Source: Mageeibacillus indolicus UPII9-5 (GTDB lineage: Bacteria > Bacillota > Clostridia > Saccharofermentanales > Fastidiosipilaceae). From it: DNA of 64,000 bases. The translations under genes were made by a program, and so were the position numbers. The notes under the pieces are model-generated. The model made no database searches and was not told the DNA's origin. It saw only the letters and a list, made by a program, of their open reading frames with translations. The stretch is from the NCBI RefSeq assembly GCF_000025225.2, contig NC_013895.2, positions 62,001 through 126,000 on the forward strand. Reading direction: 5' to 3'. Positions 1 to 64,000 of this stretch are shown here, one piece after another (position 1 is the first letter of the stretch; each line of letters starts with the position of its first letter).

Positions 1-822
1 CAAAGAGGTCATCAAAACAAGGCCTTCGGGAATCATGCCGATAAGAGCAGCAACCGTTGAAACGACAATTTCCGCCAAATCGGATCGGCCGTTGAGTAGC
101 CGAATTTTGCTTGCAAATAGCAGCAGTCCGAGCGGAATTATTACGATGCTTAAAAATTTGATAATGCGATTTAGTGAGGCAACGATTTGAGAATTACTCT
201 TTTTAGTTCGTTTTACTTCGCGAGCGATTCCGGCTGCATAAGTATCGCCGCTGACTTTGGTGATGGTCATGGCGGCATCTCCAGCTACGACGAAACTGCC
301 GGAATAGACTTGATCTCCGGCACTTTTTTTCACCGGATTAGACTCCCCGGTCAAGAGAGATTCATCTGTTTCCAAACCACGAGAGAGCAAAATTTTTCCG
401 TCTACCATGATCTGGTTCCCGGAACGCAGCAGCATAACATCGCCCAAAACCAAATCGGATGGTTTTAAAACGTGTTCCCGGCCATCACGCATAACTGTAA
501 CTTCCGGCTCAACCAATAGTGAAAGCCGATCAACCGTAATTTTGCTGCGAATTTCTTGGGCGATACCGATGACAATGTTGCTGATAATAACGCCCATAAA
601 TGTCATGTTTAACAAGAGGCGTGGCCGGCCGAAGGAAACGACAATTATACATATCGCCAAAATAAAATTGAGGATATTGAACAGTGTTAAAATATTATCT
701 CGGCAAATATCCCGGATGGACTTGCTTTTTGCCACGAATGGGACGTTGGTTTGGCCGTTTTTTTGGCGCATTAAAACTTCCGCTTGGCTTAGTCCTTGCA
801 GCTTATAGGGTGAATTATTCAT
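1..822 (-). CDS. Cation-transporting P-type ATPase, N-terminal part (cut by window edge)
   Basis: An open reading frame runs from an ATG at 822 off the left edge, giving 274 residues without a stop. It has two hydrophobic segments near residues 43-63 and 70-88, then an actuator domain with the TGES dephosphorylation motif at 158-161, and two more segments near 219-238 and 250-272. The last contains PEGL (265-268), the conserved motif of the ion-binding helix M4. The phosphorylation site DKTGT and the nucleotide-binding domain lie outside the window. This order is typical of P-type ATPases that move cations such as Ca2+, Mg2+ or K+ across the membrane; the ion cannot be told from this part. 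The start overlaps the stop of the dCMP deaminase gene in an ATGA, so the two are probably co-transcribed and translationally coupled. Confidence 0.9.
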   Translation of the reverse strand, partial: MNNSPYKLQGLSQAEVLMRQKNGQTNVPFVAKSKSIRDICRDNILTLFNILNFILAICIIVVSFGRPRLLLNMTFMGVIISNIVIGIAQEIRSKITVDRLSLLVEPEVTVMRDGREHVLKPSDLVLGDVMLLRSGNQIMVDGKILLSRGLETDESLLTGESNPVKKSAGDQVYSGSFVVAGDAAMTITKVSGDTYAAGIAREVKRTKKSNSQIVASLNRIIKFLSIVIIPLGLLLFASKIRLLNGRSDLAEIVVSTVAALIGMIPEGLVLMTSL

Positions 823-1316
823 TTATCCTCTGCTTTCAATTCCAATGTGATTTTGGTATGGTCGGGAATCAGTCGACGATACTTTACTCCGGCCGCATCC
901 ATCATGCGTTTGGATGCTTTTACGGCATCGGTGGAGGCATATTTGTCGGAAAGATAAATCACTTCCACCAGGCCGGCTTGAATAATGGCTTTGGAGCATT
1001 CGTTGCAGGGGAAAAGATCCACGTAAATTCTGGCACCATGCAAAATCGCTCCAGGATTGTTAAGGATGGCATTTAATTCGGCGTGGCAGACGTAGGGATA
1101 TTTGGTGGATAAATAATCTCCTTCGCGTTCCCAGGGGAAAGTTTCGTCACTGCAGCCGTACGGCAACCCATTGTAGCCGACGGAAATAATCCGATTGTTT
1201 GGGCTGACGATGCAGGCGCCGACTTGCGTGTTGGGGTCTTTGCTGCGTTGAGCCGAGAGCAGCGCAACGCCCATAAAGTATTCGTCCCAAGATAAGTATT
1301 CTTGTCGCTTGCTCAT
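819..1316 (-). CDS. comEB: dCMP deaminase (ComEB-type)
   Basis: 165 residues, normal length for the family. It deaminates dCMP to dUMP, feeding thymidylate synthesis in the cytoplasm. The zinc-binding signature is complete: HAE at 78-80 (His ligand and catalytic Glu) and PCNEC at 103-107 (two Cys ligands). The ATG at 1316 is preceded by a clear AGGAGG ribosome binding site. The gene is followed by the P-type ATPase gene with a 4-base overlap. The symbol follows Firmicute usage; no competence genes lie nearby, so a competence role is not implied. Confidence 0.92.
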   Translation of the reverse strand: MSKRQEYLSWDEYFMGVALLSAQRSKDPNTQVGACIVSPNNRIISVGYNGLPYGCSDETFPWEREGDYLSTKYPYVCHAELNAILNNPGAILHGARIYVDLFPCNECSKAIIQAGLVEVIYLSDKYASTDAVKASKRMMDAAGVKYRRLIPDHTKITLELKAEDK

Positions 1317-1521
1317 GTGTACCTCCTAAGTTGTTTTCGCCATGTGCACTAACGGCCAAACGATAAACTATAAGATGTCGCGGCAGCCGTGGCATCTCGG
1401 AATCCCGGGAGGCCTTGGCCGTGAAACCCGGGAGGTCTTGGCGAGATTACTGTTTTTCGAGACCTCGAATTACCGAATTCGCGAGTTCCCGAAGTAGGCT
1501 AAGTAAACAGCTATACATTGC
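1317..1521. repeat. Short intergenic gap with a GC-rich direct repeat
   Basis: The 205-base gap between the deaminase and the PBP gene holds two near-identical 16-base units (CCCGGGAGGYCTTGGC), at about 1405-1420 and 1428-1443. They are separated by a few bases. No gene or clear terminator is seen. Confidence 0.5.
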
Positions 1522-4500
1522 TTAGTCTGAATCTGTATCTAATCTTGAGTCCGATCCAGACCTTGAGCCTGAATTTGAGTCTGAATCACCGCGTCGGGTC
1601 GAGCCGGGCCGCAGTTTCTTCAGTATCCGATCAAACAATCCACTGCCATCGCCGTTCTCATCTGAATCCTCATCATCCTTAATACTAGCTCTGCCGGAAT
1701 TTTGCTTAGGAATGAGAGGACTGTTCTCCTGATACCATTCTGTCATGACCTGATTGGACGGAGTTGACGGAGTGGCCAAGAGCCCGTCATAAATGTTTAT
1801 TTTTCGCTCGACAATGTCATTCGGACGATCGAACGGCTTGTCTTTCATATTGATATGAATCTTGTCCATGACCGCACGCCAGATCCGAACAGGATTTTCC
1901 CAGTCCTGCTCCGGTATAGCGGTTTGCTTGACCATGTTATCGAACCCGAACCACACCGCACCGGTATAATAATGAGTGAATCCCGCGAACCATTTGTCAA
2001 CGTTACTATCGGTAGTACCGGTTTTACCGCCGGTGGAGATGATTTCTTTATTTCCGTTAACTACCGGCCCATATTTACCGGCATCAGTGTACATGCCGAA
2101 CGCCGAAGTTGACTTGCGCAAGTTTTCCTCCAGCATAGTGTTCATGATAAATGCTGTTTCCGGTTTGAAAATCCGTTGTTCTTCAGGTGTATTTTCCAAA
2201 ATAACGTTGCCGTCTTTATCAACGACTTTAGTAAAAGCATAAGCCGGGCGATAGACTCCGTTATTAGGGAATGTGGCATAGGCCTGTGCCATCTGTAAGG
2301 GGGATACACCGTGTTGCGGAGCACCGACGGCTGCAGCAAGTCCGACCTCATCTTTCGTCCAGTCAATCCCCATGTTTTTCAGATAACGCTTGCCGGTGTC
2401 GACACCGATTGCTTTCAAAATAGTTACTGCCGGTACGTTGAGCGAGCCTTTAAGTGCATTGCGGAAAGTAACTGGTCCGCGGTATTGACGGTCATAGTTG
2501 GTCGGCCAAGGCTTATCTGGGCCGTTAAAGAAAACTTCTTTATCCTGAATTATACTGCTTCCGACAAACTTGCCTATGTCTAAAGCCGGGCCGTAAGCGA
2601 CTAATGGTTTAATACTTGAACCGGGCTGACGTTGTAAATCTGTGGCACGATTCCAAATTAAGTTAGTCGTTTTTTCGCCGAAGCCGCCTTGCATTCCGGC
2701 AATTGCTCCGGTTTTGTTATTAATGACCACCATACCGGCTTCCGGTTTTTCCGGGTAATCTTCATAGAAGGACGGATTTTTCTGGAACAAGTCTTTTTTG
2801 CTAAAGGCTTCGTCAAGTGCCGCCTGTACGGCTGGTTCCATTGTAGTGTAAATGTGTAATCCGCCGGATGACACGTATTGATAAGCTATGTTGCGGCTTA
2901 AGCCTTGCTCGACCAAACGATCGACGACTTGGGAAATTACGTATTCAACGAAATATGAGTTAACTTTGGCTTGGGCCTTATCTTCAGGTACCGGTGCAAG
3001 AACGATATCGGTTTTGAGGGCGTCATCGTAGTCTTTCCGGCTTATTTTACCCAGTTGATACATTTTGGCCAAAACTACCTGTTGGCGACGCAAAGTATTA
3101 CGCATACCGTTTTCTGTGCGCGGATTGTATATGGCTGGTCCTTTCGGGATAGCCGCCAAAAAAGCGCATTCGGGTAGGGTCAGGTCTTTGGCTGATTTGT
3201 TGAAGTATCCTTCGGCTGCCGCCTCGATACCGACGTAGCTATTGCCCATGGGGACTAAATTAAGATAAAGTTCCATGATCTCAGTTTTGCTGAGTTGCTC
3301 ATCTAGCATGATGGCGCGGTACCATTCTTGAATTTTACGTTGGCTGGAAACTTGGTTATCGCCAGTTACCAGTTTGACGGTTTGCTGAACGATGGTGGAG
3401 CCGCCGTGGGTGGGCGTGCCGCCGTTAGCCAGGGCTGAAAGAATTGCGCTGGCAATACGCTTGGGGTCGATGCCGATGTGGGTCATGTAGCGTTCATCTT
3501 CGATGGCGATGAAGGCGTTGGCAATGGCTGTGTGCTCGACTTGGTTATATGTCACATAACGGCGATCTATATTCTGCGATCCTGTTTGCTTGGCAATGAA
3601 TTCTCCCTTGGCATCGTAAAGATATGTGGTTTCGGAACCTGAGCGCAATAAATCGGCGGGAACCGGCTTGGTGGTAGAGATGTAGCCGAACAAAACGCCG
3701 CTGCCGAAGCCGCCAATTAGAAATAATAACAGCACAATGGCGAGAATCGCTGTCTTGGCAAAGCGGGTTAATAGCAGGGCAATGGCTTCTTGGGTCCCAT
3801 AGGCGGGGATCGGAAGGGAGGGTTTGCCACGTAAATTTTTGCGTAAAGCTTTGCGTAGGCGGATCATTTCCTGCCGGGTCACCTCGCCGGGCAGGTGGCG
3901 TTGTAGGCCTTGCGGCGGCATGGAGTGGGCGAAGTTATCCGAGCGAAGGTTGGGGTGTTGAAGTGGCGCGGGTGTTTGTTCAGGCATCGCGCGGTTCGGC
4001 GGCGGAGGCTGAATTTGCTGTTGCTGCTGGGCAGATTGTCGTTGTTGGGCAAGCTGCTGCTGTTGGGCAGATTGCCGTTGTTGGGCAAGCTGCTGCTGTT
4101 GGGCAGATTGCCGTTGCTGGGCAAGCTGCTGCTGGGCAGATTGCCGTTGTTGGGCAAGCTGCTGTTGCTGGGCAGATTGCCGTTGCTGGGCAAGCTGCTG
4201 CTGGGCAGATTGCCGTTGTTGGGCAAGTTGCTGTTGCTGGGCAGATTGCATCTGTTGGGCAAGCTGCTGCTGTTGTTGGGCAAGTTGCTGTTGTTGGGCA
4301 AGCTGCTGCTGTTGGGCAGATTGCCGCTGTTGGGCAAGCTGCTGTTGCTGGGCAGATTGCCGTTGTTGGGCGAGCTGCTGTTGCTGGGCAGATTGCTGCT
4401 GTTGGCCAATGATGTTTGGCGACTGCCGATTGGTTTGTGGCCGCGCTGGAGATGTATCCGCTAATCCCGGTTGTTTCATCTGTTGTGACGGCATCTGTTG

Positions 4501-4752
4501 AGGTTGTCGTCCAGGTACTGCTCGACCCGTTTGCGGTGATTGTAATTGCGGCTGCCGCGGTAAAGTGTCAGAGTACCGCGAGGAATCGGAAGGCGGTTGC
4601 TGGGAAGTACCTTGGCCGGATAATCGGCCTTCCGGTGATGTGGGAGAAGCACCTTGAATCGGGCGTGGGTTTTGACCGATAGCACCACGATTGGCCTCGG
4701 GTATCGATTTATTTGAAGATACGTCGGAATTATTATCAGGATAATTCTTCAT
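1522..4752 (-). CDS. Class A penicillin-binding protein (PBP1A-like) with Gln-rich N-terminal repeat
   Basis: 1076 residues. It polymerises lipid II glycan strands and cross-links peptides in the cell wall. Order: a disordered N-terminus; a glutamine-rich tandem repeat at about 115-248 (unit of 11-12 residues built on LAQQRQSAQQQ); one membrane segment at about 332-358; a GT51 glycosyltransferase domain with EDERY at 418-422; and a transpeptidase domain with SxxK at 712-715 (Ser712 the likely nucleophile), SLN at 770-772 and KTGT at 910-913. The tail after about residue 1020 is rich in Ser, Asp, Gly and Arg. All catalytic motifs are intact. The cytoplasmic N-terminus before the membrane segment is much longer than in typical PBP1A proteins, mostly because of the Gln repeat. 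An AAAGG ribosome binding site precedes the ATG at 4752. Confidence 0.95.
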   Translation of the reverse strand: MKNYPDNNSDVSSNKSIPEANRGAIGQNPRPIQGASPTSPEGRLSGQGTSQQPPSDSSRYSDTLPRQPQLQSPQTGRAVPGRQPQQMPSQQMKQPGLADTSPARPQTNRQSPNIIGQQQQSAQQQQLAQQRQSAQQQQLAQQRQSAQQQQLAQQQQLAQQQQQLAQQMQSAQQQQLAQQRQSAQQQLAQQRQSAQQQQLAQQRQSAQQQLAQQRQSAQQQQLAQQRQSAQQQQLAQQRQSAQQQQQIQPPPPNRAMPEQTPAPLQHPNLRSDNFAHSMPPQGLQRHLPGEVTRQEMIRLRKALRKNLRGKPSLPIPAYGTQEAIALLLTRFAKTAILAIVLLLFLIGGFGSGVLFGYISTTKPVPADLLRSGSETTYLYDAKGEFIAKQTGSQNIDRRYVTYNQVEHTAIANAFIAIEDERYMTHIGIDPKRIASAILSALANGGTPTHGGSTIVQQTVKLVTGDNQVSSQRKIQEWYRAIMLDEQLSKTEIMELYLNLVPMGNSYVGIEAAAEGYFNKSAKDLTLPECAFLAAIPKGPAIYNPRTENGMRNTLRRQQVVLAKMYQLGKISRKDYDDALKTDIVLAPVPEDKAQAKVNSYFVEYVISQVVDRLVEQGLSRNIAYQYVSSGGLHIYTTMEPAVQAALDEAFSKKDLFQKNPSFYEDYPEKPEAGMVVINNKTGAIAGMQGGFGEKTTNLIWNRATDLQRQPGSSIKPLVAYGPALDIGKFVGSSIIQDKEVFFNGPDKPWPTNYDRQYRGPVTFRNALKGSLNVPAVTILKAIGVDTGKRYLKNMGIDWTKDEVGLAAAVGAPQHGVSPLQMAQAYATFPNNGVYRPAYAFTKVVDKDGNVILENTPEEQRIFKPETAFIMNTMLEENLRKSTSAFGMYTDAGKYGPVVNGNKEIISTGGKTGTTDSNVDKWFAGFTHYYTGAVWFGFDNMVKQTAIPEQDWENPVRIWRAVMDKIHINMKDKPFDRPNDIVERKINIYDGLLATPSTPSNQVMTEWYQENSPLIPKQNSGRASIKDDEDSDENGDGSGLFDRILKKLRPGSTRRGDSDSNSGSRSGSDSRLDTDSD
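4012..4410. repeat. In-frame tandem repeat coding for the PBP Gln-rich segment
   Basis: About a dozen imperfect 33-36-base units built on TTGTTGGGCAAGCTGCTG repeat head to tail. On the minus strand they read Gln-Gln-Leu-Ala-Gln-Gln-Arg-Gln-Ser-Ala. Unit lengths differ only by whole codons, so the frame is kept. Copy number is likely to vary between strains by slippage. Confidence 0.9.
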
Positions 4753-4933
4753 ATTGCGTAACCTTTCTTGTCAGAATGCCTGTACACGCCACCCCGGTAT
4801 TCCAGAGATTTGCATACAAATAATCACTGTAATTATATCAATTTTTCCCCGGCTGTGCTTGTCTAAATATTAAAATTAACCTACACTATTAGTTAACAAT
4901 TTGCGTAAGGCGGTACCGGAGATGGTGCGGTAA

Positions 4934-6100
4934 ATGATATTATATGTTTTAGAAAAAATATTCACTTGCAACTGCGGAGGAAAACGGTGCGACAAGCAGT
5001 GCGACAAACGGTGCGCTGAACTGGCGCGGGAAAGCGACTGCGGCAAACAGTGCGCTGAACTGGCGCGGGAAAGCGACTGCGACAAACGATGCGCTGAACT
5101 GGCGGCGCGGCAATGCGACTGCGACAAACAGCTGCAGATGGGCGGCTGGAAAGATCCTCGGTGTAGTGCGAAAAAATCAGCATCCCTCTGCTGGGCAACT
5201 AAAAAGACAAAAATGTGCTCTTGGCGTTCCCTCAAAGTACTATTTGCCTTGTGTTTGGCTGTCGCCCTGATAATTACTTCCAATTTAGCTTTCTTCAATA
5301 CCTCAATAGCCGCGATTCAAACGGATGAAAAAACGTCGCCGCTAGTTATGTTTAGCCCAGATCCTCCGGCAAATCCTATTGTTCCGGCTTCATCTGAAGT
5401 GCTTGTCCCTGAGCAAAGTGTGCCGGCTCCGGCGGAATTACTGCCAGCCGGTAAAGCATATAGCGAACCGTCCAAACCTAAGGTGCCGGATGTCGACTTG
5501 CGCGGCAACAACCGCGAGGTAAACGGGATTAATCTGGTTTTTACTCCAGGAATACATGGTGCTATGCGAGAAAAAGGCACAATTTTGACGGGTAATGTTT
5601 CGGTTGAACTTGTCCCCGATGAAACCAGACATGCCAAAGTTACGGCTGCTCAAATTCCTGAGGTAAAAGCTGATGCCGGTTGGGATTTTGTCGGTTGGCG
5701 TATCGACTTGGTGCCGCGCTTAGGCTTAGAACCGATAAGCTGGATTGATTCTTTACTCTATGGAATCAGCTCGGAAGTTGACTTTTTGATGAACTTGCAA
5801 CGTAAGGGTATTTATACCGAAAATGAACTGTTGAATTTTTCTTTCCCGACTCAATATCGGAAAGTGTATCGCATTACGGCTGAATATCGGTATAGCCCCA
5901 AAGCCCCTAAAGCTTATATTGAAGAGGTTCTTCTAGCTGATCGGAATATGTCAGGAAACGAGTACCTGACCAGCGCAATTGTCGCAACCGGCGATCGTTC
6001 ACGTAGTTACGACATCTGTGCTGCGGCGGCTGTGGTAGTGTCTTTCCTTATCGTTGCAGTTCACCTTTGGATATGTAAGCGGCGGCTTCTATGTCGCTAA
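4934..6100 (+). CDS. Exported membrane-anchored protein with Cys-rich N-terminal repeat
   Basis: Function not recognised. From the ATG at 4934 it reads 388 residues. Residues about 13-70 are Cys-rich repeats (CAELARESDC twice, with CDK linkers). A signal-peptide-like hydrophobic segment follows at about 99-127. The mature part carries one stretch ending in GWDFVGW that resembles the InlB/Listeria-Bacteroides repeat type of many Gram-positive surface proteins. A C-terminal membrane segment (about 356-379) ends in KRRLLCR. No LPXTG is seen. The start is uncertain: ATG 4934 has no good ribosome binding site and puts about 95 residues before the signal segment, while ATG 5211 would give a normal signal peptide but also has only a weak site. 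The repeats may therefore lie in a 5' leader. Confidence 0.6.
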   Translation: MILYVLEKIFTCNCGGKRCDKQCDKRCAELARESDCGKQCAELARESDCDKRCAELAARQCDCDKQLQMGGWKDPRCSAKKSASLCWATKKTKMCSWRSLKVLFALCLAVALIITSNLAFFNTSIAAIQTDEKTSPLVMFSPDPPANPIVPASSEVLVPEQSVPAPAELLPAGKAYSEPSKPKVPDVDLRGNNREVNGINLVFTPGIHGAMREKGTILTGNVSVELVPDETRHAKVTAAQIPEVKADAGWDFVGWRIDLVPRLGLEPISWIDSLLYGISSEVDFLMNLQRKGIYTENELLNFSFPTQYRKVYRITAEYRYSPKAPKAYIEEVLLADRNMSGNEYLTSAIVATGDRSRSYDICAAAAVVVSFLIVAVHLWICKRRLLCR

Positions 6101-6131
6101 CCGGCTGCCCTAACCGGCAGCGGCGGTTGGA

Positions 6132-7382
6132 TCAGCTATGCCCGCGTATTTTTTTGCGAAATGTCACCGCAAATTTAAATAGTTTATAAATAAGTGGGCT
6201 CAGCGGCTTGGTAAATTCGCCGACGTACTCGGTCAATTCCGCGCCCCAGTGTTTTTTAAAAATATAAAGTCCTCCATAGCGCGCGTCCTGTTGCGGATCC
6301 AAGCAACCGCTGACTCCACCGAAGTCAAAAGCGGTATAGCCGTCCGCTTTGGCAGCATCGATGAGGGCAGGCAAAAGACCATATACCGGCATAGTGCTGC
6401 GAAACTCCTGCGCACTGCCACCATATAAATAGGAGCAAGTTTTACCACAAAAAAGCAGGGCAGCACAAGCCAAAGGAACAAAATTTTTGCTGCATTTTTC
6501 CAAATCACGACAATCCGACTGCAAACGAGCCAAGGCCTGACGTCTGGCATTTGTATCCTCCAAAATTGCTTGCTGTTTCAGAGGATTCGCTTTAGCTGCG
6601 CGTCGCTCGTTTTGCTCGATTTCTTTTTGCAATTTAATTTGTGCTTCAGACCAATCGGCCAAGGCGGCGGTTTTATCTAAGTAAATGACGCTAAAATTTT
6701 CGTGACCGTGGCTCCGGAAGGCATGAATAATGTGTTCATAATAGTCGCGATTACGTACGCCGATGTGATCGCGCTCGCCCGTGGCCTGCAAAATGGCAAA
6801 AAAGTCCTGTAAATCGCCCGGATTTTGCCGACGTATTACAAAAGCTTGCCGCTTCGCTTTATTGATCTGGCTGCGACAAGTAGCAGAAATAGTTTCTCGC
6901 CAGTTACCATTATTAGCCGTTAAATCCAAAACCATATTGTAACGTGGCTGAATTTCTCGCATGTCGGTTGCAAATCCGGCATGAATATAGCCGTGCTTTT
7001 GCCAAAATGCTATAAAATCGGATCCTGCCTTTTGCCTCAGCATCAATGGATCGCTTGTGAGAGAAATTGCATGATGCTGTCTGGCCACGATTTCAATTTC
7101 ATGCAGCAGACGACTCAGAAGATCCGAATTGGTAAAATCTATAACTGGACCTCTCGGCACGTAGGCCATTGAAAAATGCTGAAGCGGAAAGGGTAACTGC
7201 CTAAATAAAATTTGTGCTCCGGCAATAATTTTACCTTCCTCGCGCAACACAACTATTTCCGAATCCCATGCCGGTAATTTTGCTTCTGCCCAAGCGAATA
7301 ACTGCAAAATATTGCCGGAAGGATGCTGATTCACAAAATTATCCCATTCAGCGGTATTACAATTACGGGTAACTTGTAACAT
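6132..7382 (-). CDS. FemABX-family aminoacyl/peptidyl transferase
   Basis: 416 residues from the ATG at 7382. The family uses aminoacyl-tRNA to add amino acids to the stem peptide of lipid II, building the peptidoglycan cross-bridge. Two GNAT-like halves are present, separated by a charged helical hairpin (about residues 235-290, rich in Lys, Glu, Gln and Arg), the typical FemA/MurM coiled-coil arm. Late motifs around YGGSAQEF and AFDFGGVSG fit FemABX. A TTG six codons upstream would extend the frame, but GGAGG lies inside that extension, 11 bases before the ATG, so ATG 7382 is preferred. The amino acid added cannot be read from sequence. Confidence 0.85.
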   Translation of the reverse strand: MLQVTRNCNTAEWDNFVNQHPSGNILQLFAWAEAKLPAWDSEIVVLREEGKIIAGAQILFRQLPFPLQHFSMAYVPRGPVIDFTNSDLLSRLLHEIEIVARQHHAISLTSDPLMLRQKAGSDFIAFWQKHGYIHAGFATDMREIQPRYNMVLDLTANNGNWRETISATCRSQINKAKRQAFVIRRQNPGDLQDFFAILQATGERDHIGVRNRDYYEHIIHAFRSHGHENFSVIYLDKTAALADWSEAQIKLQKEIEQNERRAAKANPLKQQAILEDTNARRQALARLQSDCRDLEKCSKNFVPLACAALLFCGKTCSYLYGGSAQEFRSTMPVYGLLPALIDAAKADGYTAFDFGGVSGCLDPQQDARYGGLYIFKKHWGAELTEYVGEFTKPLSPLIYKLFKFAVTFRKKIRGHS

Positions 7383-7571
7383 AACCGAGCTTGCCTCCAA
7401 TATTCAGTGAGTTTATAGTATAGCGTTTCCATATTTCACGTGCAATCGCAACTTGCGCCGACATTTAGTTTGATGAGAGGGTACGGCTTGAAATTAGGCA
7501 AAATATAAACGCAACGAAAAAGTTTGGCGCAAAGCAAACGTCTAATGAAAGTCGACCGTGGTACAAAATGA

Positions 7572-7601
7572 GCAGCGCAGGAATGAGCACTCCTACGCTG
7601 C
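7572..7601 (-). terminator. Probable terminator of the sugar ABC operon
   Basis: An 11-bp inverted repeat (GCAGCG.AGGA with TCCT.CGCTGC, one mismatch) lies about 70 bases downstream of the permease stop. On the minus strand it is followed by TCATTTTGT. The U-tract is weak. The rest of 7383-7668 shows no gene. Confidence 0.45.
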
Positions 7602-7668
7602 CCGTTGTTAGGGATTACAGATCGCGCAAGCGCGATAACGGCAGGCAATATATAATTTCCATCTAGGC

Positions 7669-8682
7669 TTAGGTGTTAGCTTTATGTGCCGCCAGACGAC
7701 GACGCTTTTTGTCCAACCGGTCACGGGTAATGTCAATTAAAACGGCAATAATTATAACTAAACCAAGGATGACATATTGTACGGCAGCACTGGCAGAAAG
7801 CAAGGTGAAACCGTTACGCAGAACAGAAATTATTAAAGCACCAATCATTGTACCTATCATTGTTCCTTTGCCACCCATGAAAGAAGCTCCTCCGATGATA
7901 CAGGCGGCGATGGCATCCGTGTCATAAGGCTGAATGGCGTTTGCTCCGTTGGCAATGCTTGTTCGGCCGATTAATACGATGGCAGCGATTCCGCACATAA
8001 AACCTGAGAGAGCATAGCAGAATGTTAAAACATTAGCCGAGTTTATACCGGACAATCGTGCTGCCTCCGGATTACCGCCAACACAGTAAATTGAACGACC
8101 GAGGGCGGTTTTGGTAAGAAATATGTGCATGACTGCAAACAATACGATAACCAAAATAAAACTAACAGGAATCCCAGGGAAACCTGGAACTTTAATGATT
8201 GAATATGAACCAAGCCACATAATAGGCTCTTTGAACCCGGAAACCATGCGAGAATTAACCAACAACAACGCAGCGCCGGCTAAAATGTTTTTCATACCCA
8301 AGGTCGAAACGAAGGGGTGAGGCAAGTGCAGTCTGGTCAGTAAAGAACCGTTAATCACCCCAATTATGGTTCCGAGAATCAGCGCAGCGGGAATAGCGAC
8401 AAAAATACTGTCGATGCCTTTGGTATGCAGCAAACCGATTAAACAAGTACAGGCAATAGCGTTTGCCCCTACAGATAAGTCAATGCCGGCGGTGATCAGG
8501 CAAACCAACATACCGGTTGAAATCAGGGCGTTAACTGAAGTCTGCTTAAGAATATTCATCAAGTTGTCAGCCTTGAGAAAGGTAGTTGGTGTAACTATAG
8601 CCAATACTACACAAAGCAGGAGCAGAGCCAAAAATGTGCCCAGCCACGAAGATCGGTTGCCTATTTTTTTTTGCTTAATCAT
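7669..8682 (-). CDS. Sugar/inositol ABC transporter permease (RbsC-like)
   Basis: 337 residues, very hydrophobic, with about eight to ten membrane segments and the conserved internal stretch around SGINSANVLTFCYALSGFMCG typical of RbsC/IatP permeases. It forms the membrane channel of a CUT2-type importer. The ATG at 8682 overlaps the end of the ATPase gene by 8 bases, and its GGGGAGG ribosome binding site lies within the last ATPase codons, so translation is coupled. The neighbouring inositol genes, divergently transcribed, suggest the substrate is inositol or a related cyclitol; ribose or another sugar cannot be excluded. Confidence 0.9.
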   Translation of the reverse strand: MIKQKKIGNRSSWLGTFLALLLLCVVLAIVTPTTFLKADNLMNILKQTSVNALISTGMLVCLITAGIDLSVGANAIACTCLIGLLHTKGIDSIFVAIPAALILGTIIGVINGSLLTRLHLPHPFVSTLGMKNILAGAALLLVNSRMVSGFKEPIMWLGSYSIIKVPGFPGIPVSFILVIVLFAVMHIFLTKTALGRSIYCVGGNPEAARLSGINSANVLTFCYALSGFMCGIAAIVLIGRTSIANGANAIQPYDTDAIAACIIGGASFMGGKGTMIGTMIGALIISVLRNGFTLLSASAAVQYVILGLVIIIAVLIDITRDRLDKKRRRLAAHKANT

Positions 8683-10180
8683 CTAATGTTCCTCCCCATG
8701 CGGCATGCATGATACTTTCTTGATTAAAATGTTTGCTGTTACGTTCTACGGTAGCCATGACACGACCACCGCGCATGACTACTACCCGATCACTCATCCC
8801 CAAAATTTCCGGCATTTCGGATGAAATCATGATTACACATTTACCTTCCTTAACCAGGCGGTTCATCACATTGTAAACTTCGACTTTGGCACCAACATCG
8901 ATACCTCGCGTCGGTTCGTCAAATATGTATATATCCGCGTCACTGTTAATCCATTTTCCTATAACGACTTTTTGCTGATTGCCTCCGGAAAGTTGGCCGA
9001 CAATTTCATCGGCTGATGGCGTTTTTATTCGCAAAGTCTCTATGTTTTTAGCACAAGTGTCATCAATTTTTTCCTCGTTCAAAAACAGCCCTTTACTGTG
9101 GCCCTTTAACGTAGCAAGAATAAGATTGTTTTTTACCGATTGCGCTAATACCAAGCCCTGACCTTTGCGGTCCTCGGTCAAAAAAGCTATGCCGGAATTT
9201 ATTGCATCTTTAGGACTATGAATCGTTACCTTTTCCCCGAAAATATAAATTTCTCCGCCATCTAGCGGGTCTGCTCCGAAAATAGCGCGCATGGTCTCTG
9301 TTCGCCCAGCTCCTACTAGGCCTGAAAAGCCTAGTATTTCGCCGGTATAAGCTTTGAAACTCACCCCATCGAGGACACCGCCTTCAACCAGGTTTTTGAC
9401 TTCGAGCGCACATTTGCCACGCGTCCCAAATTCCTTAGGGAATTGGTTGTTCAATGTTCGTCCAACCATAGCCTTGATCAAAGAGTCGTGCGTAAGTTCT
9501 TCTGTAGCGAGGGTTGCGATGTGCTGGCCGTCGCGAATAATAGTCACTCGATCACATAACTCGAAAAGTTCTTCTAATTTATGAGAAACAAACAAAATGG
9601 CTATACCTTGTTTCTTTAGCTGCCTACAAGTTTCCATCAGCTGTTTGACTTCTTTTTCACCTAGAGAGGATGTTGGCTCATCCATGATCAAAACTTTTGA
9701 TTTCAATAAAATGGCTTTCCCGATTTCTATCATTTGCTGAATTCCCATGCCAAGTGTTCCGGCTATGGTACCGGGATCAATATCGTGGCCCAACGAAGCC
9801 ATAATTTCTTTGGCGGTTTTATTCATAGTTTTGTAATCCAAAAGGCCATTTTTACGACGCAACCAACGATTAATAAATATGTTGTCGGTTATGTTTAAAA
9901 GTTTTTCTATATTCAGTTCTTGATAGACGCAAGCTATACCTGCTGCGGTTGAATCATTAGGCGTGTTAAACACTACCGGTTCACCGTTACTCAGGATTTC
10001 CCCTTCATCAGGGTGATAAACGCCGGTTAAAATTTTGATAAGTGTTGACTTCCCGGCACCGTTCTCTCCGATCAAGCCATGAATTTCGCCGGCTTTAAGC
10101 TGAAGATGCATATCTTGCAGAGCCACAACTCCCGGGAAGCGCTTGGTAACCTTATTAAGTTCGACGATATATTCGCTCAT
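8675..10180 (-). CDS. Sugar/inositol ABC transporter ATP-binding protein (RbsA-like, double ATPase)
   Basis: 501 residues with two fused ABC domains, as in RbsA, MglA and XylG. The first has Walker A GENGAGKST at 38-46 and Walker B VLIMDEPTSS. The second has a degenerate Walker A (GLVGAGRTE) but a good LSGGNQQK signature. It energises uptake through the RbsC-like permease. ATG 10180 is chosen over the TTG at 10204 because AGAAGG lies just upstream of the ATG and inside the longer form. Confidence 0.93.
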   Translation of the reverse strand: MSEYIVELNKVTKRFPGVVALQDMHLQLKAGEIHGLIGENGAGKSTLIKILTGVYHPDEGEILSNGEPVVFNTPNDSTAAGIACVYQELNIEKLLNITDNIFINRWLRRKNGLLDYKTMNKTAKEIMASLGHDIDPGTIAGTLGMGIQQMIEIGKAILLKSKVLIMDEPTSSLGEKEVKQLMETCRQLKKQGIAILFVSHKLEELFELCDRVTIIRDGQHIATLATEELTHDSLIKAMVGRTLNNQFPKEFGTRGKCALEVKNLVEGGVLDGVSFKAYTGEILGFSGLVGAGRTETMRAIFGADPLDGGEIYIFGEKVTIHSPKDAINSGIAFLTEDRKGQGLVLAQSVKNNLILATLKGHSKGLFLNEEKIDDTCAKNIETLRIKTPSADEIVGQLSGGNQQKVVIGKWINSDADIYIFDEPTRGIDVGAKVEVYNVMNRLVKEGKCVIMISSEMPEILGMSDRVVVMRGGRVMATVERNSKHFNQESIMHAAWGGTLDD

Positions 10181-10294
10181 GTAATCCCTTCTTGCTTTGT
10201 TCAAAAATTTTTATAAATGACTTTGCGCGGCATTATAAATTATTGACATGCTATTGGCTTATTAGTGACATGATTTTTTAGCTTTAAATTGGCA

Positions 10295-10328
10295 ATTAAG
10301 CCCCCCGGGGCTGGCGGGTGGGCTTAAT
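10295..10328 (-). other. Intercistronic stem-loop after the binding-protein gene
   Basis: A perfect 9-bp inverted repeat (ATTAAGCCC / GGGCTTAAT) encloses a GC-rich loop between the binding-protein gene and the ATPase gene. No T-run follows. Such stem-loops commonly protect the abundant binding-protein mRNA or partly terminate transcription, so that more binding protein than ATPase is made. Confidence 0.6.
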
Positions 10329-10349
10329 ATGCGCTGCTTTTCTATAGGC

Positions 10350-11399
10350 TTATTTGTTGAGATATCCTTCAAGCGTCTTCTTACGATCAGCGGCGTTCGC
10401 TTTTGTTACAATGGAAGCACCGGAGTCGATGAACTTTTCAATTTTTTCGCCGTTTATGGCCTTCACTGCAGCTTCAACCGATTTGTACCCCATGCTGTAA
10501 CCTTCTTGGGCAACTGACATTGTTTCATCGCCTTTTAGGATGGCGTCGCAAGCGGAAATAATTCCGTCAAAGCCGAGGAAAATGGTTTTTTCATACTTAG
10601 GGTTACCCTTGGCGGCACGTGCGGCTGCCATGGCAATATCGTCATTGTTACAAGCGATAATTGAAATTCCTTCTGGGTGAGTTTGCATAATTCCTTCCAT
10701 GCAGGCAACAGCTTTATCGGCTACGGCATCGGCATATTGGGTTTCGCCGGCAAGAAATTCACCGCCCTCGGCCTCGACTCCTTGTTTATAGCCTTCCATA
10801 CGGTCGGCAGCTGTTGTATCACCTTGCACACCTGAAATACAGATAGCTTTTATTTCTTTCCATCCGGCAGCTTTGGCCGCCTTTACGGCTTCAGCTCCAC
10901 CGAGCTTACCAGCAGCTGCGTTACCGGTACCTACAAAAGAAAGTACTTTAGGGGAATCTATTTTTGTGTCGACCGCGATAACCGGTTTTTCAACATTGGC
11001 AATTTTGCTTGCTACCATATCAGCTTGTAATGGTGCCATTACAAACGCATCATATTTGCCTGAGGCTAAGTCGGTTTCGATCAGAGCGAGCTGTTCATCA
11101 AACGCAGTCTCAGATGAGGCTCCGACGACGTTTACTTTTACCTCTGGGTGCTCCTTGCTGTAGGCTAAAGCTCCAGCTTGAACATACCCCCAGTACTCAG
11201 AAGCTGTCGTTTTCAAAATAACATCGATGTTCAGTTCTTTTTTTCCTCCATTGTCATCCGGCTTTTTTGCATCCTTTTGTTCGGTTTGGGTTTCTTTTGA
11301 ACCATCGGCAGGTTTGTTACTCACACCTGAATCACATGCGACAAGTCCTAGAGTAATGCTTGCGGCCAAGGCGGTAGCTAAAAGTTTGTTGAGCCTCAT
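10350..11399 (-). CDS. Sugar/inositol-binding lipoprotein (RbsB-like)
   Basis: 349 residues. The N-terminus is a lipoprotein signal with lipobox LVAC (Cys at residue 22), followed by a charged, disordered linker (about 25-55) and a type I periplasmic binding fold (peripla_BP_4) through to the C-terminus. It captures the substrate outside the membrane for the RbsA/RbsC-like pair. ATG 11399 is used because GGAGG with a 5-base spacer precedes it; the upstream ATG at 11411 overlaps that site. It is the first gene of the operon, behind a good promoter with a LacI-type operator. Confidence 0.93.
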   Translation of the reverse strand: MRLNKLLATALAASITLGLVACDSGVSNKPADGSKETQTEQKDAKKPDDNGGKKELNIDVILKTTASEYWGYVQAGALAYSKEHPEVKVNVVGASSETAFDEQLALIETDLASGKYDAFVMAPLQADMVASKIANVEKPVIAVDTKIDSPKVLSFVGTGNAAAGKLGGAEAVKAAKAAGWKEIKAICISGVQGDTTAADRMEGYKQGVEAEGGEFLAGETQYADAVADKAVACMEGIMQTHPEGISIIACNNDDIAMAAARAAKGNPKYEKTIFLGFDGIISACDAILKGDETMSVAQEGYSMGYKSVEAAVKAINGEKIEKFIDSGASIVTKANAADRKKTLEGYLNK

Positions 11400-11480
11400 A
11401 AAAACCTCCATAAATCATTGAAATTTGCTCCGCAGATACTGCGGGCAATATCCGTTCCCGGATGAAATGGCGTTCGCTTC

Positions 11481-11494
11481 TGCAAACGTTTACT
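11481..11494. promoter_or_regulatory. LacI/cre-type operator at the ABC operon start
   Basis: TGCAAACGTTTACT, with the palindromic core AAACGTTT, sits 7-20 bases downstream of the -10 box and so covers the likely transcription start. It fits either catabolite control (CcpA) or the LacI-family regulator encoded at 17329. Confidence 0.6.
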
Positions 11495-11500
11495 ACAAAT

Positions 11501-11529
11501 AAAATAGCATGAAAAAACGGCTGTGTCAA
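11501..11529 (-). promoter_or_regulatory. Promoter of the sugar ABC operon
   Basis: On the minus strand TTGACA (11529-11524) and TATTTT (11506-11501) are separated by 17 bases. The ABC operon starts about 100 bases downstream. Confidence 0.75.
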
Positions 11530-12068
11530 TTATATTTTGCGCAAAATGCAGTAAAACTTTGCTTGTAACAGTATAAATTTATGCTTATTGCACAAATAAA
11601 TAATAATAAAAATTCTTCATTAATGCACATCGAAAATAAAATTCCTTACCTTTAACTTGTTTTTAGGAACTGAGGATGCCTTGCGATTCCATCCTTATCA
11701 GTCCTGGACATATGCACAAAAAAATAAGAGTCATACTTATAAAAACTGAACGAATATCCAAAAAAGAGGGCGTGCAAAATACTGTTTTGAAAAGAGTAAG
11801 ATTTATATTGAGCGAAACGAAGATACTCGAAGACGGAACCGATCTTGCCGAATGAGATTTTTTAAGCTCTCAAGCCGTGAAATGATTGGCAAAAGGATAA
11901 AAAGTATAAATTACTTGTGAAAACGTTTTAAAAAAGTCGCAAATTTCAAGAAAAAACCGAGGAAAATAAAAAAATGTTGTTATTTTGCTCAAAAAAAGTG
12001 GAAAAAAATATCTGGATGGGGTACAATTTATATGTAAAGACCGTGCCACAAATGAAAGGGGATCACTC
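11530..12068. promoter_or_regulatory. Divergent intergenic region with putative iolD promoter and operator
   Basis: This AT-rich region separates the ABC operon from the inositol genes and holds no gene. A second AAAACGTTTTA site lies at 11920-11930. A possible -10 box TACAAT is at 12022-12027 with only a weak -35 (around 11999-12004). A third copy of the AAAACGTTT core falls on the iolD start codon (12071-12080). The shared core upstream of both divergent units suggests one LacI-type repressor controls import and catabolism together. Confidence 0.5.
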
Positions 12069-14009
12069 ATGAAAACGTTTCCGATAACTGTCGGCCAAGC
12101 GCTGGTAAAGTTTCTTAACCAACAATACGTCGAATTTGACGGACAAGAGCAGCCTTTTGTAGAAGGAATTTTCACGATATTCGGCCATGGAATTGTGCTC
12201 GGACTAGGCGAAGCTCTTGATGCTGATCCTGGACATTTGAAAGTTTATCAGGGGCGAAATGAACAAGGTATGGCGCATGCAGCTATCGGCTATGCCAAGC
12301 AGAAAAACCGACGTTCAATAATTGCCTGCAGCTCTTCGATTGGCCCTGGAGCTACGAATATGGTGACTGCTGCACTGACGGCAACTGTAAATAATATTCC
12401 GTTACTTTTGCTGCCGGCTGATGTATTCGCAACCAGACAACCTGACCCGGTTTTGCAACAGTTGGAACAAGGCCACGATTTAAGTTTGACAGCCAATGAC
12501 TGTTTCCGCCCGGTTTGTCGTTATTGGGATCGGGTCAGCCGTCCAGAACAACTTATGACTGCGATGATCAACGCTATGCGTGTTTTGACCAATCCTGCTA
12601 CCGCCGGCGCGGTATGCGTTGCTCTGCCCCAGGATGTTCAAGGCGAAATTTATGATTTCCCAGAATATTTCTTCCGCAAAAGAGTGCATCATATAGCCAG
12701 AACTAAACCTGAAACCTATGAGCTTAATAATGTCAAGGAGGCATTGCTGCGCTCCAAGAAACCTTTAATCATTGCCGGCGGTGGCGTTCGCTACTCGGAG
12801 GCGGGAGAAGCGCTTATGAAGTTCTGTCGCGAGTTTAATATCCCGGTGGCACAAACACAAGCCGGACATTCTTGCTTGCCTGACTCGTTTGAATTGGCTT
12901 GCGGCGGTATAGGTGTAACGGGTGGATTGGCTGCGAATATTTTGGCGAAAGACGCAGATTTTATATTGGGAATAGGAACTAGATTCAGCGACTTTACAAC
13001 AGGTTCAAAGTGGATTATATTCCGCAATCCAATTATGAGAATTGCAACCATCAATGTTTCAGATTATCATGCAGAAAAATTAGATGCCATAAGGTGTGTG
13101 GCTGATGCCAAAGAGGCAATTACTGAATTGCATCTAGAATTGCGCGCGGCAGGCTATAAGAGTTCGTACACGGATGAAATAAGCAAAGCCAATGCAGCAT
13201 GGTCGGCTGAAATGAATCGGGTAAATACGATGGAATACGGTACACCTTCGTTCTCCCCGCTGATATCTTGTGGCAATCCGGAGAAACAGATTGCAGATTT
13301 TATTAGAGTTACCGGTGGTGGGCTGTCACAGTGCAATGCTTTGCATATTTTACGCCAAGAATCGGCTCCAGATGCAATTGTTGTTGCGGCAGCCGGATCT
13401 TTGCCGGGTGATTTAGAGCGATTATGGCTTACTGACACTAAAGACTCATATAGCATGGAATACGGCACCTCGTGTATGGGCCATGAAATTAACGGCGCAC
13501 TCGGGGTCGCTCTGGCTGAACCTGAGAGGGAAGTATATGCGATGACTGGCGATGGATCATTCTTCATGCTGAACTCTGAAATAAGCACAATGCGACAGGA
13601 ACGGCGCAAAGTGATAATTATGGTTTTTGATAACGCTGCTTTCGGTTGCATCAATAATTTGCAAACGGGAAATGGCGTTAATTCCCTGGCGACGGAGATG
13701 CGATATCGTAACTCCGAGACAGGGCTGTTAGATGGAGATTATGTATACACTGATTTCGCGAAAATAGGCGAAGGATATGGATTAAATAGTTATTCGGCCA
13801 GAACTCCGGATGAATTACGAGCTGCTGTTCGTGCTGCGCGAAAAGCGGACGGCCCATGCTTGATTGATGTTAAAGTTTTGCCCAAAACGATGACTGACGG
13901 CTATGAAGGCTGGTGGCACTGTGGATTGGCACAAACATCGACAAATGAAAAAGTGAATGAAGCGCGCTTGAAGATGGATAGACATTTGGCGGAGGCAAGG
14001 AAATATTAA
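12069..14009 (+). CDS. iolD: 3D-(3,5/4)-trihydroxycyclohexane-1,2-dione hydrolase
   Basis: 646 residues, the usual IolD length. It is a thiamine-diphosphate enzyme that opens the ring of the diketone made by IolE, giving 5-deoxy-glucuronate. It has the three-domain layout of acetolactate-synthase-like enzymes. The ThDP/Mg motif starts with GDGS at 494-497 and ends at the Asn in VFDNAAFG. ATG 12069 is chosen because AAAGGGG precedes it; a longer frame from 11985 would run through the promoter region. First gene of the inositol cluster. Confidence 0.93.
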   Translation: MKTFPITVGQALVKFLNQQYVEFDGQEQPFVEGIFTIFGHGIVLGLGEALDADPGHLKVYQGRNEQGMAHAAIGYAKQKNRRSIIACSSSIGPGATNMVTAALTATVNNIPLLLLPADVFATRQPDPVLQQLEQGHDLSLTANDCFRPVCRYWDRVSRPEQLMTAMINAMRVLTNPATAGAVCVALPQDVQGEIYDFPEYFFRKRVHHIARTKPETYELNNVKEALLRSKKPLIIAGGGVRYSEAGEALMKFCREFNIPVAQTQAGHSCLPDSFELACGGIGVTGGLAANILAKDADFILGIGTRFSDFTTGSKWIIFRNPIMRIATINVSDYHAEKLDAIRCVADAKEAITELHLELRAAGYKSSYTDEISKANAAWSAEMNRVNTMEYGTPSFSPLISCGNPEKQIADFIRVTGGGLSQCNALHILRQESAPDAIVVAAAGSLPGDLERLWLTDTKDSYSMEYGTSCMGHEINGALGVALAEPEREVYAMTGDGSFFMLNSEISTMRQERRKVIIMVFDNAAFGCINNLQTGNGVNSLATEMRYRNSETGLLDGDYVYTDFAKIGEGYGLNSYSARTPDELRAAVRAARKADGPCLIDVKVLPKTMTDGYEGWWHCGLAQTSTNEKVNEARLKMDRHLAEARKY

Positions 14010-14138
14010 GTTATTGATGCTGAGTCGAAAATTTTGATTGGAAATTAATTCGATTTTATTGCAAATTTTAGCGGTAGAAGAAAATTCAATCGAAAGAAAA
14101 ATTCACCCGATATATCTGGTTAACAACGGAGGATTAAA

Positions 14139-15161
14139 ATGCGCAAAAAAGTAAAAATAGGATCGATCGGCCTGGGGCGTCTCGGATATGAACACGCGTG
14201 CAATATAGCCAGCTTGATACCTGAAGCAGAATTAACGGCACTTTGTGACATTGATGCTGAACATCTGAATAAAGTTGCCGATGAGCTTGGCGTTAGCAAA
14301 CGTTATACCGACTATGAGTCGCTTTGCAAGGATCCCGATCTGGATGCGATTGCGATTGTTTCCCCTTCTGCATTACATGTGGAACAGATTGAATGTGCAA
14401 TGGCCAATGGCAAGCACGTATTTTGCGAGAAACCGCTAGGGACGGATGTGCCGCAGTGCCTGGCCGCTGAAAAAGTTGTCGCAAAATATCCAGAGTTAAA
14501 GTTCATGCTCGGCTTTATGCGCCGCTTTGATGATTCATACATGGACGTTAAAGCCAGAATAGATCGCGGCGAGATTGGCAAAGTGATATTGATGCGCTCA
14601 TACACACAAGATCCGGTATCGACAATTGAAAGCACGTTGAAATTTGCTCCGCACAGCGGCGGTCAATTCCTTGATATGTGTGTACATGACCTTGATTTGC
14701 TTCGATGGTTTACCGGTTCACCAATAAAAAATTTATGGGCAATAGGTGGCGTTTTCGCGTACGATTTATATAGAAAACTGAATGATGGCGATAATGTAGC
14801 GGCTATGTTACAGTGCGAAAATGAAGCAATGGGCTTTATCTTCGCCGGCCGGGCAGCGGCGCATGGTTGCAACGTTGAAACCGAAGTAATTGGTACAAAA
14901 GGCACGTTACGGATAGCTTCCGTTCCGGCAAAAAATCTAGTGGAAATTATGAGCGAACATGGTGTTAGCAGAGTTTGCTATGAGGACTTCATGGCTCGTT
15001 GGCATCAAGCATACATTAATGAAATTCGTGAATTTTGCCGCTGCATCATTGAAAATCGTCAACCCGACGTGACCGTTCAGGACGGTACGGCGGCTTCGGA
15101 AGCAGCTTATCGCTGCAAAGAGTCATTTGAGAAGGGAAGAATGCTACCACTGCGTGATTAA
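14139..15161 (+). CDS. iolG: Inositol 2-dehydrogenase-like oxidoreductase, copy 1 (Gfo/Idh/MocA family)
   Basis: 340 residues. N-terminal Rossmann fold with GLGRLG (11-16), then EKP (97-99, Lys98) and the DxxxH pair Asp179/His183, the catalytic residues of inositol dehydrogenases. It would oxidise myo-inositol to 2-keto-myo-inositol with NAD+. A GGAGG site precedes the ATG. A second homologue follows directly; which one uses myo-inositol and which another isomer (scyllo-, D-chiro-) cannot be told. Confidence 0.85.
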   Translation: MRKKVKIGSIGLGRLGYEHACNIASLIPEAELTALCDIDAEHLNKVADELGVSKRYTDYESLCKDPDLDAIAIVSPSALHVEQIECAMANGKHVFCEKPLGTDVPQCLAAEKVVAKYPELKFMLGFMRRFDDSYMDVKARIDRGEIGKVILMRSYTQDPVSTIESTLKFAPHSGGQFLDMCVHDLDLLRWFTGSPIKNLWAIGGVFAYDLYRKLNDGDNVAAMLQCENEAMGFIFAGRAAAHGCNVETEVIGTKGTLRIASVPAKNLVEIMSEHGVSRVCYEDFMARWHQAYINEIREFCRCIIENRQPDVTVQDGTAASEAAYRCKESFEKGRMLPLRD

Positions 15162-15274
15162 TAATGCGCCTCGATCAACTGACGCAAAACCTTGAATTAA
15201 GTGAGCAATTTGTATAAATAAACTGAATTTTAAACGAAAATATAAGCCCTAGTTGGGCAAGAAAGGAACGCAAT

Positions 15275-16285
15275 ATGAAAAAAGACATTTTGATGGGTGT
15301 CATAGGAACCGGCCGAATTGGTAAACTGCATGTTGAAAACATAAACCGGCTTGTTCCGGGCGGCAGAGTTATTGCCGTTGCGGATGTGATGATCGAACAG
15401 TCACGTGCCTGGGCCGAAGAAGAGGGGATAAAATATATTTATAACGATTACAACGAGCTTTTGGCAAATCCGGAAGTTGAAGCCGTTGTTATTGCAACCC
15501 CTACCAATACTCATGCTGAAGTTGCCATTGCGGCGGCCAAAGCAGGAAAACAAATTTTCTTGGAAAAACCGGTTGATCTGAGTCTGGACCGTATCCATGA
15601 GGTTATGGAAGCGGTTAAGGCGGCGGGTGTAATTTGCCAAATCGGGTTCAACCGCCGTTTTGACCACAATTTCCGTCGGGTGCGGGAGATGGTTGAGAAC
15701 GGTAAAGTTGGAGATCCATATGTGATTCGAGTTACTTCCAGAGATCCAGCACCGCCGCCGATTTCCTACATTAAGGTATCGGGAGGCCTGTTTGTTGACA
15801 TGATGATCCATGATTTCGACATGGTTCGTTATCTCAGTGGTAGCGATGCAGTAAAAATTACCGCCAAAGGTGCTAACTTGCTTGATCCTGCCATCGGAGA
15901 AGCCGGAGATATCGATACTGCAGTTGTAACTTTGGAAATGGCCAATGGGGCTATTGCGGTTATCGACAACAGTCGTCAAGCTGTTTACGGCTATGATCAG
16001 AGAGTGGAAGTGTTTGGTTCAAAAGGCCAAGCGATTGCCTACAACGATAAGCCTTCTACGGTAGAACTTTATACGGAAGAAACGGTAAGCACGGATAAGA
16101 TTCGTTACTTCTTCCTTGATCGTTATACCGGAGCGTTCATTGACCAATTTGTTGCATTCATAGACGCAGTAAATGGCCAAAGTGAAGTAGTTGTAGATGT
16201 TTTGGACGGTTTGCGTGCAGTTGAGATGGCCCTAGCGGCAACTGAATCACTTCATACTGGCAAAACGGTTGAACTTAAGCTTTGA
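15275..16285 (+). CDS. iolG: Inositol 2-dehydrogenase-like oxidoreductase, copy 2 (Gfo/Idh/MocA family)
   Basis: 336 residues. Rossmann motif GTGRIG at 11-16, EKP at 97-99 (Lys98) and Asp175/His179 as the DxxxH pair. It looks closer to typical bacterial IolG (AGKQIFLEKPVDLSLD) than copy 1, so it is the better candidate for myo-inositol 2-dehydrogenase. The two copies are clearly diverged and not a recent duplication. An AAAGGAA site precedes the ATG. Confidence 0.88.
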   Translation: MKKDILMGVIGTGRIGKLHVENINRLVPGGRVIAVADVMIEQSRAWAEEEGIKYIYNDYNELLANPEVEAVVIATPTNTHAEVAIAAAKAGKQIFLEKPVDLSLDRIHEVMEAVKAAGVICQIGFNRRFDHNFRRVREMVENGKVGDPYVIRVTSRDPAPPPISYIKVSGGLFVDMMIHDFDMVRYLSGSDAVKITAKGANLLDPAIGEAGDIDTAVVTLEMANGAIAVIDNSRQAVYGYDQRVEVFGSKGQAIAYNDKPSTVELYTEETVSTDKIRYFFLDRYTGAFIDQFVAFIDAVNGQSEVVVDVLDGLRAVEMALAATESLHTGKTVELKL

Positions 16286-16338
16286 TCAGGTAGAGATAAT
16301 AAACTCGGCCTGCTAAAAATTCTCTTCGGAGGTGGCAA

Positions 16339-17238
16339 ATGAATTTTAATCCTGAATATGTACAACTTGGTATAGCACCTATCGGCTGGACGAATGACGA
16401 TATGCCGGATTTGGGGTCGGAAAATACTTTCCAACAGACTGTCAGCGAAATGGCTTTAGCTGGTTTCACCGGCTGTGAAGTCGGTTCAAAGTACCCGAAA
16501 GATCCGAAAGTTCTTAAACCTGCCTTAGACTTGCGGGGAATCAGGATAGCTAATCAGTGGTTCTCGTCATTGCTGACGTCTGAGCCTTATGAAGTTACGA
16601 TTGAAAATTTTAAAAAGCAACTCGATTTTTTGCAAGCAATGGGGGCAAAAATAATTGGTGCTTCTGAGCAAGGCAATTCTATCCAAGGAAAGCCGATACC
16701 GATTTTGGATGATCGCAAGCCGATATACACAGAGGAACAGTGGAAATTGATTGCCAAAGGAATGAATGAAATGGGCAAGATTGCCTATGACCGCGGCATG
16801 ACGCTGACCTACCACCATCACATGGGAACTGGTGTGCAAAGTATGGCAGAGACAGATCGATTCTTGGAAATGACTGATCCGGAGCTGGTGTTCCTGCTTT
16901 TTGATACAGGACATTTTGCCTTTGCTGGAGAAAACCCTGTGGAAGCGGTTGAAAAATATGTACATAGGATTCGACACGTCCATTTGAAAGATATGCGCCC
17001 GGATGTTGTTGCTCAGGTTAAAGCAGAACACATGAGTTTTTTGGATGCGGTAAGAGCCGGAGCATTTACCGTTCCAGGTGACGGTTGCATTGATTTCCCG
17101 TCAATTTTCAAGGTGCTTAAAGAGAATGATTACAAGGGTTGGATGATTGTTGAGGCCGAGCAAGACCCAGCCAAAGCGAATCCATTAGAGTATGCGATTA
17201 AAGCGCGCGCATACATAAGAGAAAATACTGGTTTGTGA
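16339..17238 (+). CDS. iolE: myo-inosose-2 dehydratase
   Basis: 299 residues, TIM-barrel of the xylose-isomerase-like family, normal length. It removes water from 2-keto-myo-inositol to give the trihydroxycyclohexane-dione used by IolD. The N-terminal signature [16 protein letters not shown] is characteristic of IolE, and metal-ligand stretches ([28 protein letters not shown]) are present. GGAGG precedes the ATG. Confidence 0.93.
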
Positions 17239-17279
17239 GCATTATAGCGAATAAAGAGTGCGTCGGGCATGATGAATGG

Positions 17280-17308
17280 CATTCGGCAAGCCTATTGCTT
17301 GCCGAATG
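17280..17308 (+). other. Intercistronic stem-loop between iolE and the regulator gene
   Basis: A perfect 12-bp stem (CATTCGGCAAGC / GCTTGCCGAATG) with a 5-base loop. No T-run follows, so it more likely tunes mRNA processing or stability than ends transcription. The GGGAGG site of the regulator gene lies just downstream. Confidence 0.65.
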
Positions 17309-17328
17309 ATGCCGGGAGGCCGTAATAG

Positions 17329-18468
17329 ATGATAACAATCAAAGATATAGCTAAGATAGTTGGCGTGTCATATTCGACAGTATCGCGTGCCTTGAATGAT
17401 TTACCGGGGACTAATCCCGAGACAAAGCGGAAAGTCTTAGCTGTGGCGAATGAACTTGGCTATCAACCGAACGCGATAGCCAGAAGTTTAGTTACCAACA
17501 AGTCGTCAACATTGGCTATGGTGGTGCCGGATCTTACCAATCCATATTTCACCACTATTTTGCAGGCCGCGGAACGTGAAGCTGAAGAAAGCGGCTATCA
17601 GTTCCTGATTTGTGAAACCATGTGGCGACGTGACAAGGAAAAGAAAGAACTGAAGGTTTTATATGAAAAGAGAGTGGACGGAATTATCATCTACCCGGCT
17701 AACTCTTTGTCGGAAGAACCGATTGATAACTTTCAGATACCGGCAGTTATAATTGGCCACTCGACTCATCCAGCCAATAATTGCAGCGGATTTGTTGAAG
17801 CGAACAATCGGAGCGGAGCAAGGTTGGTAGTTGAACACATGCTGGATTGCGGGTATCAACGATTGGCTTTTGCCGGTGGTCCGGTTGATTCAGGTTCTAG
17901 CAAAGTACGCCTTCAAGGATTTATTGCCACCTTGCAAATGTATGGACATGAGGCCGATCCCGATCTGATATCCGCCGGAGATTACACATTGGAAGCTGGC
18001 TATCGGCATGGCAAGAAGCTTTTTGCTCTGCCAGAAAGTAAACGACCGGACGGTGTTGTTTGTGCCAATGATCTGATTGCGTTAGGTATGTTGCAGGCGG
18101 CTTCAGAGAGTGGGATTAAAGTGCCTGAGCAACTTGGAATAATTGGTTTTGATGATGTAGAGTATGCAGCTTTACCACAGATAAGGCTTTCCACAATAAG
18201 AATACCGTGCGATGAAATGGGAAGGATGGCATTTAAGCTATTGTTGAACAACTTGATGCCAGCGGATGAAAAAAGTGGGTTGAGTTTACCGCCGGGAAGC
18301 AGAATTACTTTGGAACCGAAATTGATTGCCCGAGACACAACCAATTGGCGGCGTAAAGCTGATTTTTACAGTATAAGACGTCCCTCTGAAGAAGTTATGG
18401 TGGCTGACAGCGGTGGTGAGTCTGAGTATTCAGTCAAATCAAATAAAAAAACGGATAAACGTAAGTAA
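17329..18468 (+). CDS. LacI-family transcriptional regulator of the inositol cluster
   Basis: 379 residues. The N-terminal helix-turn-helix (TIKDIAKIVGVSYSTVSRAL, 3-22) and hinge helix (about 48-58) are textbook LacI, followed by a periplasmic-binding-like effector domain. It carries a hydrophilic C-terminal tail of about 40 residues. It most likely represses the cluster and the divergent importer through the AAACGTTT palindromes at 11484, 11921 and 12073. The inducer is unknown; an inositol intermediate is likely. Confidence 0.9.
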   Translation: MITIKDIAKIVGVSYSTVSRALNDLPGTNPETKRKVLAVANELGYQPNAIARSLVTNKSSTLAMVVPDLTNPYFTTILQAAEREAEESGYQFLICETMWRRDKEKKELKVLYEKRVDGIIIYPANSLSEEPIDNFQIPAVIIGHSTHPANNCSGFVEANNRSGARLVVEHMLDCGYQRLAFAGGPVDSGSSKVRLQGFIATLQMYGHEADPDLISAGDYTLEAGYRHGKKLFALPESKRPDGVVCANDLIALGMLQAASESGIKVPEQLGIIGFDDVEYAALPQIRLSTIRIPCDEMGRMAFKLLLNNLMPADEKSGLSLPPGSRITLEPKLIARDTTNWRRKADFYSIRRPSEEVMVADSGGESEYSVKSNKKTDKRK

Positions 18469-18544
18469 GGTCGACATTCGACAGTAGGGTCGACATTCGA
18501 CTTTGCGGAGCAGGGTGGAAAAACCGGGGAGAATGGGTAACTGC

Positions 18545-19798
18545 ATGCAGATAGAAATAGCTATAGATGCCAGAAAACAGTACGTAGAAGTTCCTGAATC
18601 GAATCTTCTCGGTATTTTGACTCAGAACGAGGTAGAGGTTGAGCGGAGGGATGAAGTAGCGGTTGAATACGCAATTGAGCATCCGATCGGAACCGGCTAT
18701 TTGCATGATATAGTCAGGCCTGGAGAGAAAATAGCGATTATAACTTCCGATCTTACAAGGCCGATTCCTTCTTACCAAGTTTTGCCGGCAGTCCTGAACG
18801 AGCTATATCGAGCTGGCTGCCGTGATGAAGATATAACGATTGTTTTTGCCTTGGGTTCGCATCGTAAGCAAACTGAGGCAGAAAAAGAGAGACTGGTAGG
18901 GACGGAAATATACAGAAAAATAAGCTGTGTGGATGGGGATATTGAAGATGTCGTTCATATGGGAACAACTAAAGAAGGAACGCCTGTTGATGTTGTTCGA
19001 GTTGTAGCAGAAGCTGATCGGCGAATTTGTCTGGGGAATATAGAATATCATTATTTTGCCGGTTATAGTGGCGGTGCCAAAGCAATAATGCCCGGAGTAT
19101 CAACTAGAGCGGCCATTCAGGCCAATCACAGTAAAATGGTGCAAGAAAAAGCCGCAGCAGGAAATCTGATAGAAAATCCTGTTCGCGATGATTTGGAGGA
19201 TGCGATTAATTACTGCCCGATTGATTTTATTGTCAATGTGGTATTAGACGAACATAAAAAGATAATATTTGCGGTGGCCGGACACTTTATTGAGGCACAT
19301 CGCGCCGGATGTCGTTTCCTAGACGGCCTTTATTTGAAGCCGATACCGGCTCGGGCGGATATAGTTATTTGTTCGCAGGGCGGAAAACCGAAAGATCTTA
19401 ACTTGTATCAGACGCAGAAAGCGTTGGACAATGCTAAGCACGCAGTGAAAGATGGCGGAATAATAATTTTGGTAGGCTCGTGCAAGGAAGGTATGGGTGA
19501 AGGCGTTTTCGCCCAATGGATGACAGAAGCTGAAAAACCGGAGGATCTCATCGAACGTATTGCGAAGGAATTTAAACTGGGTGGACACAAGGCCGCGGCC
19601 ATAGCTCTGGTAATGCAGCGAGCAAAAATATTTTTGGTATCGGATTTGCCGGATGACTTTGTGCGCAACATTTTTATGGAGCCATTTTCAGAGGTGCAGG
19701 AGGCCTATGATGCGGCCATAGCTGAGCAGGGAAACAATGCGACAACTCTTGTCATGCCGTTCGGCGGATCAACTTTACCACGTTGCATGACGGAGTAA
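18545..19798 (+). CDS. LarA-family nickel-dependent hydroxyacid racemase
   Basis: 417 residues. The family uses a nickel-pincer nucleotide to racemise or epimerise 2-hydroxy acids such as lactate and malate. Catalytic and cofactor residues known from Lactiplantibacillus LarA (His108, His174, Lys184, His200) line up as His106, His169, Lys179 and His195, with identical spacing among the last three. DLTRP (69-73) and GYSGGAKAIMPG (173-184) are also present. The LarB/C/E cofactor genes are not in the window. Start choice: ATG 18545, 13 bases after GGGGAG; ATG 18533 is too close to that site. Its place in a sugar-acid cluster suggests a substrate other than lactate; malate is proposed here. Confidence 0.85.
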   Translation: MQIEIAIDARKQYVEVPESNLLGILTQNEVEVERRDEVAVEYAIEHPIGTGYLHDIVRPGEKIAIITSDLTRPIPSYQVLPAVLNELYRAGCRDEDITIVFALGSHRKQTEAEKERLVGTEIYRKISCVDGDIEDVVHMGTTKEGTPVDVVRVVAEADRRICLGNIEYHYFAGYSGGAKAIMPGVSTRAAIQANHSKMVQEKAAAGNLIENPVRDDLEDAINYCPIDFIVNVVLDEHKKIIFAVAGHFIEAHRAGCRFLDGLYLKPIPARADIVICSQGGKPKDLNLYQTQKALDNAKHAVKDGGIIILVGSCKEGMGEGVFAQWMTEAEKPEDLIERIAKEFKLGGHKAAAIALVMQRAKIFLVSDLPDDFVRNIFMEPFSEVQEAYDAAIAEQGNNATTLVMPFGGSTLPRCMTE

Positions 19799-19928
19799 GA
19801 AATAAAATCAAATATTCATATGAGATGACGAAAGACGGCAATAGATGGCAATAGACGATTAAAGACGACTAAAGCGTATAAAAGAGGACAGCAGGAAAAA
19901 ATTTAACTATCGTAACGGAGGTACTATT

Positions 19929-20957
19929 ATGGCAAAAGTTAAAGTCGGTGTAGCAGGCTACGGGGTCATCGGTCAACGACTGGCTGACGGCGTAAAATTG
20001 CAGGAAGACATGGAGCTGGTAGGTATAGCCGATCTGGCACCGACACTGTCAATTAGAGCGTTAAAAGAGCGCGGAATGCCGTATGATTTATATTTAGTAG
20101 ACGGCGCAGATAAGAGCAAGTTTGAAGAGTTACACATTCCGGTATCAGGAACGTTTGAAGAGCTTTGCCAAAAGGTAGATATTATGCTTGACTCTTCTCC
20201 TGGTGGGGTTGGACTGAAGAATAAGGCTATTTATGAGCGCATGGGTATCAAAGCTGTATTCCAAGGCGGAGAGAAGAACGAAGTTGCTGATGTGTTTTTC
20301 CACGGCTATGCCAACTTTGAAAAAGGTTTAGGCCGAAGATTTTTGAAATTGACTTCGTGTAATACTACCGGAATCATCCGAGCGGTAGATTGTTTGGACC
20401 GTAAATTCGGAATCGAGAAAGTCGCGATAACGATTGTTCGCCGTGTAGCGGATCCGGGTGACTATCACCGTGGCTTGACCAATGCCTTGCAGGTAGATAA
20501 GGCACCATCGCATCAGGCAGTCGATCTTATGACGATCATGCCGCATGTCAATGCTACCGGAATCTTGGTACATACTCCGGTAACGCACGGACATTTTATT
20601 ACTGTTGTCGCTACCGGCAAGCAGAAAATAACCAAAGAAATGGCTTTGGAGGCGTTTAAAGCGCATGATCGTATTCGTGTTGTGCGTATTGAGGACGGGT
20701 TCCGCGGCAATGCATCATTCTTCAAATATGGGCGTGAACTGTGTCGGCCGCGCGGCGATCTATATGAAATAGGCTTATGGGAAGACTGCATTGTGGAGAG
20801 TGGCAACGATATTATGTTCGGTATTCATATACCGCAAGAATCAATAACCATTCCTGAAACTATGGACGCTGTCAGAGCTGCTATGCGTATGCAAACGACG
20901 AGAGAAACCGGCACGGCTGAAACCAATAAATATTTGGGGTTGGGATTATGGAAGTGA
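19929..20957 (+). CDS. Type II (archaeal-type) glyceraldehyde-3-phosphate dehydrogenase homologue
   Basis: 342 residues. N-terminal Rossmann motif GYGVIG (10-15) and catalytic Cys144 in SCNTTG mark it as the archaeal GAPDH type rather than bacterial GapA. The family makes an acyl phosphate from an aldehyde with NAD(P)+ and phosphate. Two regions differ from the archaeal sequences I remember: PSHQAVD (193-199), where PSHHxPD is usual and the second His is catalytic, and DYHRGLTNA, where a Lys/Gly-Pro-Ile-Asn-Ala stretch is usual. The substrate may therefore differ from glyceraldehyde 3-phosphate. GGAGG precedes the ATG; the next gene overlaps by 10 bases. Confidence 0.85.
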   Translation: MAKVKVGVAGYGVIGQRLADGVKLQEDMELVGIADLAPTLSIRALKERGMPYDLYLVDGADKSKFEELHIPVSGTFEELCQKVDIMLDSSPGGVGLKNKAIYERMGIKAVFQGGEKNEVADVFFHGYANFEKGLGRRFLKLTSCNTTGIIRAVDCLDRKFGIEKVAITIVRRVADPGDYHRGLTNALQVDKAPSHQAVDLMTIMPHVNATGILVHTPVTHGHFITVVATGKQKITKEMALEAFKAHDRIRVVRIEDGFRGNASFFKYGRELCRPRGDLYEIGLWEDCIVESGNDIMFGIHIPQESITIPETMDAVRAAMRMQTTRETGTAETNKYLGLGLWK

Positions 20958-22204
20958 ATATAATTTCCTACAAAGACATAGACTACCGCGGCAAGAAAGT
21001 CTTGCTGCGGTTGGATATCAATTCTCCGCTTGATCCGACGACAAAAAAGATAACAGATCGGACGCGCTTGATTAAAAGCTGCCCAACTTTGGTACATTTA
21101 CTCAGGCAGGGTGCAAAGGTGGCCATCTTGGCACATCAGGGTGACACCCTTGATTATCAAAACTTGATCGAACTATCGGAACATGCCGCTATATTGAGCG
21201 AACTAACCGGCTATCCAATTAAATATATTGATGATGTTTGTGGCCCTGCGGCTATAGCTGCCGTACAAGCTTTGTTGCCGGGGGAAGCGGTCTTATTGGG
21301 CAATGTGCGATATTTGACAGAAGAAATTTCGACTTTTGAAACGGTGGTAAAGCTTAGTCCGGCCGAACAAACGAAGACATGGATAGTACGTAAACTAGCG
21401 CCGTTGTTCGATTGTTATGTAAATGACGCTTTTTCGGCAGCGCATCGCAACAGCCCGTCCATGTGTGCTTTCCAAGAACTTTTGCCGACAGCAGCCGGTG
21501 AACTGTTGTTTGCCGAGTATGAAGCTCTGAGCAAGGTGTTGAAGGCACCTGCCCGGCCGGCCACATTTGTCTTAGGAGGAGCAAAAATATCCGATGCCTT
21601 TGGGATGATGGAACAAGTCCTGAGCAATGGAACGGCGGACGTGATTTTGACTTCTGGGGTAACCGGGGTGGTTTTCTTGCTGGCGAAGGGGGTAAAAGTC
21701 GGGAAAAAATATGAAGAGTGGCTGCGTGATCGCAAATTGCTTGACTTTGTTGAGCCAGCTCGTAACTATTTGACTCAATATGGGGAACATATTAAACTTC
21801 CCTTAGACTTAGCCTATGAAGTTGACGGTAAACGATGTGAAATAGCGGTAGCTGATTTGCCGTTGGATGACGGGATGTTCCTTGATATAGGGGAGAACAC
21901 GGTGGCGGCTTACAAAGAATTTATTGACAAAGCTGGTACTTTGTTTATCAACGGTCCGGCGGGAGTTTATGAAAATGAATTATTTGCCTACGGGACGCGG
22001 GAGCTTTGGCGAGCTATTGCGGCGGCGCCGGGCTATTCCGTGGTTGGTGGCGGCGATTCGGTTCAAGCGGCCGGCAAGTTCATCGACCTTAACGACATAA
22101 GTTACGTCTGCACTGCCGGCGGCGCGATGGTGCGCTTCATGACCGGTAAGAAATTGCCTCTAATCGTAGCCATGGAAAAGGCTGCAATTCGAGAACGAGG
22201 CTAA
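20948..22204 (+). CDS. Archaeal-type phosphoglycerate kinase homologue
   Basis: 418 residues. It transfers phosphate from an acyl phosphate to ADP. The N-terminal LLRLDINSP (19-27), GNVRY (118-122), VNDAFSAAHR (158-167), NGPAGVYE and the C-terminal GGGDSVQA mark a PGK of the archaeal type. The basic patch that binds the 3-phosphate is altered: HQGD at 63-66, where PGKs have H-x-x-R, replaces an Arg by Asp, while His166/Arg167 remain. Start at the ATG overlapping the GAPDH end. It forms a pair with the GAPDH homologue, so the two probably work in series. Confidence 0.85.
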   Translation: MEVNIISYKDIDYRGKKVLLRLDINSPLDPTTKKITDRTRLIKSCPTLVHLLRQGAKVAILAHQGDTLDYQNLIELSEHAAILSELTGYPIKYIDDVCGPAAIAAVQALLPGEAVLLGNVRYLTEEISTFETVVKLSPAEQTKTWIVRKLAPLFDCYVNDAFSAAHRNSPSMCAFQELLPTAAGELLFAEYEALSKVLKAPARPATFVLGGAKISDAFGMMEQVLSNGTADVILTSGVTGVVFLLAKGVKVGKKYEEWLRDRKLLDFVEPARNYLTQYGEHIKLPLDLAYEVDGKRCEIAVADLPLDDGMFLDIGENTVAAYKEFIDKAGTLFINGPAGVYENELFAYGTRELWRAIAAAPGYSVVGGGDSVQAAGKFIDLNDISYVCTAGGAMVRFMTGKKLPLIVAMEKAAIRERG

Positions 22205-22222
22205 GGAGTTGAGAGGTTGCGA

Positions 22223-23080
22223 ATGGACAAGAAAAAAATCAAAGAGTTGGAATTGTTTGCCGCTGAAATTCGCTTGGAAACTACCAAGGAAGTAGCCAAA
22301 CGCGGATTCGGTCATTTGCCGGGGTCATTATCGGTGGCCGATGCTTTAGCGGTATTGTATGGAGATGTTATGCGCATCCGCCCGAAAGAACCTAAGTGGG
22401 AGGGCCGCGATTTAATGGTGATGTCGAAAGGGCATGCCGGCCCGGCTGTATACGCAACTTTGGCGCTTAAAGGTTTCTTCCCGATGGAAGAGTTGGCAAC
22501 GCTAAATCAACCGGGGACAAATTTGCCGAGCCACTGTGATCGTAATAAAACTGTCGGTGTTGACATGACCACCGGTTCATTGGGGCAAGGTGTTTCAACG
22601 GCTATAGGTATGGCTTTAGGACACAAATTGGCTGGAGATGATGTGCGTACTTATTTGATCGTTGGCGACGGTGAATGCGATGAAGGACAGGTCTGGGAAG
22701 GCATGCTGTTTGCCCATCAGCAAAAATTGGATCATTTAACGGTTTTCGTTGATTATAACAAAAAGCAATTGGACGGCACGGTAGAGGAGGTTATGGACCT
22801 CGGAGATATTGAAGCAAAATTCAAAGCTTTCGGTTTCCATACGGAAAACATTGATGGCAATAATGTTGCTGCTATCCTAGAAGCATTGGCCAAATGCCGT
22901 GAAGTTAAAGATGTTCCTTCCTGCATAATACTCAATACTTTAAAAGGCAAAGGAATTACGGAAGTTGAAGAAATGAAGTTGAATCATCATATTCAAGTTG
23001 ATCCGGAGCTGGCGAAGAAAGCGATAGCTGAGTTGACGGCTGAAGTAGAGCGTTTGAAGGGGGAAACGGCTAATGTTTAA
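22223..23080 (+). CDS. Transketolase, N-terminal (ThDP-binding) subunit
   Basis: 285 residues from ATG 22223 (GAGAGG upstream; a TTG six bases earlier is less likely). This is the pyrophosphate-binding half of a split transketolase: KGHAGPA, GSLGQG, and the GDGE...N ThDP/Mg motif around VGDGECDEGQVWEG. It transfers a two-carbon ketol unit from a D-threo ketose to an aldehyde. It needs the subunit encoded next, which overlaps by 8 bases. Confidence 0.92.
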   Translation: MDKKKIKELELFAAEIRLETTKEVAKRGFGHLPGSLSVADALAVLYGDVMRIRPKEPKWEGRDLMVMSKGHAGPAVYATLALKGFFPMEELATLNQPGTNLPSHCDRNKTVGVDMTTGSLGQGVSTAIGMALGHKLAGDDVRTYLIVGDGECDEGQVWEGMLFAHQQKLDHLTVFVDYNKKQLDGTVEEVMDLGDIEAKFKAFGFHTENIDGNNVAAILEALAKCREVKDVPSCIILNTLKGKGITEVEEMKLNHHIQVDPELAKKAIAELTAEVERLKGETANV

Positions 23081-24035
23081 AGTTATATATGATGGAAGCG
23101 CGGAAACTAAGGCTCATAAAAATATTTTTGGGGAAACCATTGAAGCCTTGGCTGCCGAGGACAAAGCTGTTATCTATTTGGATGCCGATCTAATGAATTC
23201 AGCCGGTACGTATAAGTTTTGGCGCAAAAATCCGGCTCAAGCGATTAACTGCGGAATCGCTGAGGCGAACATGATGGGAGTTGCAGCCGGTCTTTCAGCT
23301 GTTGGGCGTAAGCCTTATGTCCATACTTTTGGGCCTTTTGCCAGCCGCCGTTGTTTTGACCAAGTGTTTCTTTCGATTGGCTATGCAAAGAACAGCGTGC
23401 GAATTTTTGGCTCCGATCCCGGAGTTGCGGCCGCTTTTAACGGTGGGACGCACATGCCGTTTGAAGATATGGCTCTGATGCGTACGATTCCCGGGGCCAA
23501 GGTATTTGACTTGGCGGACGGAGTTGAGTTTGAGTGGGTTTTGCGTGCGGTGAAGGATCTGGAAGGCGTAGTCTATATGCGCAGCACGCGCAAGACATTT
23601 AAGAAAATATACGAACCGGGTTCAACCTTTAAGATAGGTAAAGGAAACTTGTTGCGTGATGGCAAAGATTTGACTATTATCGCTTCCGGCTTGATGGTCG
23701 GCGAGGCGATGGCGGCAGCAGAAATGTTGGCTGCAGAAGGGAAATCGGTGCGAGTAATTGACATGTTCACGGTCAAGCCGTTGGACAAGGAGATCGTTTG
23801 GCAGGCGGCAGCTGAAACTGGAGCTATTGTTACGGCAGAGAACCACAATATAATCGGAGGTTTGGGTGATGCGGTAGCGGCTGCGTTGTTGGAGGGTAAG
23901 GCAGTGCCCTTTGCCAAGCATGGTGTCAATGATCAATTCGGCCAAGTAGGCCCGGTTGATTACTTGCAGGAACAGTACGGTCTTACGGCTAAGGCGTTGG
24001 TAGAAACTTGCCACAAGGTTTTGGCTCGTAAATAA
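23073..24035 (+). CDS. Transketolase, C-terminal subunit
   Basis: 320 residues, with the pyrimidine-binding and C-terminal domains. Catalytic Glu64 sits in CGIAEANMMG. The substrate loop that reads GEDGxTHQ in ordinary transketolases is AFNGGTHMP here (121-129): by eye the Asp equivalent to E. coli Asp469, which contacts the sugar hydroxyl, is Asn123, while His127 is kept. This suggests a specialised substrate. The gene overlaps the N-subunit gene, so the two are coupled. Confidence 0.92.
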   Translation: MFKVIYDGSAETKAHKNIFGETIEALAAEDKAVIYLDADLMNSAGTYKFWRKNPAQAINCGIAEANMMGVAAGLSAVGRKPYVHTFGPFASRRCFDQVFLSIGYAKNSVRIFGSDPGVAAAFNGGTHMPFEDMALMRTIPGAKVFDLADGVEFEWVLRAVKDLEGVVYMRSTRKTFKKIYEPGSTFKIGKGNLLRDGKDLTIIASGLMVGEAMAAAEMLAAEGKSVRVIDMFTVKPLDKEIVWQAAAETGAIVTAENHNIIGGLGDAVAAALLEGKAVPFAKHGVNDQFGQVGPVDYLQEQYGLTAKALVETCHKVLARK

Positions 24036-24142
24036 GACGTGCATCGGACGGCGTTGAATCGCGTGAAAACGCGGAGAAACGTGGGAAATAAACCTGTTGT
24101 TTGCGCTCAGGCGAACGGTGTTCGGCACGCAGAGGAGGAATA

Positions 24143-24940
24143 ATGTACCTAGAGAAAAAAACTGGTCGCGGTTACAACGAATTTTTGAACATTGACATCA
24201 ACAACGGTGAAGGCAGCCTGATGGATGTTGGTCTGTTAATTTTGGAACCGGGTGACACTTTTGAGTTTACTGAAAAAGATAAGGAAGTGTCATGGATTTT
24301 GATGCAGGGCGAAGCGACGGCTGAGTTCGACGGTCGAACAGTGGAGATGAATCGGCCAAATCCGTTTGATTATAATCCTTGGTGTTTATTGCAGTGTAAA
24401 GGTAAGCGAAGCACAGTGACAGCGCACTCCTATTGCGAATTCTATGTGCAAAAGACTTACAACGAGCGTGAATATCCGACACATTTGTATACGTCGGATG
24501 AGGTGGATACTTGGGCCAGAGGCAATGGTGGTGAGCTGGACGGCATGATGCGCCGCGATGTAAGGACATGTTATGACTATGAAAGTAGGCCGGACAGCAA
24601 TATGGTTTTGGGCGAGGTGGTCAACCGCCCGGGTAAGTGGAGCAGCTATCCGCCGCACAGTCATCCTCAGCCGGAGGTGTATTTTTACTTCTTCCAGAAT
24701 CCTAAGGGGTTCGGGGCTGGGTGGACGGACGGCAGGCCTTATGAAGTGCATCATCACGGCTGCCTGGTAGTAACGAATGAGGTTACACATCAGCAGGTAA
24801 TGGCTCCGGGCTATCCTTGTTGCTATACTTGGGGCATTCGTCATTTGGATGGCAAACCATGGGAAAAAACACGTATTGATGATCCGACGCATGCTTGGTT
24901 ACTTGAAAAAGATCCGCAATACTGGCACGGCGGTGAATAA
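24143..24940 (+). CDS. iolB: 5-deoxy-glucuronate isomerase
   Basis: 265 residues. A two-cupin protein of the IolB/KduI family; the metal-site segment YPPHSHPQPEVYFYF (about 172-186) is characteristic. It converts 5-deoxy-glucuronate to 2-deoxy-5-keto-D-gluconate. ATG 24143 follows a perfect GAGGAGG; an upstream in-frame start has none. Last gene of the cluster. No iolC or iolJ follows. Confidence 0.9.
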   Translation: MYLEKKTGRGYNEFLNIDINNGEGSLMDVGLLILEPGDTFEFTEKDKEVSWILMQGEATAEFDGRTVEMNRPNPFDYNPWCLLQCKGKRSTVTAHSYCEFYVQKTYNEREYPTHLYTSDEVDTWARGNGGELDGMMRRDVRTCYDYESRPDSNMVLGEVVNRPGKWSSYPPHSHPQPEVYFYFFQNPKGFGAGWTDGRPYEVHHHGCLVVTNEVTHQQVMAPGYPCCYTWGIRHLDGKPWEKTRIDDPTHAWLLEKDPQYWHGGE

Positions 24941-25468
24941 TTTGAAGTGATGAATTACCCGATCAGGGTTGAACGTGCCTTAACACCTTAATAGGGTGAA
25001 CAAAGAAAAGTCTGCTTAGCACTTGCGATTTTATACTTGTACTTGTGTTTGTACTTGTATTTGCGCTCGGCTAGGCAGGCTTTGCTTATCTATGACAGTT
25101 GTATCAACCGAATCTTAGAATAAAACTTTGTGATCTTAATGTGAGGCTTTGTAAACTAAAAGAACCGAACTTTACCAATGATGAAACATCCATGGAAAAT
25201 GAATGTTTAGGCAGTATGTTCACTTAATTCAGGTACCCTTTGGTGGATGAATTGAGTGGTAAGTTCAGTTGAAAGCTGTCAATTAGTGCTAATGATTATA
25301 GATCACAGAAGATTCTAAGATTAATGCATCTCGGGCTCTGCGTATCTTCAGCATAGAACGCAATCCTCGAGTTACATTGGGCTACAAGTTACATTGGGCT
25401 TTGCTCATGTGAAGGGGCTGGAATCAAGCTTATTGATCAACTTCAATGAGATAAGACCAAGCTGCGGT
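24941..25468. other. Gene-free stretch between iolB and a secreted-protein gene
   Basis: 528 bases with no convincing open reading frame. It contains a short degenerate repeat (TGTACTTGT-like units at about 25033-25062) and a doubled 15-base unit (AGTTACATTGGGCT) near 25370-25400. No convincing terminator was found. Confidence 0.5.
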
Positions 25469-25966
25469 TTACTTTTGCGGCTTTATTAGCGGCATGGCAT
25501 CCGGTTGGATCTGATCTGGATCATAGCCACGCAACCAGCGGCCGTAATTAAAGTACATCACTCCGTTTTCTGCGTAGACATATTCTTGTTTGTAGAGAAT
25601 TCCGGCATATAGATATCCGTTGTGCCACTCTTGCCAAGGCAATTGATCACCGACATCACGATTAACGACTTGGATGAAACGTTCAGGACCGATAGGTGGT
25701 TTTTGCATGGAAAGAAGTTCTTCAACTAATTTCATATCTGAGCGATTCTCTTCACTGTAGTCTTTCTTTGTTTTGTGCACATAGCCCTCAGGCAAATTAA
25801 ATTCAATCATGTACACAGGGTGTCCGTCTAATTCGCCAATCTTTTCGTATGACTTTACATTAGATTGACCATTGGTGAAAACTTCTTTAACCGCTGGTTT
25901 TTCGTTAAGAAACGGCATGAAAGCCATAATTGCGGATAGTGCAATAGATATTACCAGTTTTAGCAT
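25469..25966 (-). CDS. Small secreted protein of unknown function
   Basis: 165 residues, not recognised. It begins with a short signal-like hydrophobic segment (residues 2-19). The rest is hydrophilic and rich in Tyr, Trp, Pro and Glu, with no Cys. A perfect AAAGGAGG site precedes the ATG at 25966. It stands alone, with gene-poor sequence on both sides. Confidence 0.7.
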   Translation of the reverse strand: MLKLVISIALSAIMAFMPFLNEKPAVKEVFTNGQSNVKSYEKIGELDGHPVYMIEFNLPEGYVHKTKKDYSEENRSDMKLVEELLSMQKPPIGPERFIQVVNRDVGDQLPWQEWHNGYLYAGILYKQEYVYAENGVMYFNYGRWLRGYDPDQIQPDAMPLIKPQK

Positions 25967-26427
25967 AATACGACCTCCTTTGCTAAAAATGTCGGTTCAA
26001 TTAGTACAATTTAATTATGGTTCTAACTTAGAACAATGTCAAATGCAAATTATTGCGTTATTATGTCAATTTTCCGCAAGTTTTGTTAAACGAAGGATCG
26101 AAGCACCGTTAATACTTGTGACGCACTTATGCTATATGCTGAAGGAATCTATATAACGAGTCTTTCTTGCTCCATATCTCTTTTATGTATCTGTTCCCAA
26201 AAACCTAAAATGGCGAGGATTCGTTAAGGCGGGGATAAAAGGAGGAAGAGGGCATGGCAGTTGTAAAAAAGAACAAGCGTGGAAGGTTGTGGTGGGTAGC
26301 CGAAACCTTACAAAGATGGCTCCGATCAGTTCCTAGAGATCTGGTCATCTGTGCAGGGTGAAGGGGGAATTTGTAAAATCTAGGTTTAATTGTACTTTGG
26401 GAGCAGCTGCGTGCTTGGCTTTAGTCG
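25967..26427. other. Gene-poor stretch between the secreted-protein gene and the polyamine operon
   Basis: 461 bases with stops in all frames apart from one tiny frame with a ribosome binding site at 26254-26361 (listed separately). Nothing else is recognised. Confidence 0.45.
26254..26361 (+). CDS. Possible 35-residue basic peptide
   Basis: ATG 26254 follows AAAAGGAGG at a normal distance and opens a 35-codon frame rich in Lys, Arg and Trp (VVKKNKRGRLWWV near the start). No homologue is recognised. It may be a true small protein or the start of a decayed gene. Confidence 0.3.
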   Translation: MAVVKKNKRGRLWWVAETLQRWLRSVPRDLVICAG

Positions 26428-27810
26428 TTAGAGTCGGTTGCGAAAATCTGCATAGCTGAAACGTCGTAAAACGGTGACTTTACCGTCAGGTTGCAGAAGA
26501 ACAATCGCCGGTAGTGGCATACCGTTAAATGTATTTGTTTTTACCATGCTGTAAATTGCCATGTCGCAGAAAAAGACTTGGTCGCCGGGGAAAAGAGGGG
26601 CTGGGAAATTGTAGCTGCCGATGACATCTCCCGCCAAGCAGGTCGGCCCTGCCAAGCGGTAGGGGTAAAGGCTTGCGGAGCCGGCAGTAGAGCCGGCAGC
26701 AAAGCCAGCAGCGGAGCCGGCAGGAAAGTCGGCAGTAGAGCCGGCGTTCGCATTTTCTACTTCATTACCAAACGGAGAAGCCAGTGTTCCTAAAGGCAGT
26801 TTAGCTGCCGCCAGACGTTTTTCGGACATTTCCCTGGGGTTATCCGTGCAAGGCAACAACGATGCGGCGGACGGCATAACCGATGAATACAGCGGAAAAA
26901 CGCGCGGCTGATAAGGCATTTCCAAAACATCCGGCATGTGGCAGGCGGCAGAGGTATCGAGGATGGCACAAGGCATATCGCCGCTCGGGACGACATCCAG
27001 CACAGTAGCTTTAAGGAATCCGGCATTTAAAGCGACCGCCTCCCCCGGTTCCAGGTAGACCGTCAAGCCGAAAGAATTTTGGGCGTCCTTAATGACCGAA
27101 CACAGCGTATCCAGATCATAGTCATCTTTTGTAATGTGGTGGCCGCCCCCCATGTTGATCCATTTCATTTTGGGCAGGAACGAGCCAAAATTGCGTTTAA
27201 CCACTTCCCAGGTATGCAGCAGAGCATCGGAGCCTTGTTCGCAAAGACAATGAAAATGTAAGCCTTCAATACCCTCGAGCAGGCCTTTGGCAGCTCCGTC
27301 AAGGAAGTCGTTTAAGCGGATGCCAAGGCGAGAGCTTGACGAGCAGGGATCATACAGTGCTGTAGCGACTTCCGAATATTCCGGATTAATCCTCAGTCCG
27401 CAAGAAACCGGGTGAGTGGCGAATTTTATCTGATCGCGGAAAGTGAGCCATTGTGAGAAAGAATTGAAAACGATATGATCGGTGAAATCAAGGAGCTGTC
27501 CGATTTCGTATTTGGTGAAGCCGGGAGAAAAGCAGTGAATTTCGCGGCCCGGCATTTCTTCGTGCCCCAAGCGGGCTTCATATAAACCGCTGGCGGTTGT
27601 ACCGTCGAGGTATTGCCCGATCAAGGGATAGGTACTGAAAGTGGCAAAAGCTTTTTGCGCCAAAAGAATTTTACACCCGGTTTTTTCCTTGACCAAATGC
27701 AACTTTTTGAGGTTGGCAGTCAGGAGTTGTTCGTCGATTATGAAAGCCGGAGAGGGTAGGCATTGCAGCTCGGCGGGGGAAACGGACGGAATATTTTTTT
27801 CTTTTAGCAT
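26428..27810 (-). CDS. nspC: Carboxynorspermidine decarboxylase
   Basis: 460 residues. It decarboxylates carboxy(nor)spermidine to (nor)spermidine with PLP, the last step of the aspartate-semialdehyde polyamine route. Fold type III; PLP Lys53 is in LLAQKAFA. Family signatures HFHCLCEQ, MGGGHHIT, LEPGEAV and the late CLAGDVIG are present. The usual length is about 380. The extra residues form a low-complexity Ala/Gly/Ser stretch (about 352-382, repeats of AGSxAG) between conserved blocks, with matching tandem repeats in DNA at about 26676-26745. Last gene of the polyamine operon. Confidence 0.92.
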   Translation of the reverse strand: MLKEKNIPSVSPAELQCLPSPAFIIDEQLLTANLKKLHLVKEKTGCKILLAQKAFATFSTYPLIGQYLDGTTASGLYEARLGHEEMPGREIHCFSPGFTKYEIGQLLDFTDHIVFNSFSQWLTFRDQIKFATHPVSCGLRINPEYSEVATALYDPCSSSSRLGIRLNDFLDGAAKGLLEGIEGLHFHCLCEQGSDALLHTWEVVKRNFGSFLPKMKWINMGGGHHITKDDYDLDTLCSVIKDAQNSFGLTVYLEPGEAVALNAGFLKATVLDVVPSGDMPCAILDTSAACHMPDVLEMPYQPRVFPLYSSVMPSAASLLPCTDNPREMSEKRLAAAKLPLGTLASPFGNEVENANAGSTADFPAGSAAGFAAGSTAGSASLYPYRLAGPTCLAGDVIGSYNFPAPLFPGDQVFFCDMAIYSMVKTNTFNGMPLPAIVLLQPDGKVTVLRRFSYADFRNRL

Positions 27811-27962
27811 AAAATCACCTTAAATGTTAGTGCGGCAATTTCCATACAGTTCCATACAGTCGCTATTGGCGTACAGAAGTTTTGGCCGCAGAAATTATTG
27901 AAATGCGGAAGCCTAGAAACAGTCTTAAACTACCGAAACAGTCTTAAACAACCGGAACAGTC

Positions 27963-29162
27963 TTAATCTACCGGAACGGGGTTAAAGTCTTCGCGCCACG
28001 GCAGGCCAAACTTGTTCAAGCGATCCATGAAAGGATCCGGATCAAGCTCCTCGACATTGTAGACTCCGGGTTTGCACCATTCTCCGGTTAAAACCAAGGA
28101 AGCACCAATCATGGCGGGGACTCCAGTGGTGTATGAAACCGCCTGGCTGCCGACTTCGCGGTAACAGGATTGATGGTCACAAATGTTGTAGAGATAATAG
28201 TTCACTGGTTTGCCGTTTTTGACACCGTGGAAAATACAGCCGATGTTCGTTTTTCCTTTGGTGCGCGGGCCTAACGACGCCGGGTCGGGCAAAACTGCTT
28301 TGAGAAATTGCAAAGGTACAATTTGTTTGCCTTCAAAATTAATTGGTTCGATGGAGGTCATGCCGACATCTTCCAAACATTTGAGGTGGTTGAGATAGCT
28401 TTGGCCGAAAGTCATGAAGAAACGGATGCGTTTGATGCCTTTCAGATTGAGGGCGAGGGATTCGAGTTCCTCGTGGTGCAGCAGATACATGTCTTTGCGG
28501 CCGACTTCGGCAAAATCGTATTCGCGCTTAATTGCCATCGGTTCTGTTTCGACCCAGTGGCCGTTTTCCCAGTAGCTGCCTTTGGCGGAAACTTCGCGGA
28601 TGTTGATTTCGGGGTTGAAATTGGTAGCGAAGGGATAGCCGTGATCGCCGCCGTTGCAATCCAAAATGTCTAAATAGTGAATTTCGTCGAAATAGTGTTT
28701 TTGGGCATAGGCGGAAAAAACGCCGGTAACGCCGGGATCGAAACCGGAGCCGAGGATGGCGGTAAGGCCAGCTTTGGCAAATTTTTCGCGGTAGGCCCAT
28801 TGCCATTTGTACTCAAATTTAGCGGTATCGAGGGGTTCGTAATTGGCAGTATCCAAATAGTGAACGCCTGCAGCTAAGCATGCGTCCATTATGGTTAAGT
28901 CTTGATAGGGCAGGGCGACGTTTATAACAATTTGGGGTTTGAAATCGTTAATCAGTTTGATGAGTTCGTCGACGTTGTTAGCATCGACTTGGGCGACACT
29001 GACTTTGGTGGCTCCGCCATCGACTTGTTTTTTGAGAGCTTCGCAGCGGCTGAGGGTGCGAGAGGCGATACATATTTCTTGAAAGACGGCGGAATTTTGG
29101 CAGCATTTATGAACTACCACTGAGGCGACGCCGCCGGCTCCGATGATGAGTGCTTTTCCCAT
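27963..29162 (-). CDS. Carboxynorspermidine dehydrogenase (saccharopine dehydrogenase family)
   Basis: 399 residues. It condenses aspartate semialdehyde with a diamine and reduces the product with NADPH to carboxy(nor)spermidine, the substrate of the next enzyme. The N-terminal Rossmann motif GAGGVA is at 8-13, and the family segments GVHYLDTANYEP and LGSGFDPGVTGVF are present. AGGAG precedes the ATG. The decarboxylase gene lies 152 bases downstream, the standard pairing. Confidence 0.92.
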   Translation of the reverse strand: MGKALIIGAGGVASVVVHKCCQNSAVFQEICIASRTLSRCEALKKQVDGGATKVSVAQVDANNVDELIKLINDFKPQIVINVALPYQDLTIMDACLAAGVHYLDTANYEPLDTAKFEYKWQWAYREKFAKAGLTAILGSGFDPGVTGVFSAYAQKHYFDEIHYLDILDCNGGDHGYPFATNFNPEINIREVSAKGSYWENGHWVETEPMAIKREYDFAEVGRKDMYLLHHEELESLALNLKGIKRIRFFMTFGQSYLNHLKCLEDVGMTSIEPINFEGKQIVPLQFLKAVLPDPASLGPRTKGKTNIGCIFHGVKNGKPVNYYLYNICDHQSCYREVGSQAVSYTTGVPAMIGASLVLTGEWCKPGVYNVEELDPDPFMDRLNKFGLPWREDFNPVPVD

Positions 29163-29274
29163 AGTAAATCTCCTTGTAATTCGTTTTTATCGGTATAAAT
29201 CGTTTGAATCGTTAAATTGCTTAAAATATTACGTCGTTTTGCTGTCTAATGATCATTGTATATTATAGCCAAAT

Positions 29275-30147
29275 TCAGTACTGCGGCCTAGTGCGCCGAT
29301 GCGCGGCCACCTGTAGCAGCAATTCCCGCAAGATCTTACAAGCCACGGCGGTGGAAACTCCGCTAGCATCATAATGCGGCGACAGCTCATTTACGTCAAA
29401 GCCGACGATATCCAAATCGCGCAATTCCCGAATAGCGTCAAGCAACTGTAAAACAGTAACGCCGCACGGTTCCGGGGTACCGGTTCCGGGGAAATATGCC
29501 GGATCGAGTACATCCAAATCGAGAGTGAAGTAGACCGGCTGCCCCTTCAACTCCGTGCAAACCTCCGCCAGCCCGGAAAAATCGAATTTTTGCAAATGAG
29601 TGTGCGACTTAGCCCAAGTAAATTCCTCCTTTAGGCCGGAGCGGATTCCAAACTGCCAGATGCGACCGTCACCGACCAATTCCCAAGCCCGACGAATTAC
29701 ACAAGCGTGCGATAAAGGATTGCCGAGATAGTTTTCGCGCAAGTCAGTGTGGGCATCGAAATGAATGATGTGCAGGGCGGGATATTTTTTTACCACGCTG
29801 CGTAAAGCCCCCAAGGTCACCAAATGTTCGCCGCCGATCATGGCCGGGATTTTTGAGGCAGCCAAAATTTCGTCTACGTGCTCAGAAATTTGGTTTAAAG
29901 CAACGTCCGAGCAGCCCATGACAAGTTCGAGATCGCCGCTGTCCATAATGGAAAAATCGGTCAAGTCCAAGTCAAGACGGGGGCTGTACGTTTCCAGCCC
30001 GTAGCTGTCGGGGCGCATGGCCTGAGCGGCAAAGCGTGCTCCAGGCCGAAAAGAAGTGGTTGAGTCGAACGGTGCTCCGAAGAGCACGATGTCGGCCGTG
30101 GCAAAATCGGCGTCACAGCCGATAAAAGTTGATTGGTTAATTTGCAT
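29275..30147 (-). CDS. speB: Agmatinase
   Basis: 290 residues, ureohydrolase family. It hydrolyses agmatine to putrescine and urea. The binuclear Mn-site motifs are complete: GGEHLVTLG, DAHTDLR and LDLDVLDPAYFPGTGTPEP. AAGGAGG precedes the ATG. It sits downstream of the arginine decarboxylase, whose product is its substrate. Confidence 0.93.
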   Translation of the reverse strand: MQINQSTFIGCDADFATADIVLFGAPFDSTTSFRPGARFAAQAMRPDSYGLETYSPRLDLDLTDFSIMDSGDLELVMGCSDVALNQISEHVDEILAASKIPAMIGGEHLVTLGALRSVVKKYPALHIIHFDAHTDLRENYLGNPLSHACVIRRAWELVGDGRIWQFGIRSGLKEEFTWAKSHTHLQKFDFSGLAEVCTELKGQPVYFTLDLDVLDPAYFPGTGTPEPCGVTVLQLLDAIRELRDLDIVGFDVNELSPHYDASGVSTAVACKILRELLLQVAAHRRTRPQY

Positions 30148-30228
30148 GTGTTTGCTATCCTCCTTATCTCTTATTTTGAGTCACTGATGTCACTGCGTAT
30201 GAGTCCGCCAGCGTGGCATTCAGACCAT

Positions 30229-31089
30229 TTAGCAACCCTTACGGTCGCTGCCGATCAAGTTCAAAACATAAGTCGGCAGAGCGAAACAGCCGCGATGCAA
30301 GTCAGTATTATAGTAGTCGACATCGATGTTCAGCTTATTCCACTCTTCAGCATGCAAATCGCGCAAAGGGTGATATTTTTTCGAGCAAAAGCCGAACAGC
30401 CAATGACCTGAGGGGTAGGTCGGGATATGTGCCTGATACAGCCGATTGATCGGGAAAAAGCCGGAAGTTTTGTGAAAAGCGTTGCGGACGGTTTCTGCAT
30501 CTTCGACATAGTAGGGGCTTTCATGTTGATTTACCAAAATTCCGTCGTCGCGTAAAGTTGCGTAGCAGTTGCCGTAAAATTCGCGGGTGAACAAGCCTTC
30601 GCCCGGGCCGAAAGGATCGGTGGAATCGACGATGATCAAATCATATTGAGCGTGACGACCACGGACATATTTAAGCCCGTCTCCGATGATGACATTGACG
30701 CGGGGATCGTCGAAACAGCAGGCAGTTTGGATCAAATATTCTTTGCAAATGCTGATAACTTCTGCGTCTATTTCCACCAAATCTATGTGTTCGATATATG
30801 GATAAGCGCAAAGTTCGCGGATTGTTCCACCGTCGCCGGCACCGATGACTAGGACATCACGCACGTGGGGGTGGACGGCCATTGGTACGTGGACGATCAT
30901 TTCGTGGTAGATGAATTCATCTTTTTCGGTTAGCATGACGCGTCCGTCTAGGGTCAAAAATCGGCCGAATTCGGGTGAGTCAAAAATATCGATGCGTTGG
31001 AAATCGCTTTGTTCGGAAACTAGCTGTTCATCAACTCGGATGGAAAATTTAGCGTCCGGGGTGTGATTTTCGGTAAACCAAAGTTCCAT
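30229..31089 (-). CDS. speE: Spermidine synthase (aminopropyltransferase)
   Basis: 286 residues. It transfers aminopropyl from decarboxylated SAM to putrescine. Motifs: GAGDGGTIREL (SAM-binding), the catalytic Asp in VDSTDPFGPGEGLFT, and the N-terminal beta-domain (LTLDGRVMLTEKDEFIYHE). AGGAG precedes the ATG. An agmatine-preferring variant, as in Thermus, cannot be ruled out. Confidence 0.93.
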   Translation of the reverse strand: MELWFTENHTPDAKFSIRVDEQLVSEQSDFQRIDIFDSPEFGRFLTLDGRVMLTEKDEFIYHEMIVHVPMAVHPHVRDVLVIGAGDGGTIRELCAYPYIEHIDLVEIDAEVISICKEYLIQTACCFDDPRVNVIIGDGLKYVRGRHAQYDLIIVDSTDPFGPGEGLFTREFYGNCYATLRDDGILVNQHESPYYVEDAETVRNAFHKTSGFFPINRLYQAHIPTYPSGHWLFGFCSKKYHPLRDLHAEEWNKLNIDVDYYNTDLHRGCFALPTYVLNLIGSDRKGC

Positions 31090-31369
31090 AGTATTTCTCC
31101 TAATCTAAAAAATTTGGTCAAATTGTTGTGGCTGTTTGCTGCAGTCGGCGGTTGCGGCCGCACGGTTGCCCGGCTGAACGTTAGTTGGGGCGAGCACCTG
31201 TAGTGGCCGCGCTAGACCGCCGCGACAGCTGTGTCGTACTCCCTACCCGTAGTAGCTGCGATAGCTCCCCACGGTAGCCGGGGGTAGTCTGCTGTGTGAT
31301 CAAGCTGCCACGGTAGCCCGGCTGTTGCGGTAGCGGCCATTGCGGTAGCAGCCGTTGCGCCCGCCCGGC
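31090..31369. repeat. GC-rich degenerate repeat gap inside the polyamine operon
   Basis: 280 bases between speE and the decarboxylase gene, built largely of imperfect repeats of GGTAGC, GTTGCGGC and CCCGGCTG. Composition differs sharply from the flanking genes. No frame with a ribosome binding site is seen. Confidence 0.55.
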
Positions 31370-33409
31370 TCAGTCCAAAACCAAAATATTGTTAACTGCC
31401 AAGTCAACGGTACCGGTCATATTGGCACCGTGTTCTTTAGCATAGCAGATATAGTCCAAAGCGGCAGCGGTTATTTTTTCACCGGGGGCGAGGATCGGAA
31501 TGCCAGGCGGATAACACATGACGAATTCGCCAGAAATATGGCCGAGCGAGTTCGCTAGCGGCAAGCTGTGTTTCGGGGCATAAAAAGCGGTGCGCGGTGT
31601 GGTGACGACGACCGGCTCAACGTATTCATTTTCCAACATACCTATCGGATCACGGGCGTAAAGCCGCTTTATTTCAGCAAGCGCGGCAATCAAACGTTCG
31701 ATTTCCATGGCGCGGTCACCGACTGACAAAATTGCCAACATGTTGCCGAGGTCGCCAAATTCTATTTGTATGTTATATTCATCGCGAAGCAGATCGTAAA
31801 CCTCGATGCCGGCGAGACCGATGGATCGGGTGTGGATGGACAGCTTAGTCGGATCGAAAGCATAAAAATTGTCGCCGTTGCAAAGTTCGCGATTGAAAGC
31901 GTAATAACCGCCTATGGCGTTGACTTCGTGACGGGCGTATTCAGCCAAATTCACCACTTTGTTGAAAATATCAACTCCGTTTAAAGCGAGGTTGCGGCGC
32001 GAAAGATCCAAAGAGGCCATGAGCAGGTAGGAGGCGGAGGTCGTTTGGGTTAGGTTAATCGTACGGCGCACTTCACCGGGATCAAATGATGGCGAGACCA
32101 GCAAAAGGGAGCTTTGGGTAAAAGATCCACCGGTTTTGTGCATGCTAACGGCGGCCATATCGGCACCGGCGGCCATGGCCGGGACGGGGAGATCTTTGCC
32201 AAAATAAAGGTGGGTTCCGTGGGCTTCGTCTGCCAGAACAAGCATACCGGCTGCATGAGCCAGTTCGACGATTTGCCGGAGATCGCCACAAACGCCGTAG
32301 TAGGTGGGATTGTTGACCAAAATAGCCTTGGCATCCGGGTTGTTATGGATGGCTTCTTTTACGGCTGTGATGCTCATGCCGAGGGGAATGCCGAGTTTTT
32401 GGTCGGTACCTGGGTCGACGTAGACGGGGACCGCGCCGCTGAGAATCAGGGCGTTGATGGCGGAGCGATGGACGTTGCGCGGCATGATAATTTTGTCACC
32501 GTCTTTGCAGGTGGTCATAACCATCGTTTGGACAGAAGAGGACGTGCCGCCGACCATAAGAAAGGCGTGTCCGGCTCCGAAGGCTTGAGCTGCCAAATCT
32601 TCTGCCTGTTTAATGACGCTGACGGGGTGGATGAGGTTGTCGAGGGGTTTCATGGAGTTGACGTCGATGCTGACGCAAGCTTCGCCGAAATATTCGACAA
32701 GGGATTTGTTGCCTTTGCCTTGTTTATGTCCAGGGACATCGAAACTGACTATACGAGATTTTTTGTAGTTTTGGAGGGCCTCAGCTAATGGTGCGCGAGC
32801 CTGGTCCCAGAGATGTTCGGTTGAGGCAGCGGCAAGTTTTCCGGTGCGCTTGGCAAAAAGGGAGTGGCGGCCGCCCAAAATTGGGATGCCGGGGCGTGCT
32901 TCAGGTGGTTTGTCGGGTTTGCGCAAGCCGCCGGAGCGTTGTTCGGCGGGGGGGCCGTAGCGTTCGCGTTTTGTCGTCGGAATATAGGCGGGGCGCTTGG
33001 GGTAATAGGGGCGTTGTTCGGGGCGTGAGGCGGTGTTTTGAGTTGGGCTGTTTAGGCTGTTTCGAGAGGAACTGCTGGGGGAAGCGGTTCCTTGAACGTT
33101 GGTCGAAGCCGTAAACAAGTTTGAGTTAACGTCGTCCGAAACAGTAAGTGAGTCTGTGCTAACGCCGGCCTCGCCTGCAACTGTGCCAGCGACTGCGCCG
33201 TCCGCACCTGTAGCTGAGCCAGCGACTGCGCCGTCTGTATCAGTAGCTGTACCCGCACCTGTGCTTGAGCGTACATCAGCCGCTTCAGCAGCCGTACCCA
33301 TACTCGTGCGTGCAGCCACGCTGGCCGCATCTGTACGAGCGGATTCTGCTCCTGCTATATCAGCTCCTGCCTTATCAGCAGCAAACATAAAAGAAGAATT
33401 ACGATTCAT
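31370..33409 (-). CDS. speA: Arginine decarboxylase (aspartate aminotransferase-fold, SpeA/Lys-Orn-Arg family)
   Basis: 679 residues. PLP enzyme that makes agmatine from arginine, judging from the agmatinase downstream; lysine or ornithine use cannot be excluded from sequence alone. The family begins near residue 200 (LWDQARAPL), with VPGHKQGKG (225-233), DEAHG (394-398) and PLP Lys425 in SMHKTGGS. The first 200 residues are an added low-complexity extension: Ala/Gly/Thr/Ser/Asp-rich repeats (10-110, e.g. DGAVAGSATGADGAVAGTVA), then a Pro/Arg-rich stretch. GGGGGAGG precedes the ATG. Confidence 0.92.
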   Translation of the reverse strand: MNRNSSFMFAADKAGADIAGAESARTDAASVAARTSMGTAAEAADVRSSTGAGTATDTDGAVAGSATGADGAVAGTVAGEAGVSTDSLTVSDDVNSNLFTASTNVQGTASPSSSSRNSLNSPTQNTASRPEQRPYYPKRPAYIPTTKRERYGPPAEQRSGGLRKPDKPPEARPGIPILGGRHSLFAKRTGKLAAASTEHLWDQARAPLAEALQNYKKSRIVSFDVPGHKQGKGNKSLVEYFGEACVSIDVNSMKPLDNLIHPVSVIKQAEDLAAQAFGAGHAFLMVGGTSSSVQTMVMTTCKDGDKIIMPRNVHRSAINALILSGAVPVYVDPGTDQKLGIPLGMSITAVKEAIHNNPDAKAILVNNPTYYGVCGDLRQIVELAHAAGMLVLADEAHGTHLYFGKDLPVPAMAAGADMAAVSMHKTGGSFTQSSLLLVSPSFDPGEVRRTINLTQTTSASYLLMASLDLSRRNLALNGVDIFNKVVNLAEYARHEVNAIGGYYAFNRELCNGDNFYAFDPTKLSIHTRSIGLAGIEVYDLLRDEYNIQIEFGDLGNMLAILSVGDRAMEIERLIAALAEIKRLYARDPIGMLENEYVEPVVVTTPRTAFYAPKHSLPLANSLGHISGEFVMCYPPGIPILAPGEKITAAALDYICYAKEHGANMTGTVDLAVNNILVLD

Positions 33410-33450
33410 GTACCTCCCCCTTACGCAAAAATACTGACTGCCGCCACAAA

Positions 33451-34275
33451 CTAGTCGCGGTCGTAGACATTCATGCCGCTAAAAATTTCGATCATTTCCC
33501 GCCGCAAAGAATCAGTGATACTCAGCCGTTGCTTAGGGGAAAGCTCGTAGGCATCAGTGTTAAAAAGGTAGTTTTGTAATTCGATCTCTTTGATCAAAAG
33601 CTGGGTATGGAAAATATTCGCCTGATAAACATTGACATCTATGGCATCGTACTTTTTCAAAGTTGCGGCATCGATATAGTCCTGAATGGAAGTTATGCGG
33701 TGATCAAGAAAAAGTTTGCGGCCGTTCTCCTCGCGGGTAAAACCACGAACCCGATAGTCGATAGTCATAATATCGGAGTCGAAACTGGAGATGAGAAAAT
33801 CCAGAATATTCAACGGGGAAACTGTGCCACACGTGGAAACATCAATATCAACCCGAAAAGTGGAAATGGAATTATTAGGATGGTATTCGGGAAAAGTGTG
33901 AACCGTCAGGTGACTTTTATCAAGATGAGCGTGAATAGAGTCCCGGTAGCGGTCAAGTTCGGAGCTGAAACCGGCACCGAGATTACAGGACGGATCAATC
34001 ATGCCGGAAGCAACCTTCTGGTCGGCGATAAGCACGTTGACAGAAGCCCCTTGCGGCTCGTAATCCTGCTTGGAAATATTGAGAACGGAGGCGCCGATCA
34101 TCTCGGTGGCCTTGAGTAAAATCTTCGTCAAACGGTCTGAGTTATACTGGCCGTCAATATATTTAATATAATCGCGTTGCTCACGTTCACTTTTGGCGTA
34201 ACACACATCGTAAATGTTGAAGCTAAGTGTTTTGGTGAGGTTGTTAAAGCCGTACAATGCAAGCCTGTTTTCCAA
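33451..34275 (-). CDS. speD: S-adenosylmethionine decarboxylase proenzyme (E. coli SpeD type)
   Basis: 274 residues from TTG 34275 (usual length about 264). It makes decarboxylated SAM, the aminopropyl donor for SpeE. The proenzyme self-cleaves before the Ser in DKSHLTVHT, giving the pyruvoyl group. The TTG is preferred because AGGGGGTGG stands 7 bases before it; an ATG 48 bases upstream (34323) has no ribosome binding site. First gene of the polyamine operon. Confidence 0.9.
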   Translation of the reverse strand: MENRLALYGFNNLTKTLSFNIYDVCYAKSEREQRDYIKYIDGQYNSDRLTKILLKATEMIGASVLNISKQDYEPQGASVNVLIADQKVASGMIDPSCNLGAGFSSELDRYRDSIHAHLDKSHLTVHTFPEYHPNNSISTFRVDIDVSTCGTVSPLNILDFLISSFDSDIMTIDYRVRGFTREENGRKLFLDHRITSIQDYIDAATLKKYDAIDVNVYQANIFHTQLLIKEIELQNYLFNTDAYELSPKQRLSITDSLRREMIEIFSGMNVYDRD

Positions 34276-34367
34276 CCCGTTTCCACCCCCTAAATAGTAA
34301 ATCGTTAGCCTTAAGTATAGCATAAATTACTGACTTGTCTCAAGAATTTATTCGCAAATTTATACAG

Positions 34368-34398
34368 AAAAAGCCGACTCCGGAAGGAATCGGCTTTG
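34368..34398 (-). terminator. Terminator after duplicated surface-protein gene, copy A
   Basis: The inverted repeat AAAGCCGA / TCGGCTTT with GGAA loop region is followed on the minus strand by TTTTTCTG, about 30 bases after the stop. The same element follows copy B, so it belongs to the duplicated unit. Confidence 0.8.
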
Positions 34399-34424
34399 TT
34401 GTGATTTGCTAAGAGTCAGGACTC

Positions 34425-35540
34425 TTATTTGCAGCAGCAGCAAGCTACATCGTAAGCGGTGATTTCGTCAAAGGTGAACATCGGAACTTTAACTGTCTTG
34501 GTTTCAACTTTCTTGCAAACGAGAGGACGACGGAGAACCTTTTCGTATACCTGAGCAGCACCGTAGTATTTAACGGCCGGAGCAGATACTTGGCAACTCG
34601 GGACGTAGATGGGGAAGTAAGAAGCGGTGTTCGGGACATCGTCTTTCTTAGCGTTGTTCTTGTCTTCAGCCTTAGCAGCTTTGCCAGAAGCCTTAGCGGT
34701 GTAGTCGGCTAAGGAGCAAGCACGCAGGGTTACTTTGTATTGTTTAGCCAAATTATTGATCAGGTTGATCTTGGTGGTAGCTTTTTTCGCTTCAAGGTCA
34801 AGATCGGAATAGGCTCGGTCGGCACCTTCTCTTGTTGCATATGGCTCAATTCTTTTGACGACTTCGGTATAGTTTTTATGTGCAGTGTATGACAAAAGAT
34901 CTGATATTTCTTTGTCGTTACCTTCAAAAAGTTGAAGGTTTGTCTTTTCTCCTTCAAACACAGCACCTAATAAAGTATCGGATTTTTTATGTGCCAGATA
35001 AGCATCAATGTTGAAGGTGTTGCTTTTTTTCGCTTCAGCCAAATCATCAAAATATTTTTTATTTAATTCCAATAATTCCTTCAATTTTTTGGCATCTTTA
35101 GCAAAGACTTTCCTGTCTCCTTGAGAAACATCGCCAACTGTATTATCCACTTCACTGAGACGTTTGTATGAAACGTTAATTGTTTCAATACCTTTAGCCA
35201 ATTCAATAAACTTATCAGTTGCCAGAATTTGATTGTTGGCGGAATCGAGTTCAAATTGAGCCTTGCAACGTTCGTTGCCTAATTTTGCGATGATATTGGC
35301 ATCTTTCACAACCGCGTTTAGAGCGTCGTCAAACTTCTTGAGCGATTCCTTGAATCCTTTTTCAAGAAGATCCATATAGAGAACGTTCTCATTGACCTCT
35401 TTTGTTCCGGTCAGCGTTTTGAAACCAGCATGTTCCAAGATATCCAGTTCGCCTTTATTCCAATCAAGAGCGAACACGCCGGAAGCAAGAACCATGGACA
35501 TTGCCAAAACTGATGACAATACTTTAAAACCTTTGTTCAT
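34425..35540 (-). CDS. Secreted Cys-tail surface protein, copy A of a tandem pair
   Basis: 371 residues, function not recognised. ATG 35540 follows AGGAGGAG; a longer frame lacks a site. A clean signal peptide (cleavage near VFA, about residue 24) leads into a mostly helical, Lys/Glu/Ala-rich body. The C-terminal part has KKDDVPNTA (about 296-304) and ends in CCCCK. Ends are almost identical to copy B, but the middle (about residues 108-230) is strongly diverged. It is also a distant relative of the protein at 45330. The position of KDDVPNTA about 70 residues from the end is unlike the other carriers, where it is near the terminus. Confidence 0.85.
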   Translation of the reverse strand: MNKGFKVLSSVLAMSMVLASGVFALDWNKGELDILEHAGFKTLTGTKEVNENVLYMDLLEKGFKESLKKFDDALNAVVKDANIIAKLGNERCKAQFELDSANNQILATDKFIELAKGIETINVSYKRLSEVDNTVGDVSQGDRKVFAKDAKKLKELLELNKKYFDDLAEAKKSNTFNIDAYLAHKKSDTLLGAVFEGEKTNLQLFEGNDKEISDLLSYTAHKNYTEVVKRIEPYATREGADRAYSDLDLEAKKATTKINLINNLAKQYKVTLRACSLADYTAKASGKAAKAEDKNNAKKDDVPNTASYFPIYVPSCQVSAPAVKYYGAAQVYEKVLRRPLVCKKVETKTVKVPMFTFDEITAYDVACCCCK

Positions 35541-35564
35541 AATTACTCCTCCTAGGAAATATTG

Positions 35565-35584
35565 TTGTGAAATTTTCTTCACAA
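35565..35584 (-). promoter_or_regulatory. Dyad upstream of copy A
   Basis: A perfect 7-bp dyad, TTGTGAA-N6-TTCACAA, lies 25-44 bases before the start codon, just upstream of the ribosome binding site. It could be an operator or a 5' leader hairpin. The same dyad stands before copy B. Confidence 0.55.
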
Positions 35585-35752
35585 TCAAAGGTTACCCCTG
35601 ATTCAGAATGAACGCAATACATTTCTATGTTTTGCACGAGTTAATAGCATAAATCCGTTTTAAACGAGGCAAAACGAGACTCGCAGGAGGGGGGCAGGCG
35701 GTCATTTTGCTGAAAGTGGGATAGGGAAATTTATTCGCAAATTTATACAGAA

Positions 35753-35780
35753 AAAGCCGACTCCGGAAGGAATCGGCTTT
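35753..35780 (-). terminator. Terminator after duplicated surface-protein gene, copy B
   Basis: Same AAAGCCGA / TCGGCTTT hairpin and minus-strand T-run as after copy A, repeated by the duplication. Confidence 0.8.
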
Positions 35781-35807
35781 GTTGTGATTTGCTAAGAGTC
35801 AGGACTC

Positions 35808-36917
35808 TTATTTGCAGCAGCAGCAAGCTACATCGTAAGCGGTGATTTCGTCAAAGGTGAACATCGGAACTTTAACTGTCTTGGTTTCAACTTTCTTGCA
35901 AACGAGAGGACGACGGAGAACCTTTTCGTATACCTGAGCAGCACCGTAGTATTTAACGGCCGGAGCAGATACTTGGCAACTCGGGACGTAGATGGGGAAG
36001 TAAGAAGCGGTGTTCGGGACATCGTCTTTCTTAGCGTTGTTCTTGTCTTCAGCCTTAGCAGCTTTGCCAGAAGCCTTAGCGGTGTAGTCGGCTAAGGAGC
36101 AAGCACGCAGGGTTACTTTGTATTGTTTAGCCAAATTATTGATCAGGTTGATCTTGGTGGTAGCTTTTTTCGCTTCAAGGTCAAGATCGGAATAGGCTCG
36201 GTCGGCACCTTCTCTTGTTGCATATGGCTCAACTTTTTTGACGACTTCGTCGTAAGTACCGTTGACTTTTCCTACAAGAGTTTCGATTGCTTCAACGTTA
36301 TCTGAGAGTCTTTTTCCGTTAGAGTCTTTTTTAAAAAGATCAGCACCTAAGTATGCGTCGGTCTCAATATTTTTTAACCCATTAGGAATGGTATCTGCTT
36401 TTTTAATGGATTTCCAAATTTCTTTGTTTTCATCCAAAAGATCTTTCAATTTGTCAGCATCGACTTTGAAGAGTTTTTTGTTCACAAGGACTGTTTTCAC
36501 GTCAAAGTTATCTTTTGCCTGGTTTAAGGCCTTGTACTTCGCGCCGTTGGCATCGTAGGATTTAAGCCCTTTAGCCAATTCAATAAACTTATCAGTTGCC
36601 AGAATTTGATTGTTGGCGGAATCGAGTTCAAATTGAGCCTTGCAACGTTCGTTGCCTAATTTTGCGATGATATCGGCATCTTTCTCAACCGCGTTTAGAG
36701 CGTCGTCATACTTCTTGAGCGATTCCTTGAATCCTTTTTCAAGAAGATTCATATAGAGAACGTTCTCATTGACCTCTTTTGTTTCGGTCAGCGTTTTGAA
36801 ACCAGCATGTTCCAAGATATCCAGTTCGCCTTTATTCCAATCAAGAGCGAACACGCCGGAAGCAAGAACCATGGACATTGCCAAAACGGATGACAATACT
36901 TTAAAACCTTTGTTCAT
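35808..36917 (-). CDS. Secreted Cys-tail surface protein, copy B of a tandem pair
   Basis: 369 residues, function not recognised. Signal peptide, N-terminal about 107 residues and C-terminal about 140 residues (including KKDDVPNTA and the CCCCK end) match copy A almost perfectly, with a few substitutions (for example TETKEVNENVLYMN in place of TGTKEVNENVLYMD). The centre is of similar length but different sequence. ATG 36917 follows AGGAGGAG. It precedes copy A in the direction of transcription, each with its own leader and terminator. Confidence 0.85.
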   Translation of the reverse strand: MNKGFKVLSSVLAMSMVLASGVFALDWNKGELDILEHAGFKTLTETKEVNENVLYMNLLEKGFKESLKKYDDALNAVEKDADIIAKLGNERCKAQFELDSANNQILATDKFIELAKGLKSYDANGAKYKALNQAKDNFDVKTVLVNKKLFKVDADKLKDLLDENKEIWKSIKKADTIPNGLKNIETDAYLGADLFKKDSNGKRLSDNVEAIETLVGKVNGTYDEVVKKVEPYATREGADRAYSDLDLEAKKATTKINLINNLAKQYKVTLRACSLADYTAKASGKAAKAEDKNNAKKDDVPNTASYFPIYVPSCQVSAPAVKYYGAAQVYEKVLRRPLVCKKVETKTVKVPMFTFDEITAYDVACCCCK

Positions 36918-36941
36918 AATTACTCCTCCTAGGAAATATTG

Positions 36942-36961
36942 TTGTGAAATTTTCTTCACAA
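36942..36961 (-). promoter_or_regulatory. Dyad upstream of copy B
   Basis: Same TTGTGAA-N6-TTCACAA dyad as at 35565-35584, at the same distance from the start codon. Confidence 0.55.
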
Positions 36962-37086
36962 TCAAAGGTTACCCTTGATTCAGAATGAACGCAATACATT
37001 TCTATGTTTTGCACGAGTTAATAGCGTAAATCCGTTTTAAACGAGGCAAAAACGAGAAATGAACCTTGCAAGGCGGTGGGATCAGG

Positions 37087-37220
37087 CGGTCGCTTCGCCG
37101 AAAGTGGTGATGATGTAGTTGGACTGGGCGATCACTTCGCCGAAACTGGCTTTGATGAGTTTGGCTAGGCTCTGCGGGTCAAGCTCCATTTGCAGGCCTG
37201 TTTTTCCGGTGTTGGCATTG
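37087..37220 (-). pseudogene. Fragment of the YbaK gene 3' end
   Basis: Bases 37132-37198 are identical over 67 bases to 38095-38161 at the end of the ybaK-like gene. Read on the minus strand it gives the same ELDPQSLAKLIKASFGEV end and then continues through about 15 other residues to a stop at 37087. There is no matching 5' part or start, so it is a broken partial copy on the other side of the HAD gene. Confidence 0.75.
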
Positions 37221-37421
37221 GAGGTTGGAGGGAGATGGCGAGATCAGCTGGGCGCGGAGGCAAAGGCAAAGGCAGAGGCAGCTTGTTGCGAGTAGGGGGG
37301 AACAGGTATAATTATGCGTATCTTACGAGAATTTAGGCGTCGGATAGGAAGCCGCGTAAATATACCACGCAAATATATAGCCGGATAAGAAACCACGTAA
37401 TTATATAAAAAGAGGTAAATT

Positions 37422-38090
37422 ATGAACAAAGCAAAGATACGAGCCGTCATTTTTGATATGGACGGAGTGCTGGTAGATAGCGAAGTCGATTTTATTAAGC
37501 GATTACGGCGGGTATTGCAGAAACAGCGCATCGTGCCACCGGAGCAAATGTTAGTCGAAATGGTCGGAGCCGGGGAAAAATTGTTGAACGATATCTTGCA
37601 GCGGTATCTGCCACAAATAACGTGGTCAAAATTGGTGAAAGCTTTTTTGGCGGATTGCGTGACCTTTCCGCTAGATTATCCGGGGCTGCTGTTTGCTGAT
37701 GTCAAGCCTTTTTTGGCATTCTTGCGCAGTAACGGGTACCGGGTTGGGCTGGCTTCGGCCTCGGAATTGCCAACGGTGCGCAAAGTTTTGGAGGATTGCG
37801 AGTTGGTAACATTTTTTGACACTATTTATAGTGGGACGGATGTGGTCAATTCTAAGCCGCATCCGGAGATTTATTTGAAAGCGGCGGCGGCAATGCAGGT
37901 GGAGCCGGCGGAATGTTTGATCGTGGAGGATTCGGAATATGGCATTCGCGCGGCGGTGGCGGCTGGCGCCGGGGTGGTCGCGGCGCGGCGAGATTGTCAT
38001 TTTAATTTGGATCAAAGTGCGGCGGACATTATTTTTGATGATATGCGTGAGCTGGAGGCGGTGCTGGCCAAAGATAAGCAGGGGGATTAG
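37422..38090 (+). CDS. HAD-family phosphatase/phosphoglucomutase-like hydrolase
   Basis: 222 residues, usual length for the beta-phosphoglucomutase-like subfamily. Motif I is DMDGVLVDS (11-19, nucleophile the first Asp), motif II is in GLASAS, the Lys is in NSKPHPEIY and the acidic pair in VEDSEYG. It acts on a small phosphorylated sugar or similar metabolite; the substrate is unknown. AAGAGG precedes the ATG. It ends overlapping the convergent ybaK-like gene by 4 bases. Confidence 0.88.
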   Translation: MNKAKIRAVIFDMDGVLVDSEVDFIKRLRRVLQKQRIVPPEQMLVEMVGAGEKLLNDILQRYLPQITWSKLVKAFLADCVTFPLDYPGLLFADVKPFLAFLRSNGYRVGLASASELPTVRKVLEDCELVTFFDTIYSGTDVVNSKPHPEIYLKAAAAMQVEPAECLIVEDSEYGIRAAVAAGAGVVAARRDCHFNLDQSAADIIFDDMRELEAVLAKDKQGD

Positions 38091-38560
38091 GTGGTCACTT
38101 CGCCGAAACTGGCTTTGATGAGTTTGGCTAGGCTCTGCGGGTCAAGCTCCATTTGCAGGCCGATTTTTCCGGCACTGACGATGAAGGTCGGTAGGGAGCT
38201 GGCTGAGGCGTCAATGTAGGTGGTAAAGAGGGTTTTCATGCCCACTGGTGAACAGCCGCCGTGTACATAGCCGGTTAGTTTCAGCAAATCTTTGGACGGC
38301 AACATCGCGATGGATTTTTCGTCAGCTAAACGTGCCGCTTTTTTTAGGTCTAGCTCGGCTGCTCCCGGAATGACGAAGACGTAATGGGCCCCGGATTTAC
38401 CGGCTGTAACCAAAGTTTTGTATATTTTGGCCGGCGGCTCGGCGATTGCGGTTGCCACTTCTACGGCGGAAAGTGCGGTTTTGCTGTCGAATGTGTGGAT
38501 CGTGTAGGGGATTTTTGCGGTGTCAAGAGCGCGTAAGGCGTTTGTTTTGTTTATTTTCAT
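38087..38560 (-). CDS. ybaK: Cys-tRNA(Pro)/Cys-tRNA(Cys) deacylase, YbaK/EbsC family
   Basis: 157 residues, full family length. It hydrolyses misacylated Cys-tRNA(Pro). The conserved Lys in KIYKTLV, PGAAELDLKKAARL and GYVHGGCSPVG match YbaK. The gene is convergent with the HAD gene, and a copy of its 3' end lies beyond that gene at 37132-37198. Confidence 0.9.
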   Translation of the reverse strand: MKINKTNALRALDTAKIPYTIHTFDSKTALSAVEVATAIAEPPAKIYKTLVTAGKSGAHYVFVIPGAAELDLKKAARLADEKSIAMLPSKDLLKLTGYVHGGCSPVGMKTLFTTYIDASASSLPTFIVSAGKIGLQMELDPQSLAKLIKASFGEVTT

Positions 38561-39309
38561 ATTATTTCCTCGTTATTTCTTCGTTGTAGTTTGGTAGCCA
38601 TGGCTCCGGTGCTAGCATAGCAGATGAAGCTTTTGGCTTGGATTGCTTCGGTTGTTCGGCTGCTCAGTTGTGAGCGGTTACTGTATGGCCGGCCGGTGGC
38701 GGTTGAGGCATTATTTGCGGTGACGGGTGGCGTCATTTTCGGCACGCCGCGAGTTAAATATTACGCTATCTTTTTTTTTAGTCAAGCCTGTACTATAGGT
38801 AGTATAAGCTACCGCATCAATTTATAGCCGATTTTGGGAGCCTGAGAACCGGTACATAAGTCTTGAACTAAAAATCAAAGGTTGAATGGCTTATTTTCAA
38901 AAGGCGGTTATCCTTCTGTTTGTATTTTTTCAACACTTACAAAAAACGTTACGCGCTAGCAAAACCGGGTGAATTGCGCTCGGGGTTCTGGCGGTCGCAC
39001 GCCTTGCCCCGAGTTTCGCATGCGTGGGTTTTCGGGCGTGGCTTTGGCGGTCGCACGCCCTGCCCCGAGTTTCGCGTGCGTGGGGTTTTGGGCATACAGC
39101 TCGTTTGAAAATGTAAACTACGTTTTGCGCAATTGCGCCGTTTAACTTAAAAGTAATATTTATGTAATACATTTGTTGATTTGTTAATTTAAATTTGATT
39201 TAAAATCAGTCTTGAGTAGATAGTCCGCGAAACGACTAACTTGCGGACGGAAGAAACACCGGTTTGACGACCAATTTGGATATCTAGCGTTTGGGCGCGG
39301 AAAGGAAAT
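38561..39309. repeat. Long gap with tandem GC-rich repeat before the giant surface-protein gene
   Basis: 749 bases. A 56-base unit beginning TGGCGGTCGCACGCC occurs twice head to tail (38989-39044 and 39045 to about 39097), with a few changes. Around it the sequence is AT-rich. No supported gene is seen; a 62-codon minus-strand frame overlapping the ybaK start has no ribosome binding site. Confidence 0.6.
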
Positions 39310-42300
39310 ATGAAACAGTTTATACGGCAAACTGCAGCGGTACTTAGCTTGGTCTTGGTTTTGACTTCAGTTGATGTTACCGGAGCCTTAGCAGTGAGAG
39401 CGGAAGAAATAAAACAGAACACAGGCGTGCTTAATTTCAATGATTTGAGTTCTGGCACGGGCAACGGCGCGTCCGGCAGCGAAGAAACGGGCGGCAGGGA
39501 GCTGAATAAAGCTGTTACGGCGGCCCCGGGGCAAACTTCTGACGGAAAATCAAGTTCAGCTCGGTTGAAGCAGGATAGTGCGGCAAAATATGCGGCCGAT
39601 TCGGCTAAAAACAACGGCACTGCGGCGCAGAATCGCACTGTCGGCAACAGCACCGCTAGCAGCACCGGCAACACTACCGGCAACACTATCGGCAACAGCA
39701 CCGGAGGACAGGATCGTGCGACAGACCCCAACAGTAGCGCAAACAGTGATCTTGTCGCGATCACCAAAGATCCGCGCATTTCTGAAAAAGACAACCAAGA
39801 CCCCAAAGAAACCGACCCGACAAAAATGTTAGAAATTGGCGAGCAACCGGATCCGGCGCCGAAAGCTCCAGGCTACTATATGAATGAAAATCTGCCTAAG
39901 CGAGCAAGATTTATCGGACCCGACCCGACAGAACAAACTGCTGCAGATGATCAGGTGCAGACCAATCTTAAGCCGGGCAACCTCTATTCTTACACCATGA
40001 TTATGAATTTAGTTGGCAAAGAACAAGGAAAAGACGATAAATTAAACCCGTTCTACCAGCCCTATCAGATCACAGTAGGTGAAGACGAAAGTGCGTTAAA
40101 AGAAGCCGGCATAACCTACCAGCTGCCGGAAATGAACGGGTACAAATCTCCTAATAAGGCTGCTGGAGAAAGTGGCACAGCTTTGCAGAATACGACCGAT
40201 GGCCACAAAACAATCACTTTTGATTATGACAATGTCAAAAAGTTGGCAGAAAAAGGTAAGGCGGAAGGGGACGAAAACGTCGGCCAACTGAAGAATTACG
40301 TCGAGAATTTCAACTACGAACCGCAACCGATAACATTTAAGGTCCAACACATGGTCCAAAGTCTGGCCAAGCAAGGTGAATTTGAGCTTTACAATGGGCA
40401 AGGTGGCGAATCAGAAATAAAGGCCACGGTTGGTGAAGTTTGTACGATTCCGCCCTTGGCTGCGCTCGAAGAAGGCTATGAAGAAGTAGAGAAAAATATG
40501 AAAGTCCTCGTACCGGACACGAAAGACTTTGTCGTGAACAAGTACTACATTCGCAAGCGTTCCAACGTGATTTACGATACAGCTGGCGGCAAACCGATTT
40601 CTTCCCGTCGCTTTGCGTTCGGCCAAACGATTCCATTGCCGAAAGACCCTCCGGTTAAAGACGGGTATGAGTTTTTAGGCTGGAAAGTCGGGTCAGATCT
40701 TGGCAGTTATAAGAAATATAAGAAGGACGATGTGATTGGCAAAGACGTGCAGCAACTGGACGGGGCTATGCCGGGGCACGAGGTAAAATTTATAGCAACG
40801 TGGAAGGGCAAGGAGAAGGCTCCGTACAAGGTGACGTATTGGCTTGAAAAAGCGGATTATAAAAAAGAGGACAAGGGAGATTTCGCTAAAACGCATGCTT
40901 TCTTGTACGAAGTGGACAAGCCGGAAGTGCCGATAACCACTGACTTGACAAGCACATTCAAAACCTTGGCAGATGAAGCGTTGGACATTGGTGATGAAAA
41001 CAAGTTCCCATCTGAGGACTTGGGTACCGGTAACAGGAGAAAAGGTTTCCTCTACGATGCGAAAACGACGGAAAAACTTAACAACGATCTTAAAATCAAG
41101 AATCCTACGCCTGATGGCAAAACGAATGTGCAGATTGTCATTAAAAGGAAACGTTATACACTAATTTTTTGCAATAGTATAAACGGAGGGGTAAAGAAGT
41201 ATACGTTTGCACCACGCTGGAGTGATAAGTGGGATGCGGAAGGTAACAGATTGCTGAGTTCGGACCCCAAGATACCTTTTGCCCCCCCATTGGTCAACCC
41301 GGAACCCGATAAGAATTTTGGAAAACCTCCGGAGGCAGGGTATGACAAGCCATATCAATTTGTCGCGCGTTTCGGGCAGGAAACAATCGGCCTCTGGCCT
41401 ATTCCGTTGGTTAACTGTAAATTAGGCATAAATAAGGATTTTTTTGGTTGGTACGGTAATGGTCATGATCCTTACCTAGATACACCACCATATAAGTTTG
41501 ACTCATTTATCACTGATAGCTATACATACAACAAGGTCGATACTTTTGGCCATATCGATGAAAACGTTGTTATCGATTTAAATAAAGTTGGAAATAATCA
41601 AGATGAGGGAAATAAGGAATATCCTGTTTTGAATTTTAACGCAACGGAAGGTGGAGGCCATGCAGTGCATGTTGAGTTTAAGACTCAGCCTGTAGATGGA
41701 GAAAGTTATGAGTGGAATTACCGCGGTTTACACTATTATAAGTTTGATACTCATTATGAAGACTATGGCTTTCCGGCTCCTTCACTTAAAGGATTCACCC
41801 CCATAGACTATACGGGGAACAAAAATGACCCTCGCTTTAAACAACATAATATTAGTAACGGTGATGTTCAAGGAGTTAAAAACTACCTAAAAGAGCAAGG
41901 TATGCCGGAAGACATCATTGAGTCAAGACTTGAAGAAGATAAGGACTACTGGCATGGCCGGGATGACACCGGCATACTTATTACAAAATATAATCGCAAG
42001 AAGTACAATCTTATCCTGCACAACGGCAAAGAAACAAAAGAACCTCAACTGCCTTATGAGTCCAACATCAGTGATTACTTGCAGAAGCTGCCAACTCCTT
42101 CCGCGGAAAAAGCAGGTTATCCCAAAACTTGGAAATTTGTCGGCTGGACGCTCGACCCGGGCAATAAAATCGACGTGCCCAAGACCGGTTTCACTATGCC
42201 CGACTACAATGTGCAAGTTTACGCCAAGTGGAAAGATCCCAATATCTATAACTTTACAATAGACTTAAACAAAGCAGCAGCTCCCGCGGCGAAGATGGAC

Positions 42301-44940
42301 GATTTGCAACAGGCCGAAGTGACCAATGCCACCTTTGACAACGAGTTGTACAAAAAAGAAGACAACAGCCCGAAGGGCAGCTTTAAAGACCCCGATAAGA
42401 AAATGACGTTCTTCATCAAGTCCGGTTTTAAAGTCAATGAGCTGACACAGAAACCCACTTGCCCCGGCTACACTTTCCTCGGCTGGCGAGTGCTTCGCTA
42501 CCAAATCGATCCGCAAACCGGCAAAGCCGACTTGACTAAGTTGATAACCCCTAAGCCAGGGGAACAGGTTGAGTACTTTGCTTTTGGCAATGTTATCGGC
42601 GAATCCTGTGTCGCTCAGGCAATGTGGATCAAAAATGAAGTCGCGCCGGTGCGCTATGAACACCATTTTTTCGACAAACAAGACAACGAATTGGGAGCCG
42701 AAGCTACTACTGATCAAACGAATAAAGACGGTATGAAAGGGTTTAAAGGTAAAGGCCTAGTCTACATCAATCCGAACGGGCGGCCTGACTCACAAATTGC
42801 CGGTATTGGCGAAAAGCAAGACGAAAACTGGGTGCTGATTGCTTCCCCCAAGACCTTGAAAAAAGTGAAAGCCCAAAGTGAAAATAAATATATTCAGAGT
42901 TTGATGGTGAAAAAATTTCCCGAAGGTCAAGATAATCCGAATGTATTCAAATTTTACTATCAGCCGTTCAAAAAACGCTTCTACTACAAGAAGTTTATTT
43001 GCGATAATGCCGTAAATGCCGATAACCCGGGCGTGCAGCCGAGCAGTTCGTTTGAAATCATGGACCCGGATAAAGTGAAGAATAACAACCATGATTTTGA
43101 CACTTGCAATTTCAAGAAGATCCCCGGTTTCCTCCTTGCCAAGGAAGAAAAGAAGCAAAAGTCGGTCAAGTTTACACTTAATAAAGAAACCGGCGATATA
43201 GAGAAAATAAACGGGAAAGCGATTAAACCGAATGATCCGCAGGCCAAGATTGGGGTGGAATTCCATTACACGGATGCTCGCGTGTTGCTGCGTAATTCAG
43301 ATGCTGAAAACATCAAAACTCCTAAGGGTTACCATCGTGTCGTGATTGATTTGGCAAAAACTAAGATGGAGTTCGCCTACGATTATGTCGGATCGCACAA
43401 TAAGGAAGGGAAGGCGAACGTTAAAGAAAATCGCAGTAAATATGTGGTCGACGTGGCCGATGGCTATAAAGACGAAAATATTCCAATCCCGGATGTTGTG
43501 CCGGTACGTGAATTGCCGGTGCACAAAATTTGGCTGGATCAGAACGGTCTAAATATTTATAGCGGCGAATTGTATGAGGATCCCGGCAAAGCGGAGGAAG
43601 ATCTGGAGGCAGATTTGGATGAAGCGGTAGTCAAGAAACCTGTCAAACCTGCGCTGCCGATAATGAAACCAGCCGCGGCGACGATTACTTTAAGCCCGGT
43701 CGATGATTATACGGATGCAAACGGCAACAAGGTTCGAGATACGGAAGTTAAGATGTCGGCCGACGATTTGAAACTTAAGGACGAGCAGAACAACGTTTTG
43801 AAGCAGCCTTACTGGGAGAAGAAGGCCTACTTGCCGATTGGAACCCCTTTGTTTGTTGAGCGATTGGGTGATCCGCAAAATTCTCCTACCGGGCCAACAC
43901 CGCGTACCTTGAAATTGGCCGATTTCGCTAGTTGTAAAAAAGATGATAAAAGTGGTGACGTAGCGGCGGAAAATCAGAAGTTACCGGCCGGAGAGCAATG
44001 GCGGGCTAAGCCGTATCTAAAAAGAAGCTTGGAATTTGATGCCAAACAACCGTGGAACGAGGCTGAATTTGAGCGGCTGCGTAAACTGGATGGACGTAAG
44101 CACGAGTTTTTCAAGTACAATGCTTCGGAAAAAAATGCAACAAGACAAACGGATGGGCGTGAGGTCGGAGTTTTCGTCGAACATGAGGTCAGCCTAAGGG
44201 ATAAGAATGGGGCAGAGGTGAAAAGACTAAAGCTGTTTGACGTGGATGTCGTCGGCAGTAAGGCTGCGGAAGGCGATACCCAAAATTCCATTGACGATAT
44301 GAAGCAGCTGGTGGTTGTAAACGCGGAGGTTCCGACGATTGATGTTGAAGTGCAAAAATCTTGGTATGATTACGAAGGTAAATCGCTTGATTTCAACACG
44401 TTGTCTGTGGGCTCGGCGGTCAATCCGAAACCGTTGACGATGGAAATGCGTTTCTTGGATCCGGTTGTCGCTAAAAATTTGCCGACAAGGAGCACGGATT
44501 TAACGGCTGCCGGTAAGTGGCACGGTTGGATAAGGAATGTTCGGGTGAGGTTCCGGCGCAAAAGTGACCATGTTTACGCCTATAATTTGCATGAAGTTGG
44601 GGAGGATAACGGCCTTCTCAGTTATGGGGGCAAAAAGTTTGTGGCGACTTATATCGGGCGTTGTCTGGACGGGTTCAAGGTTTTCAATCATGAGAAGATT
44701 AACGGTTTCCCGCCGGTTGTTGCTATTTGTGATTGCGCCAGAATGGGTATGAATAAGGCGTATTCGGCGATGAACCAGGTTGGCGCGTTCGTTGAGCAGA
44801 AGTTTAGGCAGTTGTTTGGTAGGCGTGGGCTTCGTTTGGGCGGTGCGCCGAGCGGTGGCACGGTAAGCGGTGGCAGGGCTGCCGGTGATATGGGGGGCTG
44901 TGACGCAGCAGGTGGTTGCCAGTCCTGTCATTTGGATTGA
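39310..44940 (+). CDS. Giant secreted surface protein (1876 residues) with InlB-like and Cna-B-like repeats
   Basis: Signal peptide with cleavage near residue 31 (AVRA), a Ser/Gly/Asn/Thr-rich stalk (about 105-150, GNTTGNTIGNSTGG-like), then a long mature part. Several segments of the InlB/Listeria-Bacteroides type (GYEFLGW near 455, WKFVGW near 940, GYTFLGW near 1050, each followed by a xxxATW or VYAKWK strand) are spread through it. A Cna-B-like strand pattern ends in GFKVFNHE near 1790. The C-terminus is Gly/Cys-rich (GGCDAAGGCQSCHLD) with no LPXTG, membrane helix or positive tail, so anchoring is not the usual sortase type. Likely adhesin or matrix protein. AAAGGAAAT precedes the ATG. Confidence 0.85.
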   Translation: MKQFIRQTAAVLSLVLVLTSVDVTGALAVRAEEIKQNTGVLNFNDLSSGTGNGASGSEETGGRELNKAVTAAPGQTSDGKSSSARLKQDSAAKYAADSAKNNGTAAQNRTVGNSTASSTGNTTGNTIGNSTGGQDRATDPNSSANSDLVAITKDPRISEKDNQDPKETDPTKMLEIGEQPDPAPKAPGYYMNENLPKRARFIGPDPTEQTAADDQVQTNLKPGNLYSYTMIMNLVGKEQGKDDKLNPFYQPYQITVGEDESALKEAGITYQLPEMNGYKSPNKAAGESGTALQNTTDGHKTITFDYDNVKKLAEKGKAEGDENVGQLKNYVENFNYEPQPITFKVQHMVQSLAKQGEFELYNGQGGESEIKATVGEVCTIPPLAALEEGYEEVEKNMKVLVPDTKDFVVNKYYIRKRSNVIYDTAGGKPISSRRFAFGQTIPLPKDPPVKDGYEFLGWKVGSDLGSYKKYKKDDVIGKDVQQLDGAMPGHEVKFIATWKGKEKAPYKVTYWLEKADYKKEDKGDFAKTHAFLYEVDKPEVPITTDLTSTFKTLADEALDIGDENKFPSEDLGTGNRRKGFLYDAKTTEKLNNDLKIKNPTPDGKTNVQIVIKRKRYTLIFCNSINGGVKKYTFAPRWSDKWDAEGNRLLSSDPKIPFAPPLVNPEPDKNFGKPPEAGYDKPYQFVARFGQETIGLWPIPLVNCKLGINKDFFGWYGNGHDPYLDTPPYKFDSFITDSYTYNKVDTFGHIDENVVIDLNKVGNNQDEGNKEYPVLNFNATEGGGHAVHVEFKTQPVDGESYEWNYRGLHYYKFDTHYEDYGFPAPSLKGFTPIDYTGNKNDPRFKQHNISNGDVQGVKNYLKEQGMPEDIIESRLEEDKDYWHGRDDTGILITKYNRKKYNLILHNGKETKEPQLPYESNISDYLQKLPTPSAEKAGYPKTWKFVGWTLDPGNKIDVPKTGFTMPDYNVQVYAKWKDPNIYNFTIDLNKAAAPAAKMDDLQQAEVTNATFDNELYKKEDNSPKGSFKDPDKKMTFFIKSGFKVNELTQKPTCPGYTFLGWRVLRYQIDPQTGKADLTKLITPKPGEQVEYFAFGNVIGESCVAQAMWIKNEVAPVRYEHHFFDKQDNELGAEATTDQTNKDGMKGFKGKGLVYINPNGRPDSQIAGIGEKQDENWVLIASPKTLKKVKAQSENKYIQSLMVKKFPEGQDNPNVFKFYYQPFKKRFYYKKFICDNAVNADNPGVQPSSSFEIMDPDKVKNNNHDFDTCNFKKIPGFLLAKEEKKQKSVKFTLNKETGDIEKINGKAIKPNDPQAKIGVEFHYTDARVLLRNSDAENIKTPKGYHRVVIDLAKTKMEFAYDYVGSHNKEGKANVKENRSKYVVDVADGYKDENIPIPDVVPVRELPVHKIWLDQNGLNIYSGELYEDPGKAEEDLEADLDEAVVKKPVKPALPIMKPAAATITLSPVDDYTDANGNKVRDTEVKMSADDLKLKDEQNNVLKQPYWEKKAYLPIGTPLFVERLGDPQNSPTGPTPRTLKLADFASCKKDDKSGDVAAENQKLPAGEQWRAKPYLKRSLEFDAKQPWNEAEFERLRKLDGRKHEFFKYNASEKNATRQTDGREVGVFVEHEVSLRDKNGAEVKRLKLFDVDVVGSKAAEGDTQNSIDDMKQLVVVNAEVPTIDVEVQKSWYDYEGKSLDFNTLSVGSAVNPKPLTMEMRFLDPVVAKNLPTRSTDLTAAGKWHGWIRNVRVRFRRKSDHVYAYNLHEVGEDNGLLSYGGKKFVATYIGRCLDGFKVFNHEKINGFPPVVAICDCARMGMNKAYSAMNQVGAFVEQKFRQLFGRRGLRLGGAPSGGTVSGGRAAGDMGGCDAAGGCQSCHLD

Positions 44941-45329
44941 TGCGTTAGATTGAAGCACCGACACGAATGTTCCGGGCTGTGGCCCCCAGGTGTGCCGGGG
45001 CGTCGGATCTATCTGCCCCTCCGTTTATCTTGACCAAAAACGGCCATCAGGTTCAGGTGTGCCGGGGCGTCGTGGCGGTGAGTCTGAGTGTTACGAAGGA
45101 ACTAAGACGGCAGATTTTAAAACAGCAGGGTCTAAGAAAGTTGGAACTAAGGCGGTAGAGTCTAACCCGGCAGAGATGTTTCTATGAAACAGCGAAAACG
45201 AAAATCTGCAATAACCAAAAAACAGTGACAGCCAAGGCTGTGATAAGCTATAATATAGGAAAACAAAGTTTACAGAACGACCGATCAGGCCGCAAATTGA
45301 TAAGGGGATCAATAAAGAGGACGACACGT
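44941..45329. promoter_or_regulatory. Intergenic gap with promoter for the next surface-protein gene
   Basis: 389 bases. GTGACA (45225-45230) and TATAAT (45249-45254), 18 bases apart, form a good promoter about 75 bases upstream of ATG 45330. This argues against the in-frame GTG at 45225 as a start. The first half holds short GC-rich repeats (GTGCCGGGGCGTCG twice, near 44992 and 45059). Confidence 0.65.
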
Positions 45330-46391
45330 ATGGGAAAAACAATAAAAATACTAGCTGGAGCCTTGACAATGACCATGCTGGCCACGAGCGGGGTGACAGC
45401 GTTGGAATACACATCATTCAGCCGCGAGGAAGCGAAACTGGTAGATCAGCTTTTTGAGGAACAGAATCGCAGCAAGGCGGCTGAGGCGAACGGTGCGAAC
45501 GGCGCGAACGGCGGCGGAGCGAAAACTGCAGCCGACCAAAACGGCATGATTGAGCCGAACGTAATATATAAGTCATTTGCTACGCCGGAGTTTTACCGGA
45601 CACTGAAAAGATACGATGAAGCGCAAAAATCGCTCGCCCAGGACGCCGACGTGGTTGGTGCGCTCGGCACGGCAAGATGTGTAGCCCAATTTCGTTTGGA
45701 CGAACTGAATCGCCAAATCTGCGCCACGCGTAAATTGATGGAATTGGCGGAAGGGATCAAACGCATCGACACATATCGTTATAAACGTTCGCGTAAAACT
45801 AGTGACCCCCAAAAACCGTACCAATTCTACCGCAATGATTTTCCGGTGATTACAGATGCTGTGCGCAGTGCAGCGAGAATATACGCGCTCGACAAAGATG
45901 CCCAAGCTCTGGACAAATTGATCAAGACGAATGCTGAGTTGGCTAGCAAAAACTTGAACGAAAAGCCGAAGTACGAGGCTTTAGGCATCGAATACATGGA
46001 TCGAGTGACCGGGCGCGAGTTGAAAGACAATGTTTTGGCGATTCGCACCCTGATCGACAAAAAGATCATGACCCCGTTGTATCGTGGTCTGATCGAGAAA
46101 CTGATGCTCTTTTACGGTAACAAGCAAATCGCGGATCACACGGTGGGCGAATTGACTCGGCAAGCCAAGGTCGAGGCGGCCAAGATCCACCTGTTGGAGG
46201 CTTTTGCCAAGCAGAAGAAGTTCAGCCTGCGTTCTTGTCCGTTATGCGATTACGGTGCCAAAGTAACACCTTTAGGCGTCGGGGCAGCGGAATTGGCAGA
46301 AAAGATCAAGCAAAAAGATCCGAACAAAGATGACGTGCCGAACACGGCGGCTGCAGTTGTTGCGGCTCCGGTCAAGCGTTTCGCTAACTGA
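45330..46391 (+). CDS. Secreted protein related to the tandem surface-protein pair
   Basis: 353 residues from ATG 45330 (GAGG upstream). Signal peptide ends near TSGVTA. The body matches the pair at 34425/35808 in layout: CVAQFRLDELNRQICATRKLMELAEG against CKAQFELDSANNQILATDKFIELAKG, and the block ending LRSCPLCDY against LRACSLADY. It has an extra Asn/Gly/Ala linker (about 52-65). KDDVPNTA comes 15-22 residues from the end, followed only by AAVVAAPVKRFAN. It lies on the opposite strand and is well diverged, so it is an older paralogue. Confidence 0.82.
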   Translation: MGKTIKILAGALTMTMLATSGVTALEYTSFSREEAKLVDQLFEEQNRSKAAEANGANGANGGGAKTAADQNGMIEPNVIYKSFATPEFYRTLKRYDEAQKSLAQDADVVGALGTARCVAQFRLDELNRQICATRKLMELAEGIKRIDTYRYKRSRKTSDPQKPYQFYRNDFPVITDAVRSAARIYALDKDAQALDKLIKTNAELASKNLNEKPKYEALGIEYMDRVTGRELKDNVLAIRTLIDKKIMTPLYRGLIEKLMLFYGNKQIADHTVGELTRQAKVEAAKIHLLEAFAKQKKFSLRSCPLCDYGAKVTPLGVGAAELAEKIKQKDPNKDDVPNTAAAVVAAPVKRFAN

Positions 46392-46548
46392 TTACGATTG
46401 CGGACGTGCCGGGTGGCTAACTGACTGCGATATGTATGTGGCCAACTTACGGTTACAACTGGGGTGGTTGGCCGACGGCAGTGCAGAAATTGATTGTGAT
46501 GAAGTGTTAGCAACTTACGGTTGCCATAATAAAATATGTAAGCAAGTG

Positions 46549-46622
46549 AAAATCCCTCGCCGGTCTTGTGATATGTACCCAGAAAACTGGACACATATCG
46601 TTGCCGCCGGCAGGGATTTTTT
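46549..46622. terminator. Bidirectional terminator / large hairpin
   Basis: An outer stem pairs GAAAATCCCT..CCGG with CCGG.AGGGATTTT and an inner stem pairs GATATGT with ACATATC. TTTTTTA follows on the plus strand, after the gene ending at 46391. It may also serve the minus-strand gene ending at 46756. Confidence 0.7.
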
Positions 46623-46659
46623 ATAGATAATTTGTTTTTGAATTGTTTCGCCGAATTGT

Positions 46660-46763
46660 TTCGCCGCGTCAACGGTGCGGCTCTCAGCTCGGCTCAGCGT
46701 GTGCACGTTGTTCCGCGCGTCAGTGCGGCTCTCGGCTCAGCTCAGCGCGTGCGCGTTATTTCG
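46660..46763. repeat. GC-rich direct repeats
   Basis: Two imperfect units of about 48 bases (GCGTC..GTGCGGCTCTC.GCTC.GCTCAGCG.GTGC.CGTT) stand head to tail, and the second runs into the 3' end of the gene at 46756. Same style as the repeats at 38989 and 49715. Confidence 0.6.
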
Positions 46764-47451
46764 CCGCGTCAGCTGCCTTAATCAGAATATTTTTGCCCTG
46801 ACGGATCGCACGGTAATGACTATGACTTAAAAAACCGTTCAACAAGGCGGTACGCACATCATAGAAATTGTGCGGATCGGCTGCCGCATCTTCGTCCCCA
46901 GTGCAGCCCGAAACTTTCCCCTGTTGCAAGTGAAAATTGCGATGATCATCATGATCGTGATTACCCTCACAGGTAACCTGCCGCGCTGAGGCCAAGTCCA
47001 CCAGCAACGGGTCAGCCGCAAATTTGCTATGAGTATCAATATTTGTCGCCAAAAGCAAATCGCCTTCCGGGGTAAGACTGCCGGTCAGCGCCATGTCGCA
47101 CGGCATCCCGTCCAAAATTATACCGTTGATCTGCTGAAACAACTCATCCCCCCCTTTGAAATGCTCCGTAGGAGCGCAAGCCGCCCCACAAGCAAAAGCA
47201 CGCGCCAGATTATCCGAGCCGTGAGCGATGGCAAAAGCCAGTCTGCCTTCCACCTCCTCAATTTGCGCCGACAAAAAACCGTGAATATTTGCTTGGTCGA
47301 TGATTTCATCCAAAGCAGCGGTCGGTACAGGTGGGAGGACGGCATTCAAAGCAGCCAATTCATCCTGATCTAGCAAAGTTGCGGTCAGCCTGTCTTGAAA
47401 TTTAATTTTTTCGTACATCAAATAGTGAATCGGACCTAGGGTGCTACTCAT
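46756..47451 (-). CDS. Conserved Cys/His-rich protein of unknown function
   Basis: 231 residues, soluble, no signal peptide. The N-terminus LGPIHYLMYEKIKFQDRL is reminiscent of an uncharacterised clostridial family starting LGPIHYWLYNKI, recalled but not searched. The second half has a possible metal site with Cys and a His/Asp cluster (CEGNHDHDDH near 180) and GCTGDED. AAGGAG precedes the ATG. No function is assigned. Confidence 0.7.
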   Translation of the reverse strand: MSSTLGPIHYLMYEKIKFQDRLTATLLDQDELAALNAVLPPVPTAALDEIIDQANIHGFLSAQIEEVEGRLAFAIAHGSDNLARAFACGAACAPTEHFKGGDELFQQINGIILDGMPCDMALTGSLTPEGDLLLATNIDTHSKFAADPLLVDLASARQVTCEGNHDHDDHRNFHLQQGKVSGCTGDEDAAADPHNFYDVRTALLNGFLSHSHYRAIRQGKNILIKAADAAK

Positions 47452-47619
47452 AATTTCTCCTTATTTCTCCTTTTAATTGTTTACATTATACAAATAAAAT
47501 GCTAAAGTTTTCATTGCCATAGTTTATTTTGCCAATGCTAAAATAAACTATGGCTAATTATAGTCAATTACAGTAATTTATTGCAATGCCAAGCGTTGGA
47601 ATAATTGTAGGAGGTACGT

Positions 47620-48000
47620 ATGAAAATAACTGAAGTGAAAAGCCCTAAAGCCCCACAAGCGATCGGCCCGTATTCGCAAGCCATAATCGCCGGAGAAACG
47701 ATTTATGTATCGGGACAGCTGCCGATAAATCCGACTACCGGAGAAATGCCGACCACTATTACTGAGCAAACCGAGCAGAGCCTCAAAAACATTGTGTCAA
47801 TTTTGGCTGAGGCCGGGGTTTCAATGCAAAATGTCGTTCAAGCCACCGTGTTGCTGCATGATATTAATGATTTTGGTGCGATGAATGAAGTGTATGGACA
47901 ATTTTTCAAAGCTCCCTTCCCTTCTCGTATGGCTTATCAGGTGGCATGCCTGCCGAAAAACGCTAAAGTAGAAATCGCGGTAATTGCTGTCCGCAGTTGA
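47620..48000 (+). CDS. ridA: RidA/YjgF-family enamine/imine deaminase
   Basis: 126 residues, exact family size. It hydrolyses reactive 2-aminoacrylate and similar enamines. IGPYSQAI near the N-terminus and the C-terminal FPSRMAYQVACLPKNAKVEIAVIAV match; the key Arg in PSR is kept. GTAGGAGG precedes the ATG. Stand-alone gene with its own terminator. Confidence 0.93.
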   Translation: MKITEVKSPKAPQAIGPYSQAIIAGETIYVSGQLPINPTTGEMPTTITEQTEQSLKNIVSILAEAGVSMQNVVQATVLLHDINDFGAMNEVYGQFFKAPFPSRMAYQVACLPKNAKVEIAVIAVRS

Positions 48001-48043
48001 TCGCGCTAGGTTTTGCCGGACCACGATATTTTTTATAAATGAC

Positions 48044-48081
48044 AATGCCCGTCACCGGTCACATAGCCGGTAGCGGGCATT
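48044..48081 (+). terminator. Terminator after ridA
   Basis: AATGCCCG..ACCGG pairs with CCGGT..CGGGCATT around a short loop, about 45 bases after the ridA stop. The T-run is short (TTTCTG). Confidence 0.65.
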
Positions 48082-48395
48082 TCTGCGTCTAATGGTACAA
48101 TGGTATGTGCAAACTTGGCCGTTTCACTTATCGCATTAACTTATTATATCCTTATCACCTTATCACAGAGAATTTAGTAAGCGAAAACGGACATTTTGGC
48201 TTGGCTAAATCCTTGGGCAACGTATAATCTAAAGTGGCGGAGGACGACAAGTGCCAAAGCGTCTATTCCACATTTTTAGGAAATTGTCTATTGATTGTTG
48301 CCTATTGATTTTGCCTACTGCTACTGCTACTGACTAAGGGCTACTGTCCTACTGCCTATTGACTATAATTATCTGTAACCATGAAGGAGTTAAAT
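48082..48395. repeat. Gap before the MFS gene with short CTACTG/CTATTG repeats
   Basis: About 314 bases. From about 48288 to 48366 the sequence is mostly repeats of CTACTG and CCTATTGATT. No gene is seen. Confidence 0.5.
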
Positions 48396-49694
48396 ATGAC
48401 GAATACGAAAGCAATTTCATGCGATGCGGCCGACACCGGGGCGAGCGTGGTCGCTGCCAATGGTAAATTCGCAGCTGACACCGGGGCGAGTGTGGTCGCT
48501 GCCAATGGCAGATCTGCGGCCGACACCGGGACGGTGAGTACGGAGGGAAAAACGCGACACACTTTGTCGCTTCTCCTGCTCATGGCCAGCATAACCTTGA
48601 TGGCTGTTTTATGCGAACTTGTCCCATCCGGAGTTTTACCGCTGATGGCCAAACACTTCGCCATCAGTGAAGCCAAAGCCGGAATTTTGGTTGGCGGCTA
48701 CGCGGTGGCCTCGGCAATTTGCGGCATACCGCTGGTATCTTTAACGGTAGAATGGCCGCGCAAAAGACTACTGTTTATTCTGATAATTGGCTTTGCCGTA
48801 TCCAATATTATTGTAAGCTTTGCTCCCGGTTTTACCGTGGCCATCCTAGGAAGAATTTTGGGTGGAATATGTGCCGGAACTTTGTGGCCGATGATTACCG
48901 CCTATGGCATGGCTTTTGTTGAACAACGGCACCAAGGACGTGCGGTAACAATAATTATGTCGGGAATTACCGTTGGTATGGCCTTGGGCTTGCCGTTTAT
49001 GACTAAAATAGGCACTCTTTTCGGCTTTCAGGCAGAATTTTTGCTGCTAGGCATTTTGCTCGTAATTATCGCCGTGCTGTGCCGGATTTTTTTGCCGTCG
49101 GTGGCCGGAGAAAAGCGGTCGAGGGCTAATTCACCCTTGACCATGTTAAAAAATCGCGGCGTTTTGTTGGTCATTCTTCTGACTTTTTTAGCTGTAGGCG
49201 TAAATTACGGCCTATATACATTTATAACCAATTTAGTTGCTGTTACAGGCTACCCCGGCATCACAACAGCTCAACTGCTTTTCGGCATTGGTTCGGTTAT
49301 TTCGATTATCTTGGCCATACGCTATATTGACCGTTATCTGCCGGAAATCGTCTTGGCACTGTTCTTGGTTGGGGTGATAGCAATGCTGACACTGTACTTT
49401 GCCGGCAGCGTATACGTGTTGCATCTGGCTTTTGTTTTGTGGGGGCTGGGGTTCGGCTCTTTGAGCAGTGTTTTTCAGGCGGCTACGGCGCGGCAGGTGC
49501 GCGAAGGTACGGCGGTTGCCAATGCTTTGCAGTCGTCTTCGTTTAACTTTTCGATCATGATCGGGTCGAGTGTGGGCGGAGTTTTGCTGGGGCAAAAAGG
49601 TGCGATGGCGATTGTTCTTTTGACTGCAGGTGTACTTGCATTTGGAGGGGTTGTCAGTGGTCTGACAAGACGGCAATTGAGCGGATTGCAGTGA
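48396..49694 (+). CDS. MFS transporter, drug/arabinose-efflux type (DHA1)
   Basis: 432 residues from ATG 48396 (AAGGAGT upstream). Twelve hydrophobic segments from about residue 45; the loop WPRKR between the second and third, and GRILGGICAGTLWPM, fit DHA1 exporters of the AraJ/YdhP group. It is likely a proton-driven exporter; the substrate is unknown. The cytoplasmic N-terminus carries a nearly perfect in-frame duplication (AADTGASVVAANG about residues 11-23 and 26-38, then AADTG again), also a direct repeat in DNA (48428-48531). Confidence 0.88.
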   Translation: MTNTKAISCDAADTGASVVAANGKFAADTGASVVAANGRSAADTGTVSTEGKTRHTLSLLLLMASITLMAVLCELVPSGVLPLMAKHFAISEAKAGILVGGYAVASAICGIPLVSLTVEWPRKRLLFILIIGFAVSNIIVSFAPGFTVAILGRILGGICAGTLWPMITAYGMAFVEQRHQGRAVTIIMSGITVGMALGLPFMTKIGTLFGFQAEFLLLGILLVIIAVLCRIFLPSVAGEKRSRANSPLTMLKNRGVLLVILLTFLAVGVNYGLYTFITNLVAVTGYPGITTAQLLFGIGSVISIILAIRYIDRYLPEIVLALFLVGVIAMLTLYFAGSVYVLHLAFVLWGLGFGSLSSVFQAATARQVREGTAVANALQSSSFNFSIMIGSSVGGVLLGQKGAMAIVLLTAGVLAFGGVVSGLTRRQLSGLQ

Positions 49695-49714
49695 CGTTAT
49701 AACGTGCTGACGTA

Positions 49715-49800
49715 GGTGAAAGGCCGTGCGACGTAATGCGCTGAAACCGGTGGAATGCGCTGAAACCGGTGGAATGTGTAATACCGATGGAATGCGTTGA
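49715..49800. repeat. Tandem repeat in the gap before the flavin reductase gene
   Basis: A 19-base unit, AATGCGCTGAAACCGGTGG, occurs twice perfectly and again in decayed forms. Confidence 0.7.
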
Positions 49801-49860
49801 GATAGTATTTGTTGAGATGAATCATTTACTGAGATAAATTATTTTATATGGAGGAAATAC

Positions 49861-50802
49861 ATGCTGTTACAGACTTTAAACCTATCTGATTTAAAACTTG
49901 CCAATCGCCTGGTAATGCCGCCGATGGCCACGGAGTCGACGGCTGACGGCAAAGTCACCCAAAAATTAATTGATTATTATGTCGCGCGTTCCGGCAAAAT
50001 CGGCCTGATTATATGCGAACATGCTTATGTTTCACCACGCGGCAAAGCTTCCCCCGGACAATTACGGTTGGACGAGGCGGCAGATATGCAAGGCTTGCGT
50101 GCTTTAACGACAGCTGTACATGAACAAGGAGTGACCAAGATCATTCAGCAAATAAACCATGCCGGCCCACAAACAAAAGTGGTAGAAAACCCCTTTGTGG
50201 TAGATACAATGACTGCGGCGGATATCGCAGCGGTGAAAAATGAATTTGTCGCGGCGGCCTTGCGGGTCAAAACAGCCGGTTTTGACGGCGTCGAAATTCA
50301 CTGTGCCCATGGCTATTTGTTGAATCAGTTTTATTCTCCGCGCAAAAATCACCGTGAGGATGAGTATGGCGGCGATGTGGCCGGCAGGTTGCGCCTGACG
50401 TGCGAAATTTTGACGGAAGTGCGCCGGGCGGTAGGCGCCGATTATCTGGTGGCTGTGCGCTTCGGGGCGGTAGATTATCGCGAAAACGGCAGCTTGCTGA
50501 CGGAAGTTGCACCGGCGGCAAAACTTTTGGTGCAAGCCGGGGCGGATCTGATTGATATTTCCGGCGGCTTAACCGGCTTTATGCGCCGCGATTGCGTCAC
50601 GCCGGGCTGGTTCAAAGCGGAAGCGCAAGCAGCAAAAATTGGTGGCGGGGTATCGGTTTTGCTGACTGGCGGAATTACTTCGCGAGAAACAGCGGAAGAT
50701 TTGCTGGCAGCAGGAGTGTGCGATTTAATCGGCGTCGGGCGACCCCTGCTGCAAAATCCGGGCGTGATTGATGCGCTTTTGGGAAATGACTCGGCCGAAT
50801 GA
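49861..50802 (+). CDS. NADH:flavin oxidoreductase (Old Yellow Enzyme family)
   Basis: 313 residues, the short OYE form without the C-terminal FeS/FAD domains. FMN TIM-barrel with NRLVMPPMAT near the N-terminus, HAGPQTK, the barrel segment FDGVEIHCAHGYLLNQFYSPRKNHREDEYGG (starting near residue 141) and LLTGGITS / GVGRPLL for phosphate binding. It reduces activated C=C bonds with NAD(P)H; the natural substrate is unknown. GGAGGAA precedes the ATG. Confidence 0.9.
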   Translation: MLLQTLNLSDLKLANRLVMPPMATESTADGKVTQKLIDYYVARSGKIGLIICEHAYVSPRGKASPGQLRLDEAADMQGLRALTTAVHEQGVTKIIQQINHAGPQTKVVENPFVVDTMTAADIAAVKNEFVAAALRVKTAGFDGVEIHCAHGYLLNQFYSPRKNHREDEYGGDVAGRLRLTCEILTEVRRAVGADYLVAVRFGAVDYRENGSLLTEVAPAAKLLVQAGADLIDISGGLTGFMRRDCVTPGWFKAEAQAAKIGGGVSVLLTGGITSRETAEDLLAAGVCDLIGVGRPLLQNPGVIDALLGNDSAE

Positions 50803-50951
50803 CTAAAGGCTTTAACTGACTCCGGCGAATGGCTCGGCTGATGCTTCCCCCCAACTAAAACAGCAACTTTAGGTTTGCGTGCCTGCCGTTTTTTCACATC
50901 TTCATACGAAAAACACATCTCTCGTGTAATATGTAGATGGAGGAAAAATAA

Positions 50952-51956
50952 ATGGCAACGATCCTGTTTATGGAAGATGAGAAAAATATTCGTGAAGTGC
51001 TGGCTGAATATATGCAAACGGCAGGGCATAAGGTTTTAGCTTGTGTTAATGGATTTGTGGCCAAAGAAATTGTACTAGGTCAAACCACCGCGATGGTTGC
51101 CGCATCGAATGCCGGAAATGACGTTGTGGAAGATTTTCAATCCTCGGCCTCAGCACCGCCACTTGCAGGCTCGGCCTCAATGCCGCCGCTTGCGGCCTCA
51201 TACTCAACGCCGCCACTTGCGAGCTCATCTCCTATGCTGACAACAGACCACGCCGAGAAACCTACAAGTAACTCACCTATGACGGCCGGCAACTTACCAT
51301 TTGATCTGGCGGTTTTAGACATAAAGGTTCCCGGCCCCGACGGTCTGGAAATTTTGAGACTGATAAAGAGCCGCTATGGCGACAGTATCGGCGTGATCAT
51401 GCTAACTGCCTATGACGATTTACCAATGCAACTTGCCGCTTTCAATGCCTTGGCCGATGATTTTGTAACCAAACCGCCGGCCCCGGTCATATTACTCAAA
51501 CGAATTGAGGCAGTTTTGCGGCGTTGCCGGTTGCACAATGCCCGCTCCGAATCGTCCCAATGCTCAACCCGGCCTTGCGCCGGGATACATCCTAAGACTA
51601 TCACGCCCACAACCAGCCCAAACAACCAAACTTTACCGACTGCCCCCACCTCCTACCTTGCCGCCGGAATTGCTTTGCAGGTAGACAATGATGGGTACAG
51701 CGTTTACTATCAGCAAAGAAATTTGCGCTTGACCGTGACCGAGTTTCTTCTCTTTAAGACCCTGTACGACCATCCTGGCCGAGTATATAACCGCGATCAA
51801 TTGATAACTGCAATATTTGATGCTGATTATATTGCCAGTGAGCGGACAATAGATACCCACGTCAAGAATTTGCGAAAAAAGTTGCCGGCAGACTGCCGCT
51901 CCGCGCTAGAAACGGTGATCGGACTCGGCTACCGCTGGCATCGGGAAGGACGGTGA
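50952..51956 (+). CDS. OmpR-family response regulator with an insertion in the receiver domain
   Basis: 334 residues (about 230 is usual). The receiver begins with the acidic pocket at 8-10 (EDE) and resumes with the phospho-acceptor Asp123 in LAVLDIKVPGPDG, Thr in MLTAYDD and Lys in VTKP. Between about 48 and 114 is a low-complexity insert with repeats of SASxPPLA. A second Ser/Thr/Pro-rich linker (about 200-235) leads into the winged-helix DNA-binding domain (LTVTEFLLFKTL ... RTIDTHVKNLRKKL). GGAGG precedes the ATG. The histidine kinase gene starts 3 bases after its stop. Confidence 0.88.
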   Translation: MATILFMEDEKNIREVLAEYMQTAGHKVLACVNGFVAKEIVLGQTTAMVAASNAGNDVVEDFQSSASAPPLAGSASMPPLAASYSTPPLASSSPMLTTDHAEKPTSNSPMTAGNLPFDLAVLDIKVPGPDGLEILRLIKSRYGDSIGVIMLTAYDDLPMQLAAFNALADDFVTKPPAPVILLKRIEAVLRRCRLHNARSESSQCSTRPCAGIHPKTITPTTSPNNQTLPTAPTSYLAAGIALQVDNDGYSVYYQQRNLRLTVTEFLLFKTLYDHPGRVYNRDQLITAIFDADYIASERTIDTHVKNLRKKLPADCRSALETVIGLGYRWHREGR

Positions 51957-51959
51957 ACA

Positions 51960-53831
51960 ATGTCAATATTTAAAACGAATCATCTCCGCAGAAAACAAAT
52001 AAGTTTGGGCGGCAAAACCTTCATTTATAGCATGGCTATTGCTTGTTTAACGCTGCTCGTAGTGCTTGCATATTTATTCCTATTGCTTCCGTCACTTTAT
52101 ATAGAGGATCGTCGCTTGGCAAATTTAGATTATGCCAAAAAAGCCTTGCACGAATATACTGAGACCGGCCACATACCCGTAGAACCTAATCTCCAAGAAT
52201 CAATGTTGGCCGGAGTGACCATTCCCCACACCGGTTATAAGTTATCTTTCAATTTCGGCACGGTAAGCGGGGAAATAGAAGTGACCGGCAAAGCCGAACA
52301 AAAAGTATTCGATTCATTTCGTAATTTTAAAAAATTCGACGATGCGGCGGCAATAAAACAGCTATGGCATCAAAATTCGTCCTATTTTAAGGATTTTTTT
52401 GCCAAACTTGAAACAGCAGTCAATCCGAGTTTTAAAATTTCTCTGCACGATGTGGCCGAGCCGCCGGGTATACCTAAAAGAATTGCCAAACTTCACTACA
52501 TAAATTCCAAGGCCTTTATTGCCGAGTTTATCGCTGAGCAAAATCCGAGTGGAACGCGCTATACATCATTATGGGGAATCAGGCAAAGCCCCGAAGCAAC
52601 CAAAATTGTCCTGATAAACTCAATCACCCCGCGTGCCACCGACATTTTACCGACAATTAGCAAAGGTGTACCACTGATCGTCCTGTTGATTTTCCTCATT
52701 GCCTTAGGAGGAGCGCGTTTGTATGCCGGCAAAATCGTAAAGCCGATTAAACGTCTGGCCGGCTTGGCCGAAGAAGGGATCATCGAAACGGAAAAAACCG
52801 CGGCAGCAGCTAATTTTCGCGCTGTAAATGCGCCAAATTTTACCGCAGCTGATCTTGGGATGACTTGGGCAAATGATTATGCTACCTCCAAAGAAGTTGC
52901 TGCATTGAGCAAAGCTTTACGAAGCTTGTTTTCTACACAATCTGCCGCCATGCACGAATTGATTGCCCAAAATAAGCACCGGGAAGTCTTCCTTCGTGCC
53001 GCCGCTCACCGGATGAAAACGCCGGTCGCCGCCGCCTCACTTTTGCTTGACGGGATGATCGGTAAGATTGGGAAATACGCGGATTATTCTACCTATTTGC
53101 CGCAAGTTAAACACGAGTTGAATGAGATTATCGGAATTGTCAATGAAATTAATGAACTTGGTGCAGCTGGACTTAAGGTTGACTTGACTAAGGTGGATAT
53201 TGGCCTGCTTTGTCAAACGGTCGGGAAAGAATTTGCTGTGCTGCGTCAGGACAAGGGGTTGCAAATGACCTACCGGATAAATGGAAAGCCAAAGTTTGAT
53301 ATGCCCGACCTGAAATTTGAAGCTTCAGCTGCAGGACTTGCCACCGATGAATCTGCCCGATTAAGCGTTGAAAACGAAAAGTCAGAAGGGGTGGTCTGGC
53401 TGACCGATGCTTTAATGCTGCGGAAAATATTAGAAAATTTAGTTGGCAACGCGGTACGTTACACGGCTGCCGGCGGCGAAATATTGATAGATCTGAAAGC
53501 GGATTCCATACGGGTGATTAATCGCCCGGCACGGATTGCCTCCACTCTCTTACCGGTTATTTTTGAACCTTTCGTCACCGGCCACTCCCACGCCTTTGGG
53601 GATTCCGCTCAGATGCCAAACACAGGCAATGTTTTAGCCCCTGCATACCACCCGGATATGACGGGTACCGCTATGCAAGAAAACGAAGCTCACGGCCACG
53701 GTTTAGGCTTGTACATCGCTAAATATTTTGCCAAAATTTTAAACTTAGATCTAATTGTCCATACCGACAAAGATACTGTAACTTTTACCTTAATCAATAG
53801 ACTTATAACGGCACAGAAAAATAGTAATTAG
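51960..53831 (+). CDS. Sensor histidine kinase
   Basis: 623 residues. Two membrane segments (about 18-44 and 232-252) flank an extracellular sensor of about 185 residues with no recognised fold. The phospho-acceptor His350 is in AAHRMKTPVAA, the N-box around NAVRYT, and the G-box GHGLGLYIAKYF. It partners the response regulator just upstream. The ABC exporter genes directly downstream are the likely target or sensing partner. Confidence 0.9.
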   Translation: MSIFKTNHLRRKQISLGGKTFIYSMAIACLTLLVVLAYLFLLLPSLYIEDRRLANLDYAKKALHEYTETGHIPVEPNLQESMLAGVTIPHTGYKLSFNFGTVSGEIEVTGKAEQKVFDSFRNFKKFDDAAAIKQLWHQNSSYFKDFFAKLETAVNPSFKISLHDVAEPPGIPKRIAKLHYINSKAFIAEFIAEQNPSGTRYTSLWGIRQSPEATKIVLINSITPRATDILPTISKGVPLIVLLIFLIALGGARLYAGKIVKPIKRLAGLAEEGIIETEKTAAAANFRAVNAPNFTAADLGMTWANDYATSKEVAALSKALRSLFSTQSAAMHELIAQNKHREVFLRAAAHRMKTPVAAASLLLDGMIGKIGKYADYSTYLPQVKHELNEIIGIVNEINELGAAGLKVDLTKVDIGLLCQTVGKEFAVLRQDKGLQMTYRINGKPKFDMPDLKFEASAAGLATDESARLSVENEKSEGVVWLTDALMLRKILENLVGNAVRYTAAGGEILIDLKADSIRVINRPARIASTLLPVIFEPFVTGHSHAFGDSAQMPNTGNVLAPAYHPDMTGTAMQENEAHGHGLGLYIAKYFAKILNLDLIVHTDKDTVTFTLINRLITAQKNSN

Positions 53832-53868
53832 TAGCACCCGTGAAACGGAGAAAGGAACAAAGATAGAA

Positions 53869-54750
53869 ATGCTTAAATTAGATAATGTAAAAGTGCAATT
53901 TAAGGATCAAGTTGCCGTTGACCTTAATCGCGAAATTGATATTGCTACCGGGGAACGCGTGGGCATCATCGGCAGCAATGGAGCCGGCAAAACGACTTTG
54001 CTAAAAGCCATTCTCGGGATTGTTCCATACAGTGGCCGGATAATCAGCGACGTGCCAATGAAGGCAATTGGCGTACACATGCAACAAAATGAATACTGCG
54101 AAATGGTGCCGATTAAAGTTATTATGGAGATGATTCTTGGCCACAGCCTCAAGTCAGACCCGCAAGTCCAAGAATTGATTGACTTCTTTGACTTTTCTCC
54201 CTGCCTGACTAAACGCTGGAAACACCTATCCGGAGGGCAAAAACAACGCTTGACCTTGATTTTAGTCATGGCACGCCCATCCCCTTTGGTCATGTTCGAT
54301 GAAGTTACTTCCGGCCTTGATTTTGTCACGCGTGACAACCTGATGCGCAAACTGGTTACGTGGTATGCGGGCAAAGAGACGACATTACTTATTACCTCGC
54401 ATTATTACGCGGAATTAAATAATCTGGCCGATAAAATTCTCCTTATCGATCATGGCCAAGTTGTCGATTATGGCAGCAAAGAATTCCTATTTAAAAAATA
54501 TTGTGGTGCCTCAGTACTGACATTCCCGATCTCGACGCAGGGTAGTGCAATTGCCGCGAACCATGATCTTATCATTGCACCTAATGGCCAAATCGCCATA
54601 CGTTGCCAATCACCTGAAGAAGAATTAAGTGTTACGGCAAAATTGGTGGCAGCCAATATTAACTATCAGCGAACCAACCACGATATTGAACTGATAAGTT
54701 TAAATGCTTTGGCAAGGCAAAACGAAAGAAAGGAAGAAAGAAAATCATGA
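53869..54750 (+). CDS. ABC transporter ATP-binding protein
   Basis: 293 residues. Walker A GSNGAGKTT (35-43), signature LSGGQKQR (120-127), Walker B VMFDE (141-145) and switch His in ITSHYY. The extra C-terminal part resembles antibiotic/lantibiotic-type exporters. It pairs with the permease gene, which it overlaps by 4 bases (ATGA). Confidence 0.9.
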   Translation: MLKLDNVKVQFKDQVAVDLNREIDIATGERVGIIGSNGAGKTTLLKAILGIVPYSGRIISDVPMKAIGVHMQQNEYCEMVPIKVIMEMILGHSLKSDPQVQELIDFFDFSPCLTKRWKHLSGGQKQRLTLILVMARPSPLVMFDEVTSGLDFVTRDNLMRKLVTWYAGKETTLLITSHYYAELNNLADKILLIDHGQVVDYGSKEFLFKKYCGASVLTFPISTQGSAIAANHDLIIAPNGQIAIRCQSPEEELSVTAKLVAANINYQRTNHDIELISLNALARQNERKEERKS

Positions 54751-55499
54751 ATAAGTACACGATTAAATATGAGTTTCTCAACGCCCTGTATAATGGATAT
54801 TCGTTCTTCTTTGGCGCGATATTCCCGATATTCCTATTACATATAATTATCTATGGATTGACAGATGAAGTGCCGGCGGAATATTTCGGTGAAGTGGTAA
54901 CCGGATTGTTTATCGGTATGGCAGTCCTGGTGCCACTGGCAGCCGTCTTTCTCAATCATGTGGGCACTTATGCGAATGAACTCGAAAAAAATGTTCCGCA
55001 GCGGTTGAAACTTTTCGGCTTCAGCGATACGAATATTTTGCTGAACAAACTGGTAGCGAACGGATTTTTCCTCTTTTTTTGCGTGGCTATATATATGGTT
55101 GGAACCCTTCCGTTTTTGCCGATAAAGCTTCCGCGTGTACATGTTATTTTGGTCTGGCTGGTGTTGATTTATCTACTGGGGGCGGAACTTTTCTTACTTG
55201 CTCACGGTATAACATCGCTGGTGCGTCGCTTTGCCCCGGCCTATCTTGTTTCGATGACGCTATATTTTTTGATGATGTTTTTGGGCGGCTATATGGGGCT
55301 AAGACAGGAAAAGCTTCCCGGCCTGTTACGATCGGTTTCGGACATTTTGCCGACTACCCAGATGGGCAATAAATTTGTGGATTTTTGGCTCGGGCATGAC
55401 TATAATTTCGCCTCACTGGTGTATTCGTTCTTGTTTTTTGGCGCGCTAGGTGCGCTGCTCAACGTGGTTGCACACAAAACACATGCCCGACACAGTTAG
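54747..55499 (+). CDS. ABC-2 type exporter permease
   Basis: 250 residues with six hydrophobic segments, the layout of ABC-2 permeases. It forms the channel for the ATPase encoded upstream. Together with the two-component genes it forms a regulator-kinase-ATPase-permease set typical of defence against, or export of, a peptide or drug. The substrate is unknown. Confidence 0.85.
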   Translation: MNKYTIKYEFLNALYNGYSFFFGAIFPIFLLHIIIYGLTDEVPAEYFGEVVTGLFIGMAVLVPLAAVFLNHVGTYANELEKNVPQRLKLFGFSDTNILLNKLVANGFFLFFCVAIYMVGTLPFLPIKLPRVHVILVWLVLIYLLGAELFLLAHGITSLVRRFAPAYLVSMTLYFLMMFLGGYMGLRQEKLPGLLRSVSDILPTTQMGNKFVDFWLGHDYNFASLVYSFLFFGALGALLNVVAHKTHARHS

Positions 55500-55576
55500 G
55501 TGCGCGGGTAGCGGGTGGTAGGTGGCAGGTGCGGCAAGGTTGGTGGTTGGTGGTTGGTGGCGCACAGCCATAAAAA

Positions 55577-55607
55577 CGGCTCCGATTGCGATACGCACCC
55601 GGAGCCG
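55577..55607 (-). terminator. Terminator of the aminopeptidase gene
   Basis: CGGCTCC / GGAGCCG stem, followed on the minus strand by TTTTTA. The gap also holds GGTTGGTGG repeats (55540-55560). Confidence 0.8.
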
Positions 55608-55654
55608 ATAGTCAACATGTTCAATGCACACGTTTAATGCATTATGATGTAACA

Positions 55655-58180
55655 TCAATTGTTTCTGATGGCCGCCAGCACAGAAGACCGAGTTGCGGCA
55701 ATCAGATCTGCCTTGCTGGAAATTACCTTGATTCCCATATTAATTTCACGCCCTAGCCCCGGTGTATTCACCTTAGGCAAGAAAAACGCCTTAAACTCCG
55801 CCAATTGTTCGGCTGTATGGAAAATAGCCGCCGTCAGACTTATGTAATACGTGAACGACATGTCACCGCCGATCTCCCTTTCTAGCCAGTCCCATTCGCG
55901 TTTGATCCAATCCCAAGTCGCGGCATAGCTGGCCGGATTATCAAGCAAATGCATGTACCAACTGCGTAAGTCCTGCGGTTTGATAATATCCGAGTCTTTG
56001 AAAGACGCTAGCAATCGTTTCAGACAAACCGGATCGGAACTACTGCACAGTGCTGTGCATAAATCATCTTTGTAGGCGGCGTTGACGGCCGTGCGATAAG
56101 CCTCCAGTAATTGCTCAAACAAGGCAGGCGAACCGTAATTCTTTATCTCGTTTTTCATGATTAGCCAACGCATAGCAGCCGGTAAGTTCGCCGGATCAGC
56201 CGTTTGGGCAAAAATTTCATGCAGCTCCGCCTTCGCATCAGGATTTTCCGCATAAATCGCCTCGTTGTAAATCAGCGGCCGTTTCTGTTGACGATCGTTG
56301 TCATCATCAGGGGAAGCAAGGGCAGTCAGACCATTGAGCTGATCAGCGGACAACGTGTTTACAAAATGCTTTAAAGCGACCTCATCCTCGCTGCCCGGAA
56401 TGACAAAATCTTGCAAAGTGTTGAGCAACCCGATAATTTTACGATGAACAATCTGCCCGCCGGCCTTACGCAATTGCTTTAACAATGGAATCACTGCCGC
56501 ATACGAGATAACTCCGGCCTGGGCCAAAAGCGATTGATCCTGCAACAACTGCAACTGCTCGATGCTGTCGGCCTCGGCGAGTTCCGGCAAGATATCCGCC
56601 AAAAGTTCATCTGAATAATTGACAATAAAGTGCGAGTTATTTCCCACGTTAAGCCGGAAAGCCTTCCCTGCTTCAGCCCGCAAAGCGGCATAGTTACCGA
56701 GGTTTAATTCAGCTGATTTCATCAACGTAGGCGCAGCCGCGTAATTGCTGTTCAAAGGTATTTGCCACAAACGATTGCGATCCTGATGTTCCCCGATGAA
56801 GAACTGTTTTTGGCGCAAAACCAAATCGCCGTTTTCTATGCTTGCACTGACCACCGGATAGCCGGGCTGCTCCAACCAAGTAGCCATTATTTCCCCGATT
56901 TTCAACCCGCTAGCGGCCTCTAGTGCCGCCCACAGATCCCGTCCTGCAGCATTGCCATATTTGTGTTTGGCAAAATAAGCTTTTAGCCCTTGCCGCAAAG
57001 CCTCGTTGCCAATCAAAGCACGGACCATGACTAACATCCGCGCACCCTTCGCGTAAACGATGGCAGAGTCAAAAAGCGCATCAATTTCGGCCGGATCATT
57101 TACCATTGTATAAACGGACTGAACACCGTCCGTAGCGTCGCGCCGCAAAGCTGCCGGAACATCGTTTGTGTTGAAGACTTCCCATATTTTCAAATTGGGC
57201 TCCAGCGCATCACAGGCGACATATTCCATCATGTTGGCAAAAGATTCATTCAACCAAAGGTCATCCCACCAATGCATTGTTACCAAATCACCGAACCATT
57301 GATGGGCCAACTCATGAGCAATGACTGTAGCTACGCGTTGCTTGGTCGGTAAGGAATGATTGTCGGGGTCGAGCAGCAGACAAGACTCGCGGTAAGTGAC
57401 CAAGCCCCAGTTTTCCATGGCTCCGGCTGAAAAATCCGGCAACCCGACTTGATAGGATTGCGCTAACGGATAAGGCGTTTGATAGAAATTTTCGTAAAAC
57501 TCGATGGAACGTACGGCAATGTCCAGGGCAAAATCCAACTCTTGCGGCTGATGGGCTTTTGTGGCCAAAACTCCGACTTTTACTCCGGACGCGGTGTGCG
57601 TGAATTTTTCCTGCAATTCGCCGCAGACAAAGGCCAAAAGATATGTCGACATTTTTACGGTGCGCTCAAAATAATGCACGCCGTCTACACATTTTATTTC
57701 CGGCTGATTGGCGAACACTCTTTCTCCTGGTAATTCATCAAATTTAATTGCTAAATCAAAGGTCGCTTTGGCGGCCGGCTCGTCAACACAGGGAAAGGCC
57801 TGCCGGGCGAAGGTGGTCTCAAACTGCGTGCCAATCAACTGTTTTTTTACTCCGTCAATTTGGTAGTAAGAGGGATATATGCCCATCATAGGATTAGTCA
57901 AAGCAGCACTGTATTCAATCTCAATCTGCATTTTTCCGGTGCTACCGGCTTTAATTTCCATCACTTCTGCATTGTCATCACAGCTGAAAGGGCAGGGTGA
58001 TCCCGCAACTTTGACCGATTCCGGTTTCAGAAATTTTTGGTTGAGGCGAAAATTTGGTTCCAAAGCTTCGCCGTGGACAGTAACTTTACCTTTGATTGTT
58101 TTCTTTTCCCGGCTGATGTCGAGAAAAATTTCATACCGCTCCGGCTTAAAAGCGTCGTATAAACGTTTAAAATTATCCAT
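55655..58180 (-). CDS. pepN: M1-family aminopeptidase (aminopeptidase N-like)
   Basis: 841 residues. A zinc metallopeptidase that removes N-terminal amino acids from peptides in the cytoplasm; no signal peptide. GAMEN at 253-257 (substrate amino group), HELAH at 289-293 with the distal Glu312 in NESFA, and the ERAP1_C-like helical C-terminal domain. ATG 58180 is used because GGAGG lies just before it, within the four extra codons of the longer frame. Ends before a good terminator. Confidence 0.93.
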   Translation of the reverse strand: MDNFKRLYDAFKPERYEIFLDISREKKTIKGKVTVHGEALEPNFRLNQKFLKPESVKVAGSPCPFSCDDNAEVMEIKAGSTGKMQIEIEYSAALTNPMMGIYPSYYQIDGVKKQLIGTQFETTFARQAFPCVDEPAAKATFDLAIKFDELPGERVFANQPEIKCVDGVHYFERTVKMSTYLLAFVCGELQEKFTHTASGVKVGVLATKAHQPQELDFALDIAVRSIEFYENFYQTPYPLAQSYQVGLPDFSAGAMENWGLVTYRESCLLLDPDNHSLPTKQRVATVIAHELAHQWFGDLVTMHWWDDLWLNESFANMMEYVACDALEPNLKIWEVFNTNDVPAALRRDATDGVQSVYTMVNDPAEIDALFDSAIVYAKGARMLVMVRALIGNEALRQGLKAYFAKHKYGNAAGRDLWAALEAASGLKIGEIMATWLEQPGYPVVSASIENGDLVLRQKQFFIGEHQDRNRLWQIPLNSNYAAAPTLMKSAELNLGNYAALRAEAGKAFRLNVGNNSHFIVNYSDELLADILPELAEADSIEQLQLLQDQSLLAQAGVISYAAVIPLLKQLRKAGGQIVHRKIIGLLNTLQDFVIPGSEDEVALKHFVNTLSADQLNGLTALASPDDDNDRQQKRPLIYNEAIYAENPDAKAELHEIFAQTADPANLPAAMRWLIMKNEIKNYGSPALFEQLLEAYRTAVNAAYKDDLCTALCSSSDPVCLKRLLASFKDSDIIKPQDLRSWYMHLLDNPASYAATWDWIKREWDWLEREIGGDMSFTYYISLTAAIFHTAEQLAEFKAFFLPKVNTPGLGREINMGIKVISSKADLIAATRSSVLAAIRNN

Positions 58181-58525
58181 AATATCCTCCATTCGTCGTT
58201 CTCAGTTTAATATGTAAAAGTATAGTAAATTCCGGCGGTCCTGGCTAGAGGAGGGAGAAGAGGGGCGAACCAATGTACGTACGAATGTACGAATGGGAGG
58301 GCATGCTGACCGCAGGTAATACGTTGACAAGGTCAATTTTAAGTGTTAATACCAAAGTTATACGAAGTCAGTTAAAGCAAACACACCAATTTTGCCGTCC
58401 AAGCCTGGCAGCTAACTTATAGCGTTATTATGTCGGAAGGATCGGCAGCAATTTTGCGTGTAATGCGTGTAACACGTGTAATGAGTGTAACAACAAAATT
58501 TTATTTAAAAACAGGAGGAATGATT
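58181..58525. repeat. Gap before the flavoprotein gene with GTGTAA repeats
   Basis: 345 bases. A short degenerate repeat (GTGTAAYRC units) lies at about 58455-58493, and a duplicated GTACGAATG near 58275-58291. A longer in-frame reading upstream of ATG 58526 passes through these repeats and has no ribosome binding site. No other gene is seen. Confidence 0.5.
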
Positions 58526-59404
58526 ATGCAAGATTTAATTATTATCGGAGCAGGTCCTGCCGGCGTATCAGCCGCACTATATGCCCAATCCCGTGGACTT
58601 AGCTTGACCATTTTTGAAAAAGACCGCATCGGTGGCTTGATCGGCAAAGTTTCCAAAGTTAGCCACTACACCTCGGTCGTCGTTGACGAAACCGGCCCGG
58701 AATTTGCCGCGCGTCTAAAAAATCAGATTGAGGCCTACGGTTTGAAGGTGATCAAAGAAGAAGTAACCGGCTTGAGCAAGACTGATGCAGGCTTCACGGT
58801 GCAAACTGCCGCCGCGAGCTACACCGCGAAAAAAGTCATTATTGCCACCGGTTCTACTCCGAAAGAATTGCCGCTGAATACAGATGGTTACAAGATTGCG
58901 CATTGGACGCTGGGCACAGAAGAAAAATGTCAACACAAGACGGTGATCATCAACGGCGGCTCGGACGGGGCAGCAAAAGAAGCTTTGCATATTTTGCCGT
59001 TCGCCAAAGCGGTACACATGGTGCAGAATATGCCGCAAATATTATGTATCGCTGAGTTCAAAAAACAGTTGGAGGCGGATCCAAAGCTTCATGTGCATTG
59101 CGGCACTTCTTTGGCTTCTCTTACTAAAACCGGCTCTAAGGTGACAACGGTTAAGCTAGCTGATGGAACAGAAATAACTGATGCAAACGGTATCGAAATT
59201 TTTGCGATGATTGGGCAGACGCCGGCAACTTCCTTTATTAAGCTCGATCTGCCGCGTAATGAGCAGGGTTTCCTTGCCGACGAAGTTAAGACGGGGATCG
59301 ATGGCCTTTATGTGGCCGGTGATGTCCGTGCAAAAACGGTAAGACAGGTGGCGACGGCAGTAAATGACGGCTGCTTGGCCGGGATAATGGCGGCAGCGAA
59401 GTAG
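58526..59404 (+). CDS. Thioredoxin-reductase-like FAD oxidoreductase without the CxxC pair
   Basis: 292 residues from ATG 58526 (AGGAGG, 8-base spacer). FAD-binding GAGPAG (8-13), ATGSTP, and the C-terminal GLYVAGDVR of the TrxR family. The NAD(P) half has NGGSDGA in place of GGGxxA/G. The redox CxxC of thioredoxin reductase is missing; the corresponding region reads LGTEEKCQHK, with one Cys. It may be a ferredoxin/flavodoxin-type reductase or act on another partner. Confidence 0.85.
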   Translation: MQDLIIIGAGPAGVSAALYAQSRGLSLTIFEKDRIGGLIGKVSKVSHYTSVVVDETGPEFAARLKNQIEAYGLKVIKEEVTGLSKTDAGFTVQTAAASYTAKKVIIATGSTPKELPLNTDGYKIAHWTLGTEEKCQHKTVIINGGSDGAAKEALHILPFAKAVHMVQNMPQILCIAEFKKQLEADPKLHVHCGTSLASLTKTGSKVTTVKLADGTEITDANGIEIFAMIGQTPATSFIKLDLPRNEQGFLADEVKTGIDGLYVAGDVRAKTVRQVATAVNDGCLAGIMAAAK

Positions 59405-59515
59405 CTCAAGCGCATACTTGTTATCGGCTGGCTGCTCCGCGGTGCCATGCAGTGCCGCTGGCGGTACAGTGCCGCTGGCACTACAGTGTACCATCAGTAC
59501 CGAAAAATATGCAAA

Positions 59516-59545
59516 GAAGGCGATAACCGTAAGGTTACCGCCTTC
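59516..59545. terminator. Bidirectional terminator between convergent genes
   Basis: GAAGGCG.TAACC / GGTTA.CGCCTTC stem with a short loop and T-rich sequence on both sides. It lies between the flavoprotein gene and the minus-strand secreted-protein gene. Two CAGTGCCGCTGGC repeats lie just upstream (59450-59480). Confidence 0.75.
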
Positions 59546-59584
59546 TTTACTTGAATGTGACATGAGCAACGCTCAGTAAAGTTG

Positions 59585-61192
59585 TCAATTTAACGAACAG
59601 AATAACCGTGCCGCCGCAGCTGTGTCAGGAACATCGTCTTTCTTGGCCGAAGTCTTAGCTTTGGGGCAAGTATCGCATGTGAACGGAATGGCTCTCAAGT
59701 CGAAATAGCTGCTACCTTTTGAGCTGGGCGAGGAGGAGCCGGGATTATTATTGTCGGTACCGCCACTCGGTTTGTTTTTTACAATCAGCTGGATTGTATT
59801 TTTTGAGGTTTGATTATTATCAAAAGTTGCGGTTAGTTGAATTAAGTAGGTCCCGGCGGGGGCTTGCGCGTCTTGGTGTATCTTGAGGACTTTCGCAGTT
59901 GCGTCGTACTTTGCGGTCACATACGCAACATCTCTGTTTTGCGAGATGATCTCGTTGTTGTATAACACTTTTACGGCGACATCTTTAGGAATCTTGGGTT
60001 GATGAGTTGTCTTGTCTTCCCAAGCTAGTTTAACCTCAAAGTCTTTGGTTACGCCAATGGTATTTTCAAAATCTTTATGATCCGGTTTAAATTCTAAATT
60101 GTTTTCCTGCGGTTGTGGCTGTGGCTGATCAGGATTCGGGCCTGGCACCGGCGGTTGCGGCTGAGAGCCATCCTTGGGTGGAATCGTAAACTCGTACTCA
60201 ATCGTTGCAGTTTTAGGGCTGGCACCAGCAGCGGTAGCAGTAATTCTAATGGTATATACCCCGGCAGGGATTTCCGTTACTGTAGGTTCTCCTGAACCCG
60301 AAGCAGGATATTTGATATTGCTTATTTCTACAGTTGGATTGCCTTTTATGACTCGGGCAGTTAAACCTTTAACCGGAGTTGAAGGTGATTCTTTTTTGCC
60401 AACCGTCGCGGTAATTTGGGCATTTGTAGCTGTACCACCTAACTGATAAGGCACGGTTAAAGCCAATCCCCTATTGGAATTGCTCTTCCCGAATTGCCCG
60501 GCAATGGCAGCAGCAATATTTTCATCTGCATCCTCAGGCTTAGTAAGTGTGAGCGTAGGCACTAAATTTGTAGGACCCTGTACGGGTTGGCCGTCTGAGC
60601 TAAGGTATTTGGTTGTGTCACTCGCGTAATCCTTGATACCTTTTGGGAAGTCGCAACCTTTGAAAATGACTTGGCCGTGGTTTACCGGCGGTAGCTCAAA
60701 AGTGCAGTTTTCAAAAGTCACCTGAGCACCTTTTTCGATCTCAACCGTGCAGCCGTTATTGTCCAAATTATTTTTCTTTTTGAAAGTAACATTTTTTACT
60801 GTGAGGTTAGCACCTGTGGAAATAATAAGTTTCTCATTGGCACTACCACCCATGTAATAATAACTATTAGTTGTCTGGCTTTTTTCAGCCGTCAGCTCTT
60901 TTATCTCTTTGCCAATTTTAGCATTAGGCCCAAGACTTCTACAATTGGATTTCAAAGAAATAGCATTATATCCACCGTCAACCGCGTTTTGGAGCAAAGT
61001 GTCAAAGTTAAAGCTACCGCCATCGGTTATTGGGAAGACTTTCAACTCTTCTTGCGCTTGTACCGGTGTTTGTAGGAAAACCACTCCTACGGTTAGCAAA
61101 CTGAAAGCAGTTAAAATTGCCAATGCCCTAAAGCCTTTTTGCCTAGTTCGCTGGCCGTCAAAAAAATTCGGTAATTTACATTTTAAATTCAT
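59585..61192 (-). CDS. Secreted beta-helix/Ig-like protein with C-terminal KDDVPDTA
   Basis: 535 residues; ATG 61192 follows GGAGG (a longer frame lacks a site). Signal peptide ends near VQAQ. Residues about 60-190 look like a right-handed beta-helix (repeated VTFENCTF, VKNVTF patterns), followed by Ig-like strands and a Pro/Gln linker (PQPPVPGPNPDQPQPQ). The C-terminus has CDTCPKAK and then KKDDVPDTA, 11-19 residues from the end, with the tail AAARLFCSLN. Function unknown; extracellular or wall-associated. Confidence 0.82.
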   Translation of the reverse strand: MNLKCKLPNFFDGQRTRQKGFRALAILTAFSLLTVGVVFLQTPVQAQEELKVFPITDGGSFNFDTLLQNAVDGGYNAISLKSNCRSLGPNAKIGKEIKELTAEKSQTTNSYYYMGGSANEKLIISTGANLTVKNVTFKKKNNLDNNGCTVEIEKGAQVTFENCTFELPPVNHGQVIFKGCDFPKGIKDYASDTTKYLSSDGQPVQGPTNLVPTLTLTKPEDADENIAAAIAGQFGKSNSNRGLALTVPYQLGGTATNAQITATVGKKESPSTPVKGLTARVIKGNPTVEISNIKYPASGSGEPTVTEIPAGVYTIRITATAAGASPKTATIEYEFTIPPKDGSQPQPPVPGPNPDQPQPQPQENNLEFKPDHKDFENTIGVTKDFEVKLAWEDKTTHQPKIPKDVAVKVLYNNEIISQNRDVAYVTAKYDATAKVLKIHQDAQAPAGTYLIQLTATFDNNQTSKNTIQLIVKNKPSGGTDNNNPGSSSPSSKGSSYFDLRAIPFTCDTCPKAKTSAKKDDVPDTAAAARLFCSLN

Positions 61193-61265
61193 AAAACCTC
61201 CAACTTGTGGCGTGCTGTTGTGACCAAACGTCATCGCCTAAATGAACTAATTTACCTGCGAATCC

Positions 61266-61293
61266 AGTATACTTAGCCTCATCTAACTGTCAA
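61266..61293 (-). promoter_or_regulatory. Promoter of the beta-helix protein gene
   Basis: On the minus strand TTGACA (61293-61288) and TATACT (61271-61266) are 16 bases apart, about 75 bases before the ATG. Confidence 0.75.
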
Positions 61294-61412
61294 GAAAAAA
61301 CGGGCTAATTACGGGCGAATTTCAAAAAATATCGCCCAATGGCTGCCACAAAATCTAGGTAGGCTCAATGCGTGTCGCGGTTCTGTCCGCAAGCGACGTG
61401 TTCTGTCGGCTA

Positions 61413-61442
61413 TTGCTATTTGCTGGGGAATTTTGGTATACT
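61413..61442 (+). promoter_or_regulatory. Promoter of the secreted-protein gene at 61485
   Basis: TTGCTA (61413-61418), 18-base spacer, TATACT (61437-61442), about 43 bases before the ATG. The gap 61193-61484 holds the two divergent promoters and nothing else recognised. Confidence 0.6.
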
Positions 61443-61484
61443 TAAGCCAATTAGTAGGTTTGAAGTAATATTCGGGAGGTTTTT

Positions 61485-62888
61485 ATGAAAAAAATATACC
61501 GGTCAATTGCGGTGACGGTTTTGGCGGCTCTGATGGCTCTGCCGATGGTGGTTCGGGCGGAGGATACAAGGCCGATTATCCAAGAAATAGGAGTAGAAGG
61601 GTTAACTGGTCCGGAAGATGTACGATTATATGTTGGTGAAACATCTAAAAATGTACTAGATAGATACGCCAACATTACTTTTAAAGCTAAACTGCCTGGT
61701 ACAAATGATGTCTATGCAGATATGAAACTCAAGGCTGTAGGATTTTATTCGCAAGGGCAAGGATATCTTGAACAAAAACTGTCAGACGATGTATGGCCTT
61801 TTGAGAAAACACAAGATGGACTGAAGTTGAACAAAGATAAAATGAAGTTTAAAACAGTTTTTACGCTCGCTTTTAAAGATCCTAAGTTATACGCTAACTA
61901 TCAATTTCTTAGCAAGAACACTGATGATAAAAATACAAAGTTGGTTTTCAAAGGTAGTGGTGAAAAAGTGTCTTCAGCTAGAGTGGAAAATTCTTTTCAA
62001 GGCGGGAACCCAATTGAGTTACTACATGTCCCGTTTGATGCTACTATCTTTCGTAGGTTCAATTTTATAAGTGAAGGCGCTCAAGTTAAAAAAGTTGGCG
62101 CAGGCAATTTTCTCGAACAGTGCGATACTGAACTACCGTTAGAGGAAAACCGTACAGTTGGAATTTGCCTAAGAAAAGAAAACGAACCAAATGATAATGC
62201 TGCGGTGGAAGTTAATTTGCTAAGTGGAGCAACTAAGTATGCTGTGTTTTTAAGGGATTTTGCGGAAAATGATAAATTTCTCCCAAATGAAACTAACATT
62301 ATGACATTGGGATTAGACGAGACAAGAAAAGCTGACGCTCTGAAAACATTGTTCACGGTAAGGGCAGATAAAGATGATAAAATCCCTTATATAGAAGCCC
62401 AAGATGTAACCTTAAAGCTAAAGCCTGATGAAAAAATAACAGCTGAGAAATTGATTGAAAAAGCTGTCAATAAGCTGACCACAGATGTTTTGACTAACTC
62501 GGCTCCTGTAGACAAGAGTAAACTAAGTAAGGTGAAAGCTTTAGTGAAAGAGGCGAATGGAGGCCACCATGGGTTCACAGAAGGCGATATTGCGACTGCC
62601 AAGGCTAAAGGTACGAACGGCTTAGAAATTGAATACCATTTTACTTCGCCTGAAGGAGATAAACTTGAATGCTTTTTCTCCGCCAAATTATTTGTCGAAG
62701 CCGCTGCGCCTAACCCGCCTGCCCCGGCACCGCAACCGCAGCCCAAACAACAAGAAAAAACCGGCAACACCTATTTCGACCTCGGCCGTAATTTCCTGCC
62801 CAACTGCCCCGACAGCAAGTGCGCTAAGGCCGGAACCAACGCGAAAAAAGACGATGTTCCGAATACCGCTGCGGCCGCGAACAACTAA
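61485..62888 (+). CDS. Secreted protein with C-terminal KDDVPNTA
   Basis: 467 residues, function not recognised. Signal peptide ends near VVRAE (about residue 22). The body is beta-rich, with a Pro/Gln linker (PNPPAPAPQPQPKQQ) before the end. The C-terminus has a CPDSKC pair and then KKDDVPNTA, ending only five residues later (AAANN). The region around WPFEKTQDGLKLNKDKMKFK resembles the next gene, so the two are paralogues. GGGAGG precedes the ATG. Confidence 0.82.
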   Translation: MKKIYRSIAVTVLAALMALPMVVRAEDTRPIIQEIGVEGLTGPEDVRLYVGETSKNVLDRYANITFKAKLPGTNDVYADMKLKAVGFYSQGQGYLEQKLSDDVWPFEKTQDGLKLNKDKMKFKTVFTLAFKDPKLYANYQFLSKNTDDKNTKLVFKGSGEKVSSARVENSFQGGNPIELLHVPFDATIFRRFNFISEGAQVKKVGAGNFLEQCDTELPLEENRTVGICLRKENEPNDNAAVEVNLLSGATKYAVFLRDFAENDKFLPNETNIMTLGLDETRKADALKTLFTVRADKDDKIPYIEAQDVTLKLKPDEKITAEKLIEKAVNKLTTDVLTNSAPVDKSKLSKVKALVKEANGGHHGFTEGDIATAKAKGTNGLEIEYHFTSPEGDKLECFFSAKLFVEAAAPNPPAPAPQPQPKQQEKTGNTYFDLGRNFLPNCPDSKCAKAGTNAKKDDVPNTAAAANN

Positions 62889-62916
62889 TACTCTGAATTT
62901 TCCCGAATATAATGCC

Positions 62917-62947
62917 AAAGCTCTGCAACCCGCAATTGCAGAGCTTT
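62917..62947 (+). terminator. Terminator after the secreted-protein gene
   Basis: AAAGCTCTGCAA / TTGCAGAGCTTT stem with a short loop, followed by TTTTTGG. Confidence 0.85.
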
Positions 62948-62971
62948 TTGGTATAATTGTGTGATAAACTA

Positions 62972-63000
62972 TTGCGATTGCAGAAATAGCTTAGTATAAT
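62972..63000 (+). promoter_or_regulatory. Promoter of the last, partial gene
   Basis: TTGCGA (62972-62977), 17-base spacer, TATAAT (62995-63000), about 53 bases before ATG 63053. Confidence 0.75.
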
Positions 63001-63052
63001 GAAAACACGAAATCGATAATGACGCTGTAAAATGCGAATTTGTGGAGGACCT

Positions 63053-64000
63053 ATGATAAAAGTATGTCGTTCTTGCTTGGCCGCAACCCTTGCGGCACTG
63101 ATACTGACAGTACCGATTGTTGCTGACAATGATCCGGCTAATCAAGCTGCGGATAATGCTGAGCCGATTACCGAAATTCAGTTGACCCTGAAAGATGGTA
63201 AGAAACTTTCCAATTACATTGGAAGCACGGTGACAAACCCCAAAGAAAGTCTTGCAGAAAAGCTAGACGGATACGTGGGGGAAGAAAATAATCGCCAAAA
63301 ATTGGGTGATGGTATTATTAATAATGTTAGCTTTGAGTACGTAGACAAAAGCGATAACCCGTATCCTGACAAAATATTTTGGCCGATAAGAAAAGGCGCA
63401 AAAGGATATGAGTACGTTCCTGATAAAGATATGAAGTTAAAGTTTACCTTTCAGGTAGGGGATAATAACGGTATAAAATATAAGGTTGATACAACAAAGT
63501 CCTTGCAAGTTAGTATCGGCGACCAACAATTTGTGATTTCTGAAAATGGGGTCAAGGAAACAGGGGGCGTGTACACAGCATATTTGCCTCTCCATACCTA
63601 TCGGCAAGTGAAATTTATATCAGATGGTGGTCTTGAGGAATTATATTTAGAAAATATATCTCGTCAAAGATCGAATGCCTCCCTAGAATTTGATCTTGAT
63701 ATAACCGCAGGGGAAACAACTTTTGCCGCTCGGAGAAAAGATCTTAAATTTAAGGGTAAAGATCAACTCCAACTTCGAGCATTCTACGTAAAGCTACCAA
63801 ATGGAAATTCGCATTACAATAACACGAATGACCTGTTTGCCTTTCTAGATCTAGACGAAAAGAATAAGGAAAATGCACTAAAGCCACTTGAAGTAACTTT
63901 AAAAACTTGGAATGACAATGATCCCGCTACGATACCACCTCTTCTTATCGGCAAAGATGCAACTATCATGGAGGGTGAAAAATTCGATCCTCTGTCATTA
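63053..64000 (+). CDS. Secreted protein, N-terminal part (cut by window edge)
   Basis: 316 codons are open from ATG 63053 (GGAGG upstream) to the edge. Signal peptide MIKVCRSCLAATLAALILTV and on, cleaved near residue 24. The mature part aligns by eye with the protein at 61485 (WPIRKGAKGYEYVPDKDMKL against WPFEKTQDGLKLNKDKMKFK), so it is a neighbouring paralogue. The C-terminus is not seen, so whether it carries KDDVPxTA is unknown. Confidence 0.85.
   Translation, partial: MIKVCRSCLAATLAALILTVPIVADNDPANQAADNAEPITEIQLTLKDGKKLSNYIGSTVTNPKESLAEKLDGYVGEENNRQKLGDGIINNVSFEYVDKSDNPYPDKIFWPIRKGAKGYEYVPDKDMKLKFTFQVGDNNGIKYKVDTTKSLQVSIGDQQFVISENGVKETGGVYTAYLPLHTYRQVKFISDGGLEELYLENISRQRSNASLEFDLDITAGETTFAARRKDLKFKGKDQLQLRAFYVKLPNGNSHYNNTNDLFAFLDLDEKNKENALKPLEVTLKTWNDNDPATIPPLLIGKDATIMEGEKFDPLSL

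Follow-up and report, generated by a model that had tools for sequence, protein, structure and literature searches.

Near-identical ends and diverged centres in a tandem pair of putatively secreted proteins of Mageeibacillus indolicus: evidence for segmental homogenization within a five-gene family

Mageeibacillus indolicus is a Gram-positive anaerobe and a bacterium of bacterial vaginosis. The window analysed here is a 64,000-nucleotide stretch (C1:62001-126000) of its closed 1,809,746-base genome, and carries on the minus strand a tandem pair of genes, A1 (34425-35540, 371 aa) and A2 (35808-36917, 369 aa), whose products have the same signal peptide, MNKGFKVLSSVLAMSMVLASGVFA, and the same C-terminus. 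Both genes start at the ATG codon behind AGGAGG and not at the TTG codon given in a mechanical ORF list. Each gene is preceded by a leader with a ribosome-binding site (35541-35668 for A1, 36918-37050 for A2) and comprises a 5' coding block (35190-35540 in A1, 36567-36917 in A2), a diverged centre (34866-35189 in A1, corresponding to residues 118-225; 36249-36566 in A2) and a 3' block in which the final 425 nucleotides of coding sequence are followed by 80 nucleotides past the stop codon (34345-34849 in A1, 35728-36232 in A2). The 3' block includes a terminator-like stem-loop of 12 pairs (34370-34397 and 35753-35780, respectively). The units are about 1.32 kb long and repeat with a period of 1.38 kb.

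The initial annotation had described the two genes as near-identical from the leader to the N-terminal part and from the C-terminal part to the terminator, which is borne out by the repeats, the mismatch counts and the synonymous rates. The 3' blocks are identical, the last approximately 140 residues being the same in both proteins, and a repeat search returns a 300-nt block present twice at 100% identity (from 34345 and 35728) and another present twice at 97% (from 35184 and 36561). The 5' coding blocks, aligned over the first 351 coding nucleotides, differ by 7 mismatches (about 98% identity), and the leaders are about 97% identical, with 4 mismatches in 138 aligned nucleotides upstream of the start. 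The centres have only 29% amino acid identity and saturated dS, in agreement with the strong divergence originally noted, although they span about 106-108 codons rather than the approximately 120 first given. Substitution rates along the alignment, which the initial annotation had proposed examining, confirm this partition, with dS (NG86) of 0.027, 2.3 and 0.0 for the N part, centre and C part. The partition is much too marked to be due to chance, and since synonymous and noncoding sites follow the same pattern as the protein, protein constraint does not account for it.

The A1 and A2 proteins gave nothing above curated cut-offs against Pfam, NCBIfam and PDB, with sub-threshold matches only. 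A2, but not A1, has an MRS2-like Pfam match (E 5e-5) below the curated cut-off, which was discounted because it probably reflects helix or coiled-coil similarity. Two AlphaFold2 models consist of low-confidence helices (pLDDT 36-38), and the proteins of this family are probably secreted and helical. The description as surface proteins is upheld as far as a good signal peptide goes, and not in the matter of surface location, as no LPXTG-type anchor or membrane segment is recognised in either protein. A promoter scan of the two genes scored no better than shuffled sequence, and Rfam gave no match in the window between 30000 and 50000.

In the whole closed genome, A1 and A2 belong to a family of five genes (family A), all intact and all with different centres. 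A1 and A2 lie at C1:96.4-98.9 kb, a second tandem pair, A3 and A4, at C1:31.7-34.4 kb, and a single gene, A5, at C1:1.793 Mb, on the other side of the origin and about 48 kb away from A3/A4. With dnaA at C1:400, no family A locus is more than about 100 kb from the origin. Every copy has a ribosome-binding site, a signal peptide and a CCCCK end, and A1 and A2 each have a terminator. Pairwise amino acid identities, all of them from comparisons within this one genome of the species and genus, are 57-95% for the N parts, 22-38% for the centres and 77-100% for the C parts, and in every pair conservation is lowest in the centre. Assuming that dnaA marks the origin, the five family A genes all run counter to replication and the five genes of a related family, family B, all run with it; this was noted after the fact, on only three family A and five family B loci, and may be due to chance. 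GC skew is positive throughout the window.

The two ends of a gene pair differ in their divergence, and so were not set by one duplication. In the A3-A4 pair, 48 of 348 N-part positions differ, compared with 9 of 339 in the C part (Fisher p 5e-8), and in A4-A5 the counts are 32 of 348 and 4 of 339 (p 1e-6), a contrast that is increased in these pairs by tighter constraint on the protein at its C end. In A1-A2 the contrast is small, amounting to 6 differences in 342 positions against 0 in 345 (p 0.015). The corresponding dS values for the N part and C part are 0.46 and 0.04 in A3-A4, and 0.26 and 0.03 in A4-A5, the centres being saturated in both. Past the ribosome-binding site on one side and the stop codon on the other, A5 has no flanking DNA in common with A3/A4; its C part is nevertheless nearly identical to theirs (dS 0.03-0.04). 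The N-part tree groups A1 with A2 and strongly rejects a grouping of A2 with A5, and among A3, A4 and A5 the synonymous differences in the N part switch partners along the gene. Together, these patterns provide good support for segmental homogenization of the ends, apparently repeated, at different times, and extending to distant loci. The gene conversion of the ends suggested at the outset is upheld by the different ages of the two ends in each related pair and by the tract shared with a distant locus, which stops at the stop codon; the individual events may have been gene conversions or double crossovers following duplication. A plain old duplication, followed by purifying selection on the ends and neutral drift of the centre with no recombination, would leave the centre as the least conserved part of every pair, as seen here, but it is scarcely credible given that dS of 0 to 0.04, accompanied by noncoding near-identity (in the ends of A1/A2 and the C ends of A3-A5), goes beyond what purifying selection on a protein produces.

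The initial annotation had also proposed cassette exchange in the centre, and a search for further central cassettes in the genome. A profile of the family A centre, searched at E values up to 10 through the closed genome, matches only the five family A genes and all five family B genes (the latter at E 4e-5 to 1e-3), and finds no silent or orphan cassette. The longest exact match between any two family A centres is 8-11 nt, within the expectation from codon-shuffled sequences, and no mosaic tracts were found between them. As no exact match exceeds 11 nt, recent exchange of centres among the five loci is not supported, and the proposed cassette exchange is not upheld within this genome, where no centre has been recently copied from another. 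Judged by the profile matches and by eight centre positions that are invariant in all five family A proteins, the five centres share homology among themselves and with the family B centre. They are about as distant from one another as from family B, and their tree contains no resolved grouping, with A1+A2 not rejected (p 0.37).

These findings also bear on antigenic switching, in which silent cassettes are copied into an expression site, as for VlsE, PilE or Msp2. Conserved flanks around a variable centre and the placement of the three loci near the origin (within about 100 kb) would suit such a system; the closed genome, however, holds no orphan or silent cassette, the centres lack mosaic tracts, and all five copies have a ribosome-binding site and signal peptide, with terminators in A1 and A2. 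The antigenic switching first suggested has no direct support: the five genes look complete and expressible, neither an expression site nor an inversion or repeat tract was found, and we consider such switching very improbable.

Base composition sets some of the centres apart from their ends. GC3 in A1 is 0.28 in the centre and 0.44-0.49 in the ends, and at degenerate third positions the pooled centres have 31% GC compared with 44% in the A1 and A4 ends (p 8e-5). Tested against their own ends, the centres of A1, A3 and A5 differ significantly in third-position GC, and those of A2 and A4 do not; the family B centre has no GC drop at degenerate third positions. The AT-rich centres may stem from import, from a GC bias in the conversion of the ends, or from relaxed selection on codons in the centre. 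Import of alleles, in which one or both centres of a recent tandem duplicate were replaced from another strain or species through the conserved flanks, would explain why there is almost no synonymous change in either A1/A2 flank, and a donor of lower GC would be consistent with the AT-rich centres, the more so as the homologous centre of family B lacks the drop. However, with five centres about equally distant and most of them AT-rich, several separate imports would be needed, the two ends of each pair differ in age, the GC difference has the two other explanations just given, and searches of 57 relatives, 188 genomes of the order and 398 genomes of the phylum turned up no donor. We regard import as an unlikely explanation.

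The account that we favour, with moderate confidence, is that the family A ends have been repeatedly homogenized, and that the approximately 110-residue centre has become too diverged for recombination to span and is held different by selection. At the 5' end, the homogenized part would comprise the leader, signal peptide and N-terminal helix, and at the 3' end the C-terminal helix, a DDVPNTA motif and the Cys-rich tail, with the terminator included within tandem pairs. Homologous recombination of the gene-conversion type between copies would keep these ends alike, the centre having presumably diverged until recombination no longer spanned it, and selection for diversity, whether to evade immunity, to avoid phage or to bind different ligands, may keep the centres apart. 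The outcome would be five expressible variants on one scaffold, constituting a standing repertoire and not a switching system fed by silent cassettes.

Diversifying selection on the family A centre is plausible because the homologous centre is strongly conserved in family B, where dN is 0.014-0.038 compared with dS of 0.14-0.36. The centre domain is thus not free of constraint by nature; on these rates, the same centre is a constrained domain in family B and a diversified one in family A. Synonymous sites in the family A centres are saturated, and positive selection is therefore not measurable there. Because one strain was compared, antigenic variation by the family A proteins and selection on their centres are both things that we infer. 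Alternatively, the centres may have bound different partners or ligands since old duplications, with the ends kept alike by recombination and constraint, and no arms race. Such specialization would accord with the retained core pattern of the centre and has a precedent in the Bab proteins, where the middle variable region is conserved per paralogue (PMC4552749); the equally low identity among the five centres, with family B just as far away, suggests instead an open-ended diversification, and we regard specialization as possible but rather doubtful.

Comparable arrangements are known in other bacteria. The Helicobacter pylori Bab proteins consist of an N-terminal homology region, a middle variable region and a C-terminal homologous region (PMC4552749), and their ends undergo intragenomic gene conversion (PMC4552749, PMC2795765). 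BabA, BabB and BabC thus share with family A the three-region layout and the recombining ends. They differ in being Gram-negative outer-membrane proteins with CT-repeat phase variation, whereas family A lacks a phase-variable repeat and has five copies, including two tandem pairs. HomA and HomB are likewise built from three segments, of which the middle one defines the allele and segment 3 undergoes concerted evolution (PMC2795765), and resemble family A in their alike ends and diverged middle. Their middles, however, form discrete alleles with a nucleotide distance of about 0.1 within a gene, while the family A centres are saturated, and strains could be compared in their case, as opposed to the single genome used here. 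Family A shows the signature by which concerted evolution is recognised in Bab and Hom, namely ends alike at synonymous and noncoding sites together with a diverged middle. No relation of A1/A2 to Bab or Hom appears above curated Pfam or NCBIfam cut-offs, and the resemblance would seem to lie only in the manner of evolving. The outer-membrane protein families of Ehrlichia consist of tandem full-length copies and need no truncated donors (PMC4534519), an arrangement like that of A1/A2 in proteins unrelated to family A. Borrelia vlsE, Neisseria pilE/pilS and Anaplasma msp2 share with family A the conserved flanks and variable centre, but family A has no silent cassettes, single expression site or mosaic centres; of the hallmarks of silent-cassette antigenic variation (PMC4534519), both a silent or partial reservoir and mosaic variable regions are absent from this genome. 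Family A adds a Gram-positive anaerobe to the bacteria that have recombining paralogue families diversifying only in the middle of the protein.

Profile searches detected no family A relatives in 57 genomes of the family and order or in 188 of the order, and among 398 genomes of the phylum gave a single weak match (E 4e-4), which comes from a 6.4-Mb genome and spans 81 positions of the helical N part. Scans of genome contigs and two scans of viral contigs also returned no relative, and the family A protein appears to be confined to this organism among the genomes sampled. Being found in no other sampled genome, the family A genes are markers of the organism and candidates for contact with host, phage or neighbours. 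Their conserved ends offer a simple PCR handle for counting centre types across strains.

Family B has its N part, centre and DDVPNTA segment in common with family A, and its loci are dispersed (107, 178, 500, 1640 and 1709 kb). Its member in the window (45330-46391, +, 353 aa) belongs to a set of five copies that are conserved over their whole length, each of which adjoins a gene for a secreted protein of very large size, with open frames of roughly 1500-2400 residues. In the window this is a 1876-aa protein (39310-44940, +) with Listeria-Bacteroides/InlB B-repeat domains and the C-terminus GGCQSCHLD, which lies ahead of the family B gene. The C-terminal region of this protein, ending in GGC[SQ]SCHLD, is kept in seven genomic copies (39310-44940 and six others), the bodies having diverged in the five compared, and a family B gene follows five of the copies. 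Near one family B gene lies a gene for a radical SAM/SPASM protein (L014:584-1951, -) that resembles Clo7bot-type peptide maturases but scores below the family cut-off; a connection of this protein with the Cys-rich C-termini would be speculative.

The motif KDDVP[ND]TA occurs at 16 sites in the genome, compared with none for a reversed-pattern control and none in 37 relatives. The sites in the window are at 34624-34646, 36007-36029, 46326-46348, 59619-59641 and 62847-62869, and the motif is present in all family A and B genes, in the secreted ORFs 61485-62888 (+) and 59585-61234 (-), and in others, its position being close to the C-terminus in several secreted families that are otherwise unlike one another. 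In family A, VPNTA stands about 65 residues before the Cys-rich hydrophilic end, and the C-terminus lacks the succession of motif, hydrophobic stretch and basic tail of an LPXTG-type sorting signal; the genome contains two sortase-like genes. A third secreted family, comprising 61485-62888 (+), 59585-61234 (-), L030 about 2553-3845 (+) and L031 about 963-2357 (+), has a similar C-terminal tail and strongly diverged bodies, with nearly the same signal peptide in 61485-62888 and the L031 member. Conserved ends with diverged bodies recur in the motif-bearing ORFs and in the large proteins. A broader reading, which we put forward with low confidence, is a lineage-specific modular system of secretion or display, in which end modules (those of family A, of the 467- and 549-aa ORFs and of the CxSCHLD-ended proteins) would recombine and outward-facing middles diversify, KDDVP[ND]TA would act as a sorting or processing signal of a new kind, and the ends would serve both as targeting module and as a recombination handle that spreads centres.

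Upstream of A2, a 108-nt stretch (37121-37228) is 87% identical to 38084-38191, the end of a neighbouring gene for an aminoacyl-tRNA editing domain, and is probably a leftover of a duplication.
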